A DNA stretch of 64,000 nucleotides from Verrucomicrobiales bacterium (GTDB lineage Bacteria; Verrucomicrobiota; Verrucomicrobiia; Verrucomicrobiales; DEV007), in NCBI GenBank assembly GCA_016795505.1, contig JAEUHH010000074.1:1-64000 (forward strand), written 5' to 3'. Position numbers and translations under genes: made by a program. Positions 1 to 64,000 of this stretch are shown in pieces. Each line of letters starts with the position of its first letter. Within the stretch, counting starts at the first letter, position 1. The notes beneath the pieces are model-generated. The model saw nothing but the letters and a program-made list of their open reading frames with translations, searched no databases and was not told where the DNA came from.

Positions 1-2
1 GG

Positions 3-140
3 ACAGCATCGGCCCGCCAAAGCTGGTCTGCGGCCCTACACGGCAAAAACTCGCAATCGCCCCGCCCGGAAAAACCACCCCAAATCACCGCCAAATCAGG
101 CCAAGGCTTGCGTCAGCGCGAACCTGTGGGACGGCTGTGA
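3..140 (+). other. Possible 3' end of an upstream gene
   Basis: An open frame enters from the left edge and ends at a TGA at 138-140, just ahead of the next gene. The translated tail is rich in Lys, Pro, Gln and Arg and resembles no family I know. Another frame is also open through this stretch, so the call rests only on the open frame and on its position directly upstream of a same-strand gene. Confidence 0.2.
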
Positions 141-154
141 ATCCAAATATCCCC

Positions 155-637
155 ATGGCCTCAGACAACCGTATCTCCATCGAGATCACCCCCGCCAAAA
201 AAGCCGCGATCGAAGCCGCCATCGCCGCCCTGAAGGCAGAACTCGCCGGCGTCACCATCAACCTCAACGTGGACGAGCGGCGCAGCATCCCGAAGATCGG
301 CGACAAATCGCTCGCCTTTGACGAGAAATGCGCCGCCTACATGACGTCCCGTCCCGAACTGGTCCCGAGCTTCCTCGACCTGGTCGAGATGGCTAAGGAT
401 CGCAAACTGGTCGCCGACCTGCTGCCCTGCCTCCGGGAACTGGCACCGATCTGCGAGGGTCTCGAAGACACCATCACGCTGGCGAACTCTGACAACATGA
501 TCGGCGATCTCGCCTTTTACCAAAACGTCCAGGCTGCCGCCAAGCGGGGTGTGCCCGGCACCGACACCATCCTCAACGACCTCAAAACGCGCTTCCCCGG
601 CCGCCCGAAAGCTCCGCCAGCGAACTCGAACGGGTGA
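155..637 (+). CDS. Hypothetical protein, about 160 aa, phage-like neighbourhood
   Basis: Small soluble protein with no signal peptide or membrane segment. It opens with a helical, Ala-rich stretch, followed by a conserved-looking core (residues about 40-60) with the pattern RRSIPKIGDKSLAF, and ends in a Pro-rich tail. I recognise this general pattern from unnamed proteins of Verrucomicrobiota and Bacteroidota, but I know no function. A GTG at 137 would add six residues. I prefer the ATG at 155 because the sequence from MASDNR onward reads as the natural start, although neither start has a clear ribosome binding site. It is followed by a hairpin array and a collagen-like gene on the same strand. 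Confidence 0.6.
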   Translation: MASDNRISIEITPAKKAAIEAAIAALKAELAGVTINLNVDERRSIPKIGDKSLAFDEKCAAYMTSRPELVPSFLDLVEMAKDRKLVADLLPCLRELAPICEGLEDTITLANSDNMIGDLAFYQNVQAAAKRGVPGTDTILNDLKTRFPGRPKAPPANSNG

Positions 638-691
638 AAAAAGGGGCCTTTTGGGCGCATTTTTGCCCAAAATGGCCCCAAAAACCTCAAA

Positions 692-982
692 CTCGGAGCT
701 TTTTGCTCCGAGGCCGGAGAGAAATGCTCCGGCTTCCGGGCAAAAAGCTCCGAGGGCGAGGCTCCACACTCCGAAACCGGAGCAAAAAGCTCCGACCTCC
801 GAGCAAAAAGCTCCGACCTCGGAGCAAAAAGCTCCGACCTCGGAGCAAAAAGCTCCGACCCCGGAGCAAAAAGCTCCGACCTCCGAGCAAAAAGCTCCGA
901 CCTCCGAGCAAAAAGCTCCGCCCCCGGAGCAAAAAGCTCCGACCTCGGAGCGAAAAGCTCCGACCTCGGAGCGAAAAGCTCC
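692..982 (+). repeat. Tandem array of 21-bp hairpin units
   Basis: Ten units start at 779, 800, 821, 842, 863, 884, 905, 926, 947 and 968, exactly 21 bp apart. Each is GGAGC-AAAAA-GCTCC, a perfect 5-bp stem with a 5-nt loop. A few units have CGAGC or a GCGAAAAGC loop. Degenerate copies, including one in inverted sense, extend leftward to about 692. Because 21 is divisible by 3, all frames stay open and give long spurious ORFs. The array fills the 429-bp gap between the flanking plus-strand genes. It has no CRISPR-type variable spacers. Confidence 0.9.
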
Positions 983-1066
983 GACCGCCGAGAACCACCC
1001 TCCGGACCGCGGATACCGTGCCCGGCAACTGCCCCACCCGAACCCCAGTCCCAACCCCAAAAAGCC

Positions 1067-1657
1067 ATGCCCTTCGATCCCAGCCTCCCCGCGCCGAATT
1101 CACCTCTGGAATCTCAAGTCGTCCGCGACCAACTCCAGGCCCTGTTCGTCCTGATCAACAACATCGCGTCCATCTCCGCCGCCCAAGTGGACAGTGTGAA
1201 TACCGTGCCACCCGGCAATCCCGCCCAGGTCGGCCTCACCGTGAATGGCAGCACCCTGCATTTCACCTTTCAGATCCCCGAAGGCCCCCAGGGACCGCCC
1301 TTCTCCGCCGCTGTGGTGGATGGGGTGAATACGTTGAATCCCGGCGATCCGGCCACTGTCAGCGCCGTTCACGACGGGGCCAACGTGCGATTCACCTTTG
1401 GCATCCCCCGCGGCCACGACGGTACCAACGGCTCCAATGGCACGGACGGGTCCAACGGCATGGATGGTGCGCCCGGTCAGCAGGGGCCGCCCGGCGAGGT
1501 CAGCCAGGTCCAACTCGACAGCGCCATCGCCACTGCTATCAGCGGCACCAGCGCGAATACCAACGCCATCGCCACGCTCGACACCCCCTTTGCCGATCCC
1601 GACATGGACACGCTCCGGCAGAAACTCAATGAGGTGATCCTAAACGGGCGGCGTTGA
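1067..1657 (+). CDS. Collagen-like repeat protein, hypothetical
   Basis: A 196-aa protein with no evident signal peptide. The N-terminal third is helical. Two related segments follow (about residues 42-80 and 84-120), each with a pattern like V-x-x-V-N-T-x-x-P-G-x-P and ending in FQIPEGP or FGIPRGH. A run of Gly-X-Y triplets then covers about residues 120-147, and a helical tail closes the protein. Such Gly-X-Y proteins in bacteria are usually tail-fibre-like or surface trimers. With the neighbouring hypothetical gene and the kinase relic it suggests a phage-derived segment. That is inference; no structural phage gene is visible here. Confidence 0.6.
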   Translation: MPFDPSLPAPNSPLESQVVRDQLQALFVLINNIASISAAQVDSVNTVPPGNPAQVGLTVNGSTLHFTFQIPEGPQGPPFSAAVVDGVNTLNPGDPATVSAVHDGANVRFTFGIPRGHDGTNGSNGTDGSNGMDGAPGQQGPPGEVSQVQLDSAIATAISGTSANTNAIATLDTPFADPDMDTLRQKLNEVILNGRR

Positions 1658-2443
1658 CTCCCGGTTGGCATCCGGATTCGCCGGATTTTCCGCCCACGGA
1701 ATGACCGAGATGCCACGGGCCACGGCATCCCCGGTGCGCGAGACATCCACATCCACCGGGCGGAGCCCCTGCTTCGTTTTGATGAAATTGCCCACGTGGG
1801 CATCCGTGACCACCACCCCATCCGCCTCCCGGACCCACGCGCCCGAATCGTATGCGAAACCGGCATCCCACATCCAGTCGTAGATCTCCCGCGTGGTCGG
1901 GTGGGGATGGTAGAGGTCGGCCGCTTCGACTTCGGGCTGGCGGATCACACACCGAACGCCCCGAGGATCGGCAATGATGCCGAGCATCTCCGCGCCGTCA
2001 CCGAATACCTCGTTACCGAGACGCCAGCGCTCCAAGTATTCCATCACCGTGGGCCACGGTATGCGATCCTTTCCGCTGGCAAGAGCCAATCCCGGCCCGG
2101 AAACCTTGATCCGCCAGTCCGGGTCGGCGGGATCGGTGAAAGTCTCGTGCTCGTTGCCGTGCCCGCGCTCTGCCAGACGGCTCAGCCATGCTCCGCTGAG
2201 GAGGACTCCGTGGGCTCGAGCAAATATCTCCAGCGCCCTTTCTCCGGAACGATGTGTCCCAGCTCCCGCCGAATCTTCACGCTGGCCTCGTCCTGAATCC
2301 GGATTCGCTCCAGCTTCCGAAGCCGGTCGGCTTCGGAGGTAGGCGATGGCTCTGTCGAGGAGGCTGTCGGTGGCGGAGTCAATGCGGTGAGCTTGCGTCT
2401 CGGGCAGCCGCTTGTCAACCGCGGCAGCCCCGGCCTCGCTGAG
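1640..2443 (-). pseudogene. Relic of a polyvalent-protein kinase (Kinase-PolyVal type)
   Basis: An open frame of 267 codons runs on the minus strand from just after a TAG (2444-2446) to a stop at 1640. No ATG or GTG lies in its first 118 codons, and a TTG at 2089 is the earliest conventional start. The translation looks like a kinase-fold domain of the type found in phage polyvalent proteins: a GNEHETF strand, WRIKVS (putative ATP lysine), MEYLERWRLGNEVFGD, DAHVGNFI (catalytic D-x-H-x-x-N) and RPVDVD (metal Asp). The missing N-terminus and upstream in-frame stop indicate a truncated remnant. Family assignment is from remembered motifs, not from a search. Confidence 0.55.
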
Positions 2444-2534
2444 CTACCCGAAAACCTGACCATCCAGACCACCCGCCTCCGGGCTCGCCGAGCCTCCGGG
2501 TGGAGATCAGCCGCTTCCCATCCCACCGGTTTTC

Positions 2535-2600
2535 CGATCAGACAGGGTTCAATCGGCGATCAGACCCTCTTTCATCGGAGACACCACCGGGTCTCATCGC
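2535..2600. repeat. 22-bp-phased ACCCTGT repeat, locus A
   Basis: Boxes ACAGGGT (2542), ACCCTCT (2564) and ACCGGGT (2586) start exactly 22 bp apart, with ATCGG and GATCAG sequence between them. The locus lies about 110 bp upstream of the DUF1592 gene start. The third box is degenerate. Confidence 0.75.
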
Positions 2601-2707
2601 CCCGCCACGCCAACGCGCCACCCGGTCCGGCGCCGAATTGGCTTGCCCCGGGCGGCGCTTCCGGAGTTACCTTTCCCCCAGCCTTTTCCCGAACGCTCGG
2701 CCGCCCG

Positions 2708-5236
2708 ATGTCTCCCGCTTTTCGTCGTCCCAGATCCCGATTCCCGCTCGGCCACCTCGTCCAGTGGACCGGCGCCCTGCTGATGGCCTGCGCCCCGGTC
2801 GGTGCCTTCGAACCGGACTGGCGCCCCCTGATCGAGTCCCACTGCCTCGACTGCCACGGACCCGACGCCCAAAAAGCCGGCCTCCGGCTCGACACCCTGG
2901 GCACCGACCTGTCCGACCGGCGCACGCTGGAGCAGTGGACCCGCATCCACGACCGCGTCGCCCGTGGCGAGATGCCGCCCGAGAACAAATCCCAGCCCGA
3001 TCCGGCCGCCCGCGACGCCGCCACCGCCTCACTGGACCGGGCGCTCCACGCCGCCTCCCGCGCCCGGCAGGATCGCGAGGGCCGGGTGGCCCTGCGGCGG
3101 CTCAATGGCACCGAATACGAAAACACCGTGCGCGCTCTGGTCGGGACCGAGGTGAAGCTGCGCGAGATGCTGCCCGAGGACCCGACCGCCGACGGCTTCG
3201 ACAATGTCAGCGCGGCGCTCGATCTCTCCTCCACCCATCTGCTGCTCTACCAGGAGACCGCCGCGCGGGCCATCGCCTCGGCCCTGCCGACGCATCCGCC
3301 GCTGCCCTTCCGCGACCGCCGCACCGGGCGCGAGATGTCGGACAAGGGGTCGAATTTCCGCCAAACCCTGGGCCGCAGTTGCCGCCTCGACGGGGACGCC
3401 CTGCTCATCTACAGCAAGTTGCCCCGCTACGGCCTGGCCAGCACCGCCAGCGTGCCCGGCCGGGGTCGCTACCGGGTGCGGATGTCGGTGGCGGCGGTGG
3501 GCGCGGTCAACGAGCCGGTCGCAGCCGCCTACGCCGTGGTCGGCCGCACCAATGACCCGCCCGTGGTGCGGGAAATGGTCGATTTCGCCCCCGGACCGGC
3601 CCGCGTGGTCGAGACCGAGGTGGATCTGGAGTGGGGCGAGGCCTTCGTCGTCAACCTGATGCTGAACTGGGACATCCGCGCCACCAAGCAGCCCATCGAA
3701 GCCTACGACGGCCCCGGCCTGCGCATCGAATGGATGGAAATCGAGGGGCCGATCGGCGAATTCCCGCCCGCCTCCTTCCGGCGCTTGTTCGGCGAGGAAA
3801 CCCGGCTGGTGGCGCGATCGGTGGCAAAAGCCGAGCGCGAGGGACGCACCCCGCCCCGCATCACGGCCGACCGGAACATCTACAGTTGGATCAATGATCC
3901 GCTGGAGCCGGTGCCGGCCGATGCCCGGGCCGATGCCGAGCGGCTGCTGGGGGAATTCCTGCCGCGGGCCTTCCGCCGTCCCGTGCCCGAGGCCCTGCGC
4001 CGACACTACGTGGACCCGGTGCTGGCCCGGCTCGATGCCGGGGACTCCTACCTCCAGGCGATGACCTACGGCTACCAGAGCATCCTCACCTCGCCGCACT
4101 TCCTGTTTTTTACCGAGCCCGGTGCCGAAGCCACGATCGCCGCCGGGGGTGCGCTGGCCACGACCGCGCTGGACGGCCACGCCCTGGCCAACCGGCTGTC
4201 CTACTTTCTCACCTCCGGTCCGCCCGATGCCGATCTGCTGGCTGCTGCCGCCGCCGGCACTCTGACGGACCCGGCCGAGCTGAGACGGCAGACCGATCGT
4301 CTGCTCGCGACGCCGGCCTCGCGACGCTTTACCGAGAACTTCACCGGTCAGTGGCTGGACCTGCGCAAGATGGACGCCACCATCCCCGATCCGAATCTCT
4401 ATGGCGACTTCGACGGCACCCTGCTGTGGGCGATGCCGCGCGAGACCCATCTGTTTTTCGAGGAAGTGCTGCGCAACGACCTGAGCCTGCTGAATTTCGT
4501 CGATTCCGACTGGACCATGGCCAATGCCCGGCTCGCCCGCCACTACGGCCTGCCCCCGATGGTGGGAAATGAGCTGCGCCGCGTCTCGCTGCCCGCGGAT
4601 TCGCCCCGCGGCGGCGTGATGACCCACGCCAGCGTCCTGAAAGTCACCGCCGACGGCACCACCACGTCGCCGATCCTCCGGGGCAAATGGGTGCTGGAGC
4701 GCATCCTCGGCGCGCCGCCCTCGCCGCCACCACCCGACGTGCCGGCCATCGAGCCGGACATCCGCGGGGCCACCACCATCCGCCAGCAGCTGGAAAAACA
4801 CCGCGCCGTGGAGTCGTGCAACACCTGCCACCGCCACATCGACCCGCCCGGCTTCGCCCTGGAGAGCTTCGACCCCATCGGCGGCTTCCGCGAGTTCTAC
4901 CGCGCCTCGTCGCGTACGCCCGGCGGCATCGTCAACCTCCCCGGCTACACGGGCCGGGCCTTTTACCGCGGTCCGGATGTGGAAAAGGGCGGCATCACCC
5001 CCGACGGTCGCCCGTTTGAGACGATCCAGGATTACAAGGCCCTGCTGCTCGAAGATCCCGATGCCATCGCCCGCAATCTCACCGCCAAACTCCTGACCTA
5101 TGCCACCGGTGCCGGCGTCCAGTACGCCGACCGCGAGGTCGTCGCCGGCATCGTGGCGACGCTGCGGGAAAAGGATTATGGTTTCCGCACCCTGGTGCAC
5201 GAAGTCGTGCAGAGCCGCGTCTTCCGCCACAAATAA
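2708..5236 (+). CDS. DUF1592/DUF1588-type planctomycete cytochrome c protein
   Basis: Exported 842-aa protein of the family common in Planctomycetota and Verrucomicrobiota. After an N-terminal hydrophobic signal (about residues 18-35), a class I cytochrome motif C46-x2-C49-H50 opens the PSCyt1-like domain. DUF1587, DUF1592 and DUF1588 regions follow. The DUF1588 part carries a second C704-x2-C707-H708 with the signature HIDPPGFALE. A DUF1585-like C-terminus ends in VHEVVQSRVF. The frame is open upstream to 2387, but the ATG at 2708 is chosen because it directly precedes the signal peptide. The DUF1552 gene follows after 36 bp, the usual pairing. The role is presumed periplasmic electron transfer or polymer oxidation; the substrate is unknown. 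Confidence 0.9.
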   Translation: MSPAFRRPRSRFPLGHLVQWTGALLMACAPVGAFEPDWRPLIESHCLDCHGPDAQKAGLRLDTLGTDLSDRRTLEQWTRIHDRVARGEMPPENKSQPDPAARDAATASLDRALHAASRARQDREGRVALRRLNGTEYENTVRALVGTEVKLREMLPEDPTADGFDNVSAALDLSSTHLLLYQETAARAIASALPTHPPLPFRDRRTGREMSDKGSNFRQTLGRSCRLDGDALLIYSKLPRYGLASTASVPGRGRYRVRMSVAAVGAVNEPVAAAYAVVGRTNDPPVVREMVDFAPGPARVVETEVDLEWGEAFVVNLMLNWDIRATKQPIEAYDGPGLRIEWMEIEGPIGEFPPASFRRLFGEETRLVARSVAKAEREGRTPPRITADRNIYSWINDPLEPVPADARADAERLLGEFLPRAFRRPVPEALRRHYVDPVLARLDAGDSYLQAMTYGYQSILTSPHFLFFTEPGAEATIAAGGALATTALDGHALANRLSYFLTSGPPDADLLAAAAAGTLTDPAELRRQTDRLLATPASRRFTENFTGQWLDLRKMDATIPDPNLYGDFDGTLLWAMPRETHLFFEEVLRNDLSLLNFVDSDWTMANARLARHYGLPPMVGNELRRVSLPADSPRGGVMTHASVLKVTADGTTTSPILRGKWVLERILGAPPSPPPPDVPAIEPDIRGATTIRQQLEKHRAVESCNTCHRHIDPPGFALESFDPIGGFREFYRASSRTPGGIVNLPGYTGRAFYRGPDVEKGGITPDGRPFETIQDYKALLLEDPDAIARNLTAKLLTYATGAGVQYADREVVAGIVATLREKDYGFRTLVHEVVQSRVFRHK

Positions 5237-5272
5237 GCCGCCCGCCCATCGCTTTCCACCACCCCTCCCGCC

Positions 5273-6526
5273 ATGCCACGCTCCCTCCTGCCCCGCCGCA
5301 CCTTCCTCCGCTCGTCCGGCATCGCCATCGGCCTGCCGTTTTTGAATGCGATGCGCCCGGTCGCCTCCCGCGCCGCCGCTGATGAGCCGCCCCGGCGCCT
5401 GCTCCTCGTCGGACGCCCCCTGGGTCTGCACGCGCCGCACTTTTTCCCCGAGCAGGCCGGCCGCGACTACCAGCCCAGCCGTTATCTGCGCCTCATCGAC
5501 CGGCTGCGGTCCGACTACACCGTCTTCTCCGGCCTCTCGCATCGCTACGGCGCCGGCCACTATGCAGAGGTCGGCCTGATGACCGGCGTGCACCCCGATT
5601 TCATCCGCCCCAACGAGATCCGCAACTCCATCTCGCTCGATCAGGAGGTGGCGTCACACCTCGCCGGCCGCACCCGGTTCAATTCCCTCGTCCTCGGTGG
5701 CGGCAATGCCGCGTGGAACCGCCGCGGCGTGCGCCTCCCCGCCGAGTCCCGCGCGTCGGCCGTCTTCCGCCAATTGTTCATCCAGGGCACCCCGGACGAG
5801 CAAGCCCGGGAGCTGCGCCGCGTCCGCGACGGCCAGAGCATCCTCGACGATGTGCGCGACCAACTGGGCACCCTGACCAGCCGACTGGGCAGCGAGGACC
5901 GCGACCGCATCGACCTCTACGTGACCTCCATCCGCGAGGCCGAGCAGAAACTGCAGCAAGACGAAGCCTGGCAGAAGACGCCCAAGCCCCGCATCGATGC
6001 CGAGCCGCCGAAAGTCGACTACGGCGGCCCCCAGTTGGTCGAGCGCAGCCGCCAGTGGTTCGACCTCGTTCATCTCGCCTTCCAGACCGACTCGACCCGC
6101 GTGATCTCGCTCTGGCTCGGATCGCAGGAGCGACCGGAGATCCAGGGGGTCAATCTGGGTCACCACGACGCCTCGCACCACGGACAGGACCCCGCCAAGC
6201 TCGAGCAACTCGCCCTGATCGAGGAGGCCGAGATCCGCGTCTTTGGCGAATTCCTCGACAAGCTGAAAGCCAGCATCGACGGCGACCGCCCGCTGCTCGA
6301 CCGCACCACGGTCTTCTATGCCAGCAATCTGGGCAATTCCTCCAGTCACGACAACATGAACCTGCCCGTGCTGCTCGCCGGCGGCGGCTACCGGCACGGC
6401 AGCCACATCGCCCACAATCGGGAAAACAATACCTACCTGTCCAATCTCTTCGTGCGGCTCATCCAGCAGATGGGCATCGAGACCGACCGCTTCGGAGCCA
6501 GCACCGGGGTGCTCAGCGAGGTGTGA
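5273..6526 (+). CDS. DUF1552 (HXXSHH) family exported protein
   Basis: A 417-aa protein with a Tat-like leader (RRTFLRSSG near residue 8) and the family-defining H-x-x-S-H-H motif at about residues 298-303 (HHDASHHG). This metal-binding-looking cluster lies in an alkaline-phosphatase-like fold related to DUF1501. Length is typical. It lies 36 bp downstream of the DUF1592 cytochrome gene and is almost certainly cotranscribed with it. The two families are regularly adjacent in PVC genomes, which suggests one exported complex, but no biochemical activity is established that I can name. The C-terminus (FGASTGVLSEV) is intact. Confidence 0.9.
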   Translation: MPRSLLPRRTFLRSSGIAIGLPFLNAMRPVASRAAADEPPRRLLLVGRPLGLHAPHFFPEQAGRDYQPSRYLRLIDRLRSDYTVFSGLSHRYGAGHYAEVGLMTGVHPDFIRPNEIRNSISLDQEVASHLAGRTRFNSLVLGGGNAAWNRRGVRLPAESRASAVFRQLFIQGTPDEQARELRRVRDGQSILDDVRDQLGTLTSRLGSEDRDRIDLYVTSIREAEQKLQQDEAWQKTPKPRIDAEPPKVDYGGPQLVERSRQWFDLVHLAFQTDSTRVISLWLGSQERPEIQGVNLGHHDASHHGQDPAKLEQLALIEEAEIRVFGEFLDKLKASIDGDRPLLDRTTVFYASNLGNSSSHDNMNLPVLLAGGGYRHGSHIAHNRENNTYLSNLFVRLIQQMGIETDRFGASTGVLSEV

Positions 6527-6537
6527 CCCCTCCCTGC

Positions 6538-6582
6538 CGATCAGACCCTGTTCCCTCTCCGATCAGCCCCTGTCTCTTCGGA
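6538..6582. repeat. 22-bp-phased ACCCTGT repeat, locus B
   Basis: Boxes ACCCTGT (6545) and CCCCTGT (6567, one mismatch) start 22 bp apart, each preceded by GATCAG. The locus is between the DUF1552 stop and the next start codon at 6608, 35 bp ahead of it. Confidence 0.75.
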
Positions 6583-6607
6583 CCAAGCCAAAACAGCCCT
6601 CCGCTCA

Positions 6608-7609
6608 ATGCGCATCTGGAACCGTGGCAAAGCCGAGTCAATCAAGGGGTTCAGCATCGCGCCGAGTCTTTGGGCCTCCCTGGCCAACCGCTCCGATCTG
6701 CGCTGCCCGCCCGCACCGGGCGATCTCACCCCGGAGGAGCGTCTTCACATCCTCTCTTACTCGGATCTACCATGGACGGCTGCCCAACTGGCCACTCTGC
6801 ACCTCGATTGCTCCTGCTTTGCCGAAGCCTATCAAGGCTATTCTGAGGCGCGTCACCACCGCAAAATGGGCGATACCGCGTGGGCGATGGGTCGACTCGA
6901 TCTCGCCGAGAGTCACTACCGGGACACCTCACCTGGCCAGCAAAGCTACCGCAAAGTTCCAGATGGTGACCGGCTGGTGCGTCTGGATTTCATCCGGGAT
7001 GATCGGGACGCTTTTTTCCGTGATTTTCAGGCACTCCCCATCGCGCCGGACTCCCGTGACTGGGCATGGATCAATGGGCGGGAAGTCTCGACCCGCCCCT
7101 ATCTGGAGATGCTGGCCGTCATGGAAAGACGGTGCCCCGGAGTGATCGAAGATGAGTTCCTCGCTGACTTGGAGGAGTACTTTCTTCTATCACCGGATGA
7201 CTGGCTTGACTACCGGGCGGATCCGCGCTTTGACGACCCGGATTTCGTGGCGGAGCTGAGGTTCTCCTGCCTGCCGATCCCCTGTCGCCGACCGATGGTC
7301 AGCCGCGAGGAAGCTCTGGCCAGGGGCGCGACGCCACGAGCCCTGAGCCTGGCCAAGGCGATCCTCGATAGTGATCGTCTGGTCGACGAGGCGCAGGATG
7401 CTCTGGAGCGTTACGCCAAGAGTGGAGCTGTCGAGGAACTGGACCTCTGGAGTGATCGGATACTCTGCTTTGCCGACAGGGAACTCGCTTTTGAAATACT
7501 CTTTCGGACGCTCGGCCACGGCAGCTACAGGGCCGAACCGGACCTCATGGAGCGCCTCCGCAACCACCGTCCGGAGCTACGCGAGCTCTTTCCCGCCGCC
7601 AAACATTGA
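6608..7609 (+). CDS. Hypothetical protein, 333 aa
   Basis: I do not recognise this protein. It has no signal peptide or membrane segment and is rich in Asp, Arg, Leu and aromatics. Helical repeats of about 30-40 residues are suggested through the length (for example around AELATLHLD, RALSLAKAIL and ELAFEILFRTLG), so an alpha-helical repeat fold such as TPR/HEAT is possible but unproven. Codon use is slightly less GC-biased than the upstream cytochrome genes. Alternative frames here are short, and the start ATG at 6608 lies just after an ACCCTGT repeat locus. Confidence 0.6.
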   Translation: MRIWNRGKAESIKGFSIAPSLWASLANRSDLRCPPAPGDLTPEERLHILSYSDLPWTAAQLATLHLDCSCFAEAYQGYSEARHHRKMGDTAWAMGRLDLAESHYRDTSPGQQSYRKVPDGDRLVRLDFIRDDRDAFFRDFQALPIAPDSRDWAWINGREVSTRPYLEMLAVMERRCPGVIEDEFLADLEEYFLLSPDDWLDYRADPRFDDPDFVAELRFSCLPIPCRRPMVSREEALARGATPRALSLAKAILDSDRLVDEAQDALERYAKSGAVEELDLWSDRILCFADRELAFEILFRTLGHGSYRAEPDLMERLRNHRPELRELFPAAKH

Positions 7610-7695
7610 CGGTATGAGGCTCCAAATGACCAAATGAAGTCGCCTGCCGAAGGGACGCATCCGTCGCTGGTCGGCGGAAACAAATCCACGCCCCC

Positions 7696-8364
7696 TCACT
7701 CCACCCAGCTTTTCTCGCTCTTCACATCACCGGTAAGCGGGTGGAAATCGACCTCGAAGAACGAGTTTTCGGCCTCGACCCGGATCTTGAGCGGCTGGCA
7801 CATGCCGGAGGGCTGGAAGACCCAGCGACGGAATTCCCCGCTGCTGGTCATGTCGATCCAATCCGTCTCGCCCCAGAACAGCAGGCTGTAACGGACGCCA
7901 TCGGGCAACTCGAAGGACTCGTGGTAGCGCAGGCCCTCGCGCAGGGCCTCATCGGCCCGCTGCTGGGCGGTGGGCACGATGCCCTCGGTCTGGTCCATGC
8001 CCCGCGCCTTCGACGCCTCGATGATCTCCTGCTGCTGCTCGATGACGGCGATCTCCTGCACCAGTTGATCGAACTCCTCGCTCTTTCCGTAGGGATTGTA
8101 GAAACGGGCGGCGTGAAAGCCGCGCGCATCGAAGGCGATCTGATACGGCTGCTGCTCGCGCATCGCCCGGCCACGGACATTGCGGGCGAGGCGGGCGAGT
8201 TCCGACACGGGCGCGCGGGCTTCCCGCTCGCGCTCGATGTTCTGCACCGTGGGAATGGTGATGCCCGCCAGAATGCCCAGGATGGTCAGCGCCACGACCA
8301 TCTCGACGAGGGTAAAGCCGGCCGGCGGCAGGGCTCCCCGGGATCTGGCGGGTGCGGCGCGCAT
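7696..8364 (-). CDS. Type II secretion pseudopilin, GspH-like
   Basis: A 222-aa prepilin-like protein. After a short basic leader comes the prepilin peptidase site G-F-T-L-V-E-M, with cleavage after G and Glu at +5, followed by a hydrophobic helix (residues about 20-40, ALTILGILAGITI). The globular part is longer than in standard GspG and contains a Gln/Glu-rich helical insertion around residues 105-115. It is the last gene of the E-F-G-H series, starting 6 bp after the gspG stop. The GspH assignment rests on position; minor pseudopilins are hard to tell apart by sequence alone. Confidence 0.75.
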   Translation of the reverse strand: MRAAPARSRGALPPAGFTLVEMVVALTILGILAGITIPTVQNIEREREARAPVSELARLARNVRGRAMREQQPYQIAFDARGFHAARFYNPYGKSEEFDQLVQEIAVIEQQQEIIEASKARGMDQTEGIVPTAQQRADEALREGLRYHESFELPDGVRYSLLFWGETDWIDMTSSGEFRRWVFQPSGMCQPLKIRVEAENSFFEVDFHPLTGDVKSEKSWVE

Positions 8365-8370
8365 CGGCGG

Positions 8371-8823
8371 TCACCAGTTGCCCACGTCGTCACCGGTCTC
8401 GCCGGTGTCCTCGACGCCGTTCTCACCATTCGACCAGAGGTCGTATTTCTTTTTGCTCTTCGTCGCGGGATACCGGTACTGGTAGGGATTTCCCCACGGA
8501 TCGAGGAGGGCTTTGGGATCCTCCAGATAGGCACGCCAGCGCTCGGGCTGGGGATCGGTGGTGGGACGCTCGACGAGAGCCTGCAGGCCCTGCTCCTGGG
8601 TGGGCGGCTTGCTGTAGTTACCGCGCTCGTAGCCCTTGATGGCCAGGTCGAGCGTGTTGAGGTCGCCGCGCACGCGCTCGAATTTCGCCTCATCGAGCCA
8701 GCCGACCAGCATGTAGATGCCGGAGCCGGCGAGGATGCCGATGATGGTGATCACGATGACGAGCTCCACCAGGGTGAAGCCGCGGCGGCGGCTGGGTCGC
8801 GTGTGAATCCGATTCGTTTGCAT
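8371..8823 (-). CDS. gspG: Type II secretion major pseudopilin GspG
   Basis: A 150-aa major pseudopilin. RRRG|FTLVELVIVITIIGILAG is the classic N-methylation and cleavage site with the hydrophobic N-terminal helix. The C-terminal part contains the GspG hallmark DPWGNPYQYRYP and the Asp-rich, calcium-loop-like end (NGENGVEDTGETGDD). I chose the ATG at 8823 because it gives a short basic leader; an upstream in-frame start at 8874 would lengthen it by 17 residues. It follows gspF and precedes the GspH-like gene. Confidence 0.88.
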   Translation of the reverse strand: MQTNRIHTRPSRRRGFTLVELVIVITIIGILAGSGIYMLVGWLDEAKFERVRGDLNTLDLAIKGYERGNYSKPPTQEQGLQALVERPTTDPQPERWRAYLEDPKALLDPWGNPYQYRYPATKSKKKYDLWSNGENGVEDTGETGDDVGNW

Positions 8824-8943
8824 AGGGATATTTCCGGTCTGAGGTCGGTTTTTGTCAATGGTTTCAATCTTCACCAGTCTTCCGTCAGGAAAAATAAAAT
8901 CCGCGGGGGAGTTCTCAAAAGCTTTCGTGGGTCCGTCCCGCCA

Positions 8944-10191
8944 TCATCTGCCCGCCCCGCCCTTGATGCCGGACATGGAGCCGAAGATGGTGGTCATGAT
9001 GGAGTAGGCCACCACGCCGACGATCAGCGCCATCAGGACGAGGATCAGGTTCGGCACGATGGAGGTGAGGCGGTTGATGCGCAGGTCGAGGTCCTCATCG
9101 TATTTCGCCGCGGCCTTCGAGAAGGCCTTGCCCAGCTCACCGGTTTGCTCGCCGATGGCGATGCGGTCCACCAGCGCGGCGGGAAAGGCCCCGGTCTTGT
9201 CCATGGCACGCGCCAGCGAGGTGCCCTCGCCGACGTCGATCAGGGCGGCGTCGAGGAATTTCTGGATGTGCCGGTTGGTGGTGCCGCGGGCGATGAGCCG
9301 GAGGCTGTTCAGCAGCGGCACGCCATTATTCACCAGATTGGCCATCGTCTGGCAGAACTGGGCGTAAAACCGGCCCGTGATGACCGGTCCGAAGGCCGGC
9401 AGGCGCATCTTGTAGGCATCCCACCACATCCGGCCGCCGGCGGTGGCGATGTAGGCGCGGAAACTGAGCACCAGGGTGATGATGACCAGCAGGATCAGCC
9501 ACCACCACTGGCCCATGAAGTCGGTGAACTTGATCAGCATCTCGGTGAGCAGGCTCAGTTTCTGCCCCGTCTTGCGGATCAGGTCGACCAGCTTGGGCAT
9601 CAGCACGGTGCTGAAGACGAACAGCAGCACGATGCAGCCCACCAGCAGGAAGCTCGGGTAGATCATCGCGCTCGTCACACGTCGCTGGAGATTGTAGAGC
9701 TGCTTCAGGCTCAGCGCCAGGCGGCGCAGGATCTCCGACAGCGAGCCGCTCGCCTCGCCCGCGGCGACGAGGTTGCGGTAGAGGTCGTCAAAGGCCGGGG
9801 AGGCCTTCTTCAGGGCAGAGGAAAACTTCGCGCCCTCGCGGATCTCCTCGCGCAGGGTGCCGGCCACGTCGCGGATGGCCTTGTTGGTCTGCCGCTCGTG
9901 CAGCACGCGCAGAGCGCCCTCCAGTTGCACCCCGGCATCGAGCAGGTCGGCCAGTTCCTCGGTGAACAGGATCACCAGCGGCCGGGACAGCGGCACCGGG
10001 CCGCGGGCGGCGGCGTCCTTGGCCTTGGCTTTCGCCGCGGCGGCGGCTTCATCCGCGACCGCCTCGACCGTGACGGGGATCAGTGACTTCGCCTCGAGTT
10101 GGCGATAGGCCTCGGCTTTGTTGCGTCCGGCGAGATTTCCGGACACCCGCTTCCCGGCATTGTCGATGGCGGTATAGGCGAAGGAGGGCAT
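8944..10191 (-). CDS. gspF: Type II secretion inner-membrane platform protein GspF
   Basis: A 415-aa protein with two T2SF domains. Each contains the GxxL(x)nSL/LEGAL-type helices, and three membrane segments are visible (about residues 165-195, 225-250 and 375-400). The N-terminal MPSFAYTAID.G is typical. The platform protein couples the GspE ATPase to pseudopilin assembly. An Ala/Lys-rich linker near residues 50-65 is slightly longer than usual. It lies 40 bp downstream of gspE. Confidence 0.9.
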   Translation of the reverse strand: MPSFAYTAIDNAGKRVSGNLAGRNKAEAYRQLEAKSLIPVTVEAVADEAAAAAKAKAKDAAARGPVPLSRPLVILFTEELADLLDAGVQLEGALRVLHERQTNKAIRDVAGTLREEIREGAKFSSALKKASPAFDDLYRNLVAAGEASGSLSEILRRLALSLKQLYNLQRRVTSAMIYPSFLLVGCIVLLFVFSTVLMPKLVDLIRKTGQKLSLLTEMLIKFTDFMGQWWWLILLVIITLVLSFRAYIATAGGRMWWDAYKMRLPAFGPVITGRFYAQFCQTMANLVNNGVPLLNSLRLIARGTTNRHIQKFLDAALIDVGEGTSLARAMDKTGAFPAALVDRIAIGEQTGELGKAFSKAAAKYDEDLDLRINRLTSIVPNLILVLMALIVGVVAYSIMTTIFGSMSGIKGGAGR

Positions 10192-10231
10192 GTGGCGGTG
10201 AAAAAGAGTGCGGGCGGGGCGGCGGCGGATC

Positions 10232-11926
10232 TCAGTCCCCCACGGTGTTGGCGAGCACCTCCTCGATGGTGGTGTGGCCCTCGGATACCTTCTGCCAGCC
10301 GTAGTCGCGCAGACTGGTCATGCCATCGGCAAAGGCCTGGGTGCGGAGCTGGGAGTAGGTGGCGTGGGCGGTGATGAGTTCCTGCATCTTCGGCGTGATC
10401 AGGCAGATTTCGACCACCGCCATGCGGCCGCGGTAGCCGGTGTTGCGGCAGGCGCGACAGCCGACCGCCTCCTGGATGCCGGCTTTTTTCTCCAGCGGAA
10501 AGCCGATCTGACTCAGATACTCGTCGTCGAGCCGCGCCGGCTGTCGGCAGGCCTCGCAGAGGGTGCGGACGAGCCGCTGGGCGAGGAAGGCGCGCACCGA
10601 CGAGGCGATGAGGAAAGGCTCCACTCCCATGTCGAGCAGACGCGTGATGCCCGCGACGGCGTCGTTGGTGTGCAGGGTGCTGAAGACGAGGTGGCCCGTC
10701 AGCGCGCCTCGCACCGCGATTTCCGTGGTCTCGAGGTCGCGCATTTCCCCGATCATGATGATGTTCGGGTCGCCGCGCAGGATGCTGCGCAGGCCGGCGG
10801 CAAAGGTCAGGCCGATCTCCGGCTTCACGGCGATCTGGATGACCCCGTCGAGCTTGTTTTCGACCGGATCCTCGATCGTCACGATGCGGGTGTCCTTCGT
10901 GTTGAGAATCTTCAGGAAGGTGTAAAGCGACGTCGATTTCCCCGAGCCGGTCGGGCCAGTGACGAGGATGATGCCGTTGGGCAGCTTGAGCAGGTCGCGG
11001 ATGGTCTGCTCGCTCTTGTCGTCCAGCCCCATCATGGACATGTCGAATTTCTTCCGCGTCAGCAGGCGCAGGCTCACGCTCTCGCCATTCACGGACGGGA
11101 TGGTGGCCACGCGCACGTCGATCGGCTCGCCGTCGAGTTGCAGATTGATGCGGCCATCCTGAGGCAGCCGCCTCTCGGCGATGTCGAGCTGGGCCATGAT
11201 CTTCAGCCGCGAGATCAGCGATGCCTGGAGCGCGCGGATGTTCGGCGGCACCGTCACCTCCTGCAGCGCGCCGTCGATGCGGTAGCGGATGCGCAGATTG
11301 CTCTCCAGCGGCTCGATGTGAATGTCCGTAGCGCGTTCCTTCAGCGCCTCGCGGAAGACCTGGTTCACGAAATTCATCACCGAGGCCTCCTCATCCTCCT
11401 CGTCGAGCCGCGTCACCTCCTGGGACAGATCATCGTCGTCGCCACCCGTCTCGCGGCCTTCGATCAGCTCGTCGAAATGCTCCGCCCCCACCCCGTAGCC
11501 GCGGCGGAGCCCCTCCATGATCTGGTAGCGCGTCGAGACCGACCACGTCACGTGCTTGTGGAGATCGCGGCCGACCGCCTGCTTCGCCTTCAGGTCAAAA
11601 GGGTCGTAGGTCATCAGACACACGTCCTTCCCATCCAGCCGGCCGGGCAGCAGCCGGTGGCGCAGCGCCAGTTTGGCGGGGAAACGGCTGTGCAGCGGCT
11701 GGGTCAGGTCCAGCTCCGACTCGTTCAGATACTCCAGCCCGGTGGCACGGGCCAGTTGCTCGGCAAAAGCCGCCTCCTCCACCAGATCCGCATCCAGCAG
11801 CGCCTCCACCAGCGAGGTCTGCCGGCCCGCCGCCTCGTGCAGGACCTGCTCGCAGCGGCTCCGGTCGCGGCAGCCACTCTCCATGGCAATCTTGGTGACG
11901 AGGGGAACGAGGGACATGGGGAACAA
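10232..11926 (-). CDS. gspE: Type II secretion/type IV pilus assembly ATPase GspE/PilB
   Basis: A 564-aa cytoplasmic hexameric ATPase. An N-terminal T2SSE_N domain (to about residue 150) is followed by the ATPase core with Walker A GPTGSGKST near residue 325, an Asp/Glu box, Walker B around residue 390 (GEMRDLETTEIA) and the His box FSTLHTNDA. A four-cysteine zinc module (CEAC near 455 and CRAC near 488) sits in the C-terminal third, as in GspE/PilB. It is the first gene of the E-F-G-H cluster. The secretin and GspC/K/L/M genes are not in the window, so these four genes alone cannot make a complete machine. Confidence 0.92.
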   Translation of the reverse strand: MFPMSLVPLVTKIAMESGCRDRSRCEQVLHEAAGRQTSLVEALLDADLVEEAAFAEQLARATGLEYLNESELDLTQPLHSRFPAKLALRHRLLPGRLDGKDVCLMTYDPFDLKAKQAVGRDLHKHVTWSVSTRYQIMEGLRRGYGVGAEHFDELIEGRETGGDDDDLSQEVTRLDEEDEEASVMNFVNQVFREALKERATDIHIEPLESNLRIRYRIDGALQEVTVPPNIRALQASLISRLKIMAQLDIAERRLPQDGRINLQLDGEPIDVRVATIPSVNGESVSLRLLTRKKFDMSMMGLDDKSEQTIRDLLKLPNGIILVTGPTGSGKSTSLYTFLKILNTKDTRIVTIEDPVENKLDGVIQIAVKPEIGLTFAAGLRSILRGDPNIIMIGEMRDLETTEIAVRGALTGHLVFSTLHTNDAVAGITRLLDMGVEPFLIASSVRAFLAQRLVRTLCEACRQPARLDDEYLSQIGFPLEKKAGIQEAVGCRACRNTGYRGRMAVVEICLITPKMQELITAHATYSQLRTQAFADGMTSLRDYGWQKVSEGHTTIEEVLANTVGD

Positions 11927-12048
11927 TCAGCAGAAAATCAACGCGGGGGACCCGGGCCGGGCCCGCTCACTATGGGCAGGGTTGAAACCCGCCGCAAGCG
12001 GCATGGTTGTGTCGAAAAAGCGCCCCGCCCCCTCTGTCGCCGCGGTTT

Positions 12049-12537
12049 TCAGCCTTTTCTCAGCTTTCTGCCGTCGATCCCACCCAGCCGGCAGATCGCG
12101 TCGAACTCCTCCGGCTCCACCGGGGTGATCGACAGCCGGTTCCCGCGCCGCAGAATGAGCAGATCCGCCAACTCCGGCGACTCCCGCAGCGCCGGCAGCG
12201 GCACGAAGTGCTTCAGGTCCGCCTTCCACGCCACATCGACCAGAAACCAGCGCGGATTCGCCGGATCGCTCTTCGCATCGTGATACTCACTGCCCGGATC
12301 GAACTGGGTCGGGTCCGGCCGCCCCTCCGACGCGATCGTCACCACCCCGGCCACCCCCGGCTCGGGGCAGCTCGAATGATAGAAAAGCCCCAGATCCCCC
12401 GGCGCCATGTCGTCGCGCAGGTAGTTCCGCACCTGGTAGTTCCGCACCCCGTTCCAGGGCTCCGTCCGCTTGGGCCGGGCCTTCAGATCGGCGAAGGAAA
12501 AGACATCGGGTTCCGATTTCAGCAGCCAGAGTCGCAT
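12049..12537 (-). CDS. EVE-domain protein
   Basis: A 162-aa protein comprising a single EVE (PUA-like, DUF55) domain, recognised from the start MRLWLLKSEPDVFSF, then W-x-G-V-R-N-Y-Q-V-R-N and G-D-L-G-L-F-Y-H-S. The family binds modified bases in nucleic acids; bacterial members are mostly uncharacterised. It is full length for the family. It begins 6 bp after the stop of the quinoprotein gene, so the two may share a transcript by chance rather than function. A weak GC hairpin (GCCGC/GCGGC) lies in the gap before gspE. Confidence 0.9.
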   Translation of the reverse strand: MRLWLLKSEPDVFSFADLKARPKRTEPWNGVRNYQVRNYLRDDMAPGDLGLFYHSSCPEPGVAGVVTIASEGRPDPTQFDPGSEYHDAKSDPANPRWFLVDVAWKADLKHFVPLPALRESPELADLLILRRGNRLSITPVEPEEFDAICRLGGIDGRKLRKG

Positions 12538-12543
12538 GACCGG

Positions 12544-13806
12544 TCACTTTTTGCCCTTCAGGCTGATCAGGTGCGACTCGGTGCGGAAATACAGCCGGCC
12601 ATTCGCCACCGCCGGGGTCGCGTTCACACCGGAATCCAATTTGTTCTCCGCCAGTTTCTTGAATTCCCGGCCCGCCTGCAGCACCACCACCAGGCCGTCG
12701 CGGCTCGCGCAGTAGATCTTGCCATCCACCAGCACCGGCGAGCTGAAAAACTGCCCGCTGCCCGCCCGCTCCTGATAGACCAGCTCCCCGGTCTTCGCGT
12801 CGCGGCACGTCACCACCCCGCCATCGCCGAACAGATACAGCAGTCCGTCGTGAATGATCGGCGTCGGCACATAGGACAGGCCGTCCTTGATCCCCAGTGA
12901 ATACTTCAGCTCCGGGGAGGCCGTGCCATTGAGTTGCAAAGCCGCGCTCTGCTTGCCCGCCCCGCCCGAGCCCATCGCCGCGAACAGCAGCCCGCCCGAC
13001 TCCGCGATCGAGCCCACCGAGCGAAATTCATACACCTGCTTGTGGCTCCAGACCTCCTCGCCGGTCTTCGGGTCCAGCCCCATCCAGCCGTGGTTCGTGC
13101 TCAGCATCACCACCGTGGTCCGGTCGCCGGACTTCGATTCCACCGGCGTGTTGTAGGCCGTGATGTGCTTTTCCTTGCCTTCCGGCGTCACCCGCTCCCG
13201 CGCCCACAGTTCCGAGCCATCCGCCGGATTGATCCCGTAGATGTAGCTCTTCTTCTGCTCCAGCCCGTCCGTGTGCACGATCAGCACCCCGTCGATCAGC
13301 ACCGGCGACGCCGCGCTGCCGTGGTCCGAGGTAAAGCCGGCCCACGAGCGATTCCACAGTTTCTTCCCCGCATGGTCCAGCGCGATCACCCGCGTCTCCT
13401 GAGCCGAGCTCCAGCACACATAAACCGCCCGCTCGTCCACCACCGGCGTCGCCGAGGCGAAATCGTTGAAATTGTGCTTGTGATTCGCCTCGTAGGGCTC
13501 GCTCCATTCCCAGAGCTGCTTGCCATTTGTGCCGTCGTAGCAGAGCACGATGTGCTTCGCCTCGCCCTTGCCCGCCACCGTGACAAACAGCTTCGTGCCC
13601 CACAGCACCGGCGACGACACACCCGTGCCCGGCAGCTCCACCACCCACTCGAAGTCCGACGAACTGAACTCCGCCGGCATCGACGGCGCATCGCCGATCC
13701 CCGAGCCATTCGGCCCGCGGAACCGGGTCCATTCCTGGGCATCGACGGCATTCGAGGCCGCCGCACAGAGCAACGCAGCCGAGAGAGCGGAGCGGGAGAA
13801 AGTCAT
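12544..13806 (-). CDS. Exported PQQ-like beta-propeller protein
   Basis: A 420-aa protein with a signal peptide (about residues 1-23, ending VDAQ) and a WTRFRGPNGSGI opening typical of PVC quinoprotein-like proteins. PQQ-type propeller blades follow, with repeated A-x-D/N-x-x-T/A-G-x-x-x-W motifs (for example GTNGKQLWEW, DHAGKKLW, DPKTGEEVW). The fold is clear. Whether it binds PQQ or acts as an outer-membrane assembly-like propeller cannot be told from sequence. It heads a two-gene unit with the EVE gene. Confidence 0.85.
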   Translation of the reverse strand: MTFSRSALSAALLCAAASNAVDAQEWTRFRGPNGSGIGDAPSMPAEFSSSDFEWVVELPGTGVSSPVLWGTKLFVTVAGKGEAKHIVLCYDGTNGKQLWEWSEPYEANHKHNFNDFASATPVVDERAVYVCWSSAQETRVIALDHAGKKLWNRSWAGFTSDHGSAASPVLIDGVLIVHTDGLEQKKSYIYGINPADGSELWARERVTPEGKEKHITAYNTPVESKSGDRTTVVMLSTNHGWMGLDPKTGEEVWSHKQVYEFRSVGSIAESGGLLFAAMGSGGAGKQSAALQLNGTASPELKYSLGIKDGLSYVPTPIIHDGLLYLFGDGGVVTCRDAKTGELVYQERAGSGQFFSSPVLVDGKIYCASRDGLVVVLQAGREFKKLAENKLDSGVNATPAVANGRLYFRTESHLISLKGKK

Positions 13807-13948
13807 GGCAACAGAGAGCTTGGGGGGAGGGTTTTTGATCAGGATGGATGGATTTGAGCAAACCGTTGGCTGCCGGCCAAACGGGCCGAAATCAAAACAG
13901 CTTTCGTCCCACGCGCAACACCCGACCTGCGTCCTGCCGCGCTCTTTT

Positions 13949-14010
13949 GGGAGTTCAAAGTTGGGAGTTCAAAGTTCAAAGTTTGAAGTTCAAAGTTTGA
14001 AGTTCAAAGC
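13949..14010. repeat. Short palindromic tandem repeat (GTTCAAAG)
   Basis: Repeats of AGTTCAAAG and the 14-bp unit GTTTGAAGTTCAAA, which is nearly self-complementary (TTTGAA/TTCAAA). The stretch is AT-richer than its surroundings. It lies within the 585-bp gap upstream of the minus-strand quinoprotein gene; I see no coding potential. Confidence 0.8.
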
Positions 14011-14088
14011 TTGGAGGCTCGCCCCTGCTTGAGTTTTGGCAGCGGCACCGTCCCGGCAGCCCGCTGACTCGCGCCGCCAGCCCTGGGG

Positions 14089-14391
14089 TTGGTGAAAATA
14101 GCCCCGGGGTTGGTGAAATTTACCCCGGAGCCAGCCGCATCAGCCCCGCCGGAGTGCCTCCAACCCCGGGGCGGACGGCGCTGGCCCCGGGGTTCGTGGG
14201 ATTTACCCCAGGGCCAGCCGAAAAAACCCCGTGGTGGGTGGCAGCAACCTCGGGGCTGGCGTCATCCACCCCGGGGCTGACGGCGCCAGCCCCGCCGGAG
14301 TGCCTCCAGCCCCGGGGCCAGCGGAAAAAACCCCGGGGCCAGCGGAAAAAACCCCGGGGCTGGCCGAAAAAACCCCGGAGCCAGCGGAAAC
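14089..14391. repeat. Tandem 21-bp GC-palindrome array (CCCCGGGG)
   Basis: About 15 degenerate units. The last four CCCC starts are at 14310, 14331, 14352 and 14373, exactly 21 bp apart. The unit resembles ACCCCGGGGCCAGCGGAAAAA. The core is a perfect 8-bp palindrome followed by a purine-rich spacer. A longer block (GCCCCGCCGGAGTGCCTCC) appears twice, near 14142 and 14289. The array abuts the 3' end of the FG-GAP gene and fills the rest of the gap up to the 14-bp repeat. Long ORFs through it are by-products of the 21-bp period. Confidence 0.88.
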
Positions 14392-15588
14392 TCACTTCCG
14401 GTTCCAATAAATCACCAGATTCATCGTGGCCCGGCCCGCGGCGACGATGTCGAGGCGGCCATCGGCGTCGAGATCGACCAGTTTCAGGTCCTCGCAGGCC
14501 ATGGCGTTGTCATCCACGATGACCGCCTGCCAGGTGGTCGCGGTGTCGGAGGCGCGGTGATACAGGCGGATGCCGACCTTGCCGGCGGCATCGGGATTCC
14601 GCCAGCCGGCCACGACCTGATCGCGCCCCGTGCCCATCAGATCGCCCACGGCGAGGGCGTGGGCTTGATTCATCGCGTCGGTCAGGGTGGTGCGGCGCCA
14701 TTTCGCGGCTCCGTCCGGCTTTTCATACACGACCACCTCGTTGCCATGCATCGGCTCGATGGCGGCGATGAAGCCGCGGCCGAACCGCAACTCCCCCACC
14801 CCGACCGTGGGCGGCTCGCTCGTCTCGGGCGTGATGACAAAGGCGTTCTCATCCGGATCGGTATCCATCACCGGCTTGCGCAGGATGCCCTGCACCCCGC
14901 CGACGAGGATGTCGCCGTCGAGATCGTCGAAGTTGTGCGCCGCGTGCAGCGAGTGATCGATGACCACGTGGGTCCAGGCGGCGGGATCGGCGATCCGGTC
15001 GGGCGCGGGCGGGGTATAGCTGCGCACGTTGACCCGGTTCTCGCCGGCATTCTTCACGTTGCCGATGCCGTGCAGGGGCAGCACGACCAGCCGCCAGTCG
15101 CCCGCGTCGGTCCGCACCCAGCGCATCCGGTGCACGGTGGGATCGTGAAAGAGTTGGACCGCCTGCCAGGGCTGGGTCGGATCGGCCGGCCGCACCAGGT
15201 AGTGGACCGAGCCGCTCTGCGCCTTGTCATTGGTCTCGCCGGGATTCCACTGGCCGCCCACAGCGACCTCCACCCGGCCGTCGCCGTCGATGTCCGCCGC
15301 GGCGATGCAGACATTGTCCCGCAGCGTCAGCCGCTTGACCATGATGTGCTTCTTCCAAGTGGGATTCTCGTACCAGGCGAAGTGCGACTTGTCCGCCAGC
15401 AGGATGTCGGGCTTGCCGTCACCATTCACATCGCCCACGGCGAGGCCATAGCCGATCTCGACGGCCGGGTCGATGGTCTGCGCCTCAAAAGTCTGGGCGG
15501 CGGCAGTCGCGGCGAGGCCGCAAAAGCCTATCAAAGAGGATAGGATCGCCGAAGCGACCCTGTTGGATCGGAGAGCAAAGAGGGTCAT
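14392..15588 (-). CDS. Exported FG-GAP/VCBS beta-propeller protein
   Basis: A 398-aa protein with a signal peptide (cleavage near residue 31, TAAAQ). FG-GAP/VCBS blades are marked by calcium-loop motifs D-x-N-G-D-G-K-P-D, D-I-D-G-D-G-R-V-E and D-L-D-A-D-G-R-L-D, spaced across the length. The fold is common in secreted PVC proteins; the ligand is unknown. The start codon and first dozen residues (TLFALRSNRVA) are encoded by a copy of the 22-bp-phased ACCCTGT repeat, so the repeat appears to supply the translation start. The gene ends directly at the 21-bp CCCCGGGG array. Confidence 0.85.
   Translation of the reverse strand: MTLFALRSNRVASAILSSLIGFCGLAATAAAQTFEAQTIDPAVEIGYGLAVGDVNGDGKPDILLADKSHFAWYENPTWKKHIMVKRLTLRDNVCIAAADIDGDGRVEVAVGGQWNPGETNDKAQSGSVHYLVRPADPTQPWQAVQLFHDPTVHRMRWVRTDAGDWRLVVLPLHGIGNVKNAGENRVNVRSYTPPAPDRIADPAAWTHVVIDHSLHAAHNFDDLDGDILVGGVQGILRKPVMDTDPDENAFVITPETSEPPTVGVGELRFGRGFIAAIEPMHGNEVVVYEKPDGAAKWRRTTLTDAMNQAHALAVGDLMGTGRDQVVAGWRNPDAAGKVGIRLYHRASDTATTWQAVIVDDNAMACEDLKLVDLDADGRLDIVAAGRATMNLVIYWNRK
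15552..15588. repeat. 22-bp-phased ACCCTGT repeat, locus H (gene start)
   Basis: Boxes ACCCTGT (15557) and AGAGGGT (15579, one mismatch to ACAGGGT) start 22 bp apart. On the minus strand this covers the ATG and first codons of the FG-GAP gene. Confidence 0.7.
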
Positions 15589-15643
15589 ATCGGAGTCGTG
15601 GGGGTGTGGTTTTCAGGAAAAGGAGGGATGGCCCGGTCCGGCA

Positions 15644-17353
15644 TCAGTCGAGGATGAGGCGGGCGGGTCCACCGGTGGGAGGCGGAGCTTTTTTCTTCGC
15701 CGCATTGGGATCCGGCGGAGGGGTCGGCTTGGCCGGGGGCCGTGAACCGACGAAAATGCGCACGTGGGGGATCTCCGGGGGATGCACGTCGATCTGGATC
15801 TCCTTCTCGCCCCGCACCTCGGTGGCGGCCAGGGCGGTCTCGTAGATCTCGCGGGTCCAGGGCTGGAGATTGCTGAAAATCCACGCCTTCCGCTCGGCGG
15901 TGAGCTGGTCGATGAATTTCTGCTTCTCCGCCGCATCGGTGATCTCCTTGGGCACGGCGGCGGTGACTTTGGCGTCGAGATTGTTCACCTCGTCGACGAG
16001 TTGGGCGGCCATGGAGGCGCCGGCGGCATCGGCGATCTTGCGGTATTCGGCGACGGGGATGGTGGTGTCGAGATTGATGCGCACGGTCTGCCGGAAAGCC
16101 ATGGCCTTCAGGTCGAGGCGCTCGCCTTTCCACGTGGTCCAGCCGGCGGGAATGGCAAAGGCCTCGCTGACCTCGCGGGCCTGGAGGTAAACGTCGAAGC
16201 TGTCCGGCGCGACGTAGTAGTAGAACAGGGCGCCGCGGTTGACGGTGGCCTGCTTGCACAGGTTCTGAAACTCGGAGTTGGTGGCGCGAAACTGCTCGAC
16301 ACTCCACCCGCCCTCGGGCTTGAAGCCGAGGCTGAGCTTGAGCCGGTCGCTGGTGCCGCTGCGCTCGACGAAGTATTTGAAGTCCTTCGGTCCCTTGGCG
16401 CCGTCGCCGAAGTAGGCTTTCACCTTGGCCTCGTCGAGGCGGAATTTCCGCACCGTGAAGTCGCGGCGGTCCTGCCCGCCGAACAGACGGGTCCACATGC
16501 CCTTCTCCGGCGCGGCGGTGTAGGTGAAGTTGGGATCGGCACCGGCGCGCTGGAACTCGACGATCTTCACCGCCTCCCACGGGGCGTAGTCTTTCTCCAT
16601 GCGGCTGGTGACGCGGACGGTCTCGTCGAGGGGGGCGAAGCCGGTGCGGGCCTCATTCTGCCGGGTGCCGATGAGGGGGAAGGCAAAGCTGCCCATGCCC
16701 TTGGGATCGCTGAAGGCGAGGGAGGCGAAATTCTGATCCAGCACGTCGCGGACGCGAAAGACATGCTCGTAGGGATCGCCGACGAAATAGACGCGCTTGC
16801 CGGTGCAGACGACGTAATAGGCGACCGCCTCGGCGGGGGCGATGCGGGGGTTGGGCATCTTGACGACCTGGGCGTCCTTCACCTCGCGCTGCGGGGTCTG
16901 GTCGAGGATGGCTTTGAGCTTGGCCAGTTCGGTGGAGGCGAGGTTGACCTTTTCCTCGTTGGCTTTCTGCCGGGCCTCCTCTTCTTCGACTTTCTTGCGC
17001 CAGGCATCGATGTCGGAGGTCTTGTCGAGGAGTTCCTTGTTGTTCTTCTCGAATTCCTCCAGCTGGATGGAGAGGTGCTCGGCGTCCTTCGGGTCGACCT
17101 TGCTCTGGTCGAGCTGGGTCTGGAGTTGCTGGAGCTTCTGGAGGTTTTCCAGGGTGTTTTCCCGGGTGGCTTTGAGCGTCTGCAGTTCCTGCTCGGTGAC
17201 AGGCTGGATGTTGGCGATGACTTTGCGGACGGCCTCGGAAATGCCCAGACTGGAAACGATCAGGATGAGCAGGAGGAAGCCGACGACATTCGTCATGGCA
17301 TCCATCAGGGAGTCCATGCTCTTCTCTTCATCAGCTTTGCGTGCCTTGGCCAT
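15644..17353 (-). CDS. ExbD/MotB-like membrane protein with long coiled coil (second of pair)
   Basis: A 569-aa protein. A short basic N-terminus with D14 and D18 precedes a single membrane helix (about residues 22-45, NVVGFLLLILIVSSL), the ExbD/TolR-like topology. A long coiled coil covers about residues 55-150 and a large periplasmic region of unknown fold follows. The C-terminus is Pro/Lys-rich. It is the third gene of an ExbB-like/ExbD-like/ExbD-like cluster, beginning 48 bp after the preceding gene ends. It is much longer than ExbD (about 140 aa), so a specialised stator-type partner is inferred. Confidence 0.65.
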   Translation of the reverse strand: MAKARKADEEKSMDSLMDAMTNVVGFLLLILIVSSLGISEAVRKVIANIQPVTEQELQTLKATRENTLENLQKLQQLQTQLDQSKVDPKDAEHLSIQLEEFEKNNKELLDKTSDIDAWRKKVEEEEARQKANEEKVNLASTELAKLKAILDQTPQREVKDAQVVKMPNPRIAPAEAVAYYVVCTGKRVYFVGDPYEHVFRVRDVLDQNFASLAFSDPKGMGSFAFPLIGTRQNEARTGFAPLDETVRVTSRMEKDYAPWEAVKIVEFQRAGADPNFTYTAAPEKGMWTRLFGGQDRRDFTVRKFRLDEAKVKAYFGDGAKGPKDFKYFVERSGTSDRLKLSLGFKPEGGWSVEQFRATNSEFQNLCKQATVNRGALFYYYVAPDSFDVYLQAREVSEAFAIPAGWTTWKGERLDLKAMAFRQTVRINLDTTIPVAEYRKIADAAGASMAAQLVDEVNNLDAKVTAAVPKEITDAAEKQKFIDQLTAERKAWIFSNLQPWTREIYETALAATEVRGEKEIQIDVHPPEIPHVRIFVGSRPPAKPTPPPDPNAAKKKAPPPTGGPARLILD

Positions 17354-17401
17354 GGTCGGTGGAGGGTGTGGCGTTGACGGAACTTGGGAAAAGCCGGCGG
17401 G

Positions 17402-18364
17402 TCACTTCTGCCCCGGCGCAGGAGCCGCCGGAGCTGGAGCAGCGGGCGGGGTGCTGCCGGAAGCCGGGGCCGCACCGGGCGCGGGAGTCGGCGGGGCATT
17501 GGGGTCGGCCGGGACGGGGGTGAACTGGGACTTTTCGAGATACTGGGCGAACAGGGAGAGATCCACTTTGCCCTCGCCAGGCAACGGGAGCCGCCCGGGG
17601 TTGATCTGGGAGCCGAACTGTTCGTTGTAAACGCCGACGACGCCAGAGAGTTTGCCGAGATTCGCCACCGCGCCGTCACTGCCGCGGACGAGCACGATCA
17701 AGGTGCGATAGGGCCGCTGGGCGATCGTGTCGAGGAGCTTGCGGAGGTTGGGATTGACCTCCATCGACCCGGCGGGCACCGGCACAGCGGGCTCTTTGAG
17801 GCTGTAGTGGATGAGGAGTTGTCCGTCGGCAACCTCGACGAAGTAGGGCTCGGTATTCGCCCCCGATCCGGACGGACGCACCACAAGGGCGGCGGCATCG
17901 GGCGGGAGCTTGCGCTGCTCGATCTCTTTCTTGAGCGTCTCTATCTGGGACAGGATCAGTTTCTCATCGGCGGCCAGTTGGGTATTGGCCTTCGACAGGG
18001 TCTGGAACTTGGCGATCAACTCCTCGCGGCTGGCATCGATCTTTTCCGCGCTCTCGGACATGTCCTGGAGCATGGTGAGCTTTTGCCGCTTGGCGAGGAG
18101 ATCCTGATTGAGACGCGTCAGGGAATCCACCAGCTTGCGCAGGTCGTCGTATTTCTTCTGGTCTTCCTCTTCCTGCTTTTTGAGGACCTGAAACTCCTTG
18201 GCGCGCTCGACCTCCTCGGGCTCGCGGCCCTCCTTGGCCTTTGACATCGACATGATATTCATCACGACGATGATCAGGGTGAGGCAGCCGATGATGCAGA
18301 CCACCACCGAGAGGAACGGGAACAGATTGATCTGCATCCCGGCGTCTTTGCGCTTCGAAGCCAT
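17402..18364 (-). CDS. ExbD/MotB-like membrane protein with coiled coil (first of pair)
   Basis: A 320-aa protein. The N-terminal sequence MQINLFPFLSVVVCIIGCL resembles the ExbD I-x-P-x-x-D-V-x-x entry to the membrane helix, but the proton-carrying Asp seen in ExbD/MotB is not present at that position (Ser instead). A coiled coil spans about residues 50-150, a globular region with LIVLVRGSDGA follows, and the tail is Pro/Ala-rich. It follows the ExbB-like gene by 51 bp. Its lack of the Asp suggests that it needs its sister protein to complete the channel. Confidence 0.65.
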   Translation of the reverse strand: MASKRKDAGMQINLFPFLSVVVCIIGCLTLIIVVMNIMSMSKAKEGREPEEVERAKEFQVLKKQEEEDQKKYDDLRKLVDSLTRLNQDLLAKRQKLTMLQDMSESAEKIDASREELIAKFQTLSKANTQLAADEKLILSQIETLKKEIEQRKLPPDAAALVVRPSGSGANTEPYFVEVADGQLLIHYSLKEPAVPVPAGSMEVNPNLRKLLDTIAQRPYRTLIVLVRGSDGAVANLGKLSGVVGVYNEQFGSQINPGRLPLPGEGKVDLSLFAQYLEKSQFTPVPADPNAPPTPAPGAAPASGSTPPAAPAPAAPAPGQK

Positions 18365-18415
18365 GTTCGGATAGGGGTCGCTCTGGTAGGAAGGAAGCCG
18401 AAGCCGCGCTGCGAA

Positions 18416-19813
18416 TCAACCGCGTCGCGAGAACCAGCCCTTTTTCTGCACGGTCACCGTCTTGCCGTCGAGATCCTTGAGCACTGAGTTCAGATGCTTC
18501 ACGCCCTCGGTGATCTTCTCCAAGGCGCGGACGATCTCCGTATCGACGCGCTTTTCGAACAGGTCGGTGCGCCGCTCGATGCCCTCGACCTGCTTGTCGA
18601 TGACGGCGGAAATTTTCTCGTAGTTCTTGGTCTGGCCCTCGAGGTTTTTGGCCATTTTCTGCTGGGTTTCCTCGAACTTGCCGATGAATTCCTTCTGGTT
18701 GGCCGCGATGGCATCGCCGATGGCCTTCAGCAGGGCGCCCTCGCTGCCCAGTTGGGAGGCGGCACCGCCGTCGTTGAGGCGTTTCAGCAAATTGTCGATG
18801 CAATACTCGTCCACGCTGGTGACGAGGTCCTCCTCGGCTCCCTGGAGATTGCTGGCGGGAAAGCTGAGCAGGATGGAGAAAACCAGCGCGAGCAGCGTGG
18901 TGTCGAAGGCGACGCCCATCGAGCCCAACACCGGCGTCAGGGCGCCGACGATCTGGCTGACGTCGCCGCTGTCACCGGTCTGGAGCACCTGGCCGAAGCC
19001 ACCGATGGCCTGACCGATACCGAGCACGGTGCCGATGAAGCCCATGATCGGGATGGCCCAGAGAAACACCTTCACGATCGAGTAGGTGCCGGCCACTTTG
19101 TTCGCATCGACCTCGGACTGCGAGGAGATCATCTGGGCGACCTCGGGATTGTTCTGCCGGACGTAGAAAAACTCCAGCGCCTTGCGGATACGATTGACGA
19201 TGAGGGTATTCCTCAAGGGCTTGGGGAAATTGACCACATGGGTGTGAAACTCGACGAGATTCTGGGCATTGATCTCGTCGGAAATGTCGGTCGGCAGGGC
19301 CTCCAGGATCATGGCGCGGCGCTGCTTGCGGATGTTGAGGTATTTGAAGATCAGGATGGCCATGCACCAGTAGGTGAGCAGCGTGGTGATGTACTGCGGC
19401 CACGACCGCTCGCAGAACATTTCCCGCAGGTAGATCCCGATCGTCATGGGTTCCTCCATCGATTTGCGGTCGGGGAGCATGAACATGATCAGATACCAAA
19501 AGAACGTGATCCCCACGCCGAGCAGTCCGGCATGGAGCATGTTGATTTCCGACGGATGCGGGCCGGCCTTGCTGATGTCGATGTTCAGCGCGGGAGCCTG
19601 CTCATAGTATTCCTGCTCCGGTTGATCCGCCTGCTCGGCGGCGCTGGACGACGAGGCTGCATCCGGCGGGGGCGGTCCCTGCGGCGCAGTGGTCTGCCCG
19701 AGGTCGGCCGGGATCTGGATCTTGGTGGAGCAACCGGGGCACTTCACCGTTTTGCCGGCCAGGTCCGCTTCGGCCTGGAGGTGGATGTTGCAGGACGGAC
19801 AAACGAATTTCAT
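18416..19813 (-). CDS. MotA/TolQ/ExbB-family channel protein with zinc ribbon
   Basis: A 465-aa inner-membrane protein. A zinc ribbon (C5, C8, C25, C28) is at the extreme N-terminus. Membrane helices lie at about residues 90-110 and 125-150, and the paired MotA/ExbB helices are at about 245-275 (IPIMGFIGTVLGIGQAIGGF) and 305-330 (GVAFDTTLLALVFSILLSFP). The C-terminal 120 residues form a predicted coiled-coil tail ending in FSRRG. The fold is the pentameric proton-driven motor core of TolQ/ExbB/MotA. The zinc ribbon and long tail are unusual for ExbB. It is the first gene of the three-gene cluster. Confidence 0.8.
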   Translation of the reverse strand: MKFVCPSCNIHLQAEADLAGKTVKCPGCSTKIQIPADLGQTTAPQGPPPPDAASSSSAAEQADQPEQEYYEQAPALNIDISKAGPHPSEINMLHAGLLGVGITFFWYLIMFMLPDRKSMEEPMTIGIYLREMFCERSWPQYITTLLTYWCMAILIFKYLNIRKQRRAMILEALPTDISDEINAQNLVEFHTHVVNFPKPLRNTLIVNRIRKALEFFYVRQNNPEVAQMISSQSEVDANKVAGTYSIVKVFLWAIPIMGFIGTVLGIGQAIGGFGQVLQTGDSGDVSQIVGALTPVLGSMGVAFDTTLLALVFSILLSFPASNLQGAEEDLVTSVDEYCIDNLLKRLNDGGAASQLGSEGALLKAIGDAIAANQKEFIGKFEETQQKMAKNLEGQTKNYEKISAVIDKQVEGIERRTDLFEKRVDTEIVRALEKITEGVKHLNSVLKDLDGKTVTVQKKGWFSRRG

Positions 19814-19929
19814 GTCTGATGGGAGGGATCTCGATAACAGGGAAAAAAGGAGGGCCAGCCCGGAAGGCCAGCCCCCGATCCCCCCGCCGCCGCGGAAAGC
19901 CGCGTCGAAAAGGGGGGGAGGGTGAGTTT

Positions 19930-21576
19930 ATGCCCCATTTGAGCGACTTTTTCGACAAAAAAATCGTGACTGGCGGGGAGTTCCCCCAGGTGGCACCCTA
20001 TCCGATCGTGCCCGCCCGCCCTGCCAGCCTCCCCATCCATCGCCTCGCCGCGAGTCTCGCCGCCGTCGCGATGCTGGCTTCCAGCTGTGCCAGCCGTGTA
20101 TCGGTGAGGAAATTGCCGACCCCGGGAGTCGATGCGGCCGAGGAAATTGCCACCGCCCGGACCCTCCATGCCCGCCTGGAGAGCGGCTCTGCCTCGGCCG
20201 CCGATCGCGCGGCCTACAACGAATCGCTGCGACGCCTGCTGCACCAGGCGCGTCTCGACGACGGCAACCTGACCGTCGGTGGCCAGCCCCTGCCCGTGGA
20301 GGACCGGCTCGACGGTCTCGGGCGCATCGAGGCCGCCGAGCGCCTCCGTCCGGCCGACTCGCTGCTCATCCGCGGCTTCCGCCAGCGCGTGGTGGTCGAT
20401 GGCGTGGGCGCCCCGGTGGTGGTGCAATTCCCCCCGGAGGGCTACTCGTCCCATCAGGGTCGTTACCAGCCCGCCACGGCCATCCTGGATTTCGACAAAG
20501 CCGATGGCGAACCGCGGCTAATCCTCCACGACACACTGACGCACGCCGAGACGACGCTCTCCGGCTCCGCTCCCCTGCCCCTCCGCGCCGATTTCACCGC
20601 GCCGCTGGCATCGCGGTTCGCGGCCGAGGACCTCCAGCGCATCAACCTGCCCGCGATGCTGTTGTTCGACCGTTTCGACAGCGATCTCGGCCTGAGCCAA
20701 CTCGACGCCACCCATCCGGGCAAAATACCCGTCGTGTTCGTCCACGGGCTGAAATCCAGCGCCATCACCTGGCGCGATGTGCTCAATGAACTCCGCGCCG
20801 ACCCCGTGGTCCGCGAGCGCTTCGAATTCTGGACCTTCGGCTACGGCACCGGCGCGCCCATCCCCTACACCGCGATGAAACTGCGCGAGGGACTGAAGGG
20901 CATGGCCACCTACCGGTCCCACCTAGGCGCGCAGACCAATGACGTCGTCCTGGTGGGGCACAGCATGGGTGGCCTCCTGTCCCGGCTGATGACGGAGCAA
21001 AGCGGTGACGAAGTCTGGTACCAGCTTTTCCAAAAGCCCGTCGACGAGCTGCCCCTGCCCGAGCGGGACCGCGAGACGCTGCGCCGGATGGCTTACTTCG
21101 AACCGCTGCCCTTCGTCCGGCGCGTCGTTTTCATCGCCACCCCGCACGGAGGCAGCCGGATCGCGGATGATGCCATCGGCCAGATCTTTTCGGGCCTCAT
21201 TCAGTTGCCCACCCAGCTCCTGGCCCTGTCCAACGACGTGATCCGCGCCCCCTTCGCCCTGCTCACGCCGCAGGGCGAGCAGATCGTGACCCGCATGCCC
21301 ACGAGCATTCACCAACTCGGCTCCCAGTCGGAACTGCTCCGGCGCCTGAAGCAGCGCCCGCTGAATGCCGCAGTGACCTACCACTCCATCATCGGCGACC
21401 GCGGGCTCGGCGAGATCCTCGGCGAATCGAGTGACGGAGTGGTGCCCTACACCAGCGCCCACCTGTCCGGCACCGCATCCGAAGAGATCGTCCCGGCCGG
21501 TCACAATGCCCACCAGCATCCGGAGGCGATCGCCGAACTCCAGCGGATCCTGCGCGAGCATGCCGCCCGGCAGTAA
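19930..21576 (+). CDS. Alpha/beta-hydrolase, lipase-like, probable lipoprotein
   Basis: A 548-aa protein with alpha/beta-hydrolase features: V-F-V-H-G-L-K oxyanion strand, nucleophile elbow G-H-S345-M-G-G and a second G-G block (ATPHGGSRIADD). The Asp and His near the C-terminus (DGVVPY and AGHNAHQHPE) complete a plausible triad. A hydrophobic stretch ends at C53 in MLASSC, a possible lipobox, so it is probably exported and anchored. I chose the ATG at 19930, which follows a GA-rich run; the frame is open to 19819 and a GTG near 20008 would give a more typical signal length. It is divergent from the ExbB-like gene. Confidence 0.8.
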   Translation: MPHLSDFFDKKIVTGGEFPQVAPYPIVPARPASLPIHRLAASLAAVAMLASSCASRVSVRKLPTPGVDAAEEIATARTLHARLESGSASAADRAAYNESLRRLLHQARLDDGNLTVGGQPLPVEDRLDGLGRIEAAERLRPADSLLIRGFRQRVVVDGVGAPVVVQFPPEGYSSHQGRYQPATAILDFDKADGEPRLILHDTLTHAETTLSGSAPLPLRADFTAPLASRFAAEDLQRINLPAMLLFDRFDSDLGLSQLDATHPGKIPVVFVHGLKSSAITWRDVLNELRADPVVRERFEFWTFGYGTGAPIPYTAMKLREGLKGMATYRSHLGAQTNDVVLVGHSMGGLLSRLMTEQSGDEVWYQLFQKPVDELPLPERDRETLRRMAYFEPLPFVRRVVFIATPHGGSRIADDAIGQIFSGLIQLPTQLLALSNDVIRAPFALLTPQGEQIVTRMPTSIHQLGSQSELLRRLKQRPLNAAVTYHSIIGDRGLGEILGESSDGVVPYTSAHLSGTASEEIVPAGHNAHQHPEAIAELQRILREHAARQ

Positions 21577-21588
21577 CGGCTCGGCGGA

Positions 21589-22146
21589 TCAATTCTCGCC
21601 GACGCAGCGTCCCTCCATCCGGCTCATCACCTGCCAGAGCCGGTCCCGCATCGCCTCGTCGGACAGGCGGAACATCCCCGCCAGATCGGAGATGCCCAGA
21701 CCGGCGACAAAGCGGAGCAGCAGGATCTGCCGGTCCTCCCGGTTCAGGCCGGATAGCGAATGCCAGAACCGCACCGCACGCGAGATATCCTCCGGCGCGA
21801 CGCTCCCCGGCACCTCCGACCCGACCACTCGGCAGAGGACCGTCTCCAGAAAACGCAACGGCTCGCGGGTCAGATCCTCCTCCATGAGGTAAACATCGAC
21901 GAAAACCTGCTCGCACAGTGCCTCGGCCGCCGCACCCGCTCCTTTGGCCTGCCGGCAGACGGCATGCACGAGCGGCTCGTAGCGACGCAACAGGATTTCA
22001 AATCGCTCCAGCCGGGAACCCGACAGGATGCCCACCGTGATCGCATCCTGGTCGGAACCATCGGCCGAAGCCGCAGCGATCCCGGAGTAGGTACGAAGCA
22101 AATGATGATTGAGGGTGTTTCTGACCATGCCTGTTCTCTTTGCCAT
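21589..22146 (-). CDS. ECF-type sigma-factor-like protein, degenerate
   Basis: A 185-aa protein. Residues about 45-75 (LERFEILLRRYEPLVHAVCRQ) resemble sigma region 2, and about 130-178 (LNREDRQILLLRFVAGLGISDLAGMF, ending VMSRMEG) resemble region 4 helix-turn-helix. The region-2 DNA-melting signature is weakly conserved, so it could be a divergent ECF sigma or a derived regulator. An internal ATG at 22128 (MVRNTL) is an alternative start. It lies downstream of the two-component/GTPase operon with a 132-bp gap and converges on the lipase gene. Confidence 0.6.
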   Translation of the reverse strand: MAKRTGMVRNTLNHHLLRTYSGIAAASADGSDQDAITVGILSGSRLERFEILLRRYEPLVHAVCRQAKGAGAAAEALCEQVFVDVYLMEEDLTREPLRFLETVLCRVVGSEVPGSVAPEDISRAVRFWHSLSGLNREDRQILLLRFVAGLGISDLAGMFRLSDEAMRDRLWQVMSRMEGRCVGEN

Positions 22147-22278
22147 CGCCGTGCCAACCGGCCCAACAAAGTCTTAACACCCTATTATACAACTCGTTAC
22201 AGAAATCAATCGCCTGCACCAGAATCCCAAAAGCCGGAAAAAAGGAAAGGATCTTTCACCCAAAATTGAAAGAAACTG

Positions 22279-23744
<1,466 letters not shown>

Positions 23745-23748
<4 letters not shown>

Positions 23749-24866
23749 GCCGGCGTCGGTTTGGCCCCGGTGGCGAGGGGCAGTTTGATCTCGAAACAGG
23801 CTCCCGCCGTGCCCGGCCGGTTGCGGGCGGCGATGCGACCGCCCCACTGTTCGACGGTAAGCCGACAGAAATAGAGGCCCAGACCGGATTGCCCCACCTC
23901 ACCGCTGCCCTGCGTGAAAGGACGGAAAAGCCGGGGCAGCAATGCGTCATCGATGCCCGCTCCCTCGTCCTCGACCCGGCAAACCGCCTCGCCATCCTGC
24001 CGATCAAAACTCAGCGACACGTTGCCGCCATCGGGGCTGTGGCGGATGGCATTGACCAGGAGATTCTCCAGCACCCGGCTGAGATGCAACGGCTCGGCGG
24101 CCACGGGCAGGGCGGGACCGAAGAAGGGACACAGGGTCACGCCCCTCGCAGCCGCCTGTGGCGCGAGCGCCGCGATGGTCTGCGCCCCCACACTGACCAG
24201 GTCCACCGGCTCGCCGGAAGGCATCCCGATGAGATCCGCAGCGAAGACTTCCGCGATCGACCGGATCAGACTCCGCTGACGCTCGGCCTGGCTAACGGCC
24301 CGGCTCACCGCCGGGAGAAGGTCGGGCCGCTCGCCCAGATGCCGGCCGAGGTGCTGCAGGTTCATCAGCACGGTGGCAAGCGGATTCCCCAGATCGTGCA
24401 TGATGCACTCGAGCAGGATCTGCTTTTTCTCCAATTCCTTCTGCAACCGCCGCCGGTCCAGTCGCTGATCATGGACACTCTGCAGGATGGCCTGCTCGCG
24501 CAGCAACCGGTCGTCAACGGCCTGGACCGCGAGCCAGTCCCCCGCCCCGGACGGACGATGGCCGGCGATGGCTTCGAAAAAACGGGACTCGCCTCCGGCA
24601 TGGGTTTCCTCCCACATGCCGGAACGCAGAGTGCCCGGCCCGGTTCCGGCCCAACACTCCTGCGAGGCGCGATCCACGAAATCCTCCAGAAAAGCCGAAC
24701 GCCCCACCGCCTCACCGGCCGAGCCGAACCACGTCACCCACCACCCCGGCCCGGGCTCACCCGATGCCAGGCGCCAACCGCCATCAGCCGGCTCGCGGAC
24801 CAGCACGACCACCTCCAGACGCTCCAGCACGTCTCCGGCAACGGCGCTGTCGAATTCGTGGCTCAT
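23745..24866 (-). CDS. Sensor histidine kinase
   Basis: A 373-aa kinase without membrane segments. The N-terminal 130 residues are an unrecognised input domain. The DHp helix has H157 in MHDLGNPLATVLMNLQHL. HATPase boxes follow: N (ENLLVNAIRHSP), G1 (VEDEGAGID), F (LFRPFTQG) and G2 (GQSGLGLYFC). It overlaps the regulator gene by four bases and follows the GTPase gene by 12 bp, so it is probably regulated within the same operon. A soluble input domain suggests it senses an intracellular partner, perhaps the GTPase; this is inference. Confidence 0.9.
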
Positions 24867-24878
24867 TTCCCTGGTCAG

Positions 24879-25391
24879 TCAGACTTTCTCGGCATCACCG
24901 GCCATCCGCGCCGCCAGATCGTCGAACGCCTCCGCCACGTGCTCGCCGGTGCGGGCGCTGGTGAGGTGGACGGACAATCCGCGGTCACGCCACGCCGACA
25001 GAGTGGACTCATCAATCTCCCAATCGGCGGAGAGGTCGCGCTTGTTGATCAGCAGCACGGCCGGAAGGCCTGGGTAAAGCGGCTCGATCTCCGCCATCTC
25101 CTCGGCCACCGCGTCGAGCGTCTCGCGCCGCGTCCCATCCGCCACGAAGACGAAGCCGGATGCCCCGCTCAGGTAAGACTTGCGCACCGCCTCGAACTCA
25201 TCGCGACCGGCCAGATCCCAGATCATGAGGAGGGCCTCCCGGCCGTCGGGCAGGCGGGTGGCCCGTTGGTCGATCTTTACCCCCACAGTCGTCAGATAAG
25301 CCTCGGAAAAGACACCGCTGACAAAGCGGCGCACCAGGCTGGTCTTCCCCACCGCATAAGCCCCAATCAGGCAGATCTTCCGCTTGATCAT
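24879..25391 (-). CDS. Rab/Ras-like small GTPase
   Basis: A 170-aa small GTPase. P-loop G10-A-Y-A-V-G-K16-T-S; switch I around T34/T35; G3 D59-L-A-G62; G4 N116-K-R-D119; G5 T144-S-A146. The residue after D-x-x-G is Arg63, where Ras and Rab have the catalytic Gln, so hydrolysis may be slow or depend on a partner. It starts four bases inside the end of the upstream membrane-protein gene (ATGA overlap) and precedes the histidine kinase by 12 bp. Bacterial Ras-like GTPases of the MglA/Rup type occur in such operons. Confidence 0.9.
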   Translation of the reverse strand: MIKRKICLIGAYAVGKTSLVRRFVSGVFSEAYLTTVGVKIDQRATRLPDGREALLMIWDLAGRDEFEAVRKSYLSGASGFVFVADGTRRETLDAVAEEMAEIEPLYPGLPAVLLINKRDLSADWEIDESTLSAWRDRGLSVHLTSARTGEHVAEAFDDLAARMAGDAEKV

Positions 25392-27331
25392 GGCTTTCCG
25401 CCCTCCTTCGCTCCGGGAATGAGCCGAATACCCACTCCCTGGCCGGCCTGACTCATGTCCTCGCTCAGTTTTGCCTCGATGCGGCCGGCCTCGATCCCGG
25501 CTTCGATCAGGCGCTCGCGCAGTTGCTCCGCCCGCCGGCGCTCGATGGGCCGGTTGCCCTCCCGCAGGTCGCCGATCAGCGGATGGGACTCCACTTCGTA
25601 CCGGTAGCGACGCCCCACGGCGGCGGCGGCGGCATCCAGTTCGCGGATTCCTTCGACGAGGCTTCGCACCACCTCCTCGTCCGAACGGTTGGCGGTGCCA
25701 TCGGCATACAGAAGCCGGAGAGCGCCGATCTGGCTCTCCAATTCGGACACTCGTGCCAACGTCGCATTCGTCAGCCCGCTGAGATCGACCGGAGCCAGCG
25801 GCTCGATGGGCTTCACCCGCGCTTTTACCGAGGAAAACTGCGGCTCGGCGACCGCGCCGGCAAAGCGGATCGCCCCGGTGTCGGTCACATCCACCGTCAG
25901 GCCCGACACATCACCAAATTGACTGCGCACCAGCGCCTCCAGCAGCCGCCGCCGCTCCGTCTCGCGCGCGGCTGTCTGGGCATCGGTCGAGGACCGCAGG
26001 GCGGCCAGGGCTTCCTCCACCCGCCGACCGAGGCCCTCCAATCCATCACGCGTGGCAGTGGCCTCCATCTCCCGGCGCAGACTTTCCACGGACTCCGCCA
26101 ACTGGCGGTGCCGGGCGTCGCCTTCGGCCGCACGCCGCTCCACAAAGGCCGGCTCCAGCGAGATCACCGGGTCGAAATCGAACTGGGTTTTTCCCAAATC
26201 AATCCCCAGGCGCCCGGCCAGTTCGGCCGGCTCCAACGACAAGGGATCCCGCACCCCACGGACGATCCGTTGATGTCCCCATCGAGACTTTTCCACCGCC
26301 GTCACCGCGATACCGGGCTCATTCCGCATCGCCGACTCGAACCGGTCCCAGCGGGACTGCTCACGCGCACTAAGAACCCACCAGGTCGACAGTCCGGCGG
26401 TCAGGAGGCCCAGAAACACCCAGGCCCGCCACAATCCGCCGCCACCGGCTCCTTCCGCCCGGTTTTCCATCAAAGCTCGCCTCAGGGTGGGCCGAGCAGG
26501 CTCCAGCAGCGTGACGTCGCCGAGAAAGCCATTCAAACGGGCCTGCAATTCGGCATGCAGGTCCTCGAGAATCGCTTTCAGGTCGTCCCGCACGCCCGGA
26601 GGCGGCACCCCGTGGGCCACGGCCGCGAGGATCATCGAGGGACCGACCTCCATCAGCACCTCCCGCTCACCAAAGGTGAAGCTGTCCAGTTCGTTGGCCT
26701 CGTCCCCGCGCTCCTGCCCCGGCACGAACGAGTCGCGCACGAAGGAGCGGATCGCCGTGAGCATGCCGGACATGAGATCAGCTTCCCCGTCGGCTTCGTC
26801 CTCCGGATTCACCGCCGCGTGCAGCAGCAACAGGCCCGTGTCCCGCTGGATGAGAAAGGCCTCCTCGATCCGGAACCGGCGCGTCTTCAGCAGCACATAT
26901 TCGGAGTAAGACTTGCCCGCCAGCCGGGCTTGGGCCCGCCATTTGATCCGCTCCGCCGAGGTGGTGTTGCGGATCGTCTCATTGAGTTCCTCCACCATCC
27001 CGCGGAACAGGTCGACCACATAACTGCGGATCGCCGGCCCCATGATGGGAAAGAGCGCCTTGGCCAGACGCGACTTGTCCTCCGTCACACTGCGCTGGAT
27101 CGCTGACTCCGTACCCGGCTGGAGCGCAGCCACCCAGTCCTCGAAGGGCTCCGATCCCCCGCGCCGCCGAGCATGGAGCGCCTCCGCCAGATCGCGCGCC
27201 AGCCGCTCGACCGACTCGGCTTCGAGACGGTCCAGCCGCTCGCGCAGATCAGCCAGATCACGCTGCTCCTCGCCCACGATCAGCTCTTTGAGCTGACTCA
27301 GGCTGTCGGAGGGTCTCGGCTCCACGCTCAT
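25388..27331 (-). CDS. Membrane protein with OmpA-like C-terminus, GTPase partner
   Basis: A 647-aa protein. About residues 1-300 are cytoplasmic and helical, beginning with LSQLKELIVGEEQRDLADL. One membrane helix lies at about residues 308-330 (LWRAWVFLGLLTAGLSTWWV). A BON-like region follows, with the pattern R-x-x-W-x-x-x-R-I-V-R-G-V-R-D-P-L. A coiled coil then leads to a weak OmpA/MotB-like end with YEVESHPLIGD...ERRRAEQLRERLIEAGI. The overall plan (cytoplasmic module, single TM, periplasmic OmpA-like peptidoglycan-binding end) suits a transmembrane link to the GTPase. It overlaps the GTPase gene by four bases. Confidence 0.7.
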   Translation of the reverse strand: MSVEPRPSDSLSQLKELIVGEEQRDLADLRERLDRLEAESVERLARDLAEALHARRRGGSEPFEDWVAALQPGTESAIQRSVTEDKSRLAKALFPIMGPAIRSYVVDLFRGMVEELNETIRNTTSAERIKWRAQARLAGKSYSEYVLLKTRRFRIEEAFLIQRDTGLLLLHAAVNPEDEADGEADLMSGMLTAIRSFVRDSFVPGQERGDEANELDSFTFGEREVLMEVGPSMILAAVAHGVPPPGVRDDLKAILEDLHAELQARLNGFLGDVTLLEPARPTLRRALMENRAEGAGGGGLWRAWVFLGLLTAGLSTWWVLSAREQSRWDRFESAMRNEPGIAVTAVEKSRWGHQRIVRGVRDPLSLEPAELAGRLGIDLGKTQFDFDPVISLEPAFVERRAAEGDARHRQLAESVESLRREMEATATRDGLEGLGRRVEEALAALRSSTDAQTAARETERRRLLEALVRSQFGDVSGLTVDVTDTGAIRFAGAVAEPQFSSVKARVKPIEPLAPVDLSGLTNATLARVSELESQIGALRLLYADGTANRSDEEVVRSLVEGIRELDAAAAAVGRRYRYEVESHPLIGDLREGNRPIERRRAEQLRERLIEAGIEAGRIEAKLSEDMSQAGQGVGIRLIPGAKEGGKP

Positions 27332-27426
27332 CGCTTGCTGGGTGAGTCCGGTCGGTCAGACAAGAGCGGCTGTTCGCCCGCTTTCACGCCGCCGCCGCAT
27401 CGGTCGATGCCCGGGACCTGGGCCAC

Positions 27427-27756
27427 TCAGCCACGCAGGGTGGCGGCCAGCTTCTCCAGCGAGTCCGCGATCTGCGCCCGCGGCACGGACAACGATTCCA
27501 CCTCATCGGCGCGCTTCTCCAGATGGGACCTCAGTTCAGCCAGATGATCCTCCACCTGACGCCGCAGCGTCTCGACCTCGGCGGAGAGACGGGCCTCGAG
27601 AGCGGCGAAGCGGGCCTCATAGCCCACCATTTGCTCGCCGAACAGCAACTCGCGGATCTTGTCCACATTGTCGCCGTTGGCACGGGCGCTCGCCGACGCA
27701 CGGCCGCCGCCATTCGATTGGTTTTCAGTCGTTTTGGATTCCTGTCGGGCACTCAT
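27427..27756 (-). CDS. Small coiled-coil protein, GTPase operon
   Basis: A 109-aa protein with a disordered N-terminus (about 30 residues, rich in Ser, Asn, Gly), then VDKIRELLFGEQMVGYEARFAALEARL, which begins a long coiled coil of about 60 residues with no membrane segment. It shares an I/L-R/K-E-L-[IL]-[FV]-G-E-[EQ] pattern with the first residues of the next protein (LKELIVGEEQRDL), suggesting related N-terminal modules. It lies 95 bp upstream of the membrane-protein gene and is the first gene of the operon. I know no function. Confidence 0.75.
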   Translation of the reverse strand: MSARQESKTTENQSNGGGRASASARANGDNVDKIRELLFGEQMVGYEARFAALEARLSAEVETLRRQVEDHLAELRSHLEKRADEVESLSVPRAQIADSLEKLAATLRG

Positions 27757-28098
27757 CGATTTGTGGTTTTGTGTTTCTCAAAAAAAACGGATGGCAACGC
27801 CGCGTTCCGGCTTCCTCCGGACGCCGGCGCCGCTCTCCACCCGGCACGGTCCTCCGGATGATAGCGCCCTTTGCCGCCAATGCGAGCCGATAAATCCTCC
27901 CGGCGACCAGCGCCCAATCCCCTCGGCAACCACCTCTCACTGAGGCGATTAGCTCGGTCAGCCGATTCGAAGCAGAGCCGCCCGAACAAAAAATCCCTCC
28001 GCCTTCCTGATTGACGCCACCGCATTCCGCCGGGAGGATAGCCCGCTCAGGCAACCGGACCCGGGCGGAGCCCCCTCCCAGCACCGGCAGCCCCACGG
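27757..28098. other. Intergenic region between operon and tRNA-Leu
   Basis: I see no gene, repeat or clear terminator in these 342 bases. They presumably hold the divergent promoters of the minus-strand GTPase operon and of the tRNA. Confidence 0.5.
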
Positions 28099-28183
28099 GC
28101 CGACGTGGCGGAATGGTAGACGCAGCAGACTTAAAATCTGCTTTTGGGTTCCCAAAGTGCGGGTTCGAGTCCCGCCGTCGGCA
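28099..28183 (+). tRNA. tRNA-Leu (anticodon UAA)
   Basis: An 85-nt cloverleaf. Acceptor stem GCCGACG pairs with CGTCGGC, discriminator A. Anticodon stem GCAGA/TCTGC encloses loop CTTAAAA, anticodon TAA. A long variable arm (TTGGG/CCCAA) is diagnostic of class II tRNA. T arm GCGGG-TTCGAGT-CCCGC. CCA is not encoded. Confidence 0.97.
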
Positions 28184-28294
28184 TCTGCCCTCGCGGAGAG
28201 GGGCTTCACCCAGGTTCGTCTCCCCGATTCACGCCAATCGGACGCCCGGGATTCCGCTGGCAAACGGGCGCATTCCATGGCATTCACTGCGCCT

Positions 28295-31237
28295 ATGAAA
28301 ATTGCCCCCCGGCTCTTCACTCTCGCTTTCGCTTTCTCGATGGCTCTCTTCGCCGCGGCACCCGCCGCCCAGGCCGAGTTTGCCTTCAAGAAAGGCGACC
28401 GCATCGCCTATATCGGAAATGCCCTCGCCGATCGCATGCAGCACGACGGCTGGCTGGAAACGCTGCTCCAGAGCGAACAGCCCGACAAGGAACTGGTCTT
28501 CCGCAATCTCGGCTTTGTCGGTGATCAGGTCGCCCACCGGCCGCGAAACAAGGACTTCCCCACGGCAGAGTTCTACCTCCAGCACGTCAAAGCCGACGTG
28601 ATCTTCGCCTTCTTCGGCTACAACGAATCCTTCGCCGGGGATGCGGGCCTGCCCAAGTTCAAGGAGGATCTCTCCAAAATGATCGACAGCTACCGGGCGC
28701 TGAAGCCCAACGGTGAGAGCGAGCCGCGCATCGTGCTTTTTTCTCCGATCGCCCACGAGGACCTCAAAAGCCCCAACCTCCCGGATGGCAAAGCCAACAA
28801 TGAGCGCCTCGCCAAATACACCGCCGCCATCGCCGAGGTCGCCCAGGCGAAGAACACCGGCTACGTCGACCTCTTCACCACCAGCCAGAAGCGATACGAA
28901 GCGTCGGAGGCCCCGCTGACCATCAATGGCGTTCATCTCAGCACCGAAGGCAACCGCCAGATCGGCGAGGTGATCGCGGAGAGCCTGCTGGGCAAGAAGG
29001 TCGCCGCCGCCGAGAGCCTGGAATCCCTGCGGAAAGCCGTGGTGGACAAGAACTGGCACTGGTTCAACCGCTACCGCGCCACCGACGGCAACGACATCTG
29101 GGGCAGCCGCGCCGATCTGAAATTCGTCAAAGACCAGACCAACCGCGAGGTGCTCCAGCACGAACTGATCATGCTCGACGTGATGTCCGCCAACCGCGAC
29201 CAGCGGGTCTGGGCGCTGGCCCGCGGCAGTGATCTGGCCGTCGACGACAGCAACGTCCCGAGACCGATCCCGGTCGAGTCGAACGTGGGCGGGAAGAGCA
29301 GCATGTCGAGCAAGGAAAAGGAGGGCAATCTCGACTACGTGAGCGGCGAGGCCGGCATCGCGAAGATGAAGGTGCCGGAAGGCTTCAAGGTCAATTTGTT
29401 CGCCGATGAATCCCGTTTCCCGGAACTGGCCAACCCCGTGCAACTCCAGGTCGATGGCAAAGGCCGCCTCTGGGCCGCCGCGTGGAAGACTTACCCGAAA
29501 TGGGAACCGCTCAAGGAAATGGACGACCGGCTCCTCATCTTCCCCGATGACGATCGCGACGGGGTCGCCGACCGCTGCATCACGTTTGCGAAGGTGCACA
29601 ACCCCCTCGGTTTCGAGTTCTGGGGTGGCGGCGTCATCGTCACCCGTCAGCCCGACATCCTGTTCCTGAAGGACACCGATGGCGATGACGTCGCGGATGT
29701 CGAGATCGTCATCATGCAGGGCATCGACTCTGCCGACACCCATCATGCCGCGAACAACCTGATCTTCGGACCGGACGGCGGCATCTACTACCAGAGCGGC
29801 ATTTTCAAGCACAACAACATCGAGCACCCCTGGGGACCGTCCCTCAGCACCGGCGCGTCGGCCATGTATCGCTTCGATCCCCGCCGATTCACCATCGGCG
29901 TCATCGCCGACAACAGCCCGAATCCCCACGGCACTGCTTTTGACCGCTGGGGTTACCTCTACGCCACCGACGGCACCGGCGGCCGCGCCTATCAGGTCCG
30001 CCCGGAAGGAAAAGGCTTCAAAATGTATGAACTGCTGAAGAAACAGGTCCGTCCCGTTCCGGCCAGCGAGATCCTCTCCAGCGCCCATTTCCCCGACGAA
30101 ATGCAGCAGAATTTCCTGATCTGCAACGCCATCGGATTCCTCGGCATCAAGCAATACAAGCTGAACCGCGATGGCGGATCCCCATACACCCGCGAAAGCG
30201 GTTCGGGCAAGGACAAGAAGGTGGAGACGCTCACCACCCGCCTCGGCGAAGTCTGGGGCGAGCCCGTCGAGGACCTCCTCGTCAGCGAGGACAAGAATTT
30301 CCGCCCCGCGGACGCCATCGTCGGCGAGGACGGCGCCCTTTATGTGGCCGACTGGCACAATGTCATCATCGGCCACATGCAGCACAACATCCGCGACCCC
30401 AACCGTGACCACAAGCACGGCCGCATCTACCGGATGACCTATCCGGCGCGTCCCCTCCAGGCCCCTGTAAAGATCGACGGAGCCAGCCTGCCCGAGTTGA
30501 TGGCCAATCTCCAGCACCCCGTCGACGGCGTGCGCCATCGCACCCGCGTCGAACTGAGCGAACGCCCCACCGCGGAGGTCATCGCCGCCTGCAAGGAGTG
30601 GATGAAGCAGTTCGATCCCGCCAACAAGGACCATGCCCACGCCCTCCTCGAGGCGCTCTGGCTGCACCAGCAGCACAATGTGCGCAACACCGAGCTGCTG
30701 AACAGCCTCCTGAAATCGCCCGAGCCCCACGCCCGCGTGGCCGCCACCACGGTCCAGCACTTCTGGTTCAATGTCGACCACACCGGCGGTGGCAGCACGG
30801 GATCCGAGCACGATCCCCTCGCCCAGCCCGACCAGAAATCCGGCGTCATTTCAGACACCCCGGATCTGACCGAGGTGCGCATCGGCACCATCATCGAGCG
30901 GATGCGCTACGACGTGCAGAACTTCCAAGTCAAGGCGGGCAAGAAGATCAAGCTCACCTTCGCCAACCCCGACTTCCTGCCGCACAACCTCGTCATCACC
31001 CAGCCCAAAGCCGCCGACGAGGTGGCCATCGCCGCCATCCAACTCGCGGAGAAAGGCTTCGCGCTGGGCTTCGTACCGGATCACCCGAAAGTCCTGTTCC
31101 ACACCAAATTGCTCGACCATAAGGGCGAGGAAGTTCTCGAATTCAACGCCCCGGATCAACCCGGCGACTACGAGTTCGTCTGCACCTTCCCCGGTCACCA
31201 CCTGCTCATGCGGGGCATCATGAAAGTCGTGAAATAA
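28295..31237 (+). CDS. Exported three-domain protein: SGNH-like, PVC dehydrogenase propeller, plastocyanin/azurin-like copper domain
   Basis: A 980-aa protein with a signal peptide to about residue 28. A SGNH/GDSL-like domain ([17 protein letters not shown] at the start, DLF.., [15 protein letters not shown]) covers about 30-230. A membrane-bound dehydrogenase-type propeller (about 340-720) has D-x-D-x-D-G loops such as [13 protein letters not shown] helical linker follows. The C-terminal cupredoxin domain has plausible copper ligands H897, C963, H968 and M972 in [10 protein letters not shown], with the C-x4-H-x3-M spacing of azurin. No CxxCH is present. I chose the ATG at 28295; 28277 is also possible. 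Confidence 0.85.
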
Positions 31238-31269
31238 TCCGACTCCCCTGATTCCTTCGATTTGACGCC

Positions 31270-31311
31270 GCGCCGTGCGAGCCCCGCTGAGGGGCCTGCA
31301 CGGCGCTTTTC
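31270..31311 (+). terminator. Rho-independent terminator
   Basis: A 9-bp perfect stem GCGCCGTGC/GCACGGCGC (31270-31278 with 31298-31306), with an inner GCCCC/GGGGC helix, is followed by TTTT. It lies 33 bp after the copper-protein stop and separates it from the sulfatase gene. Confidence 0.85.
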
Positions 31312-31361
31312 GTTGTCATCTGCCGTTGCCAAAGGAGGAGAAATCGAAAACCTTGTCGCCC

Positions 31362-32975
31362 ATGAACCCGCGTCCCCTGCTCCTTTCACTCCTCCTGCTC
31401 GCTGCCGCCGTGCTCCCCTGCCCGGGCGCGGATCGGCCCAATATTGTCTTCATCTTTTCGGACGATCATTCACCCAATGCCATCGGTGCCTATGACCGCT
31501 GGCTCAAGTCCGTCAATCCCACCCCGCGCATCGACGAACTCGCCGCCCAGGGCATGCTCTTCGAGCGCAGCTACTGCACCAATTCCATTTGCGGTCCCGT
31601 CCGTGCCGTCATCGAGACCGGCAAACACAGCCATCTCAACGGCTTTCGGCAGAATGGCGACCAATTCAACTGGGACCAGCCCACCTTTGCCAAACTCCTC
31701 CAGAAAGGCGGCTATCAGACCGTCCTTTACGGCAAATACCATCTCGAAGGCAAACCCCAGGGTTATGACGATTGGAAAGTCCTGCCCGGCCAGGGCCTCT
31801 ACTACAATCCCGACTTCATCACCCCCGACGGCAAGGTCACCATCGAGGGCTACTGCACCGACATCGTCACCGACCTCGCCGTCGATTGGCTCAAAGAGAA
31901 GCGCGACCCCGCCAAGCCCTTCCTCCTGCGCGTCCAGCACAAGGCGCCCCACCGCAACTGGATGCCCGCCCCGCGCCACCTCGGCATCTACGACGATGTC
32001 CTCATCCCCGAGCCGCCCACCCTCTTCACCAAGCACGAGTCGCAGGCTTCGCCTTCCCGGCATCAGGAACTGGAAGTCGACCGCCACATGGATCTCAACT
32101 ACGACCTGTTCGTCGACCTCACTGCCGATTTCAATCAGCCGCCCTCCCAGCAGCGGCAGGACCGCTCCGCCTGGCAGAACATGCAGCGCATGACCGCCGC
32201 CCAGATGGACGCCTGGCGCGCCTATTACGGCCCGCTCGACAAGGCCTTCCACGAAGCCAATCTCTACGGCGAAGCCCTCGTCCGCTGGAAGCACCAGCGC
32301 TACCTCCGCAACTACCTCGCCTGCGTGAAAGGCGTCGACGAAAGCGTCGGCCGGCTCATGGACACGCTGAAGGAAATGAATCTGGCAGACAACACCATCG
32401 TTATCTATTCCGCCGACCAGGGATTCTACCTCGGCGACCGCGGCTGGTATGACAAACGCTGGATGTACGAGCCCTCCCTCGAGATGCCCCTCATCGTGAA
32501 ATGGCCCGGCGTCACCTCCCCCGGCTCACGGAATCATGACCTGGTGCAGAATCTCGACTACGCCGAGACCTTCCTCGAGATGGCCGGCGTCGCCGTGCCC
32601 GACGACATGCAGGGCCGCTCCCTGGTCCCGCTGCTGAAAGGCGAAAAGCCGAAGGAATGGCGCGATGCCATCTACTACCACTACTTCGAGTATCCCAGCG
32701 TCCACATGGTCGCCCGCCAGCGCGGCGTGCGCACCGATCGCTTCAAGCTCATCCACTTCTATCAGTTTGGAGAGTGGGAATTCTACGATCTCGACGCCGA
32801 CCCGCAGGAACTGACCAACCAGTATGCGAATCCGGTCTATGCCACCGAGGTCGCCCGCCTCAAGGAACGGCTCGAAAAGCTGAAGGCACAATACGCCGAC
32901 GACAGCGACATCTCGGAGATGCCCAAGTCCTGGCAGGAGGAAGTCCGCAAGCCGGCCCCCAAGCCCGGAGCGTGA
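31362..32975 (+). CDS. Exported sulfatase
   Basis: A 537-aa alkaline-phosphatase-superfamily sulfatase with a signal peptide (about residues 1-22). Metal site DD in IFSDDHS; active-site formylglycine Cys at C77 in C-G-P-V-R followed by A-V-I-E-T-G, where the usual C-x-P-S-R has Val instead of Ser. Further metal residues appear in YSADQGFYLGD. It hydrolyses sulfate esters, probably on glycans, in the periplasm. The frame is open upstream, but the ATG at 31362 directly precedes the signal peptide. It converges on the DUF4412 gene. Confidence 0.9.
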   Translation: MNPRPLLLSLLLLAAAVLPCPGADRPNIVFIFSDDHSPNAIGAYDRWLKSVNPTPRIDELAAQGMLFERSYCTNSICGPVRAVIETGKHSHLNGFRQNGDQFNWDQPTFAKLLQKGGYQTVLYGKYHLEGKPQGYDDWKVLPGQGLYYNPDFITPDGKVTIEGYCTDIVTDLAVDWLKEKRDPAKPFLLRVQHKAPHRNWMPAPRHLGIYDDVLIPEPPTLFTKHESQASPSRHQELEVDRHMDLNYDLFVDLTADFNQPPSQQRQDRSAWQNMQRMTAAQMDAWRAYYGPLDKAFHEANLYGEALVRWKHQRYLRNYLACVKGVDESVGRLMDTLKEMNLADNTIVIYSADQGFYLGDRGWYDKRWMYEPSLEMPLIVKWPGVTSPGSRNHDLVQNLDYAETFLEMAGVAVPDDMQGRSLVPLLKGEKPKEWRDAIYYHYFEYPSVHMVARQRGVRTDRFKLIHFYQFGEWEFYDLDADPQELTNQYANPVYATEVARLKERLEKLKAQYADDSDISEMPKSWQEEVRKPAPKPGA

Positions 32976-32979
32976 AGTC

Positions 32980-33001
32980 CCCGGAGCCAGCCGACTCCGG
33001 G
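32980..33001. terminator. Hairpin between convergent genes
   Basis: CCCGGAG (32980-32986) pairs with CTCCGGG (32995-33001) in the 46-bp gap between the convergent sulfatase and DUF4412 genes. It lacks a T-tract on either side, so terminator function is possible but weakly supported. Confidence 0.4.
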
Positions 33002-33021
33002 TACACAGCTCGATCCCTTCC

Positions 33022-33651
33022 TTACGGGGCCTTGTAGCCAGCGGGGATGACGAACACGTCATCGGACACCGGGCCATCGCTCAGGCTGACCAGTTTGGTC
33101 GTGAATTTGAGCCCCTGCTGCTCAAACTCCGTCTTCACCGCGATGCCCGGCACATCCGGTTGCTTCGGCGCGCCCGGTGCGGACAACTGGGCCAGGATCT
33201 TGAGCTGCTCCCGCAGTTTTTCCTGATTCGGATAGTTCTTTGCCACCCACAGTTTCACCACCATCCCCTGGTTCTCGATCCGATAGATCTCGCACTCGTG
33301 GCCATCCACCGTCTCCTTCTCACCGGTTGCGGTCACCTGGGAAACCGCCGCATCCGCCGCCCCGGCTTCCTGCCCCGGCACCTGTGCCGCAAGCGCCTGG
33401 AGTTGTTTCGTGTTCATCGTCACCACCATCTTCTGGTCGTGCATCAGCGTCGTCATGTCGCCCGTCGCGGCATTGATGATCACCGACGAGGTGGTGCCAT
33501 TGTCGGAGCGCGCCTTGTCCCCCTTGATCCACATGGTGGAGCGGGAACTGACGCCGTTCACGATCGTGTCCTGGACCATCGTGATATCGGCCCTCGCCGG
33601 GAAGGCGGAAAGCAGGGCGAGCAGGATGGTGGCTGTCGAAGTCAATTTCAT
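33022..33651 (-). CDS. Exported DUF4412-like protein
   Basis: A 209-aa protein with a signal peptide (MKLTSTATILLALLSAFPARA). A beta-rich body resembles the DUF4412 family (IVNGVSSRSTMWIKGDKARSD and IVII-type strands, then YRIENQGMVVKLWV). The family is exported and of unknown function. The in-frame start at 33699 would add 16 residues; I chose 33651 because it precedes the signal peptide exactly. Confidence 0.75.
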   Translation of the reverse strand: MKLTSTATILLALLSAFPARADITMVQDTIVNGVSSRSTMWIKGDKARSDNGTTSSVIINAATGDMTTLMHDQKMVVTMNTKQLQALAAQVPGQEAGAADAAVSQVTATGEKETVDGHECEIYRIENQGMVVKLWVAKNYPNQEKLREQLKILAQLSAPGAPKQPDVPGIAVKTEFEQQGLKFTTKLVSLSDGPVSDDVFVIPAGYKAP

Positions 33652-33849
33652 GGGTATTTTCAGTGGTTGTGTCAGATACCGACCGCCCCCACTGGCCACA
33701 GCCAGTCATTGAGCCGATCGTGGAAAGACGGACGATCGACCGCCCTTGTCATGCGGGAAATGATCATCCCCAGCCAGGCCCGGCATCGCCCGACACAAAC
33801 CCGTGCCCCCCGGTTTATCCTGTGCTATCCATCCCGTCCGAACTGAATT

Positions 33850-33897
33850 CCGATCATACCCTGTTGCCTCTCCGATCATACCCTGTTTGATCAGAAA
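33850..33897. repeat. 22-bp-phased ACCCTGT repeat, locus D
   Basis: ACCCTGT at 33858 and 33880, both preceded by CGATCAT, exactly 22 bp apart. The locus ends about 20 bp before the SNF2 gene start. Confidence 0.8.
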
Positions 33898-33912
33898 CCA
33901 TCATCCGCCGCC

Positions 33913-36900
33913 ATGCCCGATCCCGTCGTTCTCTCCGAAAAGTTGCTCATGGACACCGGCGGCTGGCGGGAGTTGAAGGCAGCCCGGCTCATCCATGGCG
34001 CCGGGAAGGTCGAGGAGGCCCGCTACGCGAACGGCGTGCTCGAAGGACTCGTCCTCGATCAGGGGAAGAGCCGCAAGGTCCGGGTCGACATCAAGACCCG
34101 CACCTGGTGGGACAATCACTGCTCCTGCCCGGTCGCCCGCCGCGATGGCGCGGTCTGCTCGCACGCGCTGGCAGTGGCCTTGCAGATCATCGAGCCCGTC
34201 TCGGCTCCCGCATCGTCATCTCCGTCCCCGCCCGGAGCCGTCGCTGCCAGGCCGTCTGCTCCCGCAGAACCGAAGCTCAGCCCCGCCTGGCCGGCCTTCA
34301 CCGATTCGCCGGAGACGCCCGATGCCATCCCGGCCCAGTTGTTCGTCGTCCTCGCTCCGCAGATCGCGACTGCCTGGGAGAAAGGACGGCTCCTCGCCGG
34401 CATCGAAATCGCCATCGGCGACGGACCACGAAGCCTCCTCGCGGCGGCTAAGCCCGGAGGCGCCCCATTGTTTCTCGGTCCCCGCGACATCGTATTGTGG
34501 CGCGTGCTCCAGGCCATCACGCCGGAGCAGGTGCCGGGCATGATGCAACTCGGTCGCTCCGACTTTCTCCGCCTGCTCGACGCCCTCGGCGGACATCCCC
34601 GCGTCACCTTTGGGAAGAAAGACCCCGCCCGGATCGCCCTCTCGGCCTACCGACCACCGCTGGGCATCGCCCGCGGCCGTTTGCGCGTCGACTGGCCCAC
34701 CGGGATCACCCCGCTGATCGAGCCAGCGGCTGAAACGGCCTGGGCGCTGGATGGTTCGGTCTTTCGCCCCGTCGCGCCGGGCCTGCCGGCGGCTCTGCGG
34801 ACCATCTTGGACAAAGCGGGCTATGCCCTGGAGCCACTCACCGCACCAGCCGCACTCGCCGCGCTGGAGGAGGCTTTTGCCGTGCCAGCCGACGCCGTCG
34901 ATCGCCTGCCCCGCCTCGTCGCTCCCCAGGTGGAACTCGATCTTGAGGGCTCCCTCAATCACTTGGAAGCGACCCTCTACTTCCGCTATCCCGACCGGCC
35001 CCGGCGCCCGGCCGACTCGCCCGCCGGCGGCTTCTTGCCCGATCCCCACGATCCCGAACGTCTGCTGTTGCCCGATGCCGCAGCCGAGCGGGCTGCGGTG
35101 GCGGCTCTCCTGCCCTGGGGGTTCGGCGATCCAGACGCCCGCGGCACGCTCGTGCTGAAGGACAAAGCCGCCATCCTGCGTTTCTTCGCCCACGGCTTTC
35201 ACCGTCTCGACCCCGCCTGGAAGATCACCACCGGCCAGCGCTTCGATCATGCCTCGCGACAGGTGGAGCCCGTCACCGCCGGCTTCGAATTTACCTCATC
35301 GGGTGAGAATTGGTTCGCCATGGAGTTGGAGTTCACCACGCCTGGCGGCACCCGGTTCACCCGCGAGGAGATCCAGCGCCTGTTGCAGAAAGGCCAGCAT
35401 TCCCAGCAGACCGCCGGTGGCAAGATCGCGGTGATCGATCCCGATCTGCTCGACGAGTTGAACGAAGCCGTCACCGACATCGAAGCCCGCCAGGAGCGAC
35501 CCGGCACCTTCCGGGTATCCGCCCAGCACGCCGGCTACCTGCGACAGACGGCCGCCGAGACCGGGGTCGCGATCCGAGGCAGCGTGCCGTGGGAAACGCA
35601 GCCCACCACGCTCTCCGTGGCCGCTTCCATCGACGGCCTGCTCAGGCCCTATCAGCGCGATGGGGTACTCTGGATGCTGGGCCTCGCGGCCCGGAATCTC
35701 GGGGGCATCCTCGCCGATGACATGGGTCTCGGAAAGACCCTGCAGGCTCTGGCCTTCCTCAGTTCGATCGACCGCTCGGGATCGCCCGCTCTCGTCGTGT
35801 GTCCCTCGTCACTGGTTCACAACTGGATTGATGAGGCGGCCAAATTCACGCCCCACCTGAAGGCCGTCGCGCTGACCGGTCCCAACCGCCACACGCTCAT
35901 GGCCGCCTCCGCCGATGCCGACCTCTGGGTCACCAGCTACGCGTTGCTCCGTCTCGATGCCGACACCCTGACGAGGCGGGAATTTTCCGCCGTCATTCTC
36001 GACGAAGCCCAGCAGATCAAGAATCCCGATGCCCAGGTAGCGAAAGCCGCCCATGCCCTGCGCGCCCGACACCGGCTCGCCCTCACCGGCACGCCGATCG
36101 AAAACTCCGTCCGCGACCTGTGGTCGGTGATGCATTTCGCCCTGCCCGGCTACCTGGGAAGCCGAAAGGACTTCTCCGAGCGCTTCGAGAAGCCGATCGG
36201 CACCGGTGATGCCGCCACCCGCCGCCGCCTCGCCCGTCGCCTGCAACCGGTCATCCTGCGCCGCCTCAAATCCGAAGTCGCCCGCGACCTGCCGGAGAAA
36301 ATCGAGCAGGTCATCCACTGCGATCTCGGCGAGGAGCAACGGGCCGTCTACGACCAGATCCTCCGCGAGAGCCGCGCCACCATCCTCGACGCCGAGGGCA
36401 ACCGGAAACGCATGCTCGCCCTGACGGCTCTGCTGCGACTGCGCCAGGCCTGCTGCGACCTGCGCCTGCTCGGCCTGCCGGATCTGAAGCCCGAAGAGGC
36501 CTCGGTAAAGCTCGATGCCGTCGAGGAACTCATCGCCGATGCCGTCGAGGGCGGCCATCGCGTGCTCGTCTTCAGCCAGTTCGTCGAGATGCTGCGCGTC
36601 CTCGTGCCCGTTTTTGCGGAACGCGGCTGGCAGTATGCTTATCTCGACGGGCAGACGAAGAACCGCGGCGAGGTGGTCCGTCGTTTTCAGGAGCGCGCCG
36701 ACATTCCCGTCTTCCTCATCAGCCTGAAAGCCGGCGGAGTCGGCCTGAACCTGACCGGCGCCGACACCGTGATCCACATCGATCCCTGGTGGAATCCCGC
36801 CGTCGAGGCCCAGGCCACCGACCGCGCCCACCGCATCGGCCAGACCCGCGTCGTCACCAGCTACAAGCTCATCGCCCGCGGCACAGTGGAGGAGAAGATT

Positions 36901-37011
36901 TTGGCGTTGCAGGAGCGGAAAAAGGAGACGATCCGAGCGATGCTCGATCAGGGCGAGGATGGTGGGGATGCGGCGCTGACGGAGGCGGAGATTTTGGAGT
37001 TGATTGGGTAG
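33913..37011 (+). CDS. SWIM-domain SNF2/SWI2-family DEAD-like helicase
   Basis: A 1032-aa protein. A SWIM zinc finger near residues 70-85 (C70-x-C72 ... C-x-H in VCSHALA) is followed by an N-terminal region of low similarity. The SNF2 ATPase begins at about residue 575: motif I DDMGLGKT near 602-609, DEAQ near 697-700, and ALTGTPIENSV (motif III). The helicase C-terminal half carries the motif V/VI signatures AGGVGLNLTGAD and RAHRIGQTR. Such proteins remodel protein-DNA complexes and occur in genome maintenance or defence contexts. It begins 16 bp after repeat locus D; the operonic partner is unclear. Confidence 0.9.
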   Translation: MPDPVVLSEKLLMDTGGWRELKAARLIHGAGKVEEARYANGVLEGLVLDQGKSRKVRVDIKTRTWWDNHCSCPVARRDGAVCSHALAVALQIIEPVSAPASSSPSPPGAVAARPSAPAEPKLSPAWPAFTDSPETPDAIPAQLFVVLAPQIATAWEKGRLLAGIEIAIGDGPRSLLAAAKPGGAPLFLGPRDIVLWRVLQAITPEQVPGMMQLGRSDFLRLLDALGGHPRVTFGKKDPARIALSAYRPPLGIARGRLRVDWPTGITPLIEPAAETAWALDGSVFRPVAPGLPAALRTILDKAGYALEPLTAPAALAALEEAFAVPADAVDRLPRLVAPQVELDLEGSLNHLEATLYFRYPDRPRRPADSPAGGFLPDPHDPERLLLPDAAAERAAVAALLPWGFGDPDARGTLVLKDKAAILRFFAHGFHRLDPAWKITTGQRFDHASRQVEPVTAGFEFTSSGENWFAMELEFTTPGGTRFTREEIQRLLQKGQHSQQTAGGKIAVIDPDLLDELNEAVTDIEARQERPGTFRVSAQHAGYLRQTAAETGVAIRGSVPWETQPTTLSVAASIDGLLRPYQRDGVLWMLGLAARNLGGILADDMGLGKTLQALAFLSSIDRSGSPALVVCPSSLVHNWIDEAAKFTPHLKAVALTGPNRHTLMAASADADLWVTSYALLRLDADTLTRREFSAVILDEAQQIKNPDAQVAKAAHALRARHRLALTGTPIENSVRDLWSVMHFALPGYLGSRKDFSERFEKPIGTGDAATRRRLARRLQPVILRRLKSEVARDLPEKIEQVIHCDLGEEQRAVYDQILRESRATILDAEGNRKRMLALTALLRLRQACCDLRLLGLPDLKPEEASVKLDAVEELIADAVEGGHRVLVFSQFVEMLRVLVPVFAERGWQYAYLDGQTKNRGEVVRRFQERADIPVFLISLKAGGVGLNLTGADTVIHIDPWWNPAVEAQATDRAHRIGQTRVVTSYKLIARGTVEEKILALQERKKETIRAMLDQGEDGGDAALTEAEILELIG

Positions 37012-37132
37012 AGGGCAGTAGGATAGGATGCTTCTGACTCGCATGTAAACCGACATTTTTCCCCGTAAGCCCCGCTCCTTCGGCGCCTGCGCGACTAGAT
37101 TACTCCATTAGCAGGAATATCCCTACTACCTT

Positions 37133-38887
37133 ATGCAAAAGACGGCCCACTTCCGCGTCGATCCGAAACTCGCCCACGTCCTCGGCGAGAACTACACATC
37201 GAGCGAGAAGGCGCTCAAGGAACTAATCGACAATGCCTGGGATGCGGAAGCCACAGAGGTGCATGTCACCGTTCCGAACATCCTCACCGACGCCCCCATC
37301 ATCGTGCAGGACAACGGCAGCGGAATGAAGACCGCCGAGGTCGAAGCCGAATACCTCAACATCGCCAGCCCACGCTTCAGCCGCAAAGGCGACCGCACAC
37401 CTAACCTCAACCGCACTGTTAAAGGCCGGAAAGGCATCGGCAAATTCGCCGGACTCATCCTCGCAAGCGAGATGGAACTCGTAACCCGAGCCGCTGGAAA
37501 GCGCACCAGTGTCCTCATATCTAAGACCGTACTGATGGGTGCTATCGGCGATCTCGAAAAGGTGCCCCTCCCTCTCGATGTCTCTGATTCCGATCCACTG
37601 GACGCCAAGGGTACAACCATTTCCCTGCGGAACCTCAATCCCAAGCTCTCCCACATTCAGCCCGACAAGCTCAAGGAACTCCTCGCCCTCGATTACGGCC
37701 GCGAGCGATCTTTCGTGATCTTCGTCAATGGCGAGCGCGTCTTCCACCACGACATTCAAGGCGAGAAGTTTCAGACCGAGATCACACTTCCCAACGGCCA
37801 GACCGCCAGCGTCTCCTACACCATCGCCGACAAACCCCTGCCAGGCAAAAAATCAGGACTCAACGTCCGTGTCGGCGGCAAGAGCATCGGCAAGCCCCAC
37901 CTCTTCGGACTCGAAACCGACGACGCCCTCTCCGACCGACTACGCCGCCGCATCGTCGGAGAAATCAACCTCCCTGCAGACTCCCTCGAACTCACCGCCG
38001 CTGGAGGCGATGTCATCGAGAGCGACAAAGGCTTCGAGATGCTCATGCAGGCCATGCCCGCCGAGCTAAAGCAGAATCTCGAAGCCACCCACACGAACGA
38101 GTTCAACCTCGCTAAAGCACGCCTAAGCAAGCAGACGAAACAGCGGCTGGAAAGCGTGCCCGAGCACCGCCGCACCATCGCCGAGGAGCGAATCACCCGC
38201 CTAATGCAGCGGTCCTTTCAGGAAGGCGAAAAACTGGAGCGCATTGAAGCCCTTGTCGCTCTCGTGCTCGATGCTTTGGAGATCGATGAATACTGGACCG
38301 TCTGCCAGCACGTCCATGACGCCGAAAAAGTCGACGTCTTCCACTTCGCTACCGCCCTCGAAGAATTCGGACTCTGCGACCTCGCCTTCATGGGCACCCA
38401 AGCCAAGCGCCGCTTGGAGTTTCTTGATGGATTAGACCGCCTCGCCGCCGACCCTAAAACAAGTGAGGCTCAAATGCACAAAGCACTTGCTACAAACCTT
38501 TGGGTCTTCGGCCCCGAATACAGCCTCATGGCCAGCAACCGCCAACTTCGCACCATCATCGAAGACTACACCGGCCCCGACGCCACCGACCGCCCCGACC
38601 TCTTCCTCGCAGGCAACGTCCTCAGGCAACACCTACTCGTCGAGTTCAAGAAACCCACGGTAACTGTCGGACGTGACGCCGAAGCCCAAGCCAAAAAGTA
38701 TGCAGACACCCTCTCGGGCAAACTTGGAATGTCCCTTGAAATCCTCATCATCGGCGGAGAGGTTGACGCCAAGCTCGTTGACGAATACACCGGCAAGAAA
38801 ACTAAATTCACCAGCTACCGAGCCGTCATCGCCAGTGCGAAGACTCAGTTGGAATGGCTTATTGCGGAACTCATTACGAAAGACTGA
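37133..38887 (+). CDS. GHKL (MORC-like) ATPase fused to a restriction-type nuclease domain
   Basis: A 584-aa protein. The N-terminal GHKL ATPase has E30-x2-D33-N34-x2-D37 (motif I), D60-N-G-S-G-M (motif II) and G98-R-K-G-I-G-K-F (motif III). A helical middle region follows. The C-terminus contains a plausible PD-(D/E)xK nuclease signature: D489 in DRPDLFLAG, then E504-F-K506 in LLVEFKKPT, with a later AEAQAKKYAD. The combination suggests a nucleic-acid-acting defence-type protein resembling prokaryotic MORC and Shedu (DUF4263) architectures. It stands alone, 121 bp after the SNF2 gene. Base composition is lower in GC than neighbouring genes. The nuclease call is motif-based only. Confidence 0.7.
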   Translation: MQKTAHFRVDPKLAHVLGENYTSSEKALKELIDNAWDAEATEVHVTVPNILTDAPIIVQDNGSGMKTAEVEAEYLNIASPRFSRKGDRTPNLNRTVKGRKGIGKFAGLILASEMELVTRAAGKRTSVLISKTVLMGAIGDLEKVPLPLDVSDSDPLDAKGTTISLRNLNPKLSHIQPDKLKELLALDYGRERSFVIFVNGERVFHHDIQGEKFQTEITLPNGQTASVSYTIADKPLPGKKSGLNVRVGGKSIGKPHLFGLETDDALSDRLRRRIVGEINLPADSLELTAAGGDVIESDKGFEMLMQAMPAELKQNLEATHTNEFNLAKARLSKQTKQRLESVPEHRRTIAEERITRLMQRSFQEGEKLERIEALVALVLDALEIDEYWTVCQHVHDAEKVDVFHFATALEEFGLCDLAFMGTQAKRRLEFLDGLDRLAADPKTSEAQMHKALATNLWVFGPEYSLMASNRQLRTIIEDYTGPDATDRPDLFLAGNVLRQHLLVEFKKPTVTVGRDAEAQAKKYADTLSGKLGMSLEILIIGGEVDAKLVDEYTGKKTKFTSYRAVIASAKTQLEWLIAELITKD

Positions 38888-39015
38888 ATCCAGATGGCAA
38901 CCACACCTCTCCGACAACAAAACCTACTCCTTCCGGCCCCGCCTATTTCGAACTTCTCGATAAAGTGAACCTTTCAGCCTGAAGCCTGCTAACAAACCCT
39001 TCACCCCCCATTGGC

Positions 39016-40827
39016 ATGACCGCAATCGAACCAACACTCGCGCTTCGTCTTGAAGAAATTGAAAAACGGCTTGGCTCCTATCGAACCCAGTGCTGGCGGT
39101 CTGCATGGGTGGTCACAGCAGTATTCTTGATCGTCCTTGCGCTGATTATTGCAGGAGCGCTCTTCTTCATACCTGCCTCAATGATCGCAACAGCACAGTC
39201 TCAACTACAGCCGCTGGCAGCCACAGCCCAGACGACTTCGAACGCGACAGTCGGAGGAGAGGGAGATTTTATCAAAGTGGTCATTCCGTTGCTTGCAGTC
39301 GCTTTCGGCTTTGCCGTTGGCTTTCTGGGTCTAAAGCGACTTGAACAATTTGACTCTGAGATCAATGGGCTGCGTTCATCATTGCAGAATCAACTGCTGG
39401 AGGAAAGACGTCTAGCTGCAACAGATCGTGACAGGCTCGTAAAGACAACCGAAGATCGTTTTGCCGATGCACGAAGGAGTCAGTCGGAGGCGCTGGAACG
39501 AATCGAGAAACGTCAATCTGAGCTGAAGTTGGAAATGGAAAGAGCAGCGGCACAGTCTCTGAATGAAATTAAGGAAGAACGTAGCAGTGCAAAGATTGAC
39601 CGGAACTCCATCCGTCAAGAAATGCTCGATGAGCTTACTAGAAAAGCGGAGGAGGTTGCCTCCAGCGCCCGGTCATCTGTTGGTCAACTTGTCGGTAATG
39701 AGCTCGAACCGTTGCTCAGTGAGGCGTCCAAAGATGTGGAAAAAAAGACAGAGGCTGCAAACTTGCTGCTGCAGGAGATAAATCTGAAACTGCAACAGTT
39801 TGGCTGGTTGAAGCAGCACGTTGGGAGTCTTGATTCATTCGTGGCTATCACCTCAGCAGGCGTTGCTCACAAAAAAGCATTGGAGCTATTTCAGGCCAAA
39901 CAGATTGATGCTGCCGTCAAACTTGCCAAGTTAGTTATCGAGAGCAAATGCGGCGGATCGGAAGCAGACTTTCATAATCTCGGTTTGGAGTTTGCAAGGA
40001 ATGACTATCACGATCACGCGACGGAGATTGTTAAGGTCGGACTGTTATTCTTCCCTTCCAACATCGATCTCATCGCCGATGGCATTAAATACGCCACCTG
40101 CAGTGGACAAATGAATATTGCCGAAGAGCTAGCTCAAGAGCTGCTTTCAATCGATAGCGTAAAATGGAATTGGCGATCCTATGTTTTTCTCGCTGATTAT
40201 TATAAAGCGCGGGGGGATGATGAGAAATCCCTAGAGGTTTATGAGCAATTTCGTTCCAGTTCGCTATCAACTTCTGATGAGCGAGGCTACTCCGAATCAG
40301 TTGAGTTTTTTGAGAGGCTCGGTGACCTTGCCAAAGCTGAGCAATTTGCGTTGGAGGGATTGCAAAAGTGTGTTCAGGCCCCCCAATGCGCATTCCATCT
40401 GGCTAAACTGAAATTGGAACAAGGAAAGTGCACAGATGCCGTGCGCTTTGCATCCATTGCATTGAGCCAGAACATTGCTGATCAACCAACAGTCAACATG
40501 TCGTCAATCATCTGGTATCGTGGAGCTGCGCGAGTTAAGTATTGCCTTCAATTGGCTTCTATGGAAGTCATTGATGTTCCCAGACTGGAACGAGAAGCTA
40601 TTTTGGCAGCCAAAGACCTTAGCCTCAGTGTAGCAATGCCTCGAATAGTCAGGCAACATGAACAAGAAGCCGCAGTTCAGATGCAATTACTCCGCCAAGC
40701 ATTGGCACAGGTCGGCTCAGATCAAGTTGGCAACCCTATATTTCAAGATCTGAAGGATAAGCAAGCTGCCTTGATGACAGCGATAGCTCAAATGATGAAA
40801 GCGCGCGAGCAGGCGTCGGAGGAATAG
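39016..40827 (+). CDS. Membrane-anchored coiled-coil/TPR-like protein
   Basis: A 603-aa protein. Two membrane helices lie at about residues 28-52 and 88-110 with a periplasmic loop between. A long coiled coil covers about 115-260 (many Glu/Arg heptads). A helical-repeat, TPR-like region runs from about 280 to 520, with NLGLEFARNDY and ADYYKARGDDEKSLEVY repeats. I know no function. It has noticeably lower GC and more A-rich codons than the flanking genes, suggesting recent acquisition. It lies 128 bp downstream of the GHKL-nuclease gene in the same orientation, a possible partner. Confidence 0.65.
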   Translation: MTAIEPTLALRLEEIEKRLGSYRTQCWRSAWVVTAVFLIVLALIIAGALFFIPASMIATAQSQLQPLAATAQTTSNATVGGEGDFIKVVIPLLAVAFGFAVGFLGLKRLEQFDSEINGLRSSLQNQLLEERRLAATDRDRLVKTTEDRFADARRSQSEALERIEKRQSELKLEMERAAAQSLNEIKEERSSAKIDRNSIRQEMLDELTRKAEEVASSARSSVGQLVGNELEPLLSEASKDVEKKTEAANLLLQEINLKLQQFGWLKQHVGSLDSFVAITSAGVAHKKALELFQAKQIDAAVKLAKLVIESKCGGSEADFHNLGLEFARNDYHDHATEIVKVGLLFFPSNIDLIADGIKYATCSGQMNIAEELAQELLSIDSVKWNWRSYVFLADYYKARGDDEKSLEVYEQFRSSSLSTSDERGYSESVEFFERLGDLAKAEQFALEGLQKCVQAPQCAFHLAKLKLEQGKCTDAVRFASIALSQNIADQPTVNMSSIIWYRGAARVKYCLQLASMEVIDVPRLEREAILAAKDLSLSVAMPRIVRQHEQEAAVQMQLLRQALAQVGSDQVGNPIFQDLKDKQAALMTAIAQMMKAREQASEE

Positions 40828-40845
40828 CCGCACCCATTTTCGGGC

Positions 40846-41452
40846 AATGATTATTCTCAGCGACACCACCAAAGTCGAGTCTGACGAGATCTCGGCGATG
40901 GGCGGTGACGGAGATGGGTTCGGCGGGGTAGCTGAGGGTGGCGACGATGCGCTCTTCCTCGGGGGTGAAGCGGGCGAGGAGGTCGCCGAAGATGAACTCG
41001 AGGGGATTGTTGCCCTGCGGGCAACTGCGGAGGTGGGCGAGGGCGTCGGCGATGGTGGTGCAGTAGCCGCTGCCGACCTGCCAGGCGGTCCAGGTGAGGA
41101 GCAGGGTGTTGCCGCCGGTCTCAGAGATGAGACGGAGGCGGTCGGGCTCGGGGGCGGCGTCGAGGGCGGGGTTTTGTCGTGGGCGATGCCGGCGAGGGTC
41201 TGGAGGGCGGCGGTTTGGTCGAACTGCTGGAGTTTGAGCCGTCTGCCGGTGGCGATGACGAGGGGGCGGCTGGTGAGGAGGGCTTTGCAGGTGCGCGGGA
41301 GGTGGCCGAGGAAGGCGAAGAGGCTGCGCTGGTCGGCGTCGTTGGCGATCTGATTGGCGGACAGGACAACGATCTCGTCGCAGAAGACGGGGAAGGCAGA
41401 GGAATGGGTGGCAGGGGCATGGCTGAATCCCTTTCCGGCATTCCATTGCCAA
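40846..41452 (-). pseudogene. Frameshifted remnant of a STAND/NB-ARC NTPase
   Basis: Two overlapping minus-strand frames together read as one protein. The first carries IVVLSANQIANDADQRSLFAFLGH and KALLTSRPLVIATGRRLKL, resembling the Walker B to sensor-1 stretch of STAND NTPases. The second continues as RLISETGGNTLLLTWTAWQ, LEFIFGDLLARFTPEEERIV and ATLSYPAEPISV, the winged-helix part. The frame changes near 41170. The P-loop part upstream and any effector are missing, so this is a truncated, frameshifted relic. Long Ser/Pro-rich stretches in the shadow frames are artefacts. Confidence 0.6.
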
Positions 41453-41569
41453 CCATTCCCTTGCCTTCTTTCGCTAATCACTCATTTTAAGATGCTTATG
41501 AGCCTTGTGCGTAGAGTTCAAAACCAAACGACACCGTCCTTTTGCTGAATTGGCAGCCCCTTGAGTCTG

Positions 41570-41840
41570 GTATTCGGACCTTCAGGGGTGGCGATACCCA
41601 CCTCCAGGCTCTAGCATCGCACCCTCGGAGGTGCCGATACCCTGCCCCAAGGCTCTGGCAACAGACCCCCAGGGGTGGCGATATCCGCCTCCAGGCTCTG
41701 GTATCGGACCCTCGGGGGTGGAGATACCCTGCTCCAAGGCTCTGGCATCGGTGCCTCAGGGGTGGTGATATCCGCCTCCAGGCTCTGGTATCGAGGCCTT
41801 GAGGGTGACGATACCCGACTCTGGGCTCTGGCACTGTGGC
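41570..41840. repeat. Hairpin array of about 43-bp period
   Basis: GGCTCTGG/GGCTCTAG cores start at 41607, 41651, 41694, 41738, 41781 and 41824, 43-44 bp apart. Between them runs a half-unit resembling the reverse complement (GGTGGCGATACCC), so each repeat can fold as GGTATC-n-GATACC. It lies between the STAND remnant and the ArsR-like gene. No coding sense is supported. Confidence 0.85.
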
Positions 41841-41898
41841 GTGACCAGCCGTGAGGGGGCGATTGCATTTTGAAAGGCCTTTTGACAGGATAGTCGCC

Positions 41899-42414
41899 AT
41901 GGACTCCGTCTCCGATTCCGCCGCCCTGCCCCAACCCGTCCCGGCCGAGGACCTCCCGGTGATGGTGGCCTCTACTCCACCCACGCCGTCTCCCACGACG
42001 ACAACGACGCCCGTTTCACCTTCGACGGCGCCCCTGGATTCTTCATCTTCACCTCTCCCGCCTGCGTCTTCGTCGACAGGGCCCGGTCCGACTCCGCCGA
42101 AGCCTCTGGCGGCACCGGAGGTGCTGGTGCGGGTGATCGGCGAACCGATGCGGTGGAAGATCCTGCGCGAACTGGCGGATGGCAGTCGCCCCGCGGTGAT
42201 GGATCTGGCGAAGCGCCTCGGCTGTCATCCGGACCAGATGGGCCGCCATCTGCGGCGCCTGAGCCGGGCGGGACTGATTCGGCGGATCAAGGTGGAGGAC
42301 GGCGACGGGCGCAGCCGCTATTACCAAATCCATCCGGCCTATCGCCGGACGCTGCCGGATGGCCGGCGGGAACTCGATTACGGGGTCGTCGCGTTGCGAT
42401 TTGAACCGAAATGA
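41899..42414 (+). CDS. ArsR-like winged-helix transcription regulator
   Basis: A 171-aa protein. A disordered Thr/Pro/Ser-rich N-terminal third (about residues 15-70) is followed by a winged helix: EVLVRVIGEPMRWKILRELA, MDLAKRLGCHPDQMGRHLRRL (recognition helices), LIRRIKVEDGDGRSRYYQ (wing). This resembles ArsR-family regulators, which usually bind DNA as dimers; no metal-binding Cys is present. I chose the ATG at 41899; an upstream in-frame GTG at 41851 is less likely. The low-complexity linker is unusual for the family. Confidence 0.75.
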   Translation: MDSVSDSAALPQPVPAEDLPVMVASTPPTPSPTTTTTPVSPSTAPLDSSSSPLPPASSSTGPGPTPPKPLAAPEVLVRVIGEPMRWKILRELADGSRPAVMDLAKRLGCHPDQMGRHLRRLSRAGLIRRIKVEDGDGRSRYYQIHPAYRRTLPDGRRELDYGVVALRFEPK

Positions 42415-42504
42415 GCGGGAAACGGCCGGGATGATCCAAACGGGTTTCCCACGTTCATACCTGCCCCCTGCCAATCGAAACAGGCCCCAGCCGCTCAGCC
42501 CCCC

Positions 42505-44652
42505 TCACCTCCCGGGCCCCACGACCGACACGTCCACCGGCTCGATCCCCAGCGCGGCGGCGGGCGAGTCTGGGGGGAAGGTGAAATCGTTGCCCTTGGG
42601 ATCACGCAGCCGGGGATCGGCGAAGCGGCTCTCCCGCTCGATGCCGCGGGCGCGCTGGGTGGCGAAGAAGGCATCGGCCCAGGCGGGATTGCCGGGATTC
42701 CAGTAAAGATTGCGGTCCGCCTCACAGGTGGACAACATGGTGGGCTCCATGAGGCGCCCCTGCTTGTTCCACGGACGGTCATACTCGAACAGGATGGGAT
42801 AGCGCGGCTCCATGCTGACCAGCACATTGTGCCTCACCACCGATCCGGTCACGGGCTCGCCGGAGAGGACGAAGAAGCCCCGCTGGTGCGTGGTGCGGTC
42901 GCCCGCCGCGGTGCGGGACCGGAGGGCAAAGATCACGTTGTTCGTCACGTCACAACGCCCTTTCCAGAGGATGCCCTCGCCATTGACGCGGGCGATGACA
43001 TTATGGCTGATGGACACCTCGTGCTGGTCGTCATCGCAGCGGATGGCGGCATTCATGTTCGCCCCGGCGATGTCGTGGATGAAATTGCGATGCACCCGGT
43101 TGCCGGCGCCGGTGCCGGAGACATAGATCGCATTGCCGTCGGCCAGCGTCTCCATGACGTGGTGAATGTCGTTCCACGCGACTTCGTTATGACGCCCGTG
43201 CATCAGCTCCTCCCGGTCGTGCCAGGTGCGACCGCGGGTCTCGAGATGGTAGCTGACCTCCTCCCAGCGCGCCGTGAGGCTGCTTTCCTTGTCGCCGCTC
43301 ACGCTGAGCTGGGTGCGGCCGCTGACGACGATGCCGCTGTAGGGGGTGTGATGAATGCGGTTGTGGATGATCCGGTTGTGTCCGCTCTGCCACGCGAAGA
43401 TGCCCGGCGAATGCCACCAGACACGACCGATCCGGCGAATGAGATTGTGGGAGATCTCGTTGCCGCGGTTCACATCCTTGTAGCCCATCCCGTAGCCTGC
43501 GAGCAACACACCGACCCCGCCCAGGTCGGCGAACTCGCTGCGCGTCACGACGTTGTCCCTCGCATGCAAATCGAGCCGCACCCCGGCGGCGCCCGATTGC
43601 AAAAAGCGGCACTGCTCAATCCGGCACCCTTCAGCAAAGCGCAGTCGCACCATCGCGGTGGGCCGGTCGTACATCTCCCAGTCGTGCTGGAGTCCCCACC
43701 CGGTCTTGTCGGCCTCCCATCCGTAGGCATTGGCTTCGGTGAAAATGAGATGGCGCAGTGAGACGCCCTTCACCGGCCGGTCCTCGAGGTCGGATGGATC
43801 GGCCTCGCCCTCGATGCGCAGCAATTCCGTCAGACGCGGCACAGCCACACGGGCGCCCGGCTCGCCGCCATCGGGCATCCAGACAAAGATCGAGCCGAAA
43901 GCCGGATCGTATCGCCACTCGCCCGGTTCATCGAGCGCGGCGGCCGTATTCTCGATCCACAGGCTGCCGTCGGGAAAGTGACCGAAAGCCGGCGGCGTCA
44001 TCGGATACAGACCGGGCACCGCTGACCAGACGAGGCCGTGTTCGCGGTCCAGCCGGCTGACGGGCAGCAAATACTGCGTCCAGGGAAAGCGCGGGATCAC
44101 CCGCAGCTCCGCTCCGACGGGATCGCCGATCAGGGACACGGCCTCCCCCGGCAGGTAAACGTGCCGTCCGTCGATGGCGCGGCGAAAGGCGTAGGGCATC
44201 GACTCCGGCGGCGTGGCCCGGGGAACAAAGCCACGACTGCGGGCCCGGACGAGCATTTTTCCGTCGGCAAAGAGCGCCCGGGGCACCGGCCAGCCGGCCG
44301 GCAGGCGCGCCTGCCAGATGGGGCGGCTCTCGCCCGCGGGGCGCGACCAGGCATCCCGATCCAACAGGGTTGCTCCGCTGATCCAACAGGGTTGCATCGG
44401 ATCGGCCGACTCGATGACGAGCCCGCCATCCGCCCGGCTGATCACGATGGTCTGGCTGAGCCGGATCGTGCCGGGCGGCAGCAACACGCGATCCGGTCCG
44501 GGCGAGGAACGGGCGCTGGCGAGGGCGGCCAGCAGCGACGGCTCATCCGCGGCAGCGACGGCGATGTCGGCGGCGCGGACCGTGGCCACCCAGCCGCCGA
44601 GCATGAAGCCCAGCAGGACGGGCAGACCGGCGGCCGGCGCGCGGCGCTTCAT
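42505..44652 (-). CDS. Exported right-handed parallel beta-helix protein
   Basis: A 715-aa exported protein with a signal peptide near residues 8-28 (VLLGFMLGGWVATVRA). The C-terminal two thirds are parallel beta-helix repeats (for example HNLIRRIG, HNRIIHNRIHH, HNVIARVNGEG), the fold of polysaccharide lyases and hydrolases. A specific enzyme family cannot be assigned. The ATG at 44652 overlaps the quinoprotein stop (ATGA), giving tight coupling. Codons near residue 85 (MQPCWISGATLL) are encoded by an ACCCTGT repeat. Confidence 0.82.
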   Translation of the reverse strand: MKRRAPAAGLPVLLGFMLGGWVATVRAADIAVAAADEPSLLAALASARSSPGPDRVLLPPGTIRLSQTIVISRADGGLVIESADPMQPCWISGATLLDRDAWSRPAGESRPIWQARLPAGWPVPRALFADGKMLVRARSRGFVPRATPPESMPYAFRRAIDGRHVYLPGEAVSLIGDPVGAELRVIPRFPWTQYLLPVSRLDREHGLVWSAVPGLYPMTPPAFGHFPDGSLWIENTAAALDEPGEWRYDPAFGSIFVWMPDGGEPGARVAVPRLTELLRIEGEADPSDLEDRPVKGVSLRHLIFTEANAYGWEADKTGWGLQHDWEMYDRPTAMVRLRFAEGCRIEQCRFLQSGAAGVRLDLHARDNVVTRSEFADLGGVGVLLAGYGMGYKDVNRGNEISHNLIRRIGRVWWHSPGIFAWQSGHNRIIHNRIHHTPYSGIVVSGRTQLSVSGDKESSLTARWEEVSYHLETRGRTWHDREELMHGRHNEVAWNDIHHVMETLADGNAIYVSGTGAGNRVHRNFIHDIAGANMNAAIRCDDDQHEVSISHNVIARVNGEGILWKGRCDVTNNVIFALRSRTAAGDRTTHQRGFFVLSGEPVTGSVVRHNVLVSMEPRYPILFEYDRPWNKQGRLMEPTMLSTCEADRNLYWNPGNPAWADAFFATQRARGIERESRFADPRLRDPKGNDFTFPPDSPAAALGIEPVDVSVVGPGR
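44358..44400. repeat. 22-bp-phased ACCCTGT repeat, locus E (inside coding sequence)
   Basis: ACAGGGT at 44364 and 44386, both preceded by GATCCA, exactly 22 bp apart. On the minus strand the element encodes MQPCWISGATLLD of the beta-helix protein. Confidence 0.78.
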
Positions 44653-45887
44653 TTGCCAATGCAGTAAACGGTGCGCTGCGACCGGGAAAACCACTGCCCC
44701 TGGATGGGGGCGAGGCTGGCGCGGAAGATTTCGTCATCCGCCGAGCCGAGGCTGTTGCGGGCGACGACCTCCAGGGTCTTGCCGGGCTTCACGACGATGA
44801 CCTCGCCGTTCTCCATCTGGAAATAGACCAGTCCCCCGGCCACCACCGGCGCGGCGGACGCGGGGGCATCCAGTCGCTCGGTAAAATGAATGGCGCCGGT
44901 CCCGGCATCGTAGGTGGTCAGGATGCCCGACATGCTGGACACCAGCAGATAGTCTCCCACCACGGCCGGCGAGGGCAGGTCGCGGCCGCCCTGCCGGCGG
45001 GCTTCCCAGACGCGGTGAGTCGCGCTCACGTCGCCGCTGCCGCCGGGCTTGACGACGTAGGTGTTGCCCGGCTTGCCGCAGACGACGTAGAGATTCCCCT
45101 GCGCCAGCACCGGCACCGGCTCGCCGCGGCCCGTGGGCGCCTTGCAGAACCAGAGATCCTTGCCGGTGGCGGGATCGTAGGCATTGACCCCGAATTCGCC
45201 ATTCAGCACCAGTTCCCGGCGTCCGGCGGCCTCGATCAGGATGGGGGTGGACCAGCCGCCTTTGGGTGAATCGGTGCGGGCGGTTGTCCAGACCGGCTCG
45301 CCCGTCTTTTTGTTCAGGGCGATGAGGTTGGACGGCCCCTCGGCATCACAATTCTGGTAAACCAGATCACCGTCGATGATGGGCGAGGCACCAACGCCCC
45401 AGTCACCGGGGAAGGAGCCAACCTCGCGGGACCAGAGTGCCTTCCCATCCATATCGAAGCAGTGAATGCCAGCCGGCCCAAAGAAGGCGACGACCCGCTC
45501 ACCATCCGTGGCGCAGGTGGCCGTGGCCCAACTGTTCATCTTGTGGGCGGCCTCGGGCGTGGCGCAGGCGACCGATTTTTCCCAGAGGATCGCGCCGGTC
45601 TTGCGGTCGAGGCAGTGCACCCAGCGGGTCTTGCCGCCGTCGGTGGCGCTGGTGACGAACAGTTTGTCGCCCCAGTTCACCACGGACGACTGTCCCTCGC
45701 CCTTCAGCTCGGTCTTCCACGCGATGGCGCCGGCGTCCCACTTCTGCGGCAGGGCGGTCTCCGTGGAGTTGCCCATGCCGTCGGGTCCGCGGAAACGGGG
45801 CCAGTTTTCCTCGGCAACAAGTCCGGCGGAGGTGGCGCCGGCGAGGGCGAGGATGACGGTGATGAGTCGGTGCGGACGGTGGGACAT
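44649..45887 (-). CDS. Exported PQQ-like beta-propeller protein
   Basis: A 412-aa protein with a signal peptide (to about residue 25). The opening NWPRFRGPDGMGN parallels the other quinoprotein in this window. Propeller blades carry DRKTGAILWEK, NKKTGEPVWTT and DPATGKDLWFCK. It is upstream of, and translationally coupled to, the beta-helix gene, so the two may act on one substrate; a catalytic cofactor is not demonstrable from sequence. A paralog of the gene at 12.5-13.8 kb in fold, but with low identity. Confidence 0.85.
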   Translation of the reverse strand: MSHRPHRLITVILALAGATSAGLVAEENWPRFRGPDGMGNSTETALPQKWDAGAIAWKTELKGEGQSSVVNWGDKLFVTSATDGGKTRWVHCLDRKTGAILWEKSVACATPEAAHKMNSWATATCATDGERVVAFFGPAGIHCFDMDGKALWSREVGSFPGDWGVGASPIIDGDLVYQNCDAEGPSNLIALNKKTGEPVWTTARTDSPKGGWSTPILIEAAGRRELVLNGEFGVNAYDPATGKDLWFCKAPTGRGEPVPVLAQGNLYVVCGKPGNTYVVKPGGSGDVSATHRVWEARRQGGRDLPSPAVVGDYLLVSSMSGILTTYDAGTGAIHFTERLDAPASAAPVVAGGLVYFQMENGEVIVVKPGKTLEVVARNSLGSADDEIFRASLAPIQGQWFSRSQRTVYCIGK

Positions 45888-45923
45888 GGCGGGGCGTTAT
45901 TTGAGGATTGTATCGTTCAGGTA

Positions 45924-46841
45924 TCAGAGATCGCGCAGGCGCACTTTCAGCGCCTTGAGTTCCTCGGCCTGCTTCTTGCCGGCCTCACTGAGGGGATTGC
46001 CTTTCAGGTAGACCTGGACGTAGGGGGCGAAGCGCTTTTCGCCGGCCAAGTCGGCCTTCATCAGTTCCACCAACGGCGCCAGGTCGGCGATCTGGTTGCC
46101 CTCGAGAAAGAGGAAACTCTGCGGCTTGAGCCCCTTGATCGGGGTGAGATCGGTGATGCGGTTGCCGCTCAGGCCGACGCTCCAGACCTGCCCGTTGCGG
46201 CCGGCGCCACCGAGGCCGTCGATCTTGGTGATCTGGTTGTTTTTCAGGTAGATCGATCCCAGCTTGGGCAGTTTCAGGATGGGCGAGAGGTCGCTGACCT
46301 GATTGCCATCGGCGTAGAGCGAGGCGAGCCGCTCGAGTTTGCGAAGCGGCTCGAGGGATTTCACCTGGTTGTTCTCGATGCCGATGTATTGCAGGGCAAT
46401 GGTGTCGGCGATCGGCGCGAGATCCTGGATCTGGTTGTTGTTCAGGATGATCTGCTGCAGGCGGCTGAGCCCTTTCAGCGGGGCGATGTTGGTGATGGCG
46501 TTGTCAGACAGATCGAGGGACATCAGCGCCTGGCAATGCTCCAGCCCGGTGAGATCCTTGATGCCGAGGCCCTTGCCCTGGACGGTGGAAATCGTCTTCA
46601 CATCATCCGCCGTGATCGGCTCCTGGTTGTCGCGCTTCGCAAAGACCTGCTGGCGCACGGCTTTCTCCAGATTCTTGTCGGGGAAAATCGACTTCGGGGC
46701 CGGCGGAGGCGGGGTGGCGGGCTTGGCGGGCTCGGCCTTTTTCTCTTGGGCGCCGGTCCACGCGGTCAGGGACACGACCGCGATGAGGGCGAACGCACGA
46801 CGGCCAAACGCGGAGTTCGGGAGGAGTGAGGTCGCATTCAT
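45924..46841 (-). CDS. Exported leucine-rich-repeat protein (internalin-like)
   Basis: A 305-aa protein. After a signal-like N-terminus (to about residue 32, TAWTGAQ) comes a Pro-rich spacer, then leucine-rich repeats of about 22 residues of the bacterial LxxLxLxxNxIxDxxPL type (for example SLDLSDNAITNIAPLKGL, IILNNNQIQDLAPIAD). Such proteins are extracellular or periplasmic binding modules. It lies just ahead of the quinoprotein gene in the same orientation with a 36-bp gap. Confidence 0.85.
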   Translation of the reverse strand: MNATSLLPNSAFGRRAFALIAVVSLTAWTGAQEKKAEPAKPATPPPPAPKSIFPDKNLEKAVRQQVFAKRDNQEPITADDVKTISTVQGKGLGIKDLTGLEHCQALMSLDLSDNAITNIAPLKGLSRLQQIILNNNQIQDLAPIADTIALQYIGIENNQVKSLEPLRKLERLASLYADGNQVSDLSPILKLPKLGSIYLKNNQITKIDGLGGAGRNGQVWSVGLSGNRITDLTPIKGLKPQSFLFLEGNQIADLAPLVELMKADLAGEKRFAPYVQVYLKGNPLSEAGKKQAEELKALKVRLRDL

Positions 46842-47054
46842 GTCAGAGATGAGTGGGGATGGTTGGGTGTTTGGTTGATGGAATGGGCAAGAACGTCTCC
46901 GCCGGCCCGAGCCGGGGAGCGGCCGGGACTCTAGCCCAACGCCGGGACAGTCTCAAGGCACGCGCACGCGCGCCGGGACCGCCGATTTCCGCTGGCGAAA
47001 CCCGCCCCTCCCTCTACCATGGAGCCAAAGGAACGCTCCATCCCTCTATCGATC

Positions 47055-48104
47055 ATGTCATCTCGTCCCTCCCCCACCCCGGCCGAACGCGGCTACTCCA
47101 TGCCCGCGGAATGGGAGCCGCATGCCGCCACCTGGCTGAGCTGGCCCAATGCCCGCGGCGCCACCTTTCCCGGGGATCTGCTGCCGCCCATCCTACCGGC
47201 GTTTCACCGGCTCGTCGCGGCTCTGGTCGAGGGCGGCGAGACCGTCATCGTGAATCTCTCCGACCCGGACGAGCGCGCCGGCATCGAGTCGGCCCTGACC
47301 GCGGATGTGTTGAAGCAGGTCCGGTTTTTGGAAAATCCGACCAACGAACCCTGGTGTCGCGACCACGGCCCGACTGTCTTGCGGCGGAAAACCGACGGCG
47401 ACCGGCTCGCGGTGCATTGGCGTTACAATTCCTGGGGCGGCAAATACCCCCCTTGGGATCTCGACGCCGCCGCGGGCGCCCGCATGGCCCGGGACGCCGG
47501 TCTGGAGATCTACGACCGCACCGACCTGACCATTGAGGGTGGGTCCCTCGAATCCAACGGCGAGGGCGTCCTGATGGTCAGCGAATCCTCCGTGGTGACC
47601 GATTCCCGCAATCCCGGCCGCTCCCGTGAAGACCTGACCGCCGAGTTGTGCGCCAGCACCGGCAGCCACGAGGTGCTGTGGGTGAATGCCGACGTGCCCG
47701 GCGACGACACCGACGGCCATGTCGATTGTTATGCGCGCTTCGCGCCCGGCGACCGGCTGGTGATCCTCGATCCCACCCCCGCCCAGGAAGCCGACTATCC
47801 AAGCCTCGCGGCGAACGCCCGGCACCTGCGCCGTGTCGCTGCCGAGCGCGAGTGGGAAGTCATCGGACTGCCCATTCCGGCGCCCATCCACATTGGCGGC
47901 GCCGTGATGCCATCGACCTATGCGAACTACTACATCGCCAATACGGCGGTGCTGACCCCGGCCTTCGGCGATCCAGCTGACACCGTGGCTGCCGAGCTGA
48001 TCGCGGCGGCTTATCCCGGACGAAAGGTCATCACCATGCCGGCACGCGAGTTGATCTGGGGTCAGGGCGGTTTCCACTGCCTGACGCAACAACTGCCGGC
48101 CTGA
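47055..48104 (+). CDS. Agmatine deiminase/peptidyl-arginine deiminase family enzyme
   Basis: A 349-aa PAD_porph-family protein (agmatine to N-carbamoylputrescine). Conserved elements are EPWCRDHGP, EGGSLE, the GDDTDGHVDCYARF segment and catalytic C342 in GQGGFHCLTQQ. Length is typical of agmatine deiminase. An in-frame ATG at 47019 is possible; I prefer 47055 because family homology begins with GYSMPAEWEPH. The neighbouring region is not a polyamine operon, so agmatine as substrate is a family-level inference. Confidence 0.88.
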   Translation: MSSRPSPTPAERGYSMPAEWEPHAATWLSWPNARGATFPGDLLPPILPAFHRLVAALVEGGETVIVNLSDPDERAGIESALTADVLKQVRFLENPTNEPWCRDHGPTVLRRKTDGDRLAVHWRYNSWGGKYPPWDLDAAAGARMARDAGLEIYDRTDLTIEGGSLESNGEGVLMVSESSVVTDSRNPGRSREDLTAELCASTGSHEVLWVNADVPGDDTDGHVDCYARFAPGDRLVILDPTPAQEADYPSLAANARHLRRVAAEREWEVIGLPIPAPIHIGGAVMPSTYANYYIANTAVLTPAFGDPADTVAAELIAAAYPGRKVITMPARELIWGQGGFHCLTQQLPA

Positions 48105-48327
48105 CGGCTCCGCACACGCAAAAGATGGCCCGTCTGAACGAGTAATGGTCCGCAAAAGGTACCTCGGCGGAGAAAAAGGCCCACTTTCGCCCTCAAGCTG
48201 ACGCTGTCCCGGAATTCCGCATCAGGCGGACCCGCTCGAATGATCGGCGTCACCCTGTCTTTTTCTTCCGTGCTTCCCTCCTTGATTCCCCCGCGGCTTT
48301 GCCACACCTTGCGCTTCGCTCCGCCGC

Positions 48328-49143
48328 ATGACCACCGCCACCACCAATCGCATCGACTCCACCTTCTCCGCCCTGAGATCACAGGGTAAAGCCGCATTCG
48401 TGGCCTATGTCTGCGCCGGAGACCCGGACATGGCCCGGTCTCTGGAGATCCTCCGCGCACTGGAGCAAGCCGGCGTCGACATCATCGAACTGGGCGTGCC
48501 TTTCTCCGATCCCATGGCCGATGGCATCGTGAACCAGATGGCCGCCCACCGCGCCCTGGAGGCGGGCGCCTCCCTGCCCGGCGTACTGGGACTGGTGCGG
48601 AATTTCCGGCGCGAATCGGAGCTGCCCATCGTCCTGTTCACCTACCTGAACCCCGTCTATGCCTACGGCTTCGAGGCTTTCCACCACGAGGCCGCCGCCG
48701 CCGGCGCCGATGGCGTGCTGCTGCTGGACCTGCCGCCCGATGAGTCGGCCCGCAATGCCGAACTCCACGAGCTGCCCGATCTGCGCCACATCCGCCTGAT
48801 CGCGCCGACCACCCCGGCCGACCGCGTGCCGATGCTCGCGCGGGCCAGCGAAGGCTTCATCTACTACGTCTCCCGCGAAGGCGTCACCGGCGCCCAGACT
48901 GATCTGGCCGAGGGCATCGCGGACAATGTCGCCGCCATCAAGCGCCACACTGATGTGCCGGTCGCAGTCGGCTTCGGCATCTCCACCCCCGCCCAGGCGG
49001 CCGAGGTCGCCCGCGCCGCGGACGGCGTCGTCGTTGGCAGTGCCATCGTCCGCCGGGTTCAGGAACACGCGTCCGATCCCGATGTGGCACGAGTCGTAGG
49101 CGACTTTGTAAAACCGCTGGTGGACGCGGTGAAGTCCGTCTAA
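48328..49143 (+). CDS. trpA: Tryptophan synthase alpha subunit
   Basis: A 271-aa TIM-barrel enzyme that cleaves indole-3-glycerol phosphate to indole for TrpB. Catalytic E54 in IIELGVPFSDP and D65 in PMADG, with the alpha-subunit signature LFTYLNPVYAYG. The usual P-L-A-D-G-P is P-M-A-D-G-I here. No trpB or other trp genes are nearby; it precedes dapF by 97 bp. Upstream (48252) a single ACCCTGT with TTTTTCTT follows a weak GATCGGC, which may be a decayed repeat rather than a promoter. Confidence 0.95.
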   Translation: MTTATTNRIDSTFSALRSQGKAAFVAYVCAGDPDMARSLEILRALEQAGVDIIELGVPFSDPMADGIVNQMAAHRALEAGASLPGVLGLVRNFRRESELPIVLFTYLNPVYAYGFEAFHHEAAAAGADGVLLLDLPPDESARNAELHELPDLRHIRLIAPTTPADRVPMLARASEGFIYYVSREGVTGAQTDLAEGIADNVAAIKRHTDVPVAVGFGISTPAQAAEVARAADGVVVGSAIVRRVQEHASDPDVARVVGDFVKPLVDAVKSV

Positions 49144-49240
49144 TTTTTCCCACCGCGGTTCCCCCCCGACTCGGAGGCGGGCCGCACCACGCACCTCTCC
49201 CACCCTGACTTCCACCCCATTCGGCCTTTCCCATCCCCCC

Positions 49241-50059
49241 ATGACTTTGAAATTCTGGAAAATGAACGGCGCCGGCAATGACTTCGTCGTGCTGGACAAT
49301 CGCGACAAGAGCCTCGACCTGACCCGCGAGCAGATCGCCCATCTCTGCGACCGCCAGCGCGGCGTGGGAGCGGATGGCCTGCTGGCCGTCGAGCCCGCAG
49401 AAGGCGGCGCCGATTTCCGGATGCGCTACTACAACGCCGACGGCGGAGAGGCCGAGATGTGCGGCAACGGCGCGCGTTGCTTTGCCCAGTTCGCCCGTTC
49501 GCTCGACCCCGCGAAGGCCTCGGCGGAGAAAATCTCCTTCGAGACCATCGCCGGCGTCATCAAGGCTGAGTTCGAAGGGCAGAACATCCGCATCGAGCTC
49601 AGTGAGCCCTTCGATCTGGAACTCGACACCGACCTCGCCGTCGATGGCGAGTTGCTGGCGATCAATTCCATCAACACCGGCGTGCCGCACGCCGTCGTCT
49701 TTGTCGAAGACCTCGAGACCATCGACGTGCGCCGCCTCGGCTCGGCCATCCGCCATCACAACCATTTCAAACCCGCCGGCACCAATGCGAACTTCGCCCA
49801 GGTGCTCGGCCCCGACCACATCGCCATCCGCACCTACGAGCGCGGCGTCGAGGATGAGACCCTGGCCTGCGGCACCGGCATGGTGGCCTGCGCCATCGTC
49901 CATTTCGAGCTGAACGAAGGCGACCGCCCCATCCGAGTGCAGGTCCGTGGCGGCGACACGCTGGAGGTGAATTTCCGCAAGACCCGCGACGGGGACTTCA
50001 AGGACGTGACCCTGCTCGGACCGGCCGAACTGACCTTCTCCGGCACCATCGACATCTGA
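49241..50059 (+). CDS. dapF: Diaminopimelate epimerase
   Basis: A 272-aa cofactor-independent racemase converting LL- to meso-diaminopimelate for lysine and peptidoglycan synthesis. Catalytic cysteines C74 (E-M-C-G-N-G) and C210 (A-C-G-T-G-M). Start MTLKFWKMNGAGNDF is typical. It precedes dapA by 81 bp, so the two lysine-pathway genes are probably cotranscribed. Confidence 0.97.
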   Translation: MTLKFWKMNGAGNDFVVLDNRDKSLDLTREQIAHLCDRQRGVGADGLLAVEPAEGGADFRMRYYNADGGEAEMCGNGARCFAQFARSLDPAKASAEKISFETIAGVIKAEFEGQNIRIELSEPFDLELDTDLAVDGELLAINSINTGVPHAVVFVEDLETIDVRRLGSAIRHHNHFKPAGTNANFAQVLGPDHIAIRTYERGVEDETLACGTGMVACAIVHFELNEGDRPIRVQVRGGDTLEVNFRKTRDGDFKDVTLLGPAELTFSGTIDI

Positions 50060-50140
50060 TCGCTCCGGCAACTTCGGCTTTTCTTTTCCACTCCGCTCGT
50101 CTCTACTACCCGACAGCAGCCTGACCTCACCCCACCGACC

Positions 50141-51016
50141 ATGTTCCAAGGCGTCCACACCGCTATCGTCACGCCCTTCGCCGGCCACGGCATCGACGCC
50201 CACGCCTTTTGCACGCTGATCGACCGCCAGTTCGAGAATGGCATCTCCGGCATCGTCCCGGTCGGCACCACCGGCGAGTCACCCACCCTGAGCCATGAGG
50301 AACATGTCCGCGTCATCGAACTCGCCGCCCAGCATGCCGCCAAACGGGGCCTCGTCATCGCCGGCACCGGATCGAACTCGACGGACGAGGCCATCACCCT
50401 CACCCAGGCCGCCCAGAAAGCCGGCGCGGATGCCGTGCTCCTCGTCGCGCCCTACTACAACAAGCCTTCGCAGGAGGGGCTCTACCAGCATTTCAAGCTC
50501 ATCGCCGAAGCCAGCGAGCTACCCATCATGCTCTACTCGATCCCCGGCCGCTGCGGCATCGCGATCGAAGTCGAGACTGTCGTCCGCCTCGCCGAGATCT
50601 GCCCGACCATCCGGGCGATCAAGGAAGCCGGCGGCAGCGCCGAGCGCGTCAGCCAGCTCCGCGCCGCCCTGCCCGACAGCTTTGAGATCCTCTCCGGCGA
50701 CGACTCGCTGACCCTGCCCTTCATGTCGCTCGGCGCCTGTGGCGTGGTCAGCGTGGCCTCAAATCTGGTCCCCCGTGTCATGGTCGACCTCGTCGCCGCC
50801 GCCAACGAGGGCCGATTCGGCGACGCGCTGGCCATCCACCGCCGCTACTACCCGCTTTTCTCCGCTTTCCTCAAGCTGGACACCAACCCGGTGCCGATCA
50901 AGGCCGCCCTCGGACTGAAGGGCCTCTGCTCTCCCGACCTGCGCCTGCCCATGGTGCAAATGCCCGAGTCGAAACTGGCCGAACTGCGGGGCATCCTCGA
51001 CACCCTCGGCATCTGA
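50141..51016 (+). CDS. dapA: 4-hydroxy-tetrahydrodipicolinate synthase
   Basis: A 291-aa TIM-barrel aldolase condensing pyruvate and aspartate semialdehyde. G-T-T-G-E-S loop, YYNKPSQEGLYQHF and Schiff-base lysine K161 (AIKEAGG), the same number as in E. coli. The gene converges on the PSD1 gene, 7 bp away. Confidence 0.97.
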   Translation: MFQGVHTAIVTPFAGHGIDAHAFCTLIDRQFENGISGIVPVGTTGESPTLSHEEHVRVIELAAQHAAKRGLVIAGTGSNSTDEAITLTQAAQKAGADAVLLVAPYYNKPSQEGLYQHFKLIAEASELPIMLYSIPGRCGIAIEVETVVRLAEICPTIRAIKEAGGSAERVSQLRAALPDSFEILSGDDSLTLPFMSLGACGVVSVASNLVPRVMVDLVAAANEGRFGDALAIHRRYYPLFSAFLKLDTNPVPIKAALGLKGLCSPDLRLPMVQMPESKLAELRGILDTLGI

Positions 51017-51023
51017 GGCACCC

Positions 51024-54107
<3,084 letters not shown>

Positions 54108-54235
54108 CGCTCCGGACAGTGTGCCCGGAGGGCTCCGGTGCGTCAAGCGGCGCGGGTGCGGGTGCGGCTTCGCACGGATCGGTCGACGGCGGAAACCACT
54201 GGACGCTGGCCATCGGACTTCCTACCATCGTCTGC

Positions 54236-55669
54236 GTGAAGCCCCACCCGCTGCTCATCGCCCTGATCCTACCCGTCGCCGCCGCTGCGGCCGAAAAGCC
54301 GAACATCCTCCTCATCGTATCCGACGATCAGGGCTACCACGACCTCGGCGCGGTGAATGACGAGATCCTGACGCCCCACCTCGACCGGCTCGCCCGCGAA
54401 GGCACCCGGCTGACCAGCTTCTATGTCGCCTGGCCGGCCTGCACGCCCTCCCGCGGGGCCTTCCTCACGGGACGCTACCCGCAACGCAACGGGATCTACG
54501 ACATGATCCGCAACGAGGCTCCGGATTACGGCCACCGCTACGATGCGGAGGAGTATGCCGTCTCCTTTGAGCGCATCGGCGGCATGGACGAGCGGGAGAT
54601 CCTCCTGCCGGCGATGTTGAAAACCGCGGGCTATCCCAGCGCCATCTTTGGCAAGTGGGATCTGGGCATGCAGCGGCGCTACCTGCCCACCGCGCGCGGC
54701 TTTGACGAATTCTACGGTCTGGTCAACACCGGCATCGACTACTACACCCACGAGCGCTACGGCGTGCCCAGCATGTTCCGCAACACCGAACCGACCGAGG
54801 CGGACAAGGGCACCTATGCCACCCATCTCTTCGAGCGCGAGGCGCTCCGTTTCATCGAAAAGCACGGCGGCCGCCAGCCGTTCTTCCTCTACGTGCCCTT
54901 CAATGCTCCCCATGGCTCCTCGTCGCTCGATCCCCGCATCCGCGGCACCGTCCAGGCCCCGCCCGAGTTCGAGAAGCTCTACCCGCCGGTCGAACAGGAC
55001 TACCAGCCCGGGAGAAAATATGGCGAAGCCGCCGAGGTGCCCACCGCCGCCAAGCGCTACCGGGACTACCGCGCCGCGGTGAGCTGCATGGACGCCTCCA
55101 TCGGCAGGATGCTCGACCTGCTCGATGCCAAGGGCATCGCGGACAACACCATCGTCATTTTTTTCAGCGACAACGGAGGCAGCGGCGGAGCGAAAAACGG
55201 CCCCCTGCGCGGAAAGAAGGGCGACACCTGGGAGGGCGGCATCCGGGTGCTCAGCCTCGTCCGCTGGACCGCCGGGGGCGTGCCCGCCGGTGCGGTGAAC
55301 GACGCCTTCCTCACCAGCCTGGAGATTTTCCCCAGCCTCGCCGCCGCCACCGGCGCCACACTTCCCGCGGGCGTCGTGCTGGACGGCTACGACTGGTGGC
55401 CCACCCTGCGAGGCCAGACACCCAGCCCGCGCACCGAGATGTTCTGGAAACGCCAGGGACGCCGGGCCGCGCGGATGGATCAGTGGAAATGGGTCGACAT
55501 GGACGGCCGCACGGGCGGTCTGTTCGATCTTTCCAAAGACATCGGGGAGACCAGGGACCTGTCCGCCGAACAGCCGGAGATCCTCGCCCGCATCCGGGCC
55601 CGCTACGACGCCTGGTATCGTGAGACCATGATCGAAGCCGAGCCGCGCGGCCCGTTCAAGGACTACTGA
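54236..55669 (+). CDS. Exported sulfatase
   Basis: A 477-aa arylsulfatase-type protein. Signal peptide (about residues 1-17) from a GTG start at 54236; the frame is open far upstream, but no earlier start fits a signal. Metal site VSDDQGY; formylglycine C69 in C-T-P-S-R-G-A-F-L-T-G; further site SDNGGSGGAKNG. Hydrolyses sulfate esters on presumably glycan substrates. It is divergent from the PSD1 gene and converges on the small hypothetical gene at 55.7 kb. Confidence 0.9.
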   Translation: MKPHPLLIALILPVAAAAAEKPNILLIVSDDQGYHDLGAVNDEILTPHLDRLAREGTRLTSFYVAWPACTPSRGAFLTGRYPQRNGIYDMIRNEAPDYGHRYDAEEYAVSFERIGGMDEREILLPAMLKTAGYPSAIFGKWDLGMQRRYLPTARGFDEFYGLVNTGIDYYTHERYGVPSMFRNTEPTEADKGTYATHLFEREALRFIEKHGGRQPFFLYVPFNAPHGSSSLDPRIRGTVQAPPEFEKLYPPVEQDYQPGRKYGEAAEVPTAAKRYRDYRAAVSCMDASIGRMLDLLDAKGIADNTIVIFFSDNGGSGGAKNGPLRGKKGDTWEGGIRVLSLVRWTAGGVPAGAVNDAFLTSLEIFPSLAAATGATLPAGVVLDGYDWWPTLRGQTPSPRTEMFWKRQGRRAARMDQWKWVDMDGRTGGLFDLSKDIGETRDLSAEQPEILARIRARYDAWYRETMIEAEPRGPFKDY

Positions 55670-55672
55670 ACT

Positions 55673-56380
55673 TCAATACCACTGCGCCCGCACCTGCCTC
55701 ACCCATTCATCGGGGAAAAGCGCCGACGACATGCCCGTCTCCGTCTGCGCGATCGGCTCGTCGCTGAAAGACGGCAGGTCCTTCATCGCCACCGCGACGG
55801 TGGCCGCGAAGTCTTTCTCGATGTTGTGCACCCGCAGCGCACCATCCGGCTCGCGGATCAGATCCTCCCGCGTCCGGCGGGTGATCTCCGCGATAAAGGC
55901 CCGCTGCTTCGCCAGCGCCGCGGCAATTCCGTCGGGATGACGCTCGATCATCTCCTCGATCTGCCAGTTGGCCCTGACCAGATGCCGGTAGGCCCCCTCG
56001 AAGTCCAGCGCATACCGCCGCTGTGCACCGACATGCGCCGTCTCGATCAGGTCCTCATAGTGCAGCGCCAAATCGTGATCACCCGATGCCATCGACTCCT
56101 GGGCCTGGGCGATCCGCTCCTTCAGGTCGGCGATCCGGTAGTCCACCAGTCGGCGCTGAAAGCCCGGATGGCGCTCCACCAGACTCTGGAACTGCGAGTA
56201 GGCCGCCGTGTAGTTGGCCAAAGCCAGCGGCCAGAGCGTCTGCCCTGCCATTTCCTCGCCCGTCTGGACCAGCATGTAGGCGTGCAGCCACCGCGATTCG
56301 GCATCCTCCGAGCCGCACACCGGCTTCGCAGAGAAAAGAACCGCCCAGCAGACCAATGAAATGGGAAAAAGCCGATTCAT
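55673..56380 (-). CDS. Exported hypothetical protein with TPR-like helices
   Basis: A 235-aa protein. Signal peptide MNRLFPISLVCWAVLFSAKPVCG, then helical segments with a TPR-like look (ALANYTAAYSQFQSLVERHPGFQRRLVDYRIADL). I know no function. A much longer reading of the same frame (to 57466) overlaps the real glutamate dehydrogenase on the other strand and is rejected. It ends 3 bp from the sulfatase stop. Confidence 0.75.
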   Translation of the reverse strand: MNRLFPISLVCWAVLFSAKPVCGSEDAESRWLHAYMLVQTGEEMAGQTLWPLALANYTAAYSQFQSLVERHPGFQRRLVDYRIADLKERIAQAQESMASGDHDLALHYEDLIETAHVGAQRRYALDFEGAYRHLVRANWQIEEMIERHPDGIAAALAKQRAFIAEITRRTREDLIREPDGALRVHNIEKDFAATVAVAMKDLPSFSDEPIAQTETGMSSALFPDEWVRQVRAQWY

Positions 56381-56512
56381 CGCGCACCTGTCGCCCACGA
56401 CTGGGAAAATAACCCCAAGACCCGGCGCGTAAAAGGACAAAATCGGCGGGGCCGCCGCATCACTTTTCTGCCATGTTATCGTAGCCATTTTCAGAACACC
56501 CACCCGACGCCC

Positions 56513-57805
56513 ATGTCCGCCACCGCCGCCTCCTCCGTTTTCGACGATGCCCTGCGCAACCTCGACCGCGCCTTCGACTACGCCGACATCCACGCCGAGG
56601 CCATCGAGAGGCTGAAACACCCCAAGCTCGCCATCGAAGTTTCCATTCCCGTGCGCATGGACAGCGGCGAACTCCGCCTCTTCACCGGCTACCGGGTGCG
56701 GCATGACGACACCCGCGGACCCGGCAAGGGCGGCATCCGCTTTCATCCCGGCGTGACCCTCGACGAGGTGAAGGCCCTCGCTTTCTGGATGACCTGCAAA
56801 TGCGCCGTGATGAACCTGCCCTATGGTGGCGCCAAGGGCGGCGTGATCGTCAATCCCAAGGAGCTGAGCCACATGGAACTCGAGCGCCTCAGCCGCGGCT
56901 TCATCCAGCGCATCGCGGACTTCATCGGCCCCGACACCGACGTGCCCGCGCCCGATGTCTATACCAATTCCATGATCATGGGCTGGATGACCGACGAATA
57001 CTCGAAGATCCGCCGCCAGTTCACCCCCGCCGTCATCACCGGCAAGCCGATTCCGCTCGGCGGCAGCGAAGGTCGCGAGGATGCCACCGGACGCGGCGCC
57101 TATTACTGTCTGAAGGAAATGGAGTCCGAGCGCGATTGGACACCCGGCGGCATCACCGTCGCCATCCAGGGCTTTGGCAATGCCGGCCAGGCCGTCGCCC
57201 GGCTCCTCGCCGCCGATGGCTACCGCATCGTCGCCGTGTCCGACTCCAGCGGTGGCATTTACCGCGCCAGCGGGCTCAACATCCCGGCTCTCATCCACGC
57301 CAAGGAAGCCGGCAGTCACCTCGCCGCCATCGCCGCCGATCCCACCATCGGCGGCGATGCGATCGACAATGCCTCCCTCCTCGCCCTCGATGCCGACATC
57401 CTCATTCCCGCCGCTCTGGAAAATGTCCTCACCGCCGACAATGCCGCCCAGGTCCGGGCCCGCCACGTCGTCGAGGTCGCCAACGGTCCCGTCACCAGCG
57501 ATGCCGACGCCATCCTGCGCCAGCGCGGCATCCAGGTGCTACCCGACATCCTCGCCAATGCCGGCGGCGTCACCGTGAGCTACTTCGAGTGGGTCCAGAA
57601 CAAAAGCGGCTGGTACTGGAGCCGGGACCAGGTGCACCAGCGGCTCCAGGAGCGCATGGCCGCCGAGTATCGGAGCATTTCCACCCTCGCCGCCCGGCAC
57701 GACATCGACCTGCGCACCGCCGCCTACGCCCAGGCACTCGGCCGCATCGGCCGGGCGCTCACCGCCCAGGGCACCCGTGAGTATTTCATCGGCGGCAAGG
57801 GTTGA
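56513..57805 (+). CDS. Glutamate dehydrogenase (Glu/Leu/Phe/Val dehydrogenase family)
   Basis: A 430-aa NAD(P)-dependent enzyme interconverting glutamate and 2-oxoglutarate. Catalytic K108 in PYGGAKGG; GPDTDVPAPD; Rossmann segment VAIQGFGNAGQAVARLL. Length matches the hexameric class. The amino-acid specificity is by family; GdhA/GudB is the closest general type. An unrelated small membrane gene follows after 36 bp. Confidence 0.93.
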   Translation: MSATAASSVFDDALRNLDRAFDYADIHAEAIERLKHPKLAIEVSIPVRMDSGELRLFTGYRVRHDDTRGPGKGGIRFHPGVTLDEVKALAFWMTCKCAVMNLPYGGAKGGVIVNPKELSHMELERLSRGFIQRIADFIGPDTDVPAPDVYTNSMIMGWMTDEYSKIRRQFTPAVITGKPIPLGGSEGREDATGRGAYYCLKEMESERDWTPGGITVAIQGFGNAGQAVARLLAADGYRIVAVSDSSGGIYRASGLNIPALIHAKEAGSHLAAIAADPTIGGDAIDNASLLALDADILIPAALENVLTADNAAQVRARHVVEVANGPVTSDADAILRQRGIQVLPDILANAGGVTVSYFEWVQNKSGWYWSRDQVHQRLQERMAAEYRSISTLAARHDIDLRTAAYAQALGRIGRALTAQGTREYFIGGKG

Positions 57806-57841
57806 TCCCGCCCCGCGCCGACGCGACATTCCCTCCGCGTC

Positions 57842-58390
57842 ATGCCCGCCGCCTCCCGCATCGCCCGTTGGCTCTTCGGCATCGGCTGCCTCGGCCTCGG
57901 GGCTTGGCTGGTGGCCGATGGCCTGCGCGCGGAAGTGTCCCTCATCCCCGATCCCGATTCGGAGCTTCCCGCCACCACCCTCCGCGACACCGCCGCGAGC
58001 CTGATCGGTGGCGGATTGCTCATCCTCATCGGCGCCATCGCCCTCGCCACCGAACTCGCCGCTCTCGCTGCCATCCCCCTGCACGCCTTCATCGATGCCA
58101 TCTACCTGCCCGGCGGACGGGCCGACAAGCCGACGCTGAATCTCAAACTCCCGGCTTACTACCGCGAGCAGGACCGCCCCGATGACGCGCTGGCCGAGTA
58201 CCGCAAGATCCTGCGCCATCATCCCGACACCCTGGAGGCCTGGCTGGGCGCTCTGGACCTGCTCGTCGTCACCTTCGAGGACACCGGCGCCGCCCGTCGG
58301 CTCTATGCGCGCGGCCGGCGCCGCTTTCGCCGCGATGCGGAGAAACTCGCCGCCCTGGAAAGCCACTGGCAGAGCCTCGGCGTCCGCTGA
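57842..58390 (+). CDS. Small membrane protein with TPR-like C-terminus
   Basis: A 182-aa protein. Two membrane helices (about residues 8-27 and 53-78) bracket a short acidic loop. The C-terminal half is helical, TPR-like (YREQDRPDDALAEYRKILRHHPDTLEAWL). No family recognised. It may be cotranscribed with the dehydrogenase, but a functional link is not evident. Confidence 0.65.
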   Translation: MPAASRIARWLFGIGCLGLGAWLVADGLRAEVSLIPDPDSELPATTLRDTAASLIGGGLLILIGAIALATELAALAAIPLHAFIDAIYLPGGRADKPTLNLKLPAYYREQDRPDDALAEYRKILRHHPDTLEAWLGALDLLVVTFEDTGAARRLYARGRRRFRRDAEKLAALESHWQSLGVR

Positions 58391-58457
58391 CCCATCACCG
58401 GCTCTGGCGTGAAGACGTGCAAGCCATTGCTTGTCGCGCACCCACCCCATCGGTTTC

Positions 58458-58522
58458 AATCCAACAGGGTTGCTTCTCCGATCATACCCTGTCTCATCGG
58501 AGACCAGACCCTGTCTCATCGG
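58458..58522. repeat. 22-bp-phased ACCCTGT repeat, locus G (three boxes)
   Basis: ACAGGGT (58464), ACCCTGT (58486) and ACCCTGT (58508), each start 22 bp after the last; ATCGGAGA intervenes. The locus ends 17 bp before the DUF1501 start codon. Confidence 0.85.
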
Positions 58523-58530
58523 CCTGACGC

Positions 58531-59865
58531 ATGACCTCACCCTTTTCACACCGCCGCGACTTTCTCCGCTCCCTCAGCCTGGGCACCGCGGGCGGTCTGC
58601 TCGGCGGTCTCGCCCGCGCCGCTTCCCCCACCGGCAAGGCCAAATCTGTGATCCTCATTTTCAACGACGGCGCGCCGAGCCACCTCGATCTCTGGGACCC
58701 GAAGCCGGACGCTCCGTCCGATGTGCGCGGCGATTTCATGCCCATCCGGACGAATGTCCCCGGCATCCACGTCACCGAGCTGCTGCCCCGGATGGCGAAA
58801 CGCATGGACAAGATCGCGCTGGTCCGCTCCGTCCATCACCAGCACCAGGGCCACAACTCGGGCATGTATTGGGCCACCGTGGGGCGCCCCTACCGCATCG
58901 ACAGCACCCTGATCAACCCCAGTCGCACCGATTTTCCCAGCTTCGGCACCCTCACCGGCTGGCTCGCCCAGCGGGACGGCTACAGCGGCTCGATGCCGCC
59001 CTACGTGATCACTCCCTGGCCGCACTGCGACAGCCGCGCCTACATCACGCCGGGCCAGTTCGGCGGCTGCCTCGGCGCGCAATACGATCCGTTTGTCCTC
59101 AACACCGATCCGAATGCGCCCAACTACCGGCCGCCCGGCATCTCGCTCGATGAACAGGTCGGCTCCGACCGATTCGGGCAACGGCTCGGCCTGCTGCGGG
59201 AGCTAAGCGCACCGGGAAACACCGTGGTCTCGCGGACCGCCTCGGAGATGGACCAATTCCACGAGCGCGCCGTGCGCATCCTGCAGAGCGACCGCGCCGC
59301 CGAGGCCTTCGACCTGTCGAAGGAGCCCGATTCTGTCCGCGAACGCTACGGCCGCCACCAGTGGGGTCAGTCCCACCTGCTCGCCCGCCGCCTGATCGAG
59401 GCCGGCACGCGGTTTGTCACCACGGTCAACGGTCCCAGCATCATCTGGGATACCCACAAGGACAATACCAAGCGGCTCCGCGACACCCTCGTCCCGCCCA
59501 TGGAACAGGCCTACGCCGCCCTGCTCGACGACTTGGAGGAGCGAGGCCTGCTCGACTCGACGCTGGTCGTGTGGATGGGAGAGTTCGGCCGCACCCCGAA
59601 GATCAACAAGGATGCCGGGCGCGATCACTGGCCCGGTTGCTACACCGTCGCGCTGGCCGGCGGCGGCATCCGCGGCGGCCAGGTGGTCGGTGCCTCCGAT
59701 GCCATCGGCGCCTACCCGATCGAACGCGCCGTCTCGCCCGCCGACATCCACGCCACCGTCTTCGCCGCACTCGGCTACGACTGCCGGGCCATCACCTACC
59801 GGCAGGTGGACGACCGGCCGATCCCGCTCTCGGAGGGCTCGCCCATCCGCGAACTGCTGGCTTGA
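58531..59865 (+). CDS. DUF1501 family exported protein
   Basis: A 444-aa protein with Tat-type leader HRRDFLRSLSLGTAGG. DUF1501 features include ILIFNDGAPSHLDLWDPKP, SVHHQHQGHNSGMYW and VVWMGEFGRTPKIN...GRDHWPGCY. The family shares the alkaline-phosphatase-like fold and typically accompanies PSD1 cytochrome genes. Here it pairs with the downstream ceramidase-like gene (27 bp gap), a less usual neighbour. Confidence 0.92.
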   Translation: MTSPFSHRRDFLRSLSLGTAGGLLGGLARAASPTGKAKSVILIFNDGAPSHLDLWDPKPDAPSDVRGDFMPIRTNVPGIHVTELLPRMAKRMDKIALVRSVHHQHQGHNSGMYWATVGRPYRIDSTLINPSRTDFPSFGTLTGWLAQRDGYSGSMPPYVITPWPHCDSRAYITPGQFGGCLGAQYDPFVLNTDPNAPNYRPPGISLDEQVGSDRFGQRLGLLRELSAPGNTVVSRTASEMDQFHERAVRILQSDRAAEAFDLSKEPDSVRERYGRHQWGQSHLLARRLIEAGTRFVTTVNGPSIIWDTHKDNTKRLRDTLVPPMEQAYAALLDDLEERGLLDSTLVVWMGEFGRTPKINKDAGRDHWPGCYTVALAGGGIRGGQVVGASDAIGAYPIERAVSPADIHATVFAALGYDCRAITYRQVDDRPIPLSEGSPIRELLA

Positions 59866-59892
59866 GTCCCCCACCCTTTTCCATTCGATTTC

Positions 59893-61272
59893 ATGAGATT
59901 TCCCATCCTTTTCCCCTCCGTCGCCGGCTTGGCCGGGCTCATCCTGCTGGTCATGCCGTCCCTGGAGGCCGCGCCGCCGGGCACCGAGGATGGGAGCTTC
60001 CCGGTGCGTTCGAACCTCAAGGCCGCCGCCGCCAAGGTCGACATCACCCCGGCGGAAACAAGGAATGTCTGGGTCACCGGCCATCGCCGGCAGGTCAATG
60101 GCGCCCGCGATCCCCTGCACGCGGGCGTGCTGCTGCTCGATGACGGCGAGACCAAGGCGGCCATCGTGACCATGGACACCATCGGTGCGTGGGAGGATCT
60201 GGTGAAACAATTGCGTCCCAAAATCGAGGCCGCGACCGGCACACCGGCGGCGAACATCCTCGTCACCGCGTCGCACAACCACTCGGCACCCGGTTTCACG
60301 GAGAATCTGCGCTGGGGCGCCGAGATCATCGACAAGATCGCCGCCGCCGCCCAGCAGGCCGCCGGGGAGTTGCGTCCCGTCTCGGTCGGGTATGGCGAGG
60401 ACGAGATCGGCTTTGGCATCAACCGCCGCAAGGTCATCGACGGCCGCGCCGTGGTCAGCCTGAATCCCGACGGACCGAACGATCCCCGCGTCAAGGTGCT
60501 GCGTTTCGACGATGGAAAGTCCCTCACCCCCGTCGCGGTGCTGATGCATGCGGTCTGCCATCCCTGCTTCTTCACCTGGGGCGACAAGGGCTCCATCCCC
60601 CATCCCAACGGCTACCCGAAGATGAGCGCCGACTTCCCCGGCGAGGCCCAGACCTTTGTCGAGGCTGTTTACGGCGGCGACACGCACGCGCTCTTCATCC
60701 AGGGCTGTGCCGGCGACATCCGGCCGAACCTCCCCGGCTTTCCTTATCGCTGCGCCGACGAAGCCGACATCCAGTGGGCCGGCCGCGATCTCGGCGGCGC
60801 CGTGGTGCGCTCGCTTGCCCGGTCCATGGTGCGGGAGGAGCTGGCCTCGCGGACGCACTACTACCCGATCCGGGTGGCCAGCACCACGCTGGAACTGCCC
60901 GGCAAGGAGGCGCCCGTGCCCGCCGAACTGATGGCCCTCAAGATCGGCCCCTACCTGCTCCTCACCATGCCCGGCGAGCCCATGGTCGAGTATGGCTTCA
61001 AATTGGAGAAAGCCATCGCCGAACGCGCCATTCCCATCATCGTCGGCTATGCCAACGGCAACATCGGCTACATCCCCACCGCCGACGCCTATCCCGTGGG
61101 CGGCTATGAGCCGAACCGCTCCCGCCTGGATCCGTCTGCCGAGGCGATCGTGCTCAAGGAGCTGGGCAAACTCGCCGACCAGGTCGTGGGCGATGTCTTC
61201 GAGTCCTTCTCCAAGCATCCCGAAGATGTCCAAAAGCGCGAAGCCGGGGAAAAGGCGCGGGTGAGCCAGTGA
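59893..61272 (+). CDS. Neutral/alkaline ceramidase-like exported protein
   Basis: A 459-aa protein with a signal peptide (about residues 1-27). Similar to the N-terminal domain of neutral/alkaline non-lysosomal ceramidase: KVDITPAE, LLLDDGETKAAIVTMDT and the metal-site segment TASHNHSAPGF. The C-terminal ceramidase domain is short. Whether it acts on ceramides or on other amides is unknown. It is cotranscribed with the DUF1501 gene upstream. Confidence 0.82.
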   Translation: MRFPILFPSVAGLAGLILLVMPSLEAAPPGTEDGSFPVRSNLKAAAAKVDITPAETRNVWVTGHRRQVNGARDPLHAGVLLLDDGETKAAIVTMDTIGAWEDLVKQLRPKIEAATGTPAANILVTASHNHSAPGFTENLRWGAEIIDKIAAAAQQAAGELRPVSVGYGEDEIGFGINRRKVIDGRAVVSLNPDGPNDPRVKVLRFDDGKSLTPVAVLMHAVCHPCFFTWGDKGSIPHPNGYPKMSADFPGEAQTFVEAVYGGDTHALFIQGCAGDIRPNLPGFPYRCADEADIQWAGRDLGGAVVRSLARSMVREELASRTHYYPIRVASTTLELPGKEAPVPAELMALKIGPYLLLTMPGEPMVEYGFKLEKAIAERAIPIIVGYANGNIGYIPTADAYPVGGYEPNRSRLDPSAEAIVLKELGKLADQVVGDVFESFSKHPEDVQKREAGEKARVSQ

Positions 61273-61280
61273 GGGGTGGG

Positions 61281-61392
61281 ATCTTGGATCTTGGATCTTG
61301 GATCTTGGATCTTGGATCTTGGATCTTGGATCTTGGATCTTGGATCTTGGATCTTGGATCTTGGATCTTGGATCTTGGATCTTGGATCTTGG
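61281..61392. repeat. Heptanucleotide tandem array, 16 copies of ATCTTGG
   Basis: A perfect run of 112 bases, 16 exact copies of the 7-bp unit, starting 8 bp after the ceramidase stop. Seven bases change phase every copy, so the array would shift reading frame with each copy gained or lost. It lies in the convergent gap before the DUF1501 gene. Confidence 0.97.
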
Positions 61393-61477
61393 AAAATGCG
61401 TTAGCTAATTAAAGCAAGCAATCACCCAAACTCTTTACTACTTACTTTTCACTTCTCACTTCTGACTCTTCACCAGC

Positions 61478-62965
61478 TCAAGCAATCCACTCCTCCACCA
61501 CCTTCCCGCCCACATCCGTCAGGCGGAAGTCGCGGCCCTGAAAGCGGTAGGTGAGCTTCAGGTGATCGAGACCGAACTGGTGGAGGATGGTGGCGTGGAG
61601 ATCGTTGATGTGGACGGGCTTGTCGGTGACGTGCCAGCCTATGTCATCGGTCGCCCCGTAGGTGAGGCCGCCTTTGAATCCACCCCCGGCCATCAGCATG
61701 GTGAAGGCAAAGGGATGGTGGTCACGCCCCGTGTTGGCGTCGCGGCCGGGCCGGTTCTCGCCCAGCGGGGTGCGGCCGAACTCGCTGCCCCACACCACCA
61801 GGGTGCTGTCGAGCAGGCCACGCTGCTTCAGGTCCTTGATCAGGGCGGCGATCGGCTGATCGACGGCGCCGCAGCTGTAGGCGTGGTTCTTATCCAGTTC
61901 GGAATGCTGATCCCAACTGGCGTGGATGATGTTGATGAAGCGCACCCCGCGCTCCACCATGCGCCGCGCGAGCAGGCAGTTGCGGGCAAAGGTGTCGTAG
62001 GTGCGCAGCCCGGGCAGCGAGCCACGGAAGTCGTTCCCCTGCGGCTCGGGCCGGTCCACGCCATACATTTCGAGCGTCTGACGCGACTCGCCCGAGAGAT
62101 CGACCAGCTCGGGAGCGGCGATCTGCATGCGGTTGGCGAGCTCGTAGTTGGCGATCCGGCTGGCGATCTCGGGGTCGTGGACCTCCTGATAGCGCATCCG
62201 GTTCAGGTCGCCGAGGGCATCGAGGCCGGCGCGCTGGATCTCGGGCGGGAGACCGTCGGGATTCTTCAGGTTCAACACCGGCTCGCCCTGGTTGCGGAAC
62301 AACACGCCGGCGTATTTCGTCGAGAGAAAGCCCGACTGCCACAGCGACGAGCCGCCCGAGCCGCCCCGCCCGGCGGTCAGCACGACGTAGCCGGGGAGAT
62401 TCCGCGAGGCGCTGCCGAGGCCGTAGTTGATCCACGATCCCATCGATGGCATGCCGAATCGCGACACGCCGCACTGCATCATCAACTGGCCGGGATGGTG
62501 ATTGAATTCCTCGCTGTGGAGCGACCGGATCATCAGTAGATCGTCGGCGCAGCTGCCCAGATGCGGGAGCAGGTCGGAGAATTCCATGCCACACTGCCCG
62601 TGCTTCTTCCATTTCCGCGGCGAGCCGAGCAGCGTGGCGGTGTCGGGCTTGATGAAGGCGAACCGCGCCTTGTCGAGCATCTCCTTGGGCAGGCTCGAGC
62701 CGTGGAGTTCATTCAGCTTCGGCTTGGGATCGAACAGGTCGATCTGCGAGGGCGCCCCTTCCATGAAAATGAAGATGCAGGCCTTGGCCTTGCCCTCTCC
62801 GTGGCTTTTCAGCTCGCCGAACTGGGCGGGATTCGCCGCCGTGGCCGCGCTGAGCACCCCGTCGTCGCTGAGCAGCGAACCGAGCGCGATGCCACCGATG
62901 CCGGAGGCCGACGTGGTGAGAAACTCCCGGCGGGTGCGGACGAGATGAGAGGCGAGCGGAGACAT
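61478..62965 (-). CDS. DUF1501 family exported protein
   Basis: A 495-aa protein, longer than the family member at 58.5 kb. Twin-arginine leader RTRREFLTTSASGIGG. DUF1501 features: FIFMEGAPSQIDLFDPKP, SEEFNHHPGQLMMQCG, VVWGSEFGRTPLGEN, GRDHHPFAFTMLMAGGGFKGG. I chose the ATG at 62965; the frame extends to 63046. Its usual PSD1 partner is not adjacent, so partner genes may be elsewhere. Confidence 0.92.
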   Translation of the reverse strand: MSPLASHLVRTRREFLTTSASGIGGIALGSLLSDDGVLSAATAANPAQFGELKSHGEGKAKACIFIFMEGAPSQIDLFDPKPKLNELHGSSLPKEMLDKARFAFIKPDTATLLGSPRKWKKHGQCGMEFSDLLPHLGSCADDLLMIRSLHSEEFNHHPGQLMMQCGVSRFGMPSMGSWINYGLGSASRNLPGYVVLTAGRGGSGGSSLWQSGFLSTKYAGVLFRNQGEPVLNLKNPDGLPPEIQRAGLDALGDLNRMRYQEVHDPEIASRIANYELANRMQIAAPELVDLSGESRQTLEMYGVDRPEPQGNDFRGSLPGLRTYDTFARNCLLARRMVERGVRFINIIHASWDQHSELDKNHAYSCGAVDQPIAALIKDLKQRGLLDSTLVVWGSEFGRTPLGENRPGRDANTGRDHHPFAFTMLMAGGGFKGGLTYGATDDIGWHVTDKPVHINDLHATILHQFGLDHLKLTYRFQGRDFRLTDVGGKVVEEWIA

Positions 62966-63059
62966 GGCTGGCAGGGGGAAAAGGTCCGACGACTTCACCA
63001 GTGTAGCGCGGAACCGCCGGATTGCATCCTCACTGGAAAGCGCCATGCCACGGCCGGGC

Positions 63060-64000
63060 TCACTCGTGGTGGATGCTCTGGAACACCCCGCCGCCCACCA
63101 GTATGTCGCCCTCGTAGAAAGCGGCGATCTGCCCCGGCGTCAGGGCCCGCTGGGGCTCGGCAAAGGTCAGTTCGGCCGCGTCGCCGGCGTCCGAGAGCCA
63201 GTCCACCGTCACCGCCCCGGCCGCACAGCGGTAGCGCGGCTGCACGCTCAGGTCCGCACAGGCCGACAACGGCCGGTTCGTCACGCTGATGCCCCCCACC
63301 CGGCAGCGGTGGGCGTAGAGACGCGGCGTGTCCGGATCGTCAAAGGCCACGACCAGTTCGTTGGTCTCCGGCCGCTTTTCCACCACCACGTAGGCCTTGC
63401 CAAACACCGCCGATGCCACCCCGAGGCCCTTGCGCTGCCCCAGCGTGTAGAGATGCAGCCCACGGTGCTCCCCGAGGCGCCGCCCGTCGAGCGTCACGAT
63501 CGGACCCGGCCGGTCAGGGATGTAGTGGCGCAGGAAGTCGGTCATGCGGATGTCGCCGATGAAACAGATGCCCTGGCTGTCCTTCTTTTCCGCCACCGGG
63601 ATGCCGAACCGCGTAGCCAGCGCCCGCACCTCGGCCTTCGGCAGATCCCCGATCGGAAAGTGCGCCGGCCGGATCTGCGGCTGCTCCAGCAGGGCGAGGA
63701 AATAGGTCTGGTCCTTGTTCCCATCGCGCCCCCGCAGAATGTCCGAGCTGCCGTCGGCATTCCGCCGCAGGCGGGCGTAATGCCCCGTCGCAATGCCGTC
63801 AAAGCCCTGCGCCCGTGCAAATTCGAGGAAAATGCCGAACTTCATCTCCCGGTTGCACATCACGTCGGGATTCGGCGTCACCCCCTCGCGATAGCCGCGC
63901 AGCAGATACTCCACCACCCGGTCGTGGTAGTGATCCATCAGGCTGAGAATGCGGAACTCGATCCCCAGATGCTCGCACACCGCCCGCGCGTCGCGGATGT
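63060..64000 (-). CDS. mnmA: tRNA-specific 2-thiouridylase MnmA, N-terminus beyond window
   Basis: About 312 codons of the C-terminal part; the frame runs off the right edge (..DIRDARAVCEHLG). Catalytic Cys segment DVMCNREMKFG and the second Cys in SQGICFIGD, with ATGHYARLR and HTLGQ-like LYTLGQRKGLGV. It transfers sulfur to U34 of tRNA Lys/Glu/Gln. The stop lies next to the DUF1501 gene, 95 bp upstream on the same strand. Confidence 0.95.
   Translation of the reverse strand, partial: IRDARAVCEHLGIEFRILSLMDHYHDRVVEYLLRGYREGVTPNPDVMCNREMKFGIFLEFARAQGFDGIATGHYARLRRNADGSSDILRGRDGNKDQTYFLALLEQPQIRPAHFPIGDLPKAEVRALATRFGIPVAEKKDSQGICFIGDIRMTDFLRHYIPDRPGPIVTLDGRRLGEHRGLHLYTLGQRKGLGVASAVFGKAYVVVEKRPETNELVVAFDDPDTPRLYAHRCRVGGISVTNRPLSACADLSVQPRYRCAAGAVTVDWLSDAGDAAELTFAEPQRALTPGQIAAFYEGDILVGGGVFQSIHHE

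What the first reader, a model, noticed from the sequence alone, without database searches (positions are those of the whole stretch)
37133..38887. Lone GHKL ATPase fused to a candidate nuclease, a possible defence gene
MORC-like ATPase motifs at the N-terminus and D489...E504-x-K506 at the C-terminus, with a lower-GC region and a neighbouring STAND remnant, fit a single-gene anti-phage protein. Prokaryotic MORC and Shedu-type nucleases are known separately; this exact fusion might be an undescribed or little-studied variant.
Basis: partly seen in the sequence, partly recalled or inferred. Interest (0 to 1): 0.7.

Follow-up and report, generated by a model that had tools for sequence, protein, structure and literature searches.

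The report
Lone GHKL-Shedu nuclease (paraMORC3) defence gene
This is an intact single-gene bacterial protein joining an ATP-driven clamp to a DNA-cutting domain, very probably an anti-phage defence gene; the same fusion was described in 2008 and shown to stop phages in Vibrio cholerae in 2025, so it is a further member of a known kind.

Summary
Window 37133-38887 (+) is an intact 584-aa ORF with an N-terminal GHKL ATPase, an S5-like transducer, a helical middle and a C-terminal PD-(D/E)xK nuclease. The catalytic residues (E30, D60, K250; E445, D489, E504-x-K506) are invariant among relatives down to 39% identity. The C-terminus folds as the Shedu nuclease (8ti9, VIA Z 12), and all 10 clade members hit Pfam SduA_C. 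The ATPase module is closest to MORC3/MORC4, but the MORC-specific S5 motif is absent. The fusion is not undescribed: it is paraMORC3 (Iyer 2008), placed in Shedu type I-D, and the Vibrio cholerae example VcSduA is phage-protective, needing both ATPase and nuclease (Adams 2025). Full-length profile alignment links it to BbrUII/HgiDII-type restriction enzymes. Its own branch differs from those: no cytosine methyltransferase nearby, shorter, mostly Verrucomicrobiota, often beside unrelated restriction or defence genes. In this genome it is a lone accessory gene behind a vertically conserved SNF2 gene; same-genus genomes lack it there. The 'STAND remnant' was not confirmed. Most likely it is an ATP-gated DNA clamp whose Shedu domain cuts phage DNA. 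New member of a known kind; interest modest.

The parts
37133..38887 (+). Lone GHKL-Shedu (paraMORC3-type) gene, 584 aa
   Evidence: intact ORF; full-length homologues; full-length profile match to phage paraMORC3
37133..37642 (+). GHKL ATPase domain, about residues 1-170
   Evidence: Pfam HATPase_c_3 E 9.2e-24 at 23-130; PDB Hsp90/MORC/MutL matches
37220..37243 (+). N-box E30..D33 N34..D37 (E30 predicted general base for ATP hydrolysis)
   Evidence: invariant in A1 and A2
37310..37327 (+). G1 box D60-N-G-S-G-M65
   Evidence: D60, G62, G64, M65 invariant
37421..37453 (+). G2 box / ATP lid, residues 97-107 KGRKGIGKFAG
   Evidence: most positions invariant
37643..38002 (+). S5-like transducer domain, about residues 171-290, with invariant K250 as candidate ATP-contacting lysine
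   Evidence: structural matches to MORC3/MORC4/Hsp90 middle region
38027..38452 (+). long helical middle segment, residues 299-440
   Evidence: predicted secondary structure
38459..38884 (+). Shedu-type PD-(D/E)xK nuclease domain, residues 443-584
   Evidence: SduA_C in 10/10 clade members, best 2.3e-6; PDB SduA 8ti8 by profile E 0.0048; VIA Z 12.1-12.3 to 8ti9
38465..38467 (+). E445, first acidic residue of E-D-ExK
   Evidence: invariant
38597..38599 (+). D489 of the RPD motif
   Evidence: invariant
38642..38650 (+). E504-F-K506 catalytic motif
   Evidence: invariant

Best explanation
A single-gene anti-phage nuclease of the paraMORC3 / Shedu type I-D kind. The N-terminal GHKL-S5 module very probably dimerises on ATP binding, like MutL, Hsp90 and MORC, to make a clamp that closes around DNA. 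The clamp state, driven by ATP binding and hydrolysis, positions and licenses the paired C-terminal Shedu PD-(D/E)xK domains to cut invading DNA. Shown here: the architecture, the intact invariant active sites, the fold assignment of the nuclease, accessory (gained) status in this genome, and restriction/defence neighbours of relatives. Shown elsewhere for a homologue: phage protection that needs both the ATPase and the nuclease. Inferred: dimer clamp, DNA as substrate, and how self DNA is spared (no dedicated methyltransferase travels with it, so recognition is more likely of a structure, DNA end or phage process than of an unmethylated sequence).
For: Intact ORF; GHKL Pfam E 9e-24; invariant ATPase and nuclease residues across 39-90% identity relatives; SduA_C hit in 10/10 members and a PADLOC SduA model in 7/10; PDB SduA by sequence profile; structure comparison with Shedu at the top, Z 12.3 and 12.1, ahead of the best non-Shedu nuclease at 10.3 and 9.6, and MORC3/MORC4 for the ATPase-S5 part; full-length hhalign to paraMORC3, E 3.5e-25. 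Relatives sit beside type I R-M, Eco57I-class methylase + AIPR, XhoI R-M, ABC-3C + TIR, Hachiman-like HamA/helicase + Mrr; eight proteins flanking SNF2 orthologues, as a small control, show none. Same-genus genomes have the sulfatase-SNF2 locus without it. VcSduA: E27A and K557A both abolish protection (PMC12137116).
Against: No phage or biochemical test of this protein. The window itself holds no recognised defence gene beside it. The GHKL part of the predicted model is of low confidence (pLDDT 24-40 for residues 1-110), so dimerisation was not modelled. The single-sequence SduA_C score is below Pfam's cut-off (14.4 against 27); Foldseek alone did not list Shedu in its top 50 for the nuclease fragment. 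The neighbour survey is not a formal enrichment test.
Confidence: 0.8

Rival explanations
1. It is an orphan sequence-specific restriction endonuclease of the BbrUII/HgiDII type: it recognises a fixed DNA site, and protection of the host comes from an unlinked methyltransferase or one belonging to a neighbouring R-M system.
For: NCBIfam NF050001 BbrUII/HgiDII restriction enzyme matches at E 2.1e-40; PADLOC REase_II models match the GHKL part of all 10 members; full-length homology. Several clade members sit next to adenine methyltransferases or whole R-M systems: L023 D12, L025 HsdM/S, L029 and L032 XhoI system.
Against: NF050001 score 139 is far below its cut-off of 550. No cytosine methyltransferase lies near any of the window-clade loci or in the 82-kb contig, while all nine proteins labelled cytosine-methyltransferase-linked, outside this clade, have one adjacent; each group is a single supported branch. 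The neighbouring methyltransferases are of different types and in the XhoI cases come with their own endonuclease, so none is a constant partner.
Confidence: 0.13
2. A housekeeping DNA-repair or chromosome-structure factor of the MutL/MORC kind (possibly working with the upstream SNF2 helicase) rather than defence.
For: GHKL-S5 plus nuclease resembles MutL logic; a SNF2 gene lies 121 bp upstream on the same strand, and Iyer 2008 reports MORC-SNF2 operons.
Against: SNF2 relatives are present in all 38 genomes searched and the orthologue keeps its sulfatase neighbour without the GHKL gene in the same genus. The GHKL gene is patchy (only the own genome and G045 among 289 phylum genomes hold a close full-length copy), GC-deviant, on plasmids elsewhere and beside defence genes elsewhere.
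Confidence: 0.05

Closest known systems
VcSduA, Shedu with GHKL N-terminal domain (type I-D), Vibrio cholerae VSP-II WASA (PMC12137116)
   Same: one gene, N-terminal GHKL ATPase, C-terminal DUF4263 PD-(D/E)xK nuclease, acts on its own
   Different: distance between N-box glutamate and catalytic lysine 476 here against 530 (E27 to K557) in VcSduA; its sequence was not in hand, so identity was not measured
paraMORC3 family (Iyer, Abhiman and Aravind 2008, PMC2292703), including its standalone subset
   Same: GHKL + S5 + RE-fold nuclease with E-D-ExK; sporadic distribution; some members standalone
   Different: nothing essential; this is a compact, mainly Verrucomicrobial branch
BbrUII/HgiDII family restriction enzymes (NCBIfam NF050001), e.g. 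paraMORC3 of phage PhiR44_1
   Same: full-length profile alignment, E 3.5e-25, both catalytic sites align
   Different: that branch has an adjacent cytosine methyltransferase and is about 60-90 aa longer; the window clade forms a separate supported branch without one
Shedu SduA of Bacillus cereus and E. coli (8ti8/8ti9, 8ps4/8ps5)
   Same: nuclease domain fold, Z 10.4-12.3
   Different: their N-terminal regulatory domains are not GHKL ATPases (own knowledge and PMC12904381)
Eukaryotic and prokaryotic MORC ATPases
   Same: GHKL-S5 module arrangement (MORC3/MORC4 Z 11)
   Different: MORC-specific S5 motif not met; no Shedu nuclease fused in them

Membership tests
paraMORC3 | N-terminal GHKL domain with the ATP-binding motifs | tested here: met
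   HATPase_c_3 E 9.2e-24; N, G1, G2 boxes invariant
paraMORC3 | S5-fold domain after GHKL | tested here: met
   strand-rich region 190-290 with invariant G242, K250; structural match to MORC3/MORC4/Hsp90 middle region
paraMORC3 | C-terminal RE-fold domain with E-D-ExK | tested here: met
   E445, D489, E504-x-K506 invariant; Shedu/BspD6I/EndoMS-like fold
Shedu (DUF4263/SduA_C nuclease) | SduA_C-family nuclease domain | tested here: met
   10/10 clade members match PF14082 at E<=0.1, best 2.3e-6; 8ti8 by profile E 0.0048; top structural match. Window protein alone is below the Pfam cut-off
Shedu type I-D (VcSduA-like) | enzymatic GHKL N-terminal domain fused to the Shedu nuclease | tested here: met
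   definition from PMC12137116
Shedu type I-D (VcSduA-like) | phage protection dependent on ATPase and nuclease residues | not testable with these tools
   needs phage plaque assays
BbrUII/HgiDII restriction enzyme | score above the curated cut-off of NF050001 | tested here: not met
   138.9 bits against 550; the phage PhiR44_1 protein scores 751
BbrUII/HgiDII restriction enzyme | adjacent cytosine methyltransferase | tested here: not met
   none near the window-clade loci nor in 82 kb of the own contig
MORC proper | GhXhhpXXRhl motif in the S5 domain | tested here: not met
   aligned stretch is G242-LNVRVGG-K250-SI; charged R246 at a hydrophobic position and K in place of R (motif)

The most novel reading that the evidence does not exclude
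The compact, methyltransferase-free branch (constant 476-480 residue spacing, mostly Verrucomicrobiota) is a functionally distinct GHKL-Shedu subtype with its own trigger, for example sensing DNA ends or phage replication structures through the ATP clamp, and it works as an add-on layer beside varying R-M systems.
Probability: 0.2. Interest if true: 0.45.

Novelty: new member of a known kind. Interest (0 to 1): 0.25.

Why it matters
It extends GHKL-gated Shedu nucleases into Verrucomicrobiota and separates, on one tree, a branch tied to cytosine methyltransferases from a branch that is not. That contrast makes a simple question testable: whether the same ATP-clamp nuclease can switch from methylation-based to structure-based recognition of self.

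Tried and rejected
Operon with the upstream SNF2 helicase: rejected, the SNF2 orthologue is kept in the same genus without this gene. TPR protein 39016-40827 as partner: not found near any relative of the GHKL gene and with essentially no relatives in 241 phylum genomes. STAND remnant: no profile support. Relatives in viral contigs: none confirmed. Foldseek alone on the nuclease fragment gave only weak matches (EndoMS, Rpb5, FokI; E above 0.001) with no Shedu row in the top 50, but the realignment of its candidates put Shedu first. The full-length model had poor confidence in the ATPase domain, with only 12 rows in its alignment. The VcSduA sequence itself was not found among the records looked at. 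The two primary Shedu papers of 2025 (the type I-D reclassification and the DNA-end-sensing study) did not turn up in the library as full text; they are taken from PMC12137116 and PMC12904381.

Full report
Check of the observation. The ORF at 37133-38887 (+) is intact, 584 aa. Pfam finds HATPase_c_3 at residues 23-130 (E 9.2e-24) and only a weak SduA_C hit at 443-511 (E 0.044, below cut-off); PADLOC finds GHKL-type REase_II models at the N-terminus and SduA at 418-473 (E 5.8e-6). The gene's GC is 57.7% (GC3 0.715) against GC3 of about 0.82 in the upstream SNF2 and sulfatase genes; the next gene downstream, a coiled-coil/TPR protein, is lower still (48.6%).

Relatives and conserved residues. 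A scan of genome contigs gave 15 relatives, mostly MAGs of Verrucomicrobiota at 60-90% identity over the full length, with Planctomycetota (49%), Chromatiaceae and Chlorobiaceae (39%). Plasmid searches added Azospirillum, Rhizobium, Agrobacterium, Sinorhizobium and Caballeronia at 41-44%, and one phylum genome, G045, at 44%. In the alignments E30, D33, N34, D37, D60, G62, G64, G98, R99, G101, G103, K104, K250 and, in the C-terminus, E445, H449, W457, S468, N469, R487-P488-D489, E504-F505-K506, Q519 and Y523 are invariant.

What the C-terminus is. Scanned one by one, 10 of 10 clade members match SduA_C (best 2.3e-6), and 7 of 10 match a PADLOC SduA model. A profile of the C-terminal domain finds B. 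cereus SduA (8ti8) in the PDB at E 0.0048. An AlphaFold2 model from 12 sequences is fairly confident for the C-terminal part but not for residues 1-110. Re-alignment against PDB chains puts the Shedu nuclease domain first (8ti9, Z 12.3, 2.6 A over 140 residues; E. coli SduA Z 11), with MORC3/MORC4 (Z about 11) for the ATPase-S5 part. The C-terminal fragment folded alone (pLDDT 76.6, pTM 0.71) repeats this: 8ti9 Z 12.1, other Shedu chains Z 10.4-10.6, then EndoMS and BspD6I at 9.0-9.6. Foldseek on its own was weak and did not list Shedu in the top 50.

Which known family. Iyer and colleagues (2008, PMC2292703) defined paraMORC3 as GHKL + S5 + a C-terminal RE-fold nuclease with E-D-ExK, and noted a standalone subset. 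Adams and colleagues (2025, PMC12137116) showed that VcSduA, a GHKL ATPase fused to the Shedu nuclease DUF4263, protects against phages, that E27A and K557A abolish protection, and that such proteins were earlier called paraMORC3 and are now placed in Shedu type I-D. The window protein meets each sequence-testable criterion of both. It lacks the MORC-specific S5 motif, so it is not filed as MORC proper. NCBIfam's closest model is the BbrUII/HgiDII restriction enzyme family (E 2.1e-40, but 139 bits against a cut-off of 550), and hhalign aligns the clade over 539 columns to the paraMORC3 of phage PhiR44_1, which lies next to a Dcm gene.

Two branches. In a maximum-likelihood tree of 28 proteins the 15 window-clade proteins form one side of a branch (100/99) and the nine proteins labelled cytosine-methyltransferase-linked one side of another (100/99). 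Eight of those nine have an annotated cytosine methyltransferase beside them, and the ninth, G013, has one found by tblastn. The same tblastn finds none in the loci of the window clade or in 82 kb of the own contig. The window clade also has a constant 476-480 residue distance between the N-box glutamate and the catalytic lysine, against 530 in VcSduA (from E27 and K557 in the paper) and 499-535 in the other proteins where it could be read.

Context. In the own genome the gene is single-copy. SNF2 relatives are present in all 38 genomes searched. In three same-genus genomes the sulfatase-SNF2 pair is kept; in two of them the sequence beyond SNF2 is available and holds no GHKL gene, in the third (L049) the contig ends inside SNF2. 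So this is an accessory gain, not part of a conserved SNF2 operon. Relatives lie next to a D12 adenine methyltransferase (L023), HsdM/HsdS and an AAA protein (L025), Eco57I-class methylase and AIPR (L026), a type I HsdR fragment (L028), an Eco57I-class methylase + XhoI pair (L029; L032 likewise by sequence resemblance), ABC-3C components and TIR proteins (L031), and HamA, a DEAD helicase and Mrr (L043); rhizobial plasmid copies L038 and L039 share a divergent DEAD/ResIII helicase. Eight proteins flanking SNF2 orthologues showed no defence genes. This is suggestive, not a formal enrichment test: neighbours were picked by eye and the control is small. Other loci (L022, L024, L030, L033, L034, L040) showed no clear defence neighbour in what was scanned or read.

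Mechanism. By analogy with MutL, Hsp90 and MORC, ATP binding should bring two GHKL domains together and close a clamp; the VcSduA study models an entwined dimer with a cavity. E. coli SduA, with a different N-terminal clamp, binds DNA ends and nicks at a fixed distance (PMC12904381). The likely scheme is an ATP-gated DNA clamp that licenses the Shedu nuclease. Only the anatomy, conservation, fold, accessory status and context are shown here; dimerisation, substrate and trigger are inferred.

Verdict. What is mildly new is the compact, methyltransferase-free branch and its reach into Verrucomicrobiota.

Noticed in passing
window 39016-40827 (+): 603-aa protein with an N-terminal hydrophobic segment, coiled coil and TPR-like repeats, GC 48.6% against about 65% for the window; only one weak match in 241 phylum genomes, so a probably foreign gene of unknown role.
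   Followed up: partly
window 40717-41481 (-): Two overlapping frames carry short stretches that look by eye like STAND/NB-ARC pieces (LLTSR; GGNTLLL), but no profile in Pfam or PADLOC supports it.
   Followed up: partly
L038:4019-6547 (-), L039:3997-6525 (-): On Agrobacterium and Sinorhizobium plasmids the GHKL-Shedu gene is divergent to a DEAD/ResIII helicase gene of equal length, a possible partner in that sub-branch.
   Followed up: no
L031:10001-11038: Copy lacking residues about 97-309 (ATP lid and S5 region) but open in frame, inside an ABC-3C/TIR defence cluster.
   Followed up: no
L042:4911-6845: A third branch of GHKL proteins of similar length (pTi plasmid, G064, G248) lies apart from both clades in the tree, next to a HepT-like gene on the Ti plasmid.
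   Followed up: no
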